NCBI GenBank assembly: GCA_003141955.1
Contig: PLOC01000080.1
Location: 15,122 to 51,170, forward strand
From: Chloroflexota bacterium
GTDB taxonomy: Bacteria; Chloroflexota; Limnocylindria; Limnocylindrales; CSP1-4
Direction: 5' to 3'
DNA: 36,049 nt
Part shown: positions 1 to 36,049 of the stretch, in pieces
How the letters are laid out: every line of letters begins with the position of its first letter
Numbering within the stretch: the first letter of the stretch is position 1
Translations under genes and position numbers: made by a program
Notes under the pieces: generated by a model
What the model saw: the letters and a program-made list of their open reading frames with translations, nothing else
The model's database searches: none
What the model was told of the DNA's origin: nothing

Positions 1-1421
1 GGCTTGGAGAAACGGCCAAGCTTCCAGACGGCGTGATCGCGCCATTCCTGCTTGCCAAAGAGGCCGAGGAAGATCGGCACGCCGTATGCCCAGTACAGGG
101 CAATGGTGCTGATGGCCGTCACTATCGCGATGGCCGTGAAGCTGCCGGCGATGTAGGCAGCGTTGGTGAGCAGATAGCTGAAGACGACGATGGCGACGAT
201 GGCGTTAGCCGGCGTGCGGAAGCGGTGCGAGACCTTGCGGAGCCAGGGCGACCCGGGCGCGCCATGATCGCGGCTGAAGGCGAACAGCATCCGGCCTGCG
301 GCGGCGATGGAGGCCAGGCCGCACAGGCTCATGGCCACGGCGATGAAGGCGCTGAGGACGTTGCCGAGCTGACCCAGGTTGTAGCTGAGGGTGCTGAAGA
401 CGACGGCGTTCCCGCCGTAGTACTGGCTGCACAGGCTTTGCGTGGCCGGGTTGCAGTTCATGATCTGGTCGAGCGGGGGCAGGTGCGTCACCAGGCCGAA
501 CAGCACGATGTAGCCGACCACGGCGGAGACGGCGACCGAGATGAAGACGCCCCAGGCGCTTGCCATTCGAGCGCCGACCGTTTCTTCGGCCACGTGAGCC
601 GAGGCGTCGTAGCCGGTGTACGTCCACTGCGCCTGGAGCAGCGAGAAGAGAAACGCGATCGGTACGGCATATCCGATGGCGGGCCCCAGGTTGAGCCCGA
701 ACGGCGACGCGCTGCCGGTCGTATCCAGCGGCCCGACGGCGAAGGGGCTGATATCGGCGTGAGCCTTGCCCGAGCTTATGAGGAACAGGGCGGCGACGAT
801 AACCAGCACCGTGCCGATGTGCCACCACACCGAGGCGTCGTTGAGGAGCGCGACGATCCGGATGCCGCCGATGTTGAGGACCAGCTGGATCGCCATGAGC
901 ACGGCCATCGTCAGGAGCTGGCCGCTCACGAGCGACGAACCCAGGACGGCCGAGCCGTTGCCGTAGGCGACCCCGAAGTTCGCCAGGATCGGCGTGACGA
1001 TCGACGAGTTGACGAAGCTGGCGGCGGCGAAATCGATGCCGGCGACGATCGCGATCTGGCCGGCCAGGTTGAACCAGGCCGTCCACCAGCCCCAGTCCTT
1101 GTTCTTCATCCGGCTCGACCAGTAGTAGAGGCCGCCGGCCGTCGGGTAGGCGGACGCGATCTCGGCCATGGAGGCGGCGATCAGCAGGGTGAAGATCGAA
1201 ACCAGGGGCCAGCCGATGGTGCTGGCGGCGGGGCCGCCCCAGGCGAGGCCGTAGTCGAAAAGGATCACCGCGCCGGTGAGGATCGAGATGATCGAGAAGC
1301 TGATGGCGAAGTTGGAGAACCCGCCCATGGTGCGGAAGAGCTCCTGGGCATAGCCCAGGCGATGCAGGTCGTGAACGTCCTGCTTGATCCGCTCCTCGCG
1401 CGATGGCTTCTGTTGAGTCAC
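1..1421 (-). CDS. Amino-acid permease, APC superfamily (partial, C-terminus off window)
   Basis: Integral membrane amino-acid/polyamine transporter. I read 473 codons on the minus strand from a GTG at 1421, with AGGAGG five bases upstream; the frame runs off the left edge. The N-terminus has the APC helix-1 motif GGFSNFAISFSIISILTG, then an Ala/Pro/Gly-rich helix and the loop YPTAGGLYYWSS typical of bacterial AA_permease_2 proteins. QWTYTGYDASAHVAEET matches the conserved substrate-site region of helix 6. About ten to eleven hydrophobic segments are visible; family members have about 12 and about 500 residues, so little is missing. The substrate cannot be told from sequence. It is transcribed away from the aspartase-type gene at 2178, which could suggest amino-acid use, but that link is inference. 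Confidence 0.9.
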   Translation of the reverse strand, partial: MTQQKPSREERIKQDVHDLHRLGYAQELFRTMGGFSNFAISFSIISILTGAVILFDYGLAWGGPAASTIGWPLVSIFTLLIAASMAEIASAYPTAGGLYYWSSRMKNKDWGWWTAWFNLAGQIAIVAGIDFAAASFVNSSIVTPILANFGVAYGNGSAVLGSSLVSGQLLTMAVLMAIQLVLNIGGIRIVALLNDASVWWHIGTVLVIVAALFLISSGKAHADISPFAVGPLDTTGSASPFGLNLGPAIGYAVPIAFLFSLLQAQWTYTGYDASAHVAEETVGARMASAWGVFISVAVSAVVGYIVLFGLVTHLPPLDQIMNCNPATQSLCSQYYGGNAVVFSTLSYNLGQLGNVLSAFIAVAMSLCGLASIAAAGRMLFAFSRDHGAPGSPWLRKVSHRFRTPANAIVAIVVFSYLLTNAAYIAGSFTAIAIVTAISTIALYWAYGVPIFLGLFGKQEWRDHAVWKLGRFSK

Positions 1422-1617
1422 TCGAACCTCCTCGGACACGCGTCCGTGCCGGCGCGTGCGGGCCGCCAGTCCAGCCCAGGGAATATACCCGTTCGGGCAG
1501 CCGGAAATGTACCAGCGTTCCACGCGTCAACCGGATTCACGGCCGAAGTCGAGACTGTCTCCACCCGCCGCGAAAGCGCTCGCCGCCGATCGAGGCGCCG
1601 GCGGAGCCGGCCATCGA

Positions 1618-1917
1618 TCAGGGCAGGGGCGGCGCCGAAGGGGTGAGCTGGGGGTTGTAGACGGCGGCGCCCACCAGGGCGAGGAGGATCGTGAGCACGA
1701 GCACGAGGATGACGAGCGTGCCTGCGCCGGACCACGTCGTTACCGATGCGGCATGCCGGCGTCGCCGGGTCGCGCCGTCTTCGCCGCCGGCCGCCGCCCA
1801 GAGGTACATCGCGACAGCCGTCGTGAGCACGCCAAGGACGGGAGCGAAGACGCCCACGAAGAAGCCGATGACCTTGTCGGCATTGGGACCGACGAGAGAC
1901 GGCCGGTCGTCGATGAT
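1618..1917 (-). CDS. Small protein with two membrane segments, unknown function
   Basis: The frame encodes about 100 residues with two clear hydrophobic helices. The first is around FFVGVFAPVLGVLTTAVAMY; the second is around TLVILVLVLTILLALVGAAV and is followed by a Pro-rich tail. Between them is an Arg-rich loop (RRRRH) that would stay in the cytoplasm. No family is recognised. The start is unclear: there is no ATG, GTG or TTG close to the first helix. The only Shine-Dalgarno-like GGAGGGG sits just before an ATC at 1917. The frame stays open to a GTG at 2088, but the extra residues look non-coding. The coordinates use the ATC as a working limit. Confidence 0.45.
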   Translation of the reverse strand: MIDDRPSLVGPNADKVIGFFVGVFAPVLGVLTTAVAMYLWAAAGGEDGATRRRRHAASVTTWSGAGTLVILVLVLTILLALVGAAVYNPQLTPSAPPLP

Positions 1918-2177
1918 GCCCCTCCGATCAGTCGAGCCGGGCCCAATCGCCCGACTCCGGTCGGCCGATTCTAGCCGACTCGAACCGCCCGCCCGAATGA
2001 ACCCGCGACTTGCCGTACCGCACCGCCCCAGGAAGGCCGGCCTGGCTCCCGGCCGGACCTCGGCAGCCCCTCCTGGGCGGAGCCCCACGACACGGCGGCG
2101 ATAGACTCTGCCCGTACAAACCCGCGCCCCGTGCCGCGCACCGCCGAATGCAGCTCGAGCGAGGAGCCGACACCGCC

Positions 2178-3851
2178 ATGACCTCCAATGCCTCCGGCCA
2201 GCCGAAGCCGCCCGCTATCTCGGCTACTCCGGCCACTCCCGCCACTCCCGCATCTCCACCGACTCCCCGCCCCGGGTTCCGCGTCGAGAAGGACCCGCTC
2301 GGCTACCTCGAAGTCCCTGATTCCGCCTACTACGGCGTCCAGACCGCGCGCGGCATCCACAACTTCCCCATCTCGGGCACGTTGCCGAACAAGGCCCTGG
2401 TGCTCGCAATCGTCCAGGTCAAGAAGGCCGCCGCCCGCGCCAACATGACCACGGGCCGGCTGCCCAGGCAGCTCGGCAACGCGATCGTCGAGGCGGCCGA
2501 CGAGATCCTGTGCCCCACCGAACCCTGCGGCGACGAGGCCGACGATTTCGAGCCCCGCCGACCCTCGGACCCGATGAAGGCCGCCTTCGAGGCCGCCCGC
2601 GCCGCCAAGCAGGCCGAGCTGATCGCCAGCTTCCGGATCGACCCCTTCCAGGCCGGCGCCGGCACCAGCCACAACATGAACGCCAACGAGGTGCTGGCGA
2701 ACCGGGCCATCGAGCTGCTGCATGCGCAGGGCGTGGGCTCGGGCAAGCGCGGCGACTACTCGGTCGTCAGCCCCAACGACCACGTCAACATGGCCCAGTC
2801 CACCAACGACGTCTTCCCGACCTCGATGCGGATTGCCACGCTGGACCTGATCCGCGACTTCACGCCGGCTGCCGACGAGCTCATTCGCGCCTTCGAGGCC
2901 AAGGCTCGGGAATTCGACGATGTCATCAAGTCCGGCCGCACGCACATGCAGGACGCCGTGCCAATTCGGCTCGGCCAGGAGTTCGCCGCCTACGCGCTGA
3001 CGCTTCGCCGGGGGATCGATCGCCTGGCTGCCGCCGCGGATTCGATCGCCGAGCAGAACATCGGCGCTACGGCCGTGGGCACCGGCCTCAACGCCGAGCC
3101 CGAGTACATCGAGCTGGTGGTCCGCTACCTCGCCGAGCAGACCGGACACAAGCTCCGCGGCGCCGAGCATCTCGTCCAGGCGACCCATTCGATGCGCCCG
3201 ATGCTCGAGGTCTCCGCCGCGCTGCGCGGCATCGCCGTGGACCTGATCAAGATCAGCGAAGACCTGCGGCTGATGTCGTCCGGCCCGATGACGGGTTTCG
3301 CCGAGATCACATTGCCGGCCGTCCAGCCGGGCAGCTCGATCATGCCGGGCAAGGTCAACCCGGTCATGGCCGAATGCCTGTCGATGGTCTGCTTCCGCGT
3401 TATCGGCAACGACACGACGATCGCCTGGGCTACCTCGGCGGGGCAGCTCGAGTTGAACGTCATGATGCCCTTGATCGCGCACACGACGCTCGAGTCGCTC
3501 ACGATCCTGACGAACATGAGCCGCGCCTTCGCCGAGTTCTGCGTGACCGGCATCGAGGCCAATCGGGAGCGCGCCCGCGATCTCATGGAGCGTTCCTCGG
3601 CGCTCTCCACGCCGCTGGCCCCGTACCTGGGCTACGCCCTCGCCGCGGAGATCTCCAAGCAGGCCGTCCGTGAGAGCCGAACCATCCGCGAGATCGTCAT
3701 CGAACGGGGCATCTTCACACCCGAGGAACTGGACCAGCTGCTCGCCCCGCACGAGCTGACCGAGCCCGGCGTCGCCGGCGGCTTCCGCTTCACGCCAAAG
3801 CTGCCGGAGGGCTACAAGCCGCCGACCGGTCCGGTCGGCGCGGGCGGGTAG
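2178..3851 (+). CDS. aspA: Aspartate ammonia-lyase / class II fumarase family enzyme
   Basis: Aspartase/fumarase superfamily lyase, most likely converting L-aspartate to fumarate and ammonia in the cytosol. The start is the ATG at 2178 (557 residues) with GAGGAG upstream. Early residues E-KDPLGYLEVPDSAYYGVQT and NFPISG are typical of AspA. DPFQAGAGTSHNMNANEV, SGRTHMQDAVP and the superfamily signature GSSIMPGKVNPVMAE (from residue 385, mobile catalytic loop) are intact. TGHKL is where bacterial fumarases and aspartases differ, so fumarase activity is not excluded. Two oddities are an Ala/Thr/Pro-rich N-terminal extension of about 35 residues and a charged insertion at about residues 112-148 before DPFQAGAG. 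Together they make the protein about 80 residues longer than usual. The neighbouring genes do not form an obvious operon with it. Confidence 0.88.
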   Translation: MTSNASGQPKPPAISATPATPATPASPPTPRPGFRVEKDPLGYLEVPDSAYYGVQTARGIHNFPISGTLPNKALVLAIVQVKKAAARANMTTGRLPRQLGNAIVEAADEILCPTEPCGDEADDFEPRRPSDPMKAAFEAARAAKQAELIASFRIDPFQAGAGTSHNMNANEVLANRAIELLHAQGVGSGKRGDYSVVSPNDHVNMAQSTNDVFPTSMRIATLDLIRDFTPAADELIRAFEAKAREFDDVIKSGRTHMQDAVPIRLGQEFAAYALTLRRGIDRLAAAADSIAEQNIGATAVGTGLNAEPEYIELVVRYLAEQTGHKLRGAEHLVQATHSMRPMLEVSAALRGIAVDLIKISEDLRLMSSGPMTGFAEITLPAVQPGSSIMPGKVNPVMAECLSMVCFRVIGNDTTIAWATSAGQLELNVMMPLIAHTTLESLTILTNMSRAFAEFCVTGIEANRERARDLMERSSALSTPLAPYLGYALAAEISKQAVRESRTIREIVIERGIFTPEELDQLLAPHELTEPGVAGGFRFTPKLPEGYKPPTGPVGAGG

Positions 3852-4216
3852 CCAACCGCATCCCGATTCGGCGGCTCGCTGCGCAGAACGCATACCCGCC
3901 CGGCTCAGGTCTTCCACGAGGCCGCCCGGCCGGCCGTTGCGCATGACCCGAGTCCCGTGCCGTCGGCCCGGGCAACCTGCCACTTTCCAAGGCCATCCGA
4001 TCGGGCGGGCCTCTCATGAGTTGCGTCCTTCGGCATATATGAGTGAACTACTAGACATTGGCCTGATCCCGTGCCCATAGTCGTTGAGAACCTCCCAAGG
4101 CGGTCGATTCCGTTCTTGCCGGGTAGTGGAGGTAGCCAGGTCAGGCTCGACGCCGCAGGAGTCGCCCTCTTCTTGGGTGCGTTGCCGGCGTCCGAAGCCG
4201 AGTTGCAGGAGGAACA
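3852..4216. promoter_or_regulatory. Gene-free region with promoter/leader of the surface protein at 4217
   Basis: No gene is supported here. Around 4029-4075 GC drops sharply (ATATATGAGTGAACTACTAGACA), a likely promoter zone. TACTAGACA at 4049-4057, GGTAGCC at 4131-4137, CAGGC at 4142-4146 and GAGTCGCC at 4159-4166 all recur in the same order upstream of the surface gene at 5660. An AGGAGG ribosome site lies at 4207-4212. No riboswitch could be assigned. Confidence 0.4.
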
Positions 4217-5065
4217 GTGAAGCACCGCGTCCCCGCGCTGGTGGCAGCCCTCGCACTTTTTGCCATGCTCATCCCATTGACGACAGCCGTCGTGCTCGCC
4301 TGGGCTCCACCCAGTATCGCGTCGGTCTGTTCCAACGACCCGACCGTCAACAACTGGACGGTCACGCTCGCCCATGAATCGAACTACAACATGCAGTGGG
4401 CCGACAACTCCGGTTTCTCGGGCGCGACGAACGTGACGATGGCCGAAGGCGCGAACGCGCTCTCGACTCCGTCATCCGTCACCACGCTCTACGTGCGCTG
4501 GGCTTCCGACCACAGCAGCACGGACTCGGCGACGTGGAGCGGTGGCTCCTGCTCCTCCCCGGCCCCGTCGCAGACTCCGTACGAGTCGTTCCAGGGCGAG
4601 ACGGCGACCCCGATCGTGACCGCGCCGCCGACCCAGGCGCCGACGGACACCCCGATCGTGACCGCGCCGCCGACCCAGGCGCCCACGGACACCCCGATCG
4701 TCACGGATCCTCCGACCGAGGCGCCCACGGACACCCCGATCGTGACCGCGCCGCCGACGGCAGCCCCGACGGCCACGCTGATCGTCACGGATCCTCCGAC
4801 CGAGGAGCCGACGAGCAGCCCAACCGCGACGAACTGCATCGGTATCATCGGCGCGCAAGCGGCTGCATTCGTTAGCGAGCCGCCCTGCCAGACCCCGTTC
4901 GAGTCCTTCCAGGGCGAGACGGCGACACCGCCTCCGACCGGCACGGCGGCGAGCGACTCTCAGAGCAGCAACTCGACCCCGCTCATCGCGCTACTGATCT
5001 GCTTCATCATCGGCGGGGCCGGCCTGGCCGCCGCCCAGCTCCAGCGCCGGACCATTCGCCGCTAG
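4217..5065 (+). CDS. Secreted, membrane-anchored surface protein with Thr/Pro-rich repeats
   Basis: This 282-residue exported protein starts at GTG 4217, with AGGAGG four bases upstream. Residues 1-35 form a signal peptide (MKHR, then a long hydrophobic run). A Cys-bearing globular part of about 90 residues follows and fits no family I know. From residue 131 there are five 14-residue repeats, TPIVTAPPTQAPTD and variants, which should make an extended, possibly O-glycosylated stalk. The motif ESFQGETATP flanks the stalk on both sides. The C-terminus NSTPLIALLICFIIGG...QRRTIRR is a single hydrophobic span ending in Arg residues, like a sorting or stop-transfer signal. The same end occurs in the genes at 5139 and 5660. 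Its role is unknown; a cell-wall or adhesion role is inference. Confidence 0.8.
   Translation: MKHRVPALVAALALFAMLIPLTTAVVLAWAPPSIASVCSNDPTVNNWTVTLAHESNYNMQWADNSGFSGATNVTMAEGANALSTPSSVTTLYVRWASDHSSTDSATWSGGSCSSPAPSQTPYESFQGETATPIVTAPPTQAPTDTPIVTAPPTQAPTDTPIVTDPPTEAPTDTPIVTAPPTAAPTATLIVTDPPTEEPTSSPTATNCIGIIGAQAAAFVSEPPCQTPFESFQGETATPPPTGTAASDSQSSNSTPLIALLICFIIGGAGLAAAQLQRRTIRR
4607..4816 (+). repeat. Five tandem 42-bp units coding for the Thr/Pro stalk
   Basis: Units start at 4607, 4649, 4691, 4733 and 4775, each coding for 14 residues of the form TPIVTxPPTxAPTx. The first two are nearly identical at DNA level, pointing to recent duplication. Such an in-frame array is expected to vary in copy number between strains. 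Confidence 0.9.
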
Positions 5066-5104
5066 GCGGAAGCCCGGCCGCACGAGCGGCCAATCAACCT
5101 TTCG

Positions 5105-5136
5105 AAACCGGCGGGCCCAATCGGGTCCGCCGGTTT
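5105..5136 (+). terminator. Rho-independent-like terminator of the gene at 4217
   Basis: A 14-bp stem (5105-5118 with 5123-5136, one G-T pair) and an AATC loop lie 40 bases after the stop codon. The stem ends in TTT followed by CC, so the U-tract is short, as is common in high-GC genomes. Confidence 0.8.
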
Positions 5137-5138
5137 CC

Positions 5139-5378
5139 ATGTCCGCCTCGAGCTCCCACTTCCCCGCAGGACTGCCATCTCCGACGTCTCCGACCGAGAC
5201 TCCGTTCGAGTCGTTCCAGAGCGAGACGGCGACGCCGACTACGACGCCACTCCCGACGAGCACTGACAGCGGCCAGAACGGCACCGAGACTCCCCTCTTC
5301 GCGCTGCTGGTCTGAGCCCTGTTCGGAGGGTTGAGCCTGCTCGCGGTCCAGGGTAAGCGTCGGGGCCTGCACCGCTAG
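5139..5378 (+). pseudogene. Remnant of a paralogous surface protein, C-terminal part with in-frame TGA
   Basis: Read from 5139, the frame gives a Pro/Thr/Ser stretch, then TPFESFQSETATP, a short linker, ETPLFALLV, a TGA at 5313-5315, and then ALFGGLSLLAVQGKRR before TAG at 5376. This is the same ESFQxETATP linker plus C-terminal hydrophobic/Arg anchor seen in the proteins at 4217 and 5660. The TGA falls on the codon that is TGC (Cys) in the 4217 gene, so one base change would explain it. No signal peptide or ribosome site is visible, and the fragment begins just after the upstream terminator. It is best read as a decayed tandem duplicate. Confidence 0.7.
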
Positions 5379-5659
5379 AGCCGCCACTCCGGCCAGATCG
5401 AACACCCTTCCCGAAGCCGGCCCCTTCGTGGCGTCGACGCAACGAAGCCTCGCCGAACGTTGCCGGACAGCAACGTAATCCCCCCCACGAGGCCACCGGC
5501 GGGGACCAAAGGTACTAGACAGTTTCGCGCATATACTGCGACGATTCGGCAGCCTACCGGGGTGGGTAGCCCTGGGCAGGCCTTTCGTGGAAGTTGATCG
5601 TGAGTCGCCGCCGGTCGTCTGGCGCGCTTGTCGGTCTTGTTTGTGGAGGAACCAGAACC
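5379..5659. promoter_or_regulatory. Leader region of the adhesin gene, shares motifs with the 4217 leader
   Basis: No gene is seen here. A 7-bp stem-loop (ACGTTGC/GCAACGT, 5457-5476) could end transcription of the remnant. TACTAGACA (5512-5520), GGTAGCC (5564-5570), CAGGC (5576-5580) and GAGTCGCC (5602-5609) repeat the motif order found before 4217. TATACT at 5531-5536 is a possible -10 element. GGAGGA at 5645-5650 sets the GTG start at 5660. Confidence 0.4.
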
Positions 5660-8600
5660 GTGTTTTCGAAGCGACTTGGTTCGCGTACGTTCAGGCGCGT
5701 GGCTGCGTCCGTCATCATCGGCCTCCTGCTCGGCGGGTCGATGGCCTCGACGGTCATGGCTGAGCCCGTGCCGACCGTCGATCGGACCGTGACGACGAGT
5801 GTCTACACCGACCTGACTCCGCTGACGGTCACGATGTACAAGGAGATCTGCCCCACCTACTCGGACGTCCCGGCCAACGTGAACCCGGACAACCTCGACG
5901 CCACGGGCGGTCACTGGCGTGAGCTCGACACTACTGATTACACGACAAAGCCGGTCACTCCGGACAACAGCACCGCGAAAGGTTGCATACCCGCCGCGGG
6001 TTGGCAGTTCGAATTCACGAGCGGCCAGGGAGGCCCACTCCTCGCCACGTACACGACGGCCGGCGCCGACGGCTCCGTGACCGTCCCTCTCAACGCCGCT
6101 GAGCTCACTGTGGCCCGCAACAGCACAGGCCTCTGGGTCCTCGAGGTCACACAGGCGAGTGCGCCATTCGGCGCGATCCGCTGCTACAACGACATGCTCA
6201 ACGGCGACAACCTCGAGCAGATAACGTCGGTGCCGAACAACCTGGTGCAGGTCTACTGCTTCGCTTATAACGTGGCTGAGCCGCACCTGACCGTCACCAA
6301 GACCGAGGATCGATCCACGTACAACGCCCTCGGCCAGGTCATCACGTACACAATCAAGCTGACCAACGACGGCAACGTAACGCTCAACACACCGCTGGTG
6401 ACCGATTCCTCGGTGAGCGACCTCAACTGCGGCACTTTCCCGGCCACCCTCGCCCCCGCTGGCGTGATCAACTGCACCGCAAGCCACACCATCGCTTCAG
6501 CCGACATCACCAGCGGCTCGGTATCCAACACTGCCAACGGAACGGCCAGCTTCAACTCCACTCCGGTCACCGGCACCGCCACTGTCACGGCCACGGCTAA
6601 GCCCACCCTGACCATCACCGCGTCCAGCGGCACGATGGTGTACGGCGGCACGCCCCCGACCATCACGCCTAGCTACAGCGGTCTGACCGGCGGCGCCACC
6701 GGCCCCGCGACACCGCCCACCTGCTCCACGACCGCCACGAGCTCGAGCCCGGTGGGCTCCTATCCCTCCAGCTGCAGCGGCGCGGCCGATCCCAACTACA
6801 CGATCGTCTATGTGAATGGCTCGGTCAGCGTGACCCCCGCGGCCCTGACGGTCACCGCGAACAATCAGTTCAAGACCTACGGCTCGGCCAACCCGACCCT
6901 GACCGACACCATCACCGGCTTCGTCAACGGCGACACACTCTCTGTCGTGACCGGGGCCGCGAGCCTGTCCACGACCGCCACAGCTTCGAGCCCGGTCGGC
7001 TCCTACCCGATCACGGCCGCTCTGGGCACCCTGAGCGCGGCCAACTACAGCTTCATCTTCGTCAACGGCACCCTCAGCGTGACCCCGGCCAGCCTGACCA
7101 TCACCGCGAGCAGTGACTCGATGACCTACGGCGGCACCGTCCCCACCATCACCCCGAGCTACAGCGGCTTCGTCAACGGTGACACCGCCGCCAGCCTGGT
7201 CACGGCTCCGACCTGCTCCACGACCGCCGCGAGCTCGAGCCCGGTGGGCTCCTATCCCTCCAGCTGCAGCGGCGCGGTCGATCCCAACTACACCATCGGC
7301 TACGTGGATGGCTCGGTCAGCGTCGGCGCCGCGCCTGCTCCTGCCCTGACGCTCGTGAAGAAGGCCGACACGGCCACCTACGATCACGTCGGTCAACTGA
7401 TCCACTACACGTACACGGTCACCAACACCGGCAACGTCGACATCAGCGCTCTCGCGGTGACCGACGACAACATCGACGCCAGCACCAGCGTCACCTGCGA
7501 CGCCCCGTCCCTGGCCCCGCTGGCCTCCACGACCTGTCACGCGGTCCGCACCGTCGGTCAGGGCGATCTCAACGCCGGCAGCATCTCCAACAACGCCAAA
7601 GCCACCGGCACTCCCAGCGGCGGCAACCTGACGCCGGCCACGGCAAGCGTGACAGTGAAAGCCAACCAGCGGCCGCGCCTCAGCCTTACCAAGACCCCGA
7701 GCCCGACTACCTACACCAAGGCTGGCGACGTCATCACCTACACCTTCGTTCTGACCAACTCGGGCAACGTGACGCTGCCCGGGCCGTTCACGATCGTGGA
7801 TCCGATCGCGGATGCGACCTGCCAGGCCACCCCGGCCAGCCTCGCCCCCGGCGACAAGGTCACCTGCACGGGCACCTACACCGTCACCCAGGCTGACGTC
7901 AACCTCGGATTCATCCTCAACATCGCCGTCGGTCAGGGACAGTTCGGTGGCCGGACGGTCAGCTCGCTCCCCGCCTTCGCGACGGTCACGGCAACACCGG
8001 CTCCGGCTCTGACGCTCGCCAAGAGCGCCGACACCTCGATGTACAGCCTCAACCAGGTGATCCACTACAGCTACAAGCTCACCAACACGGGCAACGTCAC
8101 GATCTACGGGCCCTTCACGGTGACCGACGACAAGATCCAGAGCCCGAACTCGGTCACCTGCCCGGCCACCCCCAGCCTCGCGCCCGGCGCGTTCGTAACC
8201 TGCGCCGCCAGCTACACCGCCACCACGACCGATATGACCAACGGCTCTATCACGAACACCGCCACGGGACACGCGCACCGCTATCTGGTTGGACAGACCC
8301 TGGTCAACTCGAACAGTGACAGCGTCACGGTCACCGCCGCGGGTCCCGCCCTGACGCTCAAGAAGAGCGCCGACGCCACGACCTACGACGCCAACCAGCT
8401 CATCACCTACTCCTACCTGGTCACCAACACCGGCAACGTCACGATCACCGACCTGGCGGTGACCGACGACAAGATCGCCCTCGTCACCTGCACGGACACG
8501 ACCCTCGCGGCTGGTGCGCACACGACCTGCACCGGGACCTACACGACCGATCAGGGCGATGTGGACCATGGCTCGGTCACCAATAACGCCAGCGTCACCG

Positions 8601-9148
8601 GAACTCCGGCTGCCGGCAATCTCGCCCCGGCCACCGACTCGCTGACCATCGACGCCGCGGGTCCCGCCCTGACGCTCAAGAAGAGCGCCCAGGAGGACAG
8701 CTTCAGCGCTGCCGGCGACCTCATCCACTACAGCTACGTGATCAAGAACACTGGCAACGTGGCACTCGACGGTCCGTTCACGGTGGCCGACGACAAGACG
8801 CCGGTCACCTGCCCGGCCACCCCGACCACCCTCGCCGTCGGCGACTCGATCACCTGCACCGCGACCTACACGGTCACGGCGGCCGACGTCACCGGCCTCT
8901 ACGTCATCAACAAGGCGACCGCCCAGGCCGCCAACAACGGAGATCCGGTCACTTCCGCCGAGGTCAGCCTCACCGTCCCGATCGAGTCGGTCAAGGGCAA
9001 GACATTCACTCCGCCGCCCACGAACACCCCGTCGCGCCAGGGACCGGACGGCAACAGCACGCCGCTCTTCGCGTTGCTCATCAGCTTCGCCTTCGGGAGC
9101 CTCGCCCTGGTGACGGTCCAGGCTCAGCGACGCAGCATCCGGCGCTAG
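5660..9148 (+). CDS. Large repeat-built surface protein (MBG-like and DUF11/DUF7507-like domains)
   Basis: This 1162-residue exported protein is built from beta-rich repeats. The GTG at 5660 is chosen because GGAGGA lies nine bases upstream and a signal peptide follows directly (basic VFSKRLGSRTFRR, hydrophobic core, cleavage near VMAEP). A unique N-domain of about 200 residues is followed by one DUF11/DUF7507-type repeat (about 208-310), three MBG-type repeats (about 315-555; YGGTxPTITPSYSG, GSYPSSCSGA), then five more DUF11/DUF7507-type repeats (about 562-1105; ALTLKKSAD..TY, HYSYxVTNTGNV, CPATPxxLAPG). The C-terminus NSTPLFALLISFAFGS...QRRSIRR is the anchor shared with the protein at 4217. 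Such modular proteins usually act in adhesion or form envelope layers; a specific role is inference. Confidence 0.85.
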   Translation: MFSKRLGSRTFRRVAASVIIGLLLGGSMASTVMAEPVPTVDRTVTTSVYTDLTPLTVTMYKEICPTYSDVPANVNPDNLDATGGHWRELDTTDYTTKPVTPDNSTAKGCIPAAGWQFEFTSGQGGPLLATYTTAGADGSVTVPLNAAELTVARNSTGLWVLEVTQASAPFGAIRCYNDMLNGDNLEQITSVPNNLVQVYCFAYNVAEPHLTVTKTEDRSTYNALGQVITYTIKLTNDGNVTLNTPLVTDSSVSDLNCGTFPATLAPAGVINCTASHTIASADITSGSVSNTANGTASFNSTPVTGTATVTATAKPTLTITASSGTMVYGGTPPTITPSYSGLTGGATGPATPPTCSTTATSSSPVGSYPSSCSGAADPNYTIVYVNGSVSVTPAALTVTANNQFKTYGSANPTLTDTITGFVNGDTLSVVTGAASLSTTATASSPVGSYPITAALGTLSAANYSFIFVNGTLSVTPASLTITASSDSMTYGGTVPTITPSYSGFVNGDTAASLVTAPTCSTTAASSSPVGSYPSSCSGAVDPNYTIGYVDGSVSVGAAPAPALTLVKKADTATYDHVGQLIHYTYTVTNTGNVDISALAVTDDNIDASTSVTCDAPSLAPLASTTCHAVRTVGQGDLNAGSISNNAKATGTPSGGNLTPATASVTVKANQRPRLSLTKTPSPTTYTKAGDVITYTFVLTNSGNVTLPGPFTIVDPIADATCQATPASLAPGDKVTCTGTYTVTQADVNLGFILNIAVGQGQFGGRTVSSLPAFATVTATPAPALTLAKSADTSMYSLNQVIHYSYKLTNTGNVTIYGPFTVTDDKIQSPNSVTCPATPSLAPGAFVTCAASYTATTTDMTNGSITNTATGHAHRYLVGQTLVNSNSDSVTVTAAGPALTLKKSADATTYDANQLITYSYLVTNTGNVTITDLAVTDDKIALVTCTDTTLAAGAHTTCTGTYTTDQGDVDHGSVTNNASVTGTPAAGNLAPATDSLTIDAAGPALTLKKSAQEDSFSAAGDLIHYSYVIKNTGNVALDGPFTVADDKTPVTCPATPTTLAVGDSITCTATYTVTAADVTGLYVINKATAQAANNGDPVTSAEVSLTVPIESVKGKTFTPPPTNTPSRQGPDGNSTPLFALLISFAFGSLALVTVQAQRRSIRR
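6605..7327 (+). repeat. Three MBG-type repeats, first and third nearly identical at DNA level
   Basis: About 60 bases around CTCCTATCCCTCCAGCTGCA occur almost unchanged near 6745-6805 and 7235-7295. The middle repeat has diverged (NGDTLSVVTGAASLS). This pattern suggests duplication or gene conversion inside the gene. Confidence 0.8.
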
Positions 9149-9180
9149 CCAACGGCCGCGCGAGCGGCCACCACTACCCG

Positions 9181-9217
9181 GCAAACGGCGGGCTTCAGCA
9201 GGCCCGCCGTTTGCTTT
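9181..9217 (+). terminator. Rho-independent terminator of the adhesin gene
   Basis: A perfect 13-bp stem (9181-9193 with 9202-9214), an 8-base loop and a following TTT, 32 bases after the stop at 9148. It resembles in design the hairpin after the 4217 gene. Confidence 0.88.
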
Positions 9218-9274
9218 CCGACGGGCTAACCTGACTCTGTACGGATCGGCCCTCGATCCGAGCAGGAGGTATCG

Positions 9275-9931
9275 ATGGATCGAGACGCGGCCCCGCGCCC
9301 GGCTCCATCCCTCGCGCCCGAGCATGAATGGTCCGCCGCCTCCCGCCTTCTCCGGCCCGCGCTCCGTCCGGCCGGCACCGTCGGAGTCGACGGTCGCCAC
9401 GTCCACGTCCCAGCCGGCACGGCATTTCCGGGCAAGCCGCTCATCGTGGCCGGGCCTGCGGGGCTCGCGATCGGATACGTCATCCCGGGGCCGGGCTTCG
9501 ACGTCCTGGTCGGCGCGGAGCACCTTCTGGCGTGGGGGGTCGGCCCGGACGAGGTGCGCGCCGCGGCCATGGCGAACCTCGCGGCCTGGTCGGGTGAGGC
9601 GCCGTGGGTGGAGGAGATGAACGGGCTCAGGCGCGTCGTCTGGTCCGATTCGGGCGAGGGGATGGACGCCGCCCGGATCCTGCTACCCGAAGTCCGGGCG
9701 CAGCTGGCCGCGGACCTCGGTGGGGTCGGGCGAGTCTTGATCGGCCTGCCCGAGCGAGACCTGTTGATCGCAACGGGTCTGGCCGGAGATGACGACGAGT
9801 TCGCGGCCATGCTGGCGGCCTACATGAGCGACCGGTCGGACGGCGCGGACCATCCGATCGATCCGCGTGTGTTCGAGCTGCTGGACGGCGAGCTGGTCGT
9901 GTTCGGAGGCCCGTCGGGAGCCTGGCAGTGA
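9275..9931 (+). CDS. Conserved-looking cytosolic protein, unknown function (possibly DUF1444/YtpQ-like)
   Basis: This 218-residue soluble protein starts at ATG 9275, with AGGAGG five bases upstream. No signal peptide or membrane span is present. The layout, with repeated Leu/Val strands, WGVGPDEVRAAAMANLAAW in the middle and GGVGRVLIGLPERDLLIATG near the end, recalls DUF1444 (YtpQ-type) proteins. In those, DLLxIxAxP-type helices and a final statement-like strand pair are seen. The match is by eye only. The stop overlaps the GTG of the next gene (GTGA), so the two are probably translated together. Their shared role is unknown. Confidence 0.75.
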   Translation: MDRDAAPRPAPSLAPEHEWSAASRLLRPALRPAGTVGVDGRHVHVPAGTAFPGKPLIVAGPAGLAIGYVIPGPGFDVLVGAEHLLAWGVGPDEVRAAAMANLAAWSGEAPWVEEMNGLRRVVWSDSGEGMDAARILLPEVRAQLAADLGGVGRVLIGLPERDLLIATGLAGDDDEFAAMLAAYMSDRSDGADHPIDPRVFELLDGELVVFGGPSGAWQ

Positions 9932-11334
9932 CGGACCGCCGCTCCGTTCTCACCGGGATAGTTCGCACCATCGATCTCGAGAGGTCCGGCGGCTGGGCGC
10001 TCGTGGCGGTGCTCGCCGTCGAGGTCATGGTCGTGACGCGATCCACGGACGTGCCCAACGGTTCGGGCATCCCCTACTGGGGAGTGTGGCTCGTCGCGGT
10101 CGCGGCCTCGCTCGTCGTCGCGAGCCTGCTCGCAGCCCATCTCCGGCCCTCCGGCCCGTGGCTCCGGCCCGTGGAGGCCCTGGCCATCCTGGCCGTCGTG
10201 GCGATGGTCCTGAGCGACGTGACGATGGCGTGGCAGCCGCTCCGGGACCTGGGGATCTACCTCAAGGCGGGCGAGCACTTCCGAGACGGATCCGCGGTCT
10301 ACCTGCAGACGCCGCTGGCCGTCCAGCCGGTCGATCGGACCAGCTACCCGTTCCTCTACCCGCCGTGCACCCTGCCATTCCTCGGCGCGCTGTCGGTGCT
10401 GCCGCTCGAGCTGGTCCAGGCGCTCTGGGTCTGCTGCTCGCTCGGGCTGGGGCTGCTGGCGCTCCGCCTGTTCGGCCTGCCGCGCCGCTGGCTCGTGGCT
10501 GCCGTGCTCTGGCCTCCGCTCTTCCAGGGGCTGTGGGTCGGCAACGTGGCCGTGCCCGCCCTGGCGCTGTACGCGATCGGGCCGTGGCTCGGCGCCGGGC
10601 TGGTGCTCGGAGCCATCTTCAAGCCCTACACGAGCCTGGCGGCCCTGTGGCTGGTCGCGGAGCGGCGCTGGATGCAGATCGCGGCCGGCGCCGGGGCGAT
10701 GCTGCTGCTCGTGGCGGCGACCGTGCCGCTCACGGGCCTCACCCTCTGGACCGACTGGCTGAGCGCGCTGGGCGTTTACCAGACATCGCAGCGTAGCCTG
10801 CCGGGGCTGTACGGGTTCGGCCTGCCCCGGTTCGTTCCGTTCGCCGTCTACGCCGCCCTGGCGGTCGCGGCCGTCGCGGCCGCGCTTCGGGCGCGAGGCA
10901 AGGATTCGCTGGCGCGCCTGGGGACCGCGACGGTGGTGGCCAGCCCCTCGCTCTTCGGGCACGGGCTGCTGGTGGCCGTGCCGTCGATGCTGTCGCTGCG
11001 CTCCCCGTGGCTGTGGCTGGCGATCGGGTTCCTCTCTACGCCGGACGGGCTGCAGTGGTGGCTGGCAGTCGTCGTCGTGGCGGCTTCGTGGGCCCTGCCG
11101 GCGATGCGGCGCGCGACCGCGGCCGATGCAACGCAGCGCGACACGGCAGCGCCCGAACCGCTGCACCCGCTGGGCGCCACGCAGGAGCCGTGGCCGAGGT
11201 TCTCGGCGGAACGCAACCTAGGAAGAGGGCGAGGGAGCGGGGACCGTCAGGTGGTAGACATCGGACTGGCCGAAGACGACCGTGTGACCGGCGAACGACC
11301 CGATGGCCTGGACGCGGACCGACCAGTCGCCTGA
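9928..11334 (+). CDS. Membrane glycosyltransferase, GT87/DUF2029-like
   Basis: A 468-residue protein with about ten transmembrane helices, beginning at GTG 9928 and overlapping the previous stop by four bases. The first extracytoplasmic loop has D-x-x-x-Y-LKAGEHFRDGSAVY, followed by YPFLYPPCTLPFLGALSVLP. This is the pattern of polyprenyl-phosphate-sugar-dependent GT-C enzymes of family GT87 (mannosyl/arabinosyl-type transferases). GNVAVPALALYAIGP and GAIFKPYTSLAALWLVAERRW also fit this family. The enzyme would move sugars outside the membrane onto lipid or protein acceptors; the acceptor is unknown, though the nearby Thr-rich stalks are plausible. The last 117 bases overlap the convergent gene at 11218, so the charged tail may be unimportant. 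Confidence 0.8.
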   Translation: MTDRRSVLTGIVRTIDLERSGGWALVAVLAVEVMVVTRSTDVPNGSGIPYWGVWLVAVAASLVVASLLAAHLRPSGPWLRPVEALAILAVVAMVLSDVTMAWQPLRDLGIYLKAGEHFRDGSAVYLQTPLAVQPVDRTSYPFLYPPCTLPFLGALSVLPLELVQALWVCCSLGLGLLALRLFGLPRRWLVAAVLWPPLFQGLWVGNVAVPALALYAIGPWLGAGLVLGAIFKPYTSLAALWLVAERRWMQIAAGAGAMLLLVAATVPLTGLTLWTDWLSALGVYQTSQRSLPGLYGFGLPRFVPFAVYAALAVAAVAAALRARGKDSLARLGTATVVASPSLFGHGLLVAVPSMLSLRSPWLWLAIGFLSTPDGLQWWLAVVVVAASWALPAMRRATAADATQRDTAAPEPLHPLGATQEPWPRFSAERNLGRGRGSGDRQVVDIGLAEDDRVTGERPDGLDADRPVA

Positions 11335-13158
11335 CGTCAGGTGGTCGAGCGACCCGGAGGCGGCCCCGGTCCCGAAGGCCACGTAGCAATCGCCGTCGAG
11401 ATAGGAGGGGCTGCCGTCTCCGGCCACGTAGACGAGCTTGTAGGCATCGAAACTGAAGCCGCCTGTGTATGCGGCCCAGCTGAAGGTGTACGTGCCGTCG
11501 CCGTTGTCGCTGAAGCCCAGGGCGCCGAGATCCTGCGTCGGCGGGTCGGTGGCGGCGGGCGCCGTCGCCTTGAAGTGGACGATGCCGGTCTGGGCCCGGA
11601 TGACGATGCCCTTCGACTCGTCCACCGCCTGCACCCGGACGGCGTAGTTGCCGACATCGACGGGGCCGGTCCAGCTGTTCTCGTCGCGGCTGTCGTTGCA
11701 CGCCCAGAACGGCGAGGTCGGATAGTTCGGTGTCGTCCCCCAGTTGCCATAGACGAGCTTGTAGTACGTGAAACCGTCGCCGCTGTACTCGGGCCACGAG
11801 AACGTGTAGGTCCCGTCGCCGTTGTTGACGATCGTCAGCTTGCCCAGGCTGGCAGGCCCGGAGGGAGTCGGCTTGGGGGTTGGCTTGCGGGTCGGCTTGC
11901 GGGTCGGCTCGCTGGTGGGGGCCGCGGTCGGGCGCGTGACCGGGCCGACCGTCGGCCACGGCATCATGCTGGGACTTTCCGTGGGGCCGACGTCCACGGC
12001 CAGCTCGCCGAGCGCGAGCCCGGCCAGCGCGTCGAGGTGGGCGTTTTCGACGAGCCAGGAGTCGGCCAGAACCGCCGCGCTGATCTGCGCGACGACCGGC
12101 TCGCCCTGGGGGGATCCGCCCGCGGCCAGCTCGACCGTGGCGCTCTGACCCTGGTTGAGGCTCGTCGCCAGCTGGGGGCCCTGCAGGTTCAAGCCGTCGA
12201 GGAGAGCCAGGCCGCGCACTTCCTGGCCGCCCGCGGCCGTGGGCTGGCGATCCAGGTCGAAGGCGGTGCCCGAGGCGACCCAGCTCACCGAGCCGGTCGC
12301 GACCGTGTAGTCACCAGCGGTGGCGGCGGAGGCTCGATAGTAGGCGCGGCCGACGAGCTGATCGACGACGATGTGTTTCGCGTCGAGGCTGTCCAGGCGC
12401 ACTTCCGATCCCGGCGCCATCCGCACGAAGCTCCCACTCATGGCGAGCGTCGCCTGTCCGCCGGCTCCAACCTGAATCTCGTCACCTTCGAGCAGTTGCG
12501 CGCCCTGGGCCAGCGGGCTCGACACCCCCGCTCGAATGAGAGTGGTCGCGACCGCCACGTCCGCCGTCGCTTCCGGCCGGACCGGGAAGAGCAGCGTGCT
12601 GCCGTACAGGAAGCTGGCGATCGCGATCGTGGCCGCGAGTCCGGCCACCACCCAGCGCGCCGGCACGATGCGGGTCGGCATCCGCCAGTGCACCGACGGG
12701 CGCAGCGTGGCGACGTGGCCCGCCGGCAGGGCGCCCAGGTCGGTGGGCTCGACGGCGGGGAGCGCTCCCGGTCGCGTGGCTGAGATCGGCTGAACCTGGC
12801 GCGCGCGCCAGCGCTTGCCCTCCTCGGGCCCCGCAACCTGCCTGCCGTCGCCGCTCGATGAGGCCGCCGCGACCCCGTGAAGGCCGCGCCGATAGGCGAG
12901 GCTCTCGGGGACGCGGAGGGGTCGACCCGGCGGGACGAGCGTGGCGGCCGGCGGCGCATCGGCCAGCAAGACCGCAGCCTTCGGCGCCGGCCGTGCCTGC
13001 GAGAGGCCGCCCAGCAGCTGGGCGCGCAACCTCGCCGCGAAGACGGGGTCCGGAGTCTCGCCGCGGGCAGAAGCAGCGCGGGCGATCTCCCCGGCCTCAA
13101 TCAGCTCGGCTGCCAGCTCGTCGAGCTGGTCCATCTCGTGGCGATCGTCAGGCGACAT
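11218..13158 (-). CDS. FecR-domain anti-sigma factor with extracytoplasmic FN3-like modules
   Basis: A 646-residue single-pass membrane protein, the likely partner of the sigma factor encoded just upstream; its ATG lies inside the sigma gene (11-base overlap). Residues 1-168 are cytoplasmic and Ala/Arg-rich, with an acidic N-terminal helix suited to sigma binding. A membrane span lies at about 169-192 (WVVAGLAATIAIASFLYGS). Residues 200-345 form a FecR domain (GDEIQVGAGGQATLAMSGSFVRMAPGSEVRL, split here by description; GSVSWVASGTAF). A Thr/Pro/Lys linker (410-432) leads to two modules with DGTYTFSWPEYSG and DGTYTFSWAAYTG. The classic zinc anti-sigma motif is absent. The protein could sense surface or wall state; the same modules occur in the protein at 13951. 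Confidence 0.8.
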   Translation of the reverse strand: MSPDDRHEMDQLDELAAELIEAGEIARAASARGETPDPVFAARLRAQLLGGLSQARPAPKAAVLLADAPPAATLVPPGRPLRVPESLAYRRGLHGVAAASSSGDGRQVAGPEEGKRWRARQVQPISATRPGALPAVEPTDLGALPAGHVATLRPSVHWRMPTRIVPARWVVAGLAATIAIASFLYGSTLLFPVRPEATADVAVATTLIRAGVSSPLAQGAQLLEGDEIQVGAGGQATLAMSGSFVRMAPGSEVRLDSLDAKHIVVDQLVGRAYYRASAATAGDYTVATGSVSWVASGTAFDLDRQPTAAGGQEVRGLALLDGLNLQGPQLATSLNQGQSATVELAAGGSPQGEPVVAQISAAVLADSWLVENAHLDALAGLALGELAVDVGPTESPSMMPWPTVGPVTRPTAAPTSEPTRKPTRKPTPKPTPSGPASLGKLTIVNNGDGTYTFSWPEYSGDGFTYYKLVYGNWGTTPNYPTSPFWACNDSRDENSWTGPVDVGNYAVRVQAVDESKGIVIRAQTGIVHFKATAPAATDPPTQDLGALGFSDNGDGTYTFSWAAYTGGFSFDAYKLVYVAGDGSPSYLDGDCYVAFGTGAASGSLDHLTSGDWSVRVQAIGSFAGHTVVFGQSDVYHLTVPAPSPSS

Positions 13159-13699
13159 CGGCTGCCTCCCTGGCGATCTCCACGCGCAGAGCGCGCAGCG
13201 CCCGATGCAGCCGAACGGCCAGAGTCTCGCGCGAGCAGCCGAACGCGGCGCACAGCTCCGTGGTGTCCAGATCGTCGTAGAAGCGCATCACCAGCAGCTC
13301 GCGATGGCCCGCCGGCAGGCTCAGCAGCGCCCGCCGGAGCTGGTCCTGGTCCAGGGCGGCCGCCAGGGTATCGAGGGCAAGGTCGCCCGGCTCTTCGCCC
13401 TCCGCCAGGTCCGTGAGCGAGACGAAGCGACGATCGCGGCGGGCGTTGTCGACAACGGCGTTCGAAGCCACACGAAACAGCCAGCCCCCGAAACAATCGT
13501 TTCGGAAGTCGGCGCGTCGCACGTTCTCGAGCGCTCGCTGGAAGGTCATCGAAGTGAGGTCCTCGGCCAGGCTGCGGTCCTGGACACGGCGGAAGATGAA
13601 GCCGTAGATGCGAGGAAGGTAGAAGTCGTAGAGCTCGCCGAAAGCGGCGCAGTCGTCGCGCGACCGTTCCACGAGCGTTCGCTCGCGGTCGGCGGCCAT
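13148..13699 (-). CDS. ECF-type sigma-70 factor
   Basis: A 183-residue group 4 sigma factor directing RNA polymerase to a small regulon. Region 2 spans about 17-85: FGELYDFYLPRIYGFIFRRV, DLTSMTFQRALENV and the DNA-contact part FRNDCFGGWLFRVASNAVVD. Region 4 spans about 118-172: ALLSLPAGHRELLVMRFYDD followed by the helix-turn-helix TTELCAAFGCSRETLAVRLHRALRAL. The start is the ATG at 13699 with GGAG eight bases upstream; an ATG at 13723 is an alternative. It is co-transcribed with and overlaps the FecR-type gene, the usual arrangement for a sigma/anti-sigma pair. It probably controls its own operon and perhaps the surface protein upstream; no -35/-10 pair for it could be identified. Confidence 0.92.
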   Translation of the reverse strand: MAADRERTLVERSRDDCAAFGELYDFYLPRIYGFIFRRVQDRSLAEDLTSMTFQRALENVRRADFRNDCFGGWLFRVASNAVVDNARRDRRFVSLTDLAEGEEPGDLALDTLAAALDQDQLRRALLSLPAGHRELLVMRFYDDLDTTELCAAFGCSRETLAVRLHRALRALRVEIAREAADVA

Positions 13700-13853
13700 T
13701 CGAGATGCTCCGTCATTTCCCATGGAGCCATGAACGGTACGGAGCGACGATCGAGCGGGCAATCGGCCACCTGTACTGAGAAGTACCGCCGCCCGCCAGG
13801 GCGCCGGTACCGGGCAATCGGAACGCGAAGGGCAGGCTTCTCTGGCGGGGGAG

Positions 13854-13877
13854 GGGCTCCGACTCTCGTCGGAGCCC
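13854..13877 (-). terminator. Hairpin after the surface-protein gene, probable terminator
   Basis: A perfect 10-bp stem (13854-13863 with 13868-13877) with a GAGA loop on the minus strand, 74 bases past the stop at 13951. No U-tract follows, so termination may be partial. It would separate this gene from the sigma operon. Confidence 0.55.
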
Positions 13878-13950
13878 GCTCGCCCTGTTCCTGCTCAGGC
13901 CGGAGCCCTGTCATCGAGCCGGCACTTTCTGCCAGGCCGGTTGGGCCTGC

Positions 13951-15363
13951 CTAGCCTTCACTCGAAGGGCTCGGCGCTTCGGATGGAGCTGCGGACGGGG
14001 CCGGAGTCGCAGCCGCCGGGATCTTCACCGTGATCACCGGCGACTGGGCCAGGATGGTCTCGCCGTTGCAGACGGTCTGTGAAGTCCAGGCGAAGACCCG
14101 GTAGTGATACGTGTGGCCGGCCTGGACCGACGTGTCGACCCAGGACGTCGCCGTCACGTCACCGATCTCCTTGATGACGTTGGCCTGCGTCGGAGTCCCG
14201 CTCTCGGTGCGGGCGATCAGGTAGTCCTCAAAGTGGTCGCCGGTGTACTTGTCCCAGCTGAGATGGGCGAATCCGTCATCGCCGACGGTCACGGTCAGGC
14301 CGATCGAGGGGATCGGCGCCGCCGCCACGACGAGCTTGAGGGTGTCGGTCTTCGCGGCTGCGGCAGCGCCGCCGGCCGGGAAGTAGACCGCTTCGACGTT
14401 GACGTTCCAGGTTCCGGGATCGACCTTGACGGTCACGCTCGTGGTCTTGTTGTCCAGGCAGGCCCAGTAGTGGCCGCTGTTCTCGACGTAGCCGGGCGTG
14501 GCCGGATAGGGCTGGCCGTCGAGCTTGTAGTAGGTGAAATCGGTGTCGCCGGTATAGGCGGCCCAGCTGAAGGTGTAGGTGCCGTCGGAGTTCTTGGCGG
14601 CATGGAGCGCGCCGAGGTCGGCCGGGTTGTCGGTGGCAGTCGGCTTGGGGGTCGCCGGGACGGAGATCGTCACGAGGTTCGTGGAGTCGAGGACGACATA
14701 GCCGCCACTGGTGGACCTGACGGCGAAGACCTCGTACGACCAGGTCTTGCCGGCGGGCGCGCAGTCCGTGTAGGTGAGCGTGGACTGGTTGCTGATGGCT
14801 GCGAGGAGCGAGTCGCCGCTGCCGAGCGGCCAGCTGGCTACCTTGTAGGATGAGCGGACGACCTTGTAGTAGGCGAAGTCGGCGCCGTCATATGCGGTCC
14901 AGGTCAGGACGACCTTGCTGCCGCTGAGCTTGGCGGTGAGCGTCATCGTGCCCGACGTGTCGGTCGAGGTCGGCTCGGCCGTGGGGGCCGCGGTCGGTGC
15001 CGCGGTTGGGGCCGCTGTCGGAGCCGCGGTCGGAGCCGCGGTTGGGGCCGTGGTTGGGGCCGTGGTCGGCTCGACGGTCGGTGCCGCTGTCGGGGCGGGC
15101 GTGGGAGTGTCGTCGGGGCCGTCGTCGCCGACGACGACCGGCGTGGCGCTCGCCATCGGCCCCATGACCACCGGCCGCACCACGGTCGCGCCGAAGGCGA
15201 CCGTCGCCACGACCAGGATGGCGACTATGGCCAGCGGCAGCGAGGCGGTGAGGCGGCGGGGCGATACCTTCAACGGCGTGAGGCGCCGAACGAAGTCGTC
15301 TTCCACCCGTGCACCCTGGGACGGCGATGGGCCGTGATCCGGATCACGTGTCTGGTGTTCCAT
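13951..15363 (-). CDS. Membrane-anchored surface protein with APT repeats and three FN3-like modules
   Basis: A 470-residue type II-like membrane protein. ATG 15363 is chosen because GGAG lies nine bases upstream and the frame before it is non-coding in look. A cytoplasmic basic segment (1-38) precedes one span at about 39-62 (LPLAIVAILVVATVAFGATV). A stalk of APTA/TAPT repeats (about 85-132) carries three beta-modules (about 139-245, 255-350, 360-455) with LTWTAYDGADFAYYKVV, DGTYTFSWAAYTG and HLSWDKYTGDHFEDYLI. It ends in an Ala/Pro/Ser tail. The middle module contains the same 13-residue run DGTYTFSWAAYTG as the anti-sigma factor at 11218. The fold looks fibronectin-III-like; ligands are unknown. 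It lies upstream of the sigma factor on the same strand. Confidence 0.8.
   Translation of the reverse strand: MEHQTRDPDHGPSPSQGARVEDDFVRRLTPLKVSPRRLTASLPLAIVAILVVATVAFGATVVRPVVMGPMASATPVVVGDDGPDDTPTPAPTAAPTVEPTTAPTTAPTAAPTAAPTAAPTAAPTAAPTAEPTSTDTSGTMTLTAKLSGSKVVLTWTAYDGADFAYYKVVRSSYKVASWPLGSGDSLLAAISNQSTLTYTDCAPAGKTWSYEVFAVRSTSGGYVVLDSTNLVTISVPATPKPTATDNPADLGALHAAKNSDGTYTFSWAAYTGDTDFTYYKLDGQPYPATPGYVENSGHYWACLDNKTTSVTVKVDPGTWNVNVEAVYFPAGGAAAAAKTDTLKLVVAAAPIPSIGLTVTVGDDGFAHLSWDKYTGDHFEDYLIARTESGTPTQANVIKEIGDVTATSWVDTSVQAGHTYHYRVFAWTSQTVCNGETILAQSPVITVKIPAAATPAPSAAPSEAPSPSSEG
14968..15093 (-). repeat. 12-bp tandem repeats coding for the Ala-Pro-Thr stalk
   Basis: About ten four-residue units (APTA, TAPT and variants) written as GTCGGxGCCGCG-like 12-mers on the plus strand. 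The repeats are in frame and probably variable in number. Confidence 0.85.
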
Positions 15364-15625
15364 TCCGATCGCTCCACTCAATCTGAGGTGATGAGTCCGC
15401 GCGGCGGGAAGGCCAACCGCTTGACAACAGAACGCGGCAGAAAGGCCAGCATTACAGGCCGCGGCACAAACGGTGTGCCAGGTCAACGGCCGTTCGCTGC
15501 CGACTGGGGCGGCCGGGGCGCCGGGTGCGTTTGACAGCCGGGCGCGACCGACCCCATGCTCGCCTCGACCACTCGCGACGCCTCGGCCCACCCGGGCAGG
15601 CGCACCATCTCGATCGGGGTTGCCA

Positions 15626-16318
15626 ATGCATCGCCGCCCAAATCCCGTCCATGCGAAGCTGCTCGGCATCGGTTTCGCGGCGATCCTTGTGGCAGGCTGC
15701 GGCTCGGCGGCGACCCCGTCGCCCACGGCCAAACCCACATCTGGCCCCACCGCAACACCGGCACCGACTCAGACTCCGTCGCCTGCACCGACCGGATCGG
15801 CTGTGCCTTCGGTGAGCCCCAGCCCAGCCGCCAGTCTGCCTCTGCCTCACGTCGACGCCGCGCTGGAGGACAAGCTGCCCGACGTCATCGGCGGCGTCCA
15901 GCTCACGAAGCTGAGCTGGACGCTCTCCACCTACATCGCCTCGTTGAAGGGCAGCGGCGACAGCGTCCTGTACACGCCCTGGCTGGTGAACTTCGGCAAG
16001 AACGCGGACGACATAGACATGGCCGTCGCGTCGGACCTGACGGGCACGGAGAACTTCATCATTCAGGCCATCGAGATGCCCGGCGTCGCCGCAGCGTCGC
16101 TCAGCAGCGAGTTCGCCAACGTCGCCGCCAAGCAGGGCTGGCCGACCGGTCAGACATCGATCGGGTCTGAAACGCTCCTGGAGATCGTGGATCCGGCGAC
16201 GACCAAAGCAGGCGGCAATGGCACGGCCTACATCTACGCCCAGGGCGACATCATGTACGTGATCGTTACCGACGACATGAGCCTGGTCGTCGAGGCCCTG
16301 GCCAAGATCTCCTCTTAG
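15626..16318 (+). CDS. Lipoprotein, unknown function
   Basis: A 230-residue secreted lipoprotein. The start at ATG 15626 gives a standard lipoprotein signal: HRRPNPVHAK, hydrophobic core GIGFAAILVAGC with the lipobox Cys. A Pro/Thr/Ser linker (about 28-70) precedes a globular domain of about 155 residues with LPDVIGGVQLTKLSW, SLKGSGDSVLYTPWLVNFGK and a final VIVTDDMSLVVEALAKI. No family is recognised. It is divergent from the surface-protein gene at 13951; the 262 bases between hold a TTGACA at 15421 without a convincing -10 partner. The ribosome site is weak (GGGG). Confidence 0.75.
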   Translation: MHRRPNPVHAKLLGIGFAAILVAGCGSAATPSPTAKPTSGPTATPAPTQTPSPAPTGSAVPSVSPSPAASLPLPHVDAALEDKLPDVIGGVQLTKLSWTLSTYIASLKGSGDSVLYTPWLVNFGKNADDIDMAVASDLTGTENFIIQAIEMPGVAAASLSSEFANVAAKQGWPTGQTSIGSETLLEIVDPATTKAGGNGTAYIYAQGDIMYVIVTDDMSLVVEALAKISS

Positions 16319-16387
16319 CCCGTCGGCGATCGGGCGACCCGGGCGCGGCGCCGGCTCGCCCCGGCAGAGCCTTACAATCGGCCCGAC

Positions 16388-17614
16388 ATGATCCGCCAGC
16401 TCGATCGACCGATTCGCGAGGCCTGGATCGTGGCCGCCCTGCGCACGCCATTCGGGCGTTACGGCGGGGCATTGGCGCCGGTCCGGCCGGACGATCTGGC
16501 CGCCGCGGTGATACGGGCACTGATCGACCGCACCGGGATCGAGCCGGCGGCGATCGAGGACGTGATCCTGGGCTGCGCCAACCAGGCCGGCGAAGACAAT
16601 CGCAACGTCGCTCGAATGGCCCTCCTGCTGGCCGGCCTGCCCGTCGAGGTCGCCGGGATGACCGTCAATCGGCTGTGCGGCAGTGGGCTCCAGGCGGTCA
16701 ATTCGGCTGCTCACGCCATCGCGGTGGGTGACGGCGATGTCTTCATCGCCGGCGGCGTGGAGTCGATGACCCGAGCGCCTCTCGTCATGCTCAAGCCCGA
16801 GGCCGCGTACGAGCGCGGCGCGCGCGAGCTCGTCGACACGACGCTCGGCTGGCGCTTCGTCAATCCGGCCCTGGCGGCGCGGCATCACCCGTACTCGATG
16901 GGCGAGACGGGCGAGAACGTGGCCGAGCAGCTGGGCGTGAGCCGTGAGGAGCAGGACGCGTTCGCCCTGGCGAGTCAGCGCAATGCGGCCGCCGCGATCG
17001 CCGAGGGCCGCTACGACGGGCAGATCGTGCCGGTCACGATTCCGCAGAGGAAGGGCGACCCGATCGTCGTGGATCGGGACGAGCATCCCCGCGAAACCTC
17101 GATGGAGGCACTGGCCAGATTGCGGCCGGCCTTCCGCGAGAGCGGGACCGTCACGGCGGGCAATTCCAGCGGCATCAACGACGGAGCCGCGGCGGCGCTC
17201 GTCGTCGAGGCGGGGCGGGCGCGGGCGCTGGGGCTGGCGCCGATGGCCCGCATCGTGGCCACGGCCGTCGCCGGCGTGGATCCCGCGGTCATGGGCCTGG
17301 GTCCGATCCCGGCCACTCGCAAGGCCCTGGGCCGGGCCGGGATCGGGGTCGCCGACCTCGATCTGGTCGAGCTCAACGAGGCCTTCGCCAGCCAGTCCAT
17401 CGCGTGCGTCCGCGAACTGGGCATCGATCCGGCGAAGGTGAACGTGGACGGCGGGGCGATCGCTCTCGGACATCCCCTGGGCGCGAGCGGCGGGCGACTG
17501 GTGACGACGCTGGTCCACGGCCTGCGGCGGACCGGCGGCAGGTACGGGCTGGCGGCGATGTGCATCGGGGTGGGCCAGGGGATCGCCACGATCGTCGAGC
17601 GGATCGACGAGTAG
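16388..17614 (+). CDS. Thiolase (acetyl-CoA acetyltransferase / 3-oxoacyl-CoA thiolase)
   Basis: A 408-residue cytosolic thiolase. It cleaves 3-oxoacyl-CoA or joins acyl-CoA units. The start is ATG 16388. The acylated Cys97 sits in [28 protein letters not shown] is typical, His362 lies in [14 protein letters not shown] and the base Cys392 lies in MCIGVGQG. All catalytic residues are present and the length is standard. [19 protein letters not shown] and [17 protein letters not shown] are like the PcaF/FadA group (degradative thiolases), but substrate choice cannot be fixed. Only four bases separate it from the ABC transporter ATPase gene, so it may share a transcript with it, an unusual pairing. 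Confidence 0.92.
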
Positions 17615-17618
17615 TCGC

Positions 17619-18596
17619 GTGGCGGGGTCGAGCACCGGCGATGCGGGGGGCGCGAGCTCGCCGGCACCGGCCATCGAGACGCGCGAGCTGCGCAAGCAGT
17701 TCGGCCGCATCGTCGCCCTGACCGGCCTGACGATGACGGTGCGCAAGGGCGAGGTCTTTGGCTTCCTCGGGCCGAACGGCGCAGGCAAGACGACGGCGGT
17801 CAAGCTGTTGCTCGGGCTGTCGGCGCCGACGGCGGGCGAGGGGCAGGTTCTCGGGGCGCCGCTGGGCGATCTCGCCACGCGGCAACGAATCGGGTATCTC
17901 CCCGAGCTGTTCCGCTACCAGGGCTGGATGACGGCGCGCGAGGTGCTCGCGCTGCACTGCGAGCTGGCCCGCCTGCCACGCTCGAGCTGGCCGGCCGGGA
18001 TCGACGAGGCGCTCGAGCTGGTCGGGCTGGCCGACCGGTCGAACGATCGGGTGGCCACATTCTCGAAGGGGATGCAGCAACGCCTGGGGCTGGGGGTCGC
18101 CCTGCTCGGCCAGCCGGATCTCGTCGTCCTCGATGAGCCCACATCCGCGCTCGACCCGGTCGGGCGGCAGGACGTCCGGGCGATCATCGGTGCGCTGCGT
18201 GCTCGGGGCGCGACGGTGTTCCTCAACTCACACCTGCTCACCGAGGTGGAGCGGGTCTGCGACCGCGTGGCGATCGTCGATCGGGGCCGCGTCGTGGCCG
18301 AGCTGGGCATGGCGGAACTCCTCCGGGAGAGCGGCGTCCGAATCCTCGTGACCGGCCTGCCGGATGCTCGAGCCATCGCCGGCCCCTTTGGCCAGACCCG
18401 CCTCGACGGGGAGTGGCTGGCAGTCGATTCGATCGCGGACGAGGCCGTGCCCGCCCTGGTCGCGCGGCTCGTGGCTCGCGGCGGCGCCGTCCACGCCGTC
18501 GTTCCGGCACGCCACACGTTGGAGGAGCGGTTCCTCTCGCTGCTGGGGACGGCGCCGGACGCGGCGGCGCCTGGAGACGCGGAGCCCCGCCCATGA
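17619..18596 (+). CDS. ABC transporter ATP-binding protein (ABC-2 type exporter)
   Basis: A 325-residue ATPase subunit that powers the permease encoded next. It starts at GTG 17619, four bases after the thiolase stop. Walker [10 protein letters not shown] is at 51-59, the signature [12 protein letters not shown] begins at 148, and Walker [14 protein letters not shown] begins at 168. The switch His follows in [14 protein letters not shown]-terminal domain of about 90 residues resembles the extra domain of drug or antibiotic exporter ATPases (CcmA/DrrA/NatA type). The export substrate is unknown. The stop overlaps the permease ATG (ATGA), so the two are translationally coupled. Confidence 0.93.
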
Positions 18597-19450
18597 ACCG
18601 AGGCGCGATCCTCGTCATCGCCCGCCTGACCCTGCGCGAGGCTTTCCGTCGCCGCCTCCTGTGGGCGCTGGTCGGACTGACGTTTCTGCTCGTGGCCGTG
18701 ACCGGCTGGCTGTTAGGGAAGGCCGCCGAGCTGAATCCCCTCCAGGGCGGAGAGCAGCAGCTCATCCTGTCGCAGCTGCTGGTGATGATCGCCTTCATGT
18801 TCAGCTTCGTGCTGACGATGACGGCGGCCTTCGCGGCGTCGCCGGCGATCGGGCTGGAGATCGAAAACGGGTTGCTCCTGGCGGTGCTGGCGCGGCCGGT
18901 TCGGCGTGCGGACGTGCTGCTGGGCCGCTGGCTCGGCCTTGCGCTGGTGGTAGTCGGGTACGCGCTGGCCGCGGGCTACCTGGAGCTCGCCGTCGCACGG
19001 CTGATGACCGGCTACGTACCCGTCGACCCGATGGTCGCGCCCCTATACCTGGCCGGGGAGTCGCTCATCTTGCTGACGCTTGCCCTCGTCTTCAGCACGC
19101 GCATCGCGCCGGTGGCGTCCGGTTCGATCGCGGTCGTGGGGTTCGGGCTGGCGTGGATGGGCGGCATCGCCGGCGGCATCGGGGATTACCTGAACAACGA
19201 CTCGCTGCGGAACGCCGGCACGATCGCCCATCTCATCCTGCCGAGCGACACTCTGTGGCGGGGGGCGATGTTCGCGCTCGAACCGCCGTCGGACGTTCTT
19301 GCCGCCGCGGGGTCGCAGGCCCGTATCTTCACGGTGAGCCCATTCTTCGCCGGCACGCCGCCGCCGCTGCCGTGGCTGGCCTGGTGTGCGGTCTGGGTCG
19401 TGGCCACGCTGGCGATCGGCGTCCTGCTGCTCCGCCGCCGCGAGTTGTAG
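18593..19450 (+). CDS. ABC-2 type transporter permease
   Basis: A 285-residue membrane subunit starting at ATG 18593, overlapping the ATPase gene by four bases. It opens with [28 protein letters not shown] (given in part), the coupling-helix type start of NosY/YhaP-like ABC-2 permeases. Six hydrophobic helices follow, with ENGLLLAVLARPVRRADVLLGRW in the first large cytoplasmic loop, which is a family hallmark. It forms the membrane path of the exporter with the protein at 17619. The substrate is not evident; wall or lipid components and drugs are possible. Confidence 0.88.
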   Translation: MNRGAILVIARLTLREAFRRRLLWALVGLTFLLVAVTGWLLGKAAELNPLQGGEQQLILSQLLVMIAFMFSFVLTMTAAFAASPAIGLEIENGLLLAVLARPVRRADVLLGRWLGLALVVVGYALAAGYLELAVARLMTGYVPVDPMVAPLYLAGESLILLTLALVFSTRIAPVASGSIAVVGFGLAWMGGIAGGIGDYLNNDSLRNAGTIAHLILPSDTLWRGAMFALEPPSDVLAAAGSQARIFTVSPFFAGTPPPLPWLAWCAVWVVATLAIGVLLLRRREL

Positions 19451-19521
19451 GCGCTCTCGGCCGAGCTGCGGCCCCCAGTGGGCCAGCGCAGGCAGGCGAT
19501 CGTTTGCGGTAGGCTTACGGT

Positions 19522-20364
19522 GTGACAGAGAAGAGGCCGGAGCCGGCCACCGCACCGACCGACCTGGCCCAGGGGGCCCCCGCACGGACGCCCGCGCAGA
19601 GCGCCGACCCCACGCGCGCGAAGCGCATCGTGGTCGTCATGCCCGCTTACAACGCCGCCAAGACGCTCGAACGGACCTATCACGACATTCCTCACGCGAT
19701 CATCGACAAGATCATCCTCGTCGACGATGTGTCCAAGGACGACACCGTCGCCGTCGCTCGCCAGCTCGGCCTGGACGTGATCATCCACCGCCAGAACCTC
19801 GGTTACGGCGGCAACCAGAAGACCTGCTACGACGCCGCTCTCGAGGCCGGCGCCGATGCCGTGGTGATGCTCCACCCGGATTACCAGTACGACGCCACGC
19901 GCATCCCGGCGCTGGTCGGGCCGATCCTCGACGGAGAGAAGGACCTGATGCTGGGCAGCCGCTTTCTGGGCGACCCGCTGGCCGGCGGCATGCCGCGCTG
20001 GAAGTACGTCAGCAACCGCTTCCTGACCATCATGGAGAACCGTGCTTTCGGCCTCCACCTGTCGGAGTACCACACCGGCTTCCGCGCCTACAGCCGCGAC
20101 CTGCTCGAGTCGATCCCCTACCGGCTCAACAGCGACGACTTCGTCTTCGACCAGGAGCTGGTGGCGCAGGCGGTCGCCTGCCACATGCGGGTCGGCGAGA
20201 TCGCGGTGCCCACGCGCTACTTCGAGGAAGCCAGCTCGGTCGGCTTCCGGCGCAGCGTTGTATACGGGCTCTCGACCATGAAGGTCGTTCTGCGCTTCAT
20301 GCTGCACCGGCTGCGGTTGCGCCGCAGCCGCAAGCTCGCCGATCGAAGCCAGCCCACCCGGTGA
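19522..20364 (+). CDS. Glycosyltransferase family 2 (polyprenyl-phosphate sugar synthase-like)
   Basis: A 280-residue cytosolic GT-A enzyme from GTG 19522. After a disordered Pro/Ala start (about 35 residues) come IVVVMPAYNAAKTLERTY, LVDDVSKDDTVAVA and HRQNLGYGGNQKTCYDAAL. Next come the metal-site region MLHPDYQYDATRIP and GSRFLGDPLAGGMPRWKYVSNRF. These match the dolichol/undecaprenyl-phosphate glucose or mannose synthase group. No C-terminal membrane helices are seen, but the tail is very basic (RLRLRRSRK), which would hold it at the membrane face. Followed closely by a flippase-like membrane gene, it probably supplies lipid-linked sugar for surface glycosylation, perhaps also for the GT87 enzyme at 9928. 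Confidence 0.88.
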   Translation: MTEKRPEPATAPTDLAQGAPARTPAQSADPTRAKRIVVVMPAYNAAKTLERTYHDIPHAIIDKIILVDDVSKDDTVAVARQLGLDVIIHRQNLGYGGNQKTCYDAALEAGADAVVMLHPDYQYDATRIPALVGPILDGEKDLMLGSRFLGDPLAGGMPRWKYVSNRFLTIMENRAFGLHLSEYHTGFRAYSRDLLESIPYRLNSDDFVFDQELVAQAVACHMRVGEIAVPTRYFEEASSVGFRRSVVYGLSTMKVVLRFMLHRLRLRRSRKLADRSQPTR

Positions 20365-20428
20365 GCGGCGCCCGAACCGTCCGACCCAACGGACGCGTGT
20401 GTTCCTCGCGACCGGGCGGCCGCGCGTG

Positions 20429-21412
20429 ATGCGGCGGCTGACGGGTCGCCTCGGCCGAGGTGCCATCGGCGTTCTCATCTCGGTGGCCTGCGTCTACCTG
20501 GTGGTGCGCGGCGTCGACCTTGGGAAGACGGCCGACCTGCTGGGCAGCGCCCGACCCACCTGGCTGGCACTGGCCGTCGCTGCCGTGGCCGGCGATCTGG
20601 TCTTCCGGGCGCTGCGCTGGCAGATCCTGATGCGGCCGATCCACCGGGTGCCCCTCCGCCGGCTGAGCGCCTACATGCTCGTCGGGTACCTCGCCAACAA
20701 CGTCCTGCCGGCCCGTCTGGGCGAGCTGGTGCGCAGCCACTACCTGGGCGACCGCGAGGGCATCAGCCGCAGCGCGACGCTCGGTACCGTGGTGGTGGAG
20801 AGGGTCGTCGACACCGTGGTGCTCGTCGCCATCGGCGCCCTCGCCATCCTGGTCCTCAACGTCCGCGGCGTGGTCGTGAGCGCGATACTCGTCGGCGTGG
20901 CGATCTCGGGGCTGCTGTGCGTCGCGCTGGCGGTCGCGCTGGCGGCCCACCGGCTGCCCGGGGCGGCCAGGGCGGCCGCGTTCCTCGGACGCTGGCCGCG
21001 GTTCGTGGGCGTGGCCACGCGGCTCCGCGACGGCCTGCGCGTGGCGGCCATCCCCCGAACAGTCGCCGCGGCCGTGATCCTGAGCGTCGCCGCCTGGAGC
21101 TGCACGGTCGTGGCGGTCCTGGCCGTCGGCCAGGCGCTCGGCATCCAGCTGACTGTCGGTGAGGGCGCGCTGCTGGCCGCAGGCACGAACCTGGCTACGG
21201 CGATCCCGTCCGGGCCCGGCTACCTCGGCACCTTCGAGTACGCGGGCCAGACCATCGCCCTGGCATTCGGGCTGGGCGCGTCGGAGGGCCTCGCGCTGGC
21301 CCTCCTGATCCACGTGCTCACGCTGGCGGTCAGCTCGCTCGGCGGTGCGGTCGCCCTCGTCCGCCTGGGCTGGTCGCCCAGCCGGCGCCCTGCCGCCGCT
21401 ACAGGAGCCTGA
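20429..21412 (+). CDS. Lysylphosphatidylglycerol-synthase-like transmembrane protein (UPF0104/AglD type)
   Basis: A 327-residue polytopic membrane protein with about eight helices. Family marks are FRALRWQILMRPI, AYMLVGYLANNVLPARLGELVRSHYLG (shown in part), ERVVDTVVLVAIG and PSGPGYLGTFEY. This domain is found in flippase/synthase parts of MprF and in archaeal AglD, often beside GT2 enzymes of polyprenyl-sugar pathways, as here. A flippase or scaffold role is inference. Start choice is uncertain: ATG 20429 is used; a GTG at 20399 is in frame. Neither has a clear ribosome site. Confidence 0.85.
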   Translation: MRRLTGRLGRGAIGVLISVACVYLVVRGVDLGKTADLLGSARPTWLALAVAAVAGDLVFRALRWQILMRPIHRVPLRRLSAYMLVGYLANNVLPARLGELVRSHYLGDREGISRSATLGTVVVERVVDTVVLVAIGALAILVLNVRGVVVSAILVGVAISGLLCVALAVALAAHRLPGAARAAAFLGRWPRFVGVATRLRDGLRVAAIPRTVAAAVILSVAAWSCTVVAVLAVGQALGIQLTVGEGALLAAGTNLATAIPSGPGYLGTFEYAGQTIALAFGLGASEGLALALLIHVLTLAVSSLGGAVALVRLGWSPSRRPAAATGA

Positions 21413-21507
21413 CCCCGGCAGGAGCTCGAGCAGTTCCGCGCGACCCGGCTGCCGATGTGCAAGAGGGGCGAGACGACAGCGCTCCGGAGGGCTATGGTGG
21501 CGTCGCA

Positions 21508-22236
21508 ATGACGATGGATCAACGCTCCAACCTCGGCGACGACAGCCGCTGGCTCGAGCAGGCCGGCCGCCGCCTCGCCAACCTCGGCTTCGAGCTCGTC
21601 GAGCCGGATCGAGCCGCCGGCAACGACACCAGCCATCTGCTGGCGGCCATCCGACCGGCAGCGACGCTGCGGCATTTCGATCCCGAAACGATCGATTGCT
21701 GGACCTGCGAGGCGGGGCGCGGGAAGGCGGCCAGGCTCGAGCGCGAGACGCACTACCCGATCTCGTCGGACTACTCGTGGGGCCTTATCTCACTCACCGA
21801 CCGGCTGGGTGTCACCAACCAGTTCCTGAGCTTCGGGGGTGCGCTGCGAGCCCAGATGACGCCCGATGCGACGGTCCTGGTGGACTTCAGCTCGCACGCG
21901 CCGATCCTGCGCGGGAGCGGCCACAGCCAGAGCGTGGATCCGCTGGCGGCCGAGGTCGGCGCTTTCTTCGCCCGGATCAAGGTGCCAATCGATTTCGTGC
22001 CCGGTGCTGAGGCGCTCGTGGCGAAGGCGTCGCCGCTCACGCTCTACTGCGCCTTCATCCAGCACGTTCGGGAGAAGCTGGGGCAGGCCCGCGGTCTGCG
22101 CGAAGCCAACCGCTGGCTGGCCGACTGGAGCACGCGCGAGGCAGGTCGCATGGAGGCTTCCGCGACCGAGCACTGGCAGGCCGCCGCGGAGTTGCGCCGG
22201 CAGCTCGGCGCGATCGAGGCCATCGCCCGGGGATAG
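21508..22236 (+). CDS. Hypothetical soluble protein, unknown function
   Basis: A 242-residue cytosolic protein with no recognised family. ATG 21508 is used because GGTGG lies seven bases upstream; an in-frame TTG lies at 21457. Visible features are RRLANLGFELVEPDRAAGN near the start, DCWTCEAGRGKAARLERE in the middle (two Cys, not a full zinc site) and FCAF-like helix YCAFIQHVREKLGQA. A charged C-terminal helix with coiled-coil tendency follows (about 195-240). It follows the flippase-like gene by 95 bases on the same strand and ends before a two-way terminator. Confidence 0.65.
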   Translation: MTMDQRSNLGDDSRWLEQAGRRLANLGFELVEPDRAAGNDTSHLLAAIRPAATLRHFDPETIDCWTCEAGRGKAARLERETHYPISSDYSWGLISLTDRLGVTNQFLSFGGALRAQMTPDATVLVDFSSHAPILRGSGHSQSVDPLAAEVGAFFARIKVPIDFVPGAEALVAKASPLTLYCAFIQHVREKLGQARGLREANRWLADWSTREAGRMEASATEHWQAAAELRRQLGAIEAIARG

Positions 22237-22260
22237 CCGCCCGGCCACCGCCAGACAGTG

Positions 22261-22286
22261 CGACGGCGCCCTTGCGGGCGCCGTCG
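22261..22286. terminator. Bidirectional terminator between convergent genes
   Basis: A perfect 11-bp stem (22261-22271 with 22276-22286) with a TTGC loop, between the stop at 22236 (plus) and the stop at 22331 (minus). A weak T-run (GTTTC) follows on the plus strand. Confidence 0.7.
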
Positions 22287-22330
22287 ATGCGTTTCTGCGA
22301 ATGACTCCGCGCTGCCGCGGAGTCGCGACG

Positions 22331-23269
22331 TCAGGAGGGGCTGGCCGTGGGCGCCGTGGTGGCCGTCGGGGCGGCCGATGCGGAGGCGGCGGCCGAACCG
22401 GAGGCGGCTGCCGACCCAGACGGGCTCGGCGAGGGGTTGAGGGCCGCGTCGATGGCGGCGGAGACCGTGGCGTAGGTGTAGTCGGACGTCAGCGTGTTGT
22501 TGACGTAGATCGCCGGCGTGCCCGTGGCATCGGACGGCGCCGCAGTCTGCTCCGCCGCCACCTCGGCCAGGTGCGTCCCGTTTCTGACGCACGGTTCGAA
22601 CGTGGTCATGTTCAGACCGGCGTCCTTGCCGATCAGAACCAGCCGATCCAGCGTGAAGGCGCCGGCAGCCTCGCGCGGCGACTGGTTGGTAAACAGCCAG
22701 TCATGGAAGGGCCAGAACTGGCCCTGGTCGTTGGCGCACAGCGCCGCGTTGGCCGCGTCGCGAGACTCGGTGCTGGGTGGCGTCGAATGCGAATCGATGG
22801 TCAGAAGATCGTGGAAAACTAGCTTGGCCTTGCCGGTCTTGATGTAATTGGTCACGAGCTGCGGCTCAACGGTCGTCGTGAAGTCGAAGCAAGCCGTGCA
22901 CCGGAAGTCCTCATACGCATCGATGGTGACTTTGGCGTCGGCCGAGCCGAGCGTCCGCCCGTCGGAGGGAAGGCCGCTGGGCGTTACGACGAACGGAGGA
23001 ATCGGGCTCCCCTCGGGGGAAACCGTCGCCGACTGGCTGGTGAGCAGGTACGCGCCGCCGATGACGACCGCGCCGATCACGACCGCGATGGCGGTCCAGA
23101 TCATGAGCGTGCGGAATCCGGTGCCGGAGGATCCGGACGTGCCGGCACGCGCCAGCGCCCGGTTGGTCTCGCGATTGGCCAGGCGCTGCTGTCGGGCCGA
23201 GCGCCGGCTCGTAGGTGGGGCGCTCTTCCCGGTGGGGTTGGGTCGACCGTTCGGATGGCTTTGAGTCAT
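22331..23269 (-). CDS. Membrane-anchored DsbA-like thiol oxidoreductase
   Basis: A 312-residue protein that would form or shuffle disulfides outside the membrane. A basic cytoplasmic head (1-52) is followed by one span (about 53-77) and a thioredoxin-fold domain with inserted helices of the Thioredoxin_4/BdbD type. The active site is Cys124-x-x-Cys127 in YEDFRCTACFDF, followed by EPQLVTNYIKTGKAKLVFHD. The cis-Pro loop is GTPAIYVNN. A Ser/Ala/Pro-rich tail of about 35 residues ends it. The gene lies 39 bases after the VKOR gene on the same strand. VKOR proteins reoxidise such partners, so the two should work as one pathway. Confidence 0.9.
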   Translation of the reverse strand: MTQSHPNGRPNPTGKSAPPTSRRSARQQRLANRETNRALARAGTSGSSGTGFRTLMIWTAIAVVIGAVVIGGAYLLTSQSATVSPEGSPIPPFVVTPSGLPSDGRTLGSADAKVTIDAYEDFRCTACFDFTTTVEPQLVTNYIKTGKAKLVFHDLLTIDSHSTPPSTESRDAANAALCANDQGQFWPFHDWLFTNQSPREAAGAFTLDRLVLIGKDAGLNMTTFEPCVRNGTHLAEVAAEQTAAPSDATGTPAIYVNNTLTSDYTYATVSAAIDAALNPSPSPSGSAAASGSAAASASAAPTATTAPTASPS

Positions 23270-23308
23270 CGAGGTATTCCCTCTTTCGAAATGGTGGAAG
23301 ACTGCTCG

Positions 23309-23830
23309 TCAGGCCAGCTCTTCCGCCGAAACCGCCCCGGGCTTCGGCGTGCGGAGGTAGACCCACAGGGCGATCAGGAAACGAAGGATGAGCGAGATCC
23401 CGTACGACTCGCACCAGATGCAAACGGCGCCGATGAGGAAGATCTGGGCGAACTGGAACCAGCCCTCGAACAGGACGCCGACGAGTGACAAGCCGTAGTG
23501 CGCCAGCAGGATCCGGTAGTTGTTGGTGCGCCACCAGTAGATGGCCAGGCAGAAGAGCGTGATCGAGAGAAACACGCCGTAGACGGCGACCGGGACGTGG
23601 AAGAAGGGGCGCGAGTACGGGCTGTTCGCGACCGTCTGGCAACCGCCCAGGACCGTGCCCCTCGGACACACCAACTGGCCGCCGGTGAGCTCTTCGTACG
23701 AGAGGTACGAGGCGATCCCCAACCCGATCAAGTCCAGCGTGGCCAGAACCAGGCCCGGATGGATGTGCCGAATTTGGCGCCAGAGGCCGGCGAGCCCGGA
23801 GGGTTGGTTCGCCCGTGTCGTGTCCGTCAT
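23309..23830 (-). CDS. Vitamin K epoxide reductase (VKOR) family protein
   Basis: A 173-residue membrane enzyme with four to five helices that passes electrons from an exported thiol oxidase to quinone. The start is ATG 23830, directly behind AGGAG. The loop pair Cys55/Cys64 (LVCPRGTVLGGCQTV) and the quinone-site pair Cys137-x-x-Cys140 (AVCIWCESYG) are present. SPYSRPFFHVPVAVYGV matches the conserved Ser and helix-3 start of bacterial VKORs. There is no fused thioredoxin domain; its partner is the DsbA-like protein encoded next (22331), which supports a two-protein DsbA/VKOR system instead of DsbB. Confidence 0.93.
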   Translation of the reverse strand: MTDTTRANQPSGLAGLWRQIRHIHPGLVLATLDLIGLGIASYLSYEELTGGQLVCPRGTVLGGCQTVANSPYSRPFFHVPVAVYGVFLSITLFCLAIYWWRTNNYRILLAHYGLSLVGVLFEGWFQFAQIFLIGAVCIWCESYGISLILRFLIALWVYLRTPKPGAVSAEELA

Positions 23831-23987
23831 GCTCCTGCCTTCGAATTGCGCGTCTGGCGTCGCCGCCAGCCCCGGCGTTCGCATATGGTACCCGACTCGC
23901 GCTCGAACCTGCCCCGAACCGGCTCGATGGGGCCGGTCGCCCGGCCCCGCAGCGAAGCCGCCGAGCCGCGTCGCCGAGCCGCCGCGA

Positions 23988-25085
23988 CTACCGCGCCGCG
24001 AGGAACTCCTCGAGCTCGAGGGCGGTGGGCATTCCCTCGCGGGCCCCCACGTGCGTGGTGGCAAGAGCACCCGCGGCCACGGCTCGGCGGACCGCTTCGG
24101 CGAGGGGCCTGCCCTCGGCGATCGCCGCGGCCAGGGCCCCGTTGAAGGCATCCCCGGCGCCGGTGGAGTCGACGGTCGAGACGCGCTCGGCGGGCACCTC
24201 CCAGATCCGCACGCCGTCCGACTCGTCGCCCACGTTGACGGCCGCTGCCGCGCCGACCGGTGCCGCCCCTGCGTCCGCGCCGGCCGGCGCAGTGCCGGGG
24301 ACGTCTCCTCTCGACGTCGCGGGGCGGCCCAGCTCGGCCCCCGCCCGCTCCAGGACCATGACGCCGGCCGCGCCGAGCGTCACGATGACGGCTTTGCGCA
24401 CCCCGGGACCTTCGGGGCCGGGATCGAGAAGGAGACGGGCCCGAGAGGGGATCTCCTGGCTCGCATCGGTCCTTCGGCCGGTTCGGCGGGCCTCGGTGTG
24501 GAGGAGCATCGAGAGCTCGCTGCGGTTGGGCGTGACGATGTCCGCCAGGGCGAAGACGGAGCGGTCGATCCCCGTCGCCGGGGCCGGATTCAGGATCGTC
24601 GTCGCCCCGGCGGCATGGGCGCATATGAGCGCCTCGCGAACCACGTTGAGCGGCACCTCGTTGCACAGGAGCACGACATCGCCGGTCAGCCGCCCAAGCC
24701 GGCTCAGGCAATCGCGGGCATAGCCCGTTTCGATCGCGCCGTTCGCCCCGGGAATGACCACGATCTGGTTCTCGCCGTCCGCGTCGTACAGGATCAGGGC
24801 CACTCCGGTGGCCTGGCCCGGCAGCGAGGCGACCATCGAGACGTCCACCCGCTCGGTTGCCAGGGCTCGACGCGCCTCGACCTCGAACGCGTCGTCGCCG
24901 AGGGCGCCGATGAACAGCGTGGGGCGCCGCAGGCGGGCGGCTGCCACGGCCTGGTTGCCGCCCTTGCCGCCGTGGTGCCGGTCATAGCTGCCGCCCGTGA
25001 CCGTCTCGCCGGGGTGGGGCAGGTGGGGCACGCGCGCGACAAGGTCGATGTTGACCGAGCCGACCACGATCACGCGGCCGCTCAT
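23988..25085 (-). CDS. rbsK: Ribokinase-family (PfkB) sugar kinase
   Basis: A 365-residue cytosolic kinase, probably phosphorylating ribose or a related sugar. The N-terminal signature VVVGSVNIDLVARVPHLPHPGET and the substrate motif GGKGGNQAVAAARL are ribokinase-like. NPAPA, TPNRSEL and the C-terminal signature STGAGDAFNGALAAAI with the catalytic Asp are present. The length exceeds the usual 305-315 because of two low-complexity inserts, one after RRTGRRTDAS and one Ala/Gly/Pro-rich (GDVPGTAPAGADAGAAPVG) before the ATP-binding signature. No ribose transporter or regulator is next to it, so the true substrate (ribose, deoxyribose or a nucleoside) stays open. Confidence 0.85.
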   Translation of the reverse strand: MSGRVIVVGSVNIDLVARVPHLPHPGETVTGGSYDRHHGGKGGNQAVAAARLRRPTLFIGALGDDAFEVEARRALATERVDVSMVASLPGQATGVALILYDADGENQIVVIPGANGAIETGYARDCLSRLGRLTGDVVLLCNEVPLNVVREALICAHAAGATTILNPAPATGIDRSVFALADIVTPNRSELSMLLHTEARRTGRRTDASQEIPSRARLLLDPGPEGPGVRKAVIVTLGAAGVMVLERAGAELGRPATSRGDVPGTAPAGADAGAAPVGAAAAVNVGDESDGVRIWEVPAERVSTVDSTGAGDAFNGALAAAIAEGRPLAEAVRRAVAAGALATTHVGAREGMPTALELEEFLAAR

Positions 25086-25123
25086 GGCATCGCGCCTCCA
25101 CTCTCTGTGCCCCGGCTCCGGCC

Positions 25124-25161
25124 ACGCACAATCAGGCCGCTCCTGCGGCCTGATTGTGCGT
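25124..25161. repeat. Perfect 17-bp inverted repeat with TCCT loop
   Basis: Arms are at 25124-25140 and 25145-25161, core GCACAATCAGGCCGC. It lies 38 bases upstream of the rbsK start, between it and tRNA-Asp, with no U-tract on either side. It could be an operator, a second terminator or a mobile hairpin. Confidence 0.75.
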
Positions 25162-25211
25162 CAGCGCCGGGCACTTGGCACGGCGTTCTCGCCGGTCCTC
25201 TATCCCCTGGA

Positions 25212-25245
25212 CAGAAAGAAGCCCCGTCCGGGCGGGGACGGGGCT
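25212..25245 (-). terminator. Terminator of tRNA-Asp
   Basis: On the minus strand a 10-bp stem (AGCCCCGTCC with GGACGGGGCT, loop CCGCCC) is followed by TCTTTCT, 17 bases after the encoded CCA. A standard intrinsic terminator. Confidence 0.85.
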
Positions 25246-25262
25246 GGAGAAATCGAAGGCGA

Positions 25263-25339
25263 TGGCGGGCTCGACCGGATTCGAACCGGCGGTCTCCAGC
25301 GTGACAGGCTGGCATGTTAGGCCGCTACACCACGAGCCC
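25263..25339 (-). tRNA. tRNA-Asp (anticodon GTC)
   Basis: On the minus strand the acceptor stem GGGCTCG pairs with CGAGCCC. The D-arm GTGTAGC..., the anticodon stem CCAGC/GCTGG around loop CTGTCAC (anticodon GTC), and the T-arm CCGG TTCGAAT CCGG are intact. The discriminator is G, and CCA is encoded (25263-25265). 77 bases including CCA. Confidence 0.95.
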
Positions 25340-25472
25340 AGCGCCGACGGTGGAGAATAGCATGTGGCGGCGGGCGTGTCCGAGCGCCGAGGCTCAGGGG
25401 ACCGCCGCCTTAGCAGAATCCCCGAGACCGCCGGGGACCGCCGCCAGAGCCAGCCGACCTATACTCGACGCC

Positions 25473-26615
25473 ATGACACTCGATGGCCGCGCCGGCTTCG
25501 TCGATCTGCGCAGCGACACCGTCACTCACCCTACGCCGGCGATGCGCAAGGCAATGAACGACGCGGAGCTCGGCGACGACGTCTTCGGCGACGACCCCAC
25601 CGTCAACGCCCTCGAAGAACGAGCCGCGGAACTGCTGGGCAAGGACGCCGCCCTCTTCGTCGCCTCGGGCACGATGGGCAACCTGGTCGCGCAGCTGGGC
25701 CACCTGGGCCGCGGCCAGGAGACGATCGCCGGCGCATCGACCCACATCGTCTCGGACGAGCAGGCCGGCCACGCCGTCGTCGTCGGCACCTCGGTCAAGC
25801 AGATGCCGGAGCGGCCCGACGGAACCTGGGATCTGGCCGAGCTCAACGACGCCTTCCGCGACCCGCGCGACCCTCACGAGCCCATTACCGGTCTGGTCGC
25901 CATCGAGAACACTCACGCCCACTCGATGGGTCGGCCGCTCCCCCTGCAGTACGTCCGCCGGGTCGCCGACATCGCGCACGCGCACGGCGTGCCCCTCCAC
26001 GTCGATGGGGCACGCTTCTTCAATGCCGCCATCGCCCTGGGCGTCGGGCCGCGCGAGCTTGCCCAACCCGCCGACTCGGTCATGTTCTGCCTGTCGAAGG
26101 GCCTGGCCTGCCCGATCGGCTCGCTCGTCGTCGGGCCCAGGGACTTCATCGCCCGGGCCCGCCGCGGTCGCAAGCTCGTCGGCGGCGGGATGCGCCAGGT
26201 TGGCGTCCTGGCGGCGCCCGGCCTCGTCGCCCTGAGAGACGGCCCGGCCGGGATGATCGAGCGCCTGGCCGAGGACCACGCCAACGCCCGCCGCCTGGCG
26301 GAGGGGCTGGCGACCCTCGAGGGCATCGAATCGGCGGGCGGGCTCGCCCAGCCGGCCCCCGGGCCCCTGGATCCGGGCCGCGTACAGACCAACTTCGTCG
26401 TCTTCCGTGTCCGCCGCGACAGGGCCGAATTCCTGGACGCACTCCGCGGCCGCGGCATCCTGATGGTCGAATACCCGCATAACACGATCCGAGCCGTGAC
26501 CCACTACGGCGTCGACGCGACCGATGTCGAGCGCGTGCTGGCCGCCTGTGCCGCGGCCCTGCGCGAGACGTCGCCGGTCGAGGTCGCCGCGGCCACGACC
26601 GCGCCAGCCAGCTAG
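25473..26615 (+). CDS. ltaE: Low-specificity L-threonine aldolase
   Basis: A 380-residue PLP enzyme splitting threonine and allo-threonine to glycine and acetaldehyde. The start is ATG 25473. FVDLRSDTVTHPTPAMRKAM is the family opening and ELGDDVFGDDPTVNALEE follows. SGTMGNLVA makes the phosphate-binding region and HVDGARFFNAA carries the cofactor Asp. Lys209 in MFCLSKGLACPIGS is the Schiff-base lysine. The C-terminal domain is complete (TNFVVFRV; a short Ala/Thr tail). It is first in a plus-strand run of five genes ending at 30341; 34 bases separate it from the next gene. Confidence 0.93.
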   Translation: MTLDGRAGFVDLRSDTVTHPTPAMRKAMNDAELGDDVFGDDPTVNALEERAAELLGKDAALFVASGTMGNLVAQLGHLGRGQETIAGASTHIVSDEQAGHAVVVGTSVKQMPERPDGTWDLAELNDAFRDPRDPHEPITGLVAIENTHAHSMGRPLPLQYVRRVADIAHAHGVPLHVDGARFFNAAIALGVGPRELAQPADSVMFCLSKGLACPIGSLVVGPRDFIARARRGRKLVGGGMRQVGVLAAPGLVALRDGPAGMIERLAEDHANARRLAEGLATLEGIESAGGLAQPAPGPLDPGRVQTNFVVFRVRRDRAEFLDALRGRGILMVEYPHNTIRAVTHYGVDATDVERVLAACAAALRETSPVEVAAATTAPAS

Positions 26616-26649
26616 CCAGGTCACTACCCAGCATCCGGAGAGGCCTCAC

Positions 26650-28347
26650 ATGGCAGAGCTCGTTCTCCCCCGGCCCGTCTCCAAGCCGACCGCCGGCCAC
26701 GCCGACGACCGCTTCTGGGGCATCGTCGAAGCCGACTTCCGGCGCATGGTGGAGCAGCACCCGATCCTGGCCACGTACGTCGGGCTGCACGCGGGAGACG
26801 ACCGCCTCGACGACGCCACCCGAGACGCCGTGACGCAGGAAATCGACGACGCCCACCGCATCGAGCGCGAGCTGGAGGCGATCGACCCGAACGAGCTGTC
26901 CGACAGCGTCCGCTTCGAACGCGAGCTGGCCCTCCACAACGTCCGGCGCGAGCTCTTCGACATGGAGGTCCATCGCGTCTGGGAGCGCCGCTCCCTCGCC
27001 ATGGACGCCGTCGGCGACGCTCTCTTCTCCATCTTCGCCCGTGACTTCGCTCCGCTGAAGGATCGGCTCGCGTCGCTGACCGCGCGCCTCGAGGCCGTGC
27101 CCGCGTTCCTGGATCAGCACAGGACCCGCGCCACGGCGCCCCAGGTCCGGCTCTGGCAGGAGCTCGAGATCGAGTCCGGCGGGGACATGCCGACCTTGTT
27201 CGAGGAGGTCAAGGCCGCCGGCCACGGCGTGCTGGACGAGCGTGCTCAGGCCCGCCTTGACAGGGCAGTGGAGAAGGCTTCGGCCTCCGTGGTCGCCTAC
27301 GTCGAGACCCTCAAGGCGAAGATGGGCTCAACGGTCGAGAGCTGGGCGCTCGGCTCCGACGCATACAACCGGCTCGTGAGCCTGCGCGCCTTCGACGGCC
27401 TGGACGCCTCACAGATCCTCGAGATCGGCGAGCAGCAGCTGGCCCTCAACAAGGCCGCGCGCGTGGACGACGCCCGGCGCATCGACCCGAGCGTCGACGA
27501 GCGCACGGTCGTGGACCGCGTCAAGTCCAACCACCCCGACACCTTCGACGAGGCGCTGGCGGCCTACAAGGACGCCATGATGCGGGCCCGGGCCTACATC
27601 ATCGAGCACGGCATCGCCACGATGCCCCCCGGCGAGCAGATCTCCGTCATCCCGACCCCGGAGTACCTGCGCACGGTCATCCCGTTCGCCGCCTACTTCG
27701 AGCCGCCCAAGTTCGACAAGCATCCGTCGGGCATCTACATCGTCACGCCGTCCGTGCGCGACGATCCCAACGGCATGCGCGAGCACTACTTCGCCTCCAT
27801 CAGCAACACCAGCGTTCACGAGGCCTACCCGGGCCACCACCTCCAGCTCTCGGCCGCGGTGGCCCACCCATCGATCGTGCGGCTGCTCGTCGACGCCCCC
27901 GAGTTCGTCGAGGGCTGGGGCATGTATAGCGAGCAGATGATGCGCGAGCAGGGTTTCGACGACGGGCCCGAGTTCCTGCTGGCGATGCACACCGACGCCA
28001 TCTGGCGGGCCTGCCGGATCATCCTGGATGTCCGAATGCACCGCGGCGAGCTGAGCGTCGATCAGGCGACGGCGATGCTCGTCGAGCACACCGCCTTCGA
28101 GCACGCCAACGCCCAGGCCGAAGTCTTCCGCTACACCTACACGCCCACGTACCAGCTCAGCTACCTGCTCGGCAAGGTGCTGCTGCTCCAGCTCCGCGGC
28201 GACGAGCAGCGCCGCCTGGGCGATCGCTTCAGCCTGAAGCACTTCCACGACACGCTGCTGAACAATGGCAGCCTGCCGATCAGCTTCCATCGCCGGCTGC
28301 TGGCGGCCGAGGCCAGTGGCGGCGCCAACGGCGCGGCGAACGGATAG
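26650..28347 (+). CDS. DUF885-family predicted zinc metallopeptidase
   Basis: A 565-residue protein of the DUF885 family, distant relatives of zinc peptidases. The start is ATG 26650 with GGAGAGG upstream. DDRFWGIVEADFRRMVEQHPILATYVGLH (given only as the opening region) and VGDALFSIFARDFAPL are family marks. The metal motif HEAYPGHH is at 390-397 and the third ligand region is probably FVEGWGMYSEQMM. The C-terminal helices PTYQLSYLLGKVLLLQLR are conserved in the family. There is no signal peptide, so it should be cytosolic. Substrates of DUF885 proteins are mostly unknown. It lies between threonine aldolase and the HisA-like gene in a tight run. Confidence 0.9.
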   Translation: MAELVLPRPVSKPTAGHADDRFWGIVEADFRRMVEQHPILATYVGLHAGDDRLDDATRDAVTQEIDDAHRIERELEAIDPNELSDSVRFERELALHNVRRELFDMEVHRVWERRSLAMDAVGDALFSIFARDFAPLKDRLASLTARLEAVPAFLDQHRTRATAPQVRLWQELEIESGGDMPTLFEEVKAAGHGVLDERAQARLDRAVEKASASVVAYVETLKAKMGSTVESWALGSDAYNRLVSLRAFDGLDASQILEIGEQQLALNKAARVDDARRIDPSVDERTVVDRVKSNHPDTFDEALAAYKDAMMRARAYIIEHGIATMPPGEQISVIPTPEYLRTVIPFAAYFEPPKFDKHPSGIYIVTPSVRDDPNGMREHYFASISNTSVHEAYPGHHLQLSAAVAHPSIVRLLVDAPEFVEGWGMYSEQMMREQGFDDGPEFLLAMHTDAIWRACRIILDVRMHRGELSVDQATAMLVEHTAFEHANAQAEVFRYTYTPTYQLSYLLGKVLLLQLRGDEQRRLGDRFSLKHFHDTLLNNGSLPISFHRRLLAAEASGGANGAANG

Positions 28348-28354
28348 AGCCCTC

Positions 28355-29056
28355 GTGTTGATCGTCCCGTCGATAGACGTCGAGAACGGCCGCTCTCGAA
28401 TCGTCCACTGGCCGGGCGCGGCCACGGGCGCGGGGACGCCCTCCGACCGGCCGGATCGGATCGCGGAACTGTTCGTCGCGGCGGGCGCCGAGCTCATCCA
28501 CGTCGTCGACATGGATGGGGCGCGGGCCGGGCGGCCGGTGAACCTGGAGGCGATCGGGCGGATCGCGGGCCGCGTGGCGGTGCCACTCCAGCTGGCCGGG
28601 GGCATGGAGGGAGCGGACAACATCCGCCTCGCGTTCGCCGCCGGAGCCACGCGCGTGGTGGTTTCCATGGCCATGGCGGATCGCCAGGAGACGCTGCGCG
28701 AGTGCGTGGCCGTGGCCGGCGACTGGCTGGCCGTCGGACTCGACCCACGCCCGGAGCGCATTGCCGCGTATCCTTGGCACCGACCCGCGCCGCCGAATCT
28801 GATCGATCTGGCCGGCGAGCTGGTGGACCTCGGCGTACACCGGCTCGTCCTGTCGCACGGCGGAGCGCGTCCGGACCTGACGTTCCTCGCCGAGATGGCG
28901 CGGACGACCCGCGCCGAGATCTTCGTCGCGGGCGTGTCCGTGGATCTCGATTCCATACGAGGCCTGCGCGATGCGTCGATCGCAGGCATCATCCTCGGAG
29001 AACCGCTCCTGTCGGGAGCCGTAGACTTCGCCAAAGCCCTGGAGGCCGCCGCATGA
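28355..29056 (+). CDS. Divergent HisA/HisF-like TIM-barrel protein
   Basis: A 233-residue (beta-alpha)8 barrel of the HisA type, from GTG 28355, eight bases after the DUF885 stop. PSIDVENGRSRI keeps catalytic Asp8, GAELIHVVDMDGARAGRPVN matches the HisA strand-2 motif, QLAGGMEG the first phosphate loop and VGLDPRP the second Asp (130). The C-terminal half is unlike HisA: the T-D-I-x-x-D-G loop is replaced by LSHGGARPDLTF, ASGGV by FVAGVSVD, and GKALY by GEPLLSG. No other histidine genes are near. It may be a true but divergent isomerase or a paralogue with a changed substrate. The stop overlaps the next ATG. Confidence 0.75.
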   Translation: MLIVPSIDVENGRSRIVHWPGAATGAGTPSDRPDRIAELFVAAGAELIHVVDMDGARAGRPVNLEAIGRIAGRVAVPLQLAGGMEGADNIRLAFAAGATRVVVSMAMADRQETLRECVAVAGDWLAVGLDPRPERIAAYPWHRPAPPNLIDLAGELVDLGVHRLVLSHGGARPDLTFLAEMARTTRAEIFVAGVSVDLDSIRGLRDASIAGIILGEPLLSGAVDFAKALEAAA

Positions 29057-29790
29057 TCCTCGCTTTTCTCTCGTCGTCGCCGCGCCGGCTCGCGACCGTC
29101 GGCCTGATCGCGCTGCTGGCAGCCGCCTGCGCCGTGCCCGTGAGCCCGCCCACGCCCTCGCCCACGCCCGAGCCGACGATCCCGCCCGCGGCGCCGGCCT
29201 ACACCCTGGGTCCGACTCAGAGCAACTGCCCGACCTCGGCTCCGCCTCCGATGGCCGCCGGCGCGACCGCCACGGTCACGATGACCACCAACTTCGGCAC
29301 GATCGTCATCAAGGTGGAGGCCTCGCTCGGGGCCAACGGCGCCGGCGCCTTCACCGCCCTGGCCAGCTGCGGTTACTACAACAACGTCATGTTCCACCGC
29401 GTCGTGCCGGGCTTCGTCATCCAGGCGGGCGACGGCGAGTACGCGCGCCTGCCCGACTTCAACCCGGACATGATGGGCCAGGGGGGCCCAAGCTGGACGA
29501 TCCCGGACGACGCCGTGACCACGACCTACAAGCGGGGAACGGTGGCCATGGCCAACACGGGCACCGCCAACACCGGCAGCTCTCAGTTCTTCATCGTTCT
29601 CAGTGACAGTTCCTGGACGAGCACAACGCCGACGACCTATTCGATCATCGGCAACGTCACGTCCGGCATGGACGTGGTCGACAAGATCGCGCTGGTGCCG
29701 CTGGGCGGCGATCCGGACGCCACAGACGCTCCGCAGGACATGCCCACGGTCCCGGTTGTCATCACCGGCACGACGGTGACGACCCCCTGA
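29053..29790 (+). CDS. Exported lipoprotein cyclophilin-type peptidyl-prolyl isomerase
   Basis: A 245-residue lipoprotein from ATG 29053, overlapping the previous stop (ATGA). The signal peptide ends in the lipobox LAAAC, followed by a Pro/Thr linker (about 28-60). The cyclophilin domain follows: ITTNFGTIVIKVE-like start, YYNNVMFHRVVPGFVIQAGDG with the catalytic Arg, GTVAMANTG and SSQFFIVLSD. It would speed proline isomerisation of proteins leaving the membrane, such as the Pro-rich surface proteins in this window. The pairing with a cytosolic cyclophilin 59 bases downstream suggests duplication and relocation. Confidence 0.92.
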   Translation: MILAFLSSSPRRLATVGLIALLAAACAVPVSPPTPSPTPEPTIPPAAPAYTLGPTQSNCPTSAPPPMAAGATATVTMTTNFGTIVIKVEASLGANGAGAFTALASCGYYNNVMFHRVVPGFVIQAGDGEYARLPDFNPDMMGQGGPSWTIPDDAVTTTYKRGTVAMANTGTANTGSSQFFIVLSDSSWTSTTPTTYSIIGNVTSGMDVVDKIALVPLGGDPDATDAPQDMPTVPVVITGTTVTTP

Positions 29791-29849
29791 TCGACATCTG
29801 ACCCGAGCCGACGCCGGCCCAGCCAGCACCGCTGACCGAGGAGAAACGG

Positions 29850-30341
29850 ATGACCAAGGCGACAATCGAGACCGCCAAGGGCACGATCGAGATCGAGATC
29901 AACGACAAGGGCGCCCCCAAGGCGGCGGCCAACTTCATCGAGCTGGCGCGCAAGGGCTACTACGACGGCGTCATCTTCCACCGGCTGGTCCCGGGCTTCG
30001 TCATCCAGGGCGGCGACGGGCAGTACGGCAAGATCGACAAGCTCGACAACGGCAGCGTCGGCACCGGCGGTCCCGGCTACAAGTTCGCCGACGAGCCCTT
30101 CGAAGGTGACTACATCCGCGGCGCGGTGGCGATGGCGAACGCCGGCCCGAACACCAACGGCAGCCAGTTCTTCATCTGCCTGGCCGATCTGTCGGGCGGC
30201 CGGCTGCCCAAGCAGTACACGCTCTTCGGCCGGGTCACCAAAGGCATGGAGGTCGTCGATGCCATCGCGGCATCCAAGCGAGACGGCCGCGACCGACCGA
30301 TCGAGCCGACCGCGATGCGCTCGGTGAAGATCGCGGGCTGA
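29850..30341 (+). CDS. Cytosolic cyclophilin-type peptidyl-prolyl cis-trans isomerase
   Basis: A 163-residue cyclophilin with standard length and no signal peptide. The start is ATG 29850 with GAGGAG upstream. TAKGTIEIEINDKGAPKAAANF, YYDGVIFHRLVPGFVIQGGDG (catalytic Arg and Phe), GAVAMANAGPNTNGSQFFI and LFGRVTKGMEVVDAI are all present, so it should be active. It is the last gene of the run beginning at 25473; no clear terminator follows within 100 bases. Confidence 0.94.
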   Translation: MTKATIETAKGTIEIEINDKGAPKAAANFIELARKGYYDGVIFHRLVPGFVIQGGDGQYGKIDKLDNGSVGTGGPGYKFADEPFEGDYIRGAVAMANAGPNTNGSQFFICLADLSGGRLPKQYTLFGRVTKGMEVVDAIAASKRDGRDRPIEPTAMRSVKIAG

Positions 30342-30554
30342 CCGGCGGGCGTTCCGGCAGATGCCAGTAGGCGGCCCAGGGCCATCGGGCGGGGTCGCAC
30401 AAGGCGGATCGGCAGAGGGTTGTGTGACGGCTTTACCGGGCCGTTCCACAGGATGCAACGAAGGCGTAACGTTACCCTCACAAAGTTGCGGGATATTAAC
30501 CCGCTCGCACGCCAAAACCCTTGGTTTGTAGGCTGAAAGGGCTGTAGACTTTAG
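30342..30554. promoter_or_regulatory. Gene-free region with palindromes and a possible promoter
   Basis: No gene is supported. It contains a perfect 10-bp palindrome GTAACGTTAC (30468-30477), a small AT-looped hairpin GCGGG...CCCGC (30488-30504) and a weak sigma-70-like pair TTGGTT (30521-30526) and TAGACT (30545-30550) with an 18-base spacer, pointing rightwards. Confidence 0.35.
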
Positions 30555-30727
30555 AAGCTGCCAGTCAGCCTGCTGCCCCAGTTACAAGGTCATGGGTAGG
30601 TCGGGTCAGGGTAGTCGGTGCAGCCGACGTGATAGATGCCTTTGTAGCGTGGCAGAAGACGATCCGCTTCGGCGGGTCGACCCTTCACCGGGACAGCAAC
30701 GAAGCGGCTCCTTCGGGAGCCGCTTCG
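30555..30727 (+). ncRNA. Possible structured small RNA, unknown class
   Basis: Between the possible promoter at 30521-30550 and a strong hairpin at 30700-30727 lie about 170 bases with three stem-loops: GTCGG/CCGAC (30614-30628), a UUCG-loop stem of seven pairs (30661-30678) and the final 12-bp UUCG hairpin. GCTGCCA (30557-30563) could pair with TGGCAG (about 30650-30655) to close the unit. No match to 6S, SRP, RNase P or tmRNA signatures was found by eye. A minus-strand frame here (KGIYHVGCTDYPDP) also looks protein-like, so the reading is open. Confidence 0.25.
30700..30727 (+). terminator. Strong UUCG-loop hairpin, probable terminator
   Basis: A perfect 12-bp stem (30700-30711 with 30716-30727) around TTCG, followed by GATTCTCC rather than a clean U-tract. 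It stands 170 bases before tRNA-Arg. From 30728 to 30897 nothing else is visible. Confidence 0.65.
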
Positions 30728-30897
30728 GATTCTCCGGCAGGTTTCTGGGCGGCCTCGGTTCCCGGACGGCCGCGTTCCGGAGGACGCATCGGCCCACGCG
30801 AGTGGTCGGCAGCGACCCCGCTCCCCCGGACCGCGCGCCGCTGCTATTCTTGGCTCCCGCGCGGCCGGTCGCCTTCGACCGGGCCCGGCGGCATCGC

Positions 30898-30973
30898 GCG
30901 CCTGTAGCTCAGCGGATAGAGCGTCGGCCTCCGGAGCCGAAGGTCGCAGGTTCGAATCCTGTCGGGCGCGCCA
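30898..30973 (+). tRNA. tRNA-Arg (anticodon CCG), insertion target of the element
   Basis: Acceptor stem GCGCCTG/CGGGCGC, D-arm GCTC AGCGGATA GAGC, anticodon stem TCGGC/GCCGA around CTCCGGA (anticodon CCG), and T-arm GCAGG TTCGAAT CCTGT. The discriminator is G, and CCA is encoded at 30971-30973. The serine recombinase gene on the other strand ends inside it (stop at 30909-30911). Confidence 0.95.
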
Positions 30974-32411
30974 TTGCAACCTGTTCTGGCAAGGCCAGAG
31001 CGAGGCCGTGGGCGTATGCGGCAGGCGTCAGGCGGGCTGACACGAATTCCCTCCCTGCAATGACGATCCGTTCGTAGATGGCGTGGAGCAGGTCTGCCCT
31101 GGCTTGGGGGACGTCGGCCTGTTGCCAGGTCTCCGCGAGGACGCGCAGCCATTGGACCGCACGATCCGCTGGCACCCCTACCTGCGCCGTCTCCTCGACC
31201 TCAGCCAGAGACGCCCGCAGCCTCTTCATTCGTTCGAGGTAGGTCTCGTCGCTGATGCCGCCTCCCACGTGTTCGAGGGCAAGCTCACGCATCTGGCGCT
31301 CGATCCGAGAGCGGTCGATGGCCACGGGTCGGACTGTGGAACCCAGCGCAGCCACGACTCTGGCGATTACCCCGTCGTCGAGCTCGATCCCACCCATCTG
31401 CGCGAGGATCGGCTCCTCCCAGGTCTCGGCCGGAAGTCGAGCTGCGGTACCCCACTCCTGGCACGGCTTGGTATGGAGCTTGCGATACCGTCTGTTCGCA
31501 GCCCAGCCGTCGCTTCGTATCCGCCGGCCGCAGACGCAGTAGAGCAGCCCAGCAAGAACATCGACTCGGTCATTACGGTGAGGACCACTACCTCGGCACT
31601 TGGCTCTGCGGACATCCTCGACCCGCGCCCACAGCTCGTCGGAAACAGGTGGGTTCGATCGCCACGGTGCTGGCTTTCGGGTCTCGTTGGGCCCGCGGTG
31701 TCTCCTGATCCAGCCGTTGTAGACGGGGTTCATCAGGATGCAGCGGATGCGGGTGGCCTCCAGACCAGTCTCGGCGGCAAGCTGCGCGGCGCTCACGGTT
31801 CCGAGGGCATAGCGCTCGAACAGATCCACTGCGGTACCGATGGTCTCCGGGTTGATCTGGAGCGTGTTGGGCGGCTCTGGAGATCGCCGGAACCCCAAGG
31901 GGGCATGGCCACCTGGGTCGTTCTCCTGGGCGAACTTGGCGGCGTAGCCCTCCGTGATCCGCTCTGAGAGCCGCCGGCTGTACTTCTCGGCTCCGGCCGA
32001 CTCCGCCACCAACTCGTCCCAATCGCCCGGATCGGAGCTGATGATCCGCCGGTCGCACATGACCAGAGCGACACCCGACGGATGGAGATGGTCTTCGAGA
32101 AGTTCGAGCGTCCTGCGCAAGTTGCGCTGCCAGCGGTCGGAGTACCCCGCGAGGAGCAGGTCGAACCCTCCCGCCTTCGCTTCGGCCAGCATCTGGGTCA
32201 TCGTCGCCGAGCGCCAGACGGTCGTGCCGCTGTGGGCCACCTGGAAGACCCGCCCGGTGTCCACCAGACCGTGGCGCTCGATGAAGCGGTCCTGCTGCTC
32301 ACGCTGGCTGGCCGGCCCGAAGCGGTCGTACTGCCCCGTGGTCGACTCGCGGATCCAGCGTGCCGCCCGCAGGCCTCGGATGTCGTCAAGAGAGCGCGGC
32401 AGCCGCCTCAT
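30909..32411 (-). CDS. Large serine recombinase (site-specific integrase)
   Basis: A 500-residue integrase/resolvase. The N-terminal catalytic domain begins AARWIRESTTGQYDRFGP with nucleophile Ser23, followed by LLAGYSDRWQRNLRRTLELL. A Recombinase domain follows (about 160-270; ITEGYAAKF, GHAPLGFRR, LMNPVYNGWIRRHRG), then a zinc ribbon (YCVCGRRIRSDGW...CQEW) and a coiled-coil stretch near 380-430. This is the layout of phage-type large serine integrases. The ATG at 32411 overlaps the upstream small gene (ATGA). The last 21 residues (MARPTGFEPATFGSGG...) are the antisense of tRNA-Arg, so the protein's end depends on the junction with the chromosome. Confidence 0.9.
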   Translation of the reverse strand: MRRLPRSLDDIRGLRAARWIRESTTGQYDRFGPASQREQQDRFIERHGLVDTGRVFQVAHSGTTVWRSATMTQMLAEAKAGGFDLLLAGYSDRWQRNLRRTLELLEDHLHPSGVALVMCDRRIISSDPGDWDELVAESAGAEKYSRRLSERITEGYAAKFAQENDPGGHAPLGFRRSPEPPNTLQINPETIGTAVDLFERYALGTVSAAQLAAETGLEATRIRCILMNPVYNGWIRRHRGPNETRKPAPWRSNPPVSDELWARVEDVRRAKCRGSGPHRNDRVDVLAGLLYCVCGRRIRSDGWAANRRYRKLHTKPCQEWGTAARLPAETWEEPILAQMGGIELDDGVIARVVAALGSTVRPVAIDRSRIERQMRELALEHVGGGISDETYLERMKRLRASLAEVEETAQVGVPADRAVQWLRVLAETWQQADVPQARADLLHAIYERIVIAGREFVSARLTPAAYAHGLALALPEQVAMARPTGFEPATFGSGGRRSIR

Positions 32412-32626
32412 GCCGCCCTACCTCTTCCGCTCTTGCACATCCGAGGCATGTTCCCTCTGGCGTCAAGGCACTCGTTGCGCATCTGGTCGGGGCCTTCCGG
32501 ATAGCGGGCATGGAGGGCTTCGACGTAGCGGGCCAGGGCCGCGACGAGCGCGTCACGCGCGACTCCTGGAGGCGAGGTGGTGGTCTGGATCGTCGGCGTC
32601 GTCACGGTTTCACCGGCCGATTCCAT
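32408..32626 (-). CDS. Small protein coupled to the serine recombinase, unknown function
   Basis: A 72-residue frame from ATG 32626 whose TGA overlaps the recombinase ATG. The first 20 residues are Thr-rich (TVTTPTIQTTTSPPG); then comes an amphipathic helix VARDALVAALARYVEALHARY and a basic tail. It could be a recombination directionality factor or regulator, by position only. The ribosome site is weak. The overlap and the helix support a real gene. Confidence 0.55.
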   Translation of the reverse strand: MESAGETVTTPTIQTTTSPPGVARDALVAALARYVEALHARYPEGPDQMRNECLDARGNMPRMCKSGRGRAA

Positions 32627-32826
32627 CCTGGATCGTGGGCTACGCGACGCGACAACTCGGCCCTTAAGGGCCGGAGTGTCTGTCGTGTCTGCGCTTGTAT
32701 GCCGACGCGACAGGTACGGGACAGATCACGCGACAGCCTCAAAGTCACCCACGACAGGCAACGCGACAGATTGCGCGACAGAGTGTGAACGGACAACAAC
32801 GGCCGACGCGACAGGTTCACGACAGC
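32627..32826. repeat. Iteron-like direct-repeat array (CGCGACAG)
   Basis: GACAG begins at 32709, 32720, 32732, 32753, 32765, 32777, 32810 and 32821, mostly with CGC before it. Most steps are 11-12 bases, one helical turn; 32792 is a GACAA variant and 32680-32684 is an inverted copy. To the left is a perfect 14-bp palindrome GGCCCTTAAGGGCC (32659-32672). The region has no gene, lies between the ATPase and recombinase genes, and upstream of the latter. It fits an origin iteron array or a multi-site operator. Confidence 0.75.
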
Positions 32827-33878
32827 CCCCACCGATCGTCGGTCAGAGTGAAGCGGCCGGCTTTGAGCCCGCGTCGGAGTGCCGTCCGCACGCTATCGGT
32901 CTTGACCTCGCCCTCGGCTTCATCCACATTCAGCCGAGCCACGATCTCCGTGACGGTGAGCTGGTCGGTGGCGATCGCCTCGGCGATCCGGTCGGCCAGG
33001 ACGACCGCGTACGGAGCTAGGGCCACCTCGCCGAGGCGTCCCTCAAACCAGGTGGTGGAGACGACGAAGCGGCCCAGGTGTGCGTAGTTGTTGGCCTTGC
33101 GGCACATCAGCTGGACGGTCTCGCCATCGCGTGTCAGGCTCCAGCTCATCCGGGCTAGGTTGTGCCAGAAGATCGAGCCGAACGGATAGACCGGGCTGTC
33201 TGCCTTCGTCACGTGGCCAAGGCTCAGGGTCGGGCGGCCGATCTGGACGAGGGCCGCGGCGTACTGACCGGCGGCTTCGGGCTTGAGTGGATCGGTGCCG
33301 CCACTGGCAGGCACGATCGAGTCCACCACCATGTACGTCGCGCCCCACTCCACGGCCAAGGTGTGGAGGTCCTGGGCCTGAGCCCAGATCGCCCCGCGAT
33401 GGCCTTTCCAATCAGCCGACGAGGGCGAGACATGCAGGACGGCGGTAATGGCCTCCGACCCACCGAGCCCGTAGATTCGGCGAGCCCATTCTTCGGGGTG
33501 CCCTTCGTAGTCGACGAGCAGGACGCGATGGCCGCCCGCAATGAGATTGACGATCCACCACGCGGTGAGCGTGCCCTTACCGACCCCGCCCATGCCGTGG
33601 AGGATCGTGTGCCCTTGTGGGTCGAGATAGCCCAGGAGAGGCGCTGGGGGCGGTGCCGTCGAGACTTCGGCGAGGCAGCGCGCCCCGGTACGGGCCATGA
33701 TGCCGGAGGCTGCTGGCGTCTTGCAGGTGTCGCCTGGAGGCGGGGGAAGCGGTGGCTCTTCGTCAACGGCCGCAGGTGTGTTGTCAGCCGACCCTTCGCG
33801 CAGACTGCCTTCTCGCGCACCGAGCCAGTCCAGCGACGGATCCGCTGCCGCTTGAGGCTCGAGGCGGTCAGCGTTCAT
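32817..33878 (-). CDS. RepA-like P-loop ATPase (AAA_25 type, replication/mobile element)
   Basis: A 353-residue RecA-fold ATPase. A disordered Pro-rich N-terminus (1-75) precedes LDPQGHTILHGMGGVGKGTL with Walker A at 95-103. Walker B is TYMVVDSIV (Asp186). SLGHVTKADSPVYPFGSIFWHNLARMSW (in part) matches the sensor region of RepA/RSF1010-like hexameric helicases and AAA_25 proteins seen in plasmids and integrative elements. A C-terminal winged-helix-like segment (LTVTEIVARLNVDEAEGEVKTDSVRTAL, in part) could bind DNA. Its stop lies inside the iteron array, consistent with an initiator/helicase acting there. The ATG overlaps the upstream small gene. Confidence 0.8.
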   Translation of the reverse strand: MNADRLEPQAAADPSLDWLGAREGSLREGSADNTPAAVDEEPPLPPPPGDTCKTPAASGIMARTGARCLAEVSTAPPPAPLLGYLDPQGHTILHGMGGVGKGTLTAWWIVNLIAGGHRVLLVDYEGHPEEWARRIYGLGGSEAITAVLHVSPSSADWKGHRGAIWAQAQDLHTLAVEWGATYMVVDSIVPASGGTDPLKPEAAGQYAAALVQIGRPTLSLGHVTKADSPVYPFGSIFWHNLARMSWSLTRDGETVQLMCRKANNYAHLGRFVVSTTWFEGRLGEVALAPYAVVLADRIAEAIATDQLTVTEIVARLNVDEAEGEVKTDSVRTALRRGLKAGRFTLTDDRWGLS

Positions 33879-34084
33879 GGTCGACGCTCGATCAACTGGG
33901 CGGCTGCTCCGGCCTGGCGCCGGCCCAACGGGCAGTCGTCGAAGGCGACATGATCGTGCAGCCGGCGGGCCAGGCTAGGTATGGCCTCGGGCCGGTCTGG
34001 GCCGTAAACGCTCCGGAACCGTTCGACCGCAGCGATGCTCCGGAGGTCCTCGGTGACGTGATCGAGCAGATAGGTCGCACCCAC
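33875..34084 (-). CDS. Small protein coupled to the RepA-like ATPase, unknown function
   Basis: A 69-residue frame from GTG 34084, with its TGA overlapping the ATPase ATG (ATGA). The sequence MGATYLLDHVTEDLRSIAAV, then RFRSVYGPDRPEAIPSLARR is helical and charged. No family is recognised and there is no clear ribosome site. It is first in the minus-strand operon that runs to the ATPase and perhaps on to the recombinase. The coupling argues for a real gene; a DNA-binding regulator is only a guess. Confidence 0.5.
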   Translation of the reverse strand: MGATYLLDHVTEDLRSIAAVERFRSVYGPDRPEAIPSLARRLHDHVAFDDCPLGRRQAGAAAQLIERRP

Positions 34085-34112
34085 AAGGGGAGGGTAGATG
34101 CTGCCCAGTCCA

Positions 34113-34153
34113 TTGCAAAGATGGTACGGCCTGCGCTACCATGCTATTTGCAA
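34113..34153. promoter_or_regulatory. Compound palindrome between divergent genes, probable operator
   Basis: Outer arms TTGCAAA (34113-34119) and TTTGCAA (34147-34153) enclose inner arms ATGGTA (34121-34126) and TACCAT (34137-34142). It lies between the minus-strand gene starting at 34084 and the plus-strand gene at 34182, where a shared operator is expected. TATTTG at 34145-34150 might serve as a -10 box rightwards. Confidence 0.65.
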
Positions 34154-34181
34154 CAGACCGCTGCTAATGAGAGGGTTGGGC

Positions 34182-34901
34182 ATGACGGAAACAGGCTGGG
34201 CGGTCTTCTCAGTTGTGCCAGGTCTCAGCCTGGCCGGGGTGGATGAGACCGCAGTCGAGGTGACGTTCAAGCGAATCGATGGACGTGAGCCCCACAGTTG
34301 CCGCCTCTACTTCGTGACGATCGACGGACGTCTGGAGTGCGTGGGGTTCGCCTTCGGAAGCACACTCCAGCACACGAGCCTGCCCTTCCACCCGCTCGAT
34401 CTGGCGTCGATCCGGGGCGTGCCGTGGGGCAAGCTCATAGCAGACGGCAAGGCGCAGGCGGCGAAGATGCCGGGGATGATCCGATCCGTCGTTGGTCGCG
34501 ATCCTCTGCGTCCGCTCACGCCCTCTGAGGAAGAGGCGGCACGTGCCGCCGGCACCCCGCTCCTGCATTTCCAAGGTGGAACCTGGATGACCGATGCTGA
34601 GGCACAGACGGGCCTTCTTGCTGTCTTGCAATCGGGGTCGGCTGACATCCCCGAGACCGTGCCCAAACGTCCCGGCCGACCCGTGGCCCATGACGCCGAG
34701 TTCCATGCCCGGGTGGCACACATCTACCTCCGGGAATATGAGGCCGGGAACCGAAAGCCGACGCAGGCTGTCTTCAGTGAGATGTTCGCGCCATCGCCAG
34801 AAGCCGCGGCCCGCTGGGTGGGCGAGTGTCGAAGGCTTGTCGATCCGCGGACCGGATCTCCCTACCTGCCTTCGGCCCGTCGCGATGGCCGCGCTGGGTG
34901 A
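34182..34901 (+). CDS. Element-encoded protein with C-terminal HTH-like motif, unknown function
   Basis: A 239-residue soluble protein from ATG 34182, with GAGGG eight bases upstream. The first half forms an alternating-strand domain (AVEVTFKRIDGREPHSCRLYF; FGSTLQHTSLPFHPL, the latter in the middle) with no known match. The C-terminal part has HARVAHIYLREYEAGNRKPT followed by FSEMFAPSPEAAARWVGECR, which resembles the PTQAVAxxxxxSxxTAARWVxxARR-type helix-turn-helix of actinobacterial mobile elements. It may regulate the element from the palindrome just upstream. It is convergent with the tyrosine recombinase, 50 bases away. Confidence 0.75.
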   Translation: MTETGWAVFSVVPGLSLAGVDETAVEVTFKRIDGREPHSCRLYFVTIDGRLECVGFAFGSTLQHTSLPFHPLDLASIRGVPWGKLIADGKAQAAKMPGMIRSVVGRDPLRPLTPSEEEAARAAGTPLLHFQGGTWMTDAEAQTGLLAVLQSGSADIPETVPKRPGRPVAHDAEFHARVAHIYLREYEAGNRKPTQAVFSEMFAPSPEAAARWVGECRRLVDPRTGSPYLPSARRDGRAG

Positions 34902-34951
34902 AAACAGACGTCCACCAGTCGGCTGTCGGCGAGCCTCCGTCCCTCCAAGGG

Positions 34952-35886
34952 TCAGACTCCAATCGCCTCGGCCACCTCCCGCCAGGCTCGATCCTCTTGG
35001 CCTTCAAGCCGGCGCAGGTAGACGGTCGTGACGGCCAAGCTCGAGTGGTCGAGGAACGCGCTGACATCCTCGATCGACTCGCCGGCATCTCTTCGGAGCT
35101 TTGCGGCCGTATGCCGCAGGACGTGGATCCCGGTCGGAGCCATGCCGGCAAGCCGCAGGTAGCGGCGGAAACGGGCGTAGAACGTCCCGCTCGTGACGCC
35201 CGTCGGTCGCGCTCCCGCCTGCCATAAGGACTCTTGTGGCGCCATTGCCGCAAGCTCCTGCCCGGCGTCGGCAAGGGTGGCGCAGATCGCCTCGAATGCC
35301 GGGCGTGGGAGCTCGCGTCGACCTCTCTTGCCGCCCTTGCCCCGGTAGGAGTAGTAGACGGTCTCGCCCTCCACGCTCAGGTCGCCTGCCCGTAGGCCGA
35401 TCACCTCGGCCCGACGCCGGCCGGTCAGGACCAGGGTGAGGAGGATCGCCCGGTCGCGCCGACCCGCCACGGTGTCAGGGACGACTGCCAGGAGCCGGCG
35501 GACCTCGTCAGCTCCGTATCCTCGGGCGACTGACTGAGTGGCCCTCGGGCGCTCGACGGCATCGCACGGGTTGGAGACGACCAGGCCCATCCGGATCAGG
35601 AACCGGTAGAAGGAGGACAGGCAGGCGATCCTGGCCCCGACCGTCGTGGCTGAGGGAGTCCGTCCCGACTTGCCGATACCGTGGACCCAGGCGAGGACAT
35701 CCGCGGGCTTGACTCTGTCAGGCGTCTTGCCGAGGTCGGCGAAGAAGGGCCAGAGCATCCGGCTGTAGGACTCGACGGTCCGCCGGGAGCCAGACGGTTG
35801 CCCTTCTCAACGAGGAAGGCGTACAGGGCCTGATCCCAGGCGGAGGGGTCTCCGCTGGTCAGGGCGGGGAGTGGTTGAGCGGTCAT
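34952..35886 (-). pseudogene. Tyrosine recombinase (XerC/D-like) with a frameshift near its N-terminus
   Basis: The catalytic part (34952-35758, 268 codons from its ATG) has the full set of active residues: Arg115 in TGRRRAEVIGLR, Lys141 in RGKGGKRGRRELP, His212-x-x-Arg215 in IHVLRHTAAKL, His238 in FLDHSS and Tyr247 in TTVYLRRL. Codons for the start of the N-terminal SAM-like domain lie in another frame (35886 down to about 35795, MTAQPLPALTSGDPSAWDQA...). Reading resumes as SGSRRTVESYSRMLWPFF after a loss of one base near 35795. An in-frame TGA blocks the second frame upstream. The gene is either broken, a sequencing error, or made by slippage; a short protein from the internal ATG is possible. 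Confidence 0.8.
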
Positions 35887-36049
35887 CGTGGCGCCTCACG
35901 TGCGGGCTGGACGCTCACATCCATCACTCAGTCGGCCGACGAAAGCAACACCATCGAATGCCATGAAAAGGCTATGAGGGGAGCCGCGCCGGTGACAACG
36001 TTGGGTTGTCATTGCAACCAGCATCGGGAGGCTCCACGCAATGTTGTAC
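35887..36049. other. Gene-free right edge with a short hairpin region
   Basis: Upstream of the tyrosine recombinase. GACAAC (35994-35999) pairs with GTTGTC (36005-36010) and GGTTG with CAACC just after, giving alternative small stem-loops. CATTGCAACC at 36010-36019 repeats the bases at the tRNA-Arg end (30972-30981). No promoter or gene is identified. Confidence 0.4.

Follow-up and report, generated by a model that had tools for sequence, protein, structure and literature searches.

A putative self-contained ECF sigma factor operon in Chloroflexota whose sensor and surface protein share FN3-like modules

In the window (the whole 36,049-nucleotide stretch of Chloroflexota DNA analysed here, which comes from a 2.8 Mb MAG of 124 contigs that is 95.6% complete), three genes on the minus strand encode, in this order, a surface protein, an ECF sigma factor and a putative membrane anti-sigma factor that would act as a sensor. 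Our main reading, to which we assign a rough probability of 0.45, is that they form a self-contained ECF operon serving one surface protein. The places given to the three genes in an earlier note on this DNA were correct: the surface protein (P0003, 470 aa) is encoded at 13951–15363(−), the sigma factor (183 aa, start MAADRERT, frame open from 13762) from 13148 to about 13699(−), and the sensor (P0001, 646 aa) at 11218–13158(−), with an 11-bp overlap between the sensor start and the sigma stop. Between the surface and sigma genes lies a perfect 10-bp GC-rich hairpin (GGGCTCCGAC GAGA GTCGGAGCCC, 13854–13877(−)), which might lower read-through into the sigma and sensor genes. About 2 kb past the sensor gene, the plus strand (5594–9148) encodes a large protein with repeats, among them six DUF7507 and three MBG stretches, which is probably another surface protein. 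Conserved flanking genes were considered as extra parts of the unit and rejected, as the flanks are housekeeping-like and vary among clades.

The sigma factor matched the Pfam models Sigma70_r2 (5e-12) and Sigma70_r4_2 (1e-10), both over cut-off, and also scored over the cut-off of the sigma70-ECF superfamily model TIGR02937; it is a short protein with sigma-70 regions 2 and 4 only, as is characteristic of the ECF class. The best-scoring NCBIfam model was that of the BldN family (TIGR02952), with 94.4 bits against a cut-off of 206, which places the protein outside that family. The sensor consists of a conserved cytoplasmic N-terminus (PDPxFAAxLRxxL), one transmembrane segment located by hydropathy scan (residues ~170–186, 12601–12651(−)), a FecR domain (residues 226–306, 12241–12483(−)), a Pro/Thr stalk and two modules. 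Its anti-sigma function is inferred; no anti-sigma domain of Pfam was matched by the window sensor or by the 17 sensors scanned, and no Pfam model for a FecR-type cytoplasmic N-terminal domain matched in these 17. The label FecR-type given to it earlier was right in that an extracytoplasmic PF04773 domain is present, and it depends on a borderline match (24.2 bits, cut-off 24). PF04773 was matched in 11 of the 17 sensors at E 0.1 or better, and the domain is missing from the sensors of the second family, f4 (G129, G149 and G151), and from those of G088 and G103, all of which keep the N-terminal part, the transmembrane segment, the stalk and two modules. Since several sensors are without the FecR domain and none is without the modules, the FecR domain does not belong to the core, and the modules, not the FecR domain, are the feature common to all sensors.

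The surface protein is built of a cytoplasmic tail, one transmembrane segment (residues 43–62, 15178–15237(−); hydropathy 2.7; relatives show the same pattern of small residues), a Pro/Thr stalk and three FN3-like modules, which were recognised in its translation by the module HMM and, for module 3, by an fn3 Pfam match (E 8.8e-6); no catalytic domain was found in it. Just before the membrane segment, the tail carries the motif GARVEDDFVRRLT (residues 17–29, 15277–15315(−)), which takes the form GARVEDDFVRPL in the window's genus (g1) and AELLDDRTRxI in its family (f1) and is present in 21 of 26 surface-protein tails, compared with 0–4% of shuffled tails. A motif conserved in this way indicates that the surface protein is probably no passive coat and suggests a binding partner within the cell.

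The claim that the sensor carries two, and the surface protein three, modules of the same type held up, with a likeness well beyond chance. A blastp comparison of the two proteins gave an E value of 4e-16, and, apart from itself, the sensor strongly matched only the adjacent surface protein when searched against its own genome (E 7.5e-23, 265 residues). When profiles built from 21 sensor and 14 surface ectodomains were compared, hhalign aligned them over 195 columns (99.8%, E 2.3e-28), so the kinship of the modules extends along their whole length and is not limited to a short motif. An AlphaFold model of sensor module A2 (11236–11541(−)), for which the five modules of the window were the only alignment input, reached a pLDDT of 89.8 and has an FN3 beta sandwich fold, with FN3 domains as the best Foldseek matches in the PDB (prob 1.00, TM ~0.6–0.7); the surface profile matched 3mpc, which is FN3-like (E 6e-5). 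No known carbohydrate-binding family or RsgI model was matched in the window proteins and the 17 sensors. An HMM seeded with the window's five modules recovered, at convergence, 148 modules across the fetched loci, almost all of them within triad genes, with two modules in each complete sensor and mostly two or three in each surface protein. Elsewhere in the window's genome, a 310-codon open frame (L072:3744–4673, G000:C108) has one distant FN3-like module at its C-terminus.

A second line of evidence comes from the region upstream of the operon. In 24 of 25 upstream regions drawn from the genus, the family and the class, a bipartite element, GTAATCS-N14(15)-CGTTCTGT, lies ~60 bp ahead of the start codon of the surface gene, and in the window it yields a predicted ECF promoter at 15427–15455(−), with GTAAT as the −35 box, a spacer of N16 and CGTTCTGT as the −10 box. 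ECF promoters typically contain AAC in the −35 box and CGT in the −10 box (PMC8103513), and this likeness makes the element plausible as an ECF promoter. In the window's genome, the pattern GTAATN16CGTTNTGT has a single exact match, and two one-mismatch sites look like chance. Across 177 genomes of the class, exact copies of GTAATN16CGTTCTGT number 17, against 0 in the reversed control, and all 17 precede a triad surface gene or a remnant of one; the copy on contig G010:C87, where none was expected, stands before the N-terminus of a surface protein. In G020, which has no surface gene, the promoter is kept before the sigma gene, and no recognisable copy was found in g15. Among the exact matches in the window's own genome and the 177 class genomes, the promoter stands before no enzyme, transporter or other target gene, and a generic scan for sigma-70 promoters and terminators gave nothing useful. 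A conserved ECF-like promoter thus stands before the sigma factor's own operon and, as an exact pattern, is otherwise absent from the genome, making this a case of candidate autoregulation. Since the strict promoter occurs only at triads or their remnants, the evident regulon would comprise a single operon, the sigma factor's own; divergent promoters could escape the strict pattern. The same finding strengthened the proposal that the locus is a dedicated surface-signalling unit, and we regard a closed one-operon loop as very probable.

Between promoter and start codon, the leader holds a further conserved element, GGACTCAT (15391–15398(−)), which is matched at 8/8 positions in 16 of 25 leaders and at 7/8 positions in seven more. 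Its combination with the −10 box is unique in the window's genome, even when two mismatches are allowed. Across the family and the class, the element, written as GGACTCAT(C), lies either 4–7 or ~24–31 bases from the −10 box, and further away in L054.

A survey of the genome context, in which the sensor was searched in 201 genomes and about 50 stretches were fetched, returned sensor matches in the window's genus, in family f1 and in f4, a second family of the same class of little-known Chloroflexota. The order surface gene, sigma, sensor, all on one strand, was present in 29 of the 32 judgeable genomes (g1, 12/13; other f1, 14/16; f4, 3/3; the triad of G139 is split across two contigs), so that homologues of the sensor do have both the modules and a module-bearing neighbour. 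The three exceptions, G020 and the g15 genomes G054 and G066, retain sigma and sensor without a surface gene, showing that the sensor does not strictly need this gene. The sensor profile matched in 39 of the 177 class genomes; outside the class, 400 genomes of the phylum gave only weak matches, mostly to single modules and many within large proteins. A contig scan for relatives returned only one locus, the deletion remnant of G003. Deletions in G003 (L044), G014 (L062) and G012 (L093) have taken out the sigma gene together with the greater part of the surface and sensor genes; what is left is the whole or partial promoter, or the start of the surface gene, followed by pieces of the last sensor module, and with such scars in three genomes of the genus the unit has been lost more than once. 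Across 18 triads, mean module identity is only ~36–37%, and the pairing is conserved at class depth. Surface-module divergence tracks sensor-module divergence in these triads (partial r 0.60 given sigma, 0.63 given FecR), and the FecR part adds nothing once the modules are removed (−0.02); this covariation is suggestive only, since it is not significant within g1 (p 0.17) and the permutation ignores phylogeny.

Several genomes carry additional genes with related modules. In G013 (L039, L091), surface-type genes stand in tandem before sigma, and an extra surface-type gene with a weaker promoter and the same leader element lies on a separate contig; G007 (L069) has a second pair of a surface-type gene and a sigma gene. 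Lipoproteins with one A1-type and one A2-type module and no sigma gene of their own are encoded at L084:8303–9187, L085:9137–9967 and L065:2618–3430; one of them is the fourth gene of a triad, and that of L084 adjoins a secreted glycosidase-like lipoprotein (judged by eye). The lipoproteins of G133 and G163 bear sensor-type modules without any sigma, indicating that such modules can act on their own. Four predicted membrane or secreted proteins (L087:3773–4624, L092:1966–2814, L088:5090–5968 and L090:5157–5936) have one surface-type-looking module at the C-terminus, which in two of them is preceded by a coiled-coil-like stretch.

The sequence likeness within the window includes an identical stretch of 13 residues. 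The sensor holds DGTYTFSWPEYSG and DGTYTFSWAAYTG, and, as had been noticed earlier, DGTYTFSWAAYTG recurs unchanged in the surface protein, where it lies in the middle module S2 (14548–14586). At the DNA level, the two copies differ at 4 of 39 bases, all synonymous, so it is the residues and not the DNA that have been maintained. Because of these four synonymous differences, an assembly duplicate and a recent gene conversion were both rejected, the latter also because the S2 clade is genus-wide. In an IQ-TREE phylogeny of 114 modules, sensor and surface positions outside the window's genus separated into groups of their own, most of them well supported; the two sensor modules and the middle surface module of the genus itself all fell inside the clade of C-terminal sensor modules (100/96). 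Profile scores were in line with the tree: all complete middle surface modules of the genus scored best with the sensor A2 profile, as did the window's S2 (14314–14652(−); 45 bits, surface profiles ≤11), and sensor module A1 (11542–11853(−)) is of the A2 type in this genus (40 bits A2 versus 9 bits A1). S1 (14653–14961(−)) is of the surface type (104 bits with the outgroup Sfirst profile, ≤39 with sensor profiles), and S3 (14002–14313(−)) is probably of the surface type, its placement being uncertain (54 bits Slast versus 46 bits A1). AU tests rejected the grouping of the genus's S2 with other middle surface modules (p 0.0035) and of its A1 with other A1 modules (p 0.011), and did not reject that of S3 with other S3 modules (p 0.45). 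A move of an A1-type module into position S3, hinted at by a quick tree, was supported neither by profile scores nor by IQ-TREE or the AU test and was dropped. Judging from tree, profile scores and AU tests, a module of the sensor type apparently took the place of the sensor's first module in the ancestor of g1 and was also inserted into the surface protein. The surface and sensor types of module had become distinct before f1 and f4 split. The identical 13-mer is confined to one genus; the pairing of sensor and surface protein in general does not rest on it.

In the mechanism that we propose, the cytoplasmic N-terminus of the sensor would hold the sigma factor at the membrane, and activation would release it, probably via regulated proteolysis; both steps are modelled on what is known of the family. 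E. coli FecR is cleaved by RseP (PMC8144685), and homologues of M50 site-2 proteases are encoded in the window's genome. The free sigma factor would, judging from the promoter, transcribe only this operon, so that surface protein, sigma and sensor would rise together. In the least certain step, the trigger would be sensed via the paired modules and would be the state of the operon's own structure, that is, the surface protein or its assembled state, and the loop would operate as a surface-protein homeostat. That the sensor reads its own product in this manner we consider possible, at somewhat less than even odds. A more specific version, in which like modules of sensor and surface protein bind each other on the same or on different cells, the loop counts copies or contacts and the cytoplasmic tail provides a second link to the sigma–sensor complex, appears rather unlikely to us.

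Sensing of its own product is closely followed by a reading akin to RsgI, which we hold with similar reserve: the like modules may bind one outside ligand (a polysaccharide, matrix or another cell) without touching each other, and the sensor would induce the protein that handles it. RsgI proteins offer a precedent, as their outer modules bind carbohydrate and SigI controls genes for the matching substrates (PMC4711584). The main evidence on this side comes from the sensors that live without a surface gene, which a shared ligand would explain and which, occurring in two lineages, argue against the surface protein as an obligatory partner, together with the G133 and G163 lipoproteins; stand-alone lipoproteins with sensor-type modules, one of them the neighbour of the glycosidase-like lipoprotein at L084, point the same way. 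Less easily reconciled with a shared ligand are a promoter common to no enzyme, transporter or other target and a surface protein that has neither a catalytic domain nor a match to a known carbohydrate-binding family.

Two further explanations deny the module pair a role in signalling. FN3 domains often serve as linkers in the surface proteins of bacteria, and other membrane proteins encoded in these genomes also contain single modules, so the modules could be mere spacers through the envelope, alike through a common stalk origin, with the FecR domain or the membrane segment doing the sensing. We consider this improbable: it is the FecR domain that is missing in the f4 sensors, G088 and G103, and the two modules that are always retained, the module positions form separately conserved groups, for which a mere spacer has no need, and a sensor-type module was transferred into the partner. 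Finally, the locus could be an ordinary autoregulated ECF operon in which the surface gene merely comes first and the likeness stems from duplication within the locus, without meaning for signalling. Autoregulation has been estimated for ~55% of ECF sigma factors (PMC8103513), and parts can duplicate between genes of one operon; still, a pairing kept to the depth of the class in 18 triads despite so low a module identity, and module types that were distinct before f1 and f4 separated, make this explanation very improbable.

In the BldN/RsbN system of Streptomyces, BldN controls surface proteins, the chaplins and rodlins. The present sigma factor resembles it in having the BldN family as its best NCBIfam model and in being linked to a surface protein; the score is far below the cut-off, however, there is no chaplin-like product, and no RsbN is known to carry such modules. 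FecI/FecR signalling, which uses a FecA relay, shares with the triad an ECF sigma factor adjoining a membrane anti-sigma factor (putative in the triad) with an outer FecR domain (in most of f1) and a partner surface protein encoded in the same unit. Unlike FecI/FecR, the triad comes without iron genes and, since its conserved unit consists only of surface protein, sigma and sensor, without a TonB-dependent receptor as partner; its FecR domain is borderline and missing in several members, and FN3 modules have been added. That the system may not be tied to iron transport, as suggested earlier, fits a unit that includes no transporter or TonB receptor. FecI-like sigma factors have also been named as exceptions to autoregulation (PMC8103513), whereas the operon described here is apparently autoregulated. 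A parallel in architecture also exists with the SigI/RsgI systems, by which Clostridium thermocellum senses biomass (PMC4711584, PMC12203970) and in which the outer carbohydrate-binding modules of RsgI include family 3, also found on the cellulosomal scaffoldin (PMC4711584). As in these systems, a membrane anti-sigma factor, putative in the triad, carries an outer module of a kind that is also present on surface proteins of the same cell; the sigma factor of those systems is autoregulated, and autoregulation is predicted here from the promoter. In contrast to them, the sigma factor is an ECF sigma and not SigI, the modules are FN3-like and not carbohydrate-binding, the apparent regulon is one operon headed by a surface protein with no enzyme involved, and, in the window proteins and the 17 sensors, the absence of matches to RsgI or carbohydrate-binding models sets the triad apart from the family. 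Searches of the PMC literature, which does not include most subscription papers, turned up no previous account of ECF anti-sigma factors that carry FN3 modules. The observation in the earlier note holds up and its interpretation is supported in part; the triad belongs to the ECF/anti-sigma kind as a variant and is not a separate kind.

In this unit the outer part of the sensor, the product and the promoter are all readable from sequence, each pointing to the others, and the only evident target is a surface protein made of modules of the same kind as those of the sensor. Should these modules touch, the triad would show cleanly how a bacterium can gauge its surface via a matched pair; should they share a ligand, the RsgI principle would be extended to ECF sigma factors and to Chloroflexota. 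With the promoter and the module pair in hand, the system would be testable with few constructs under either reading.
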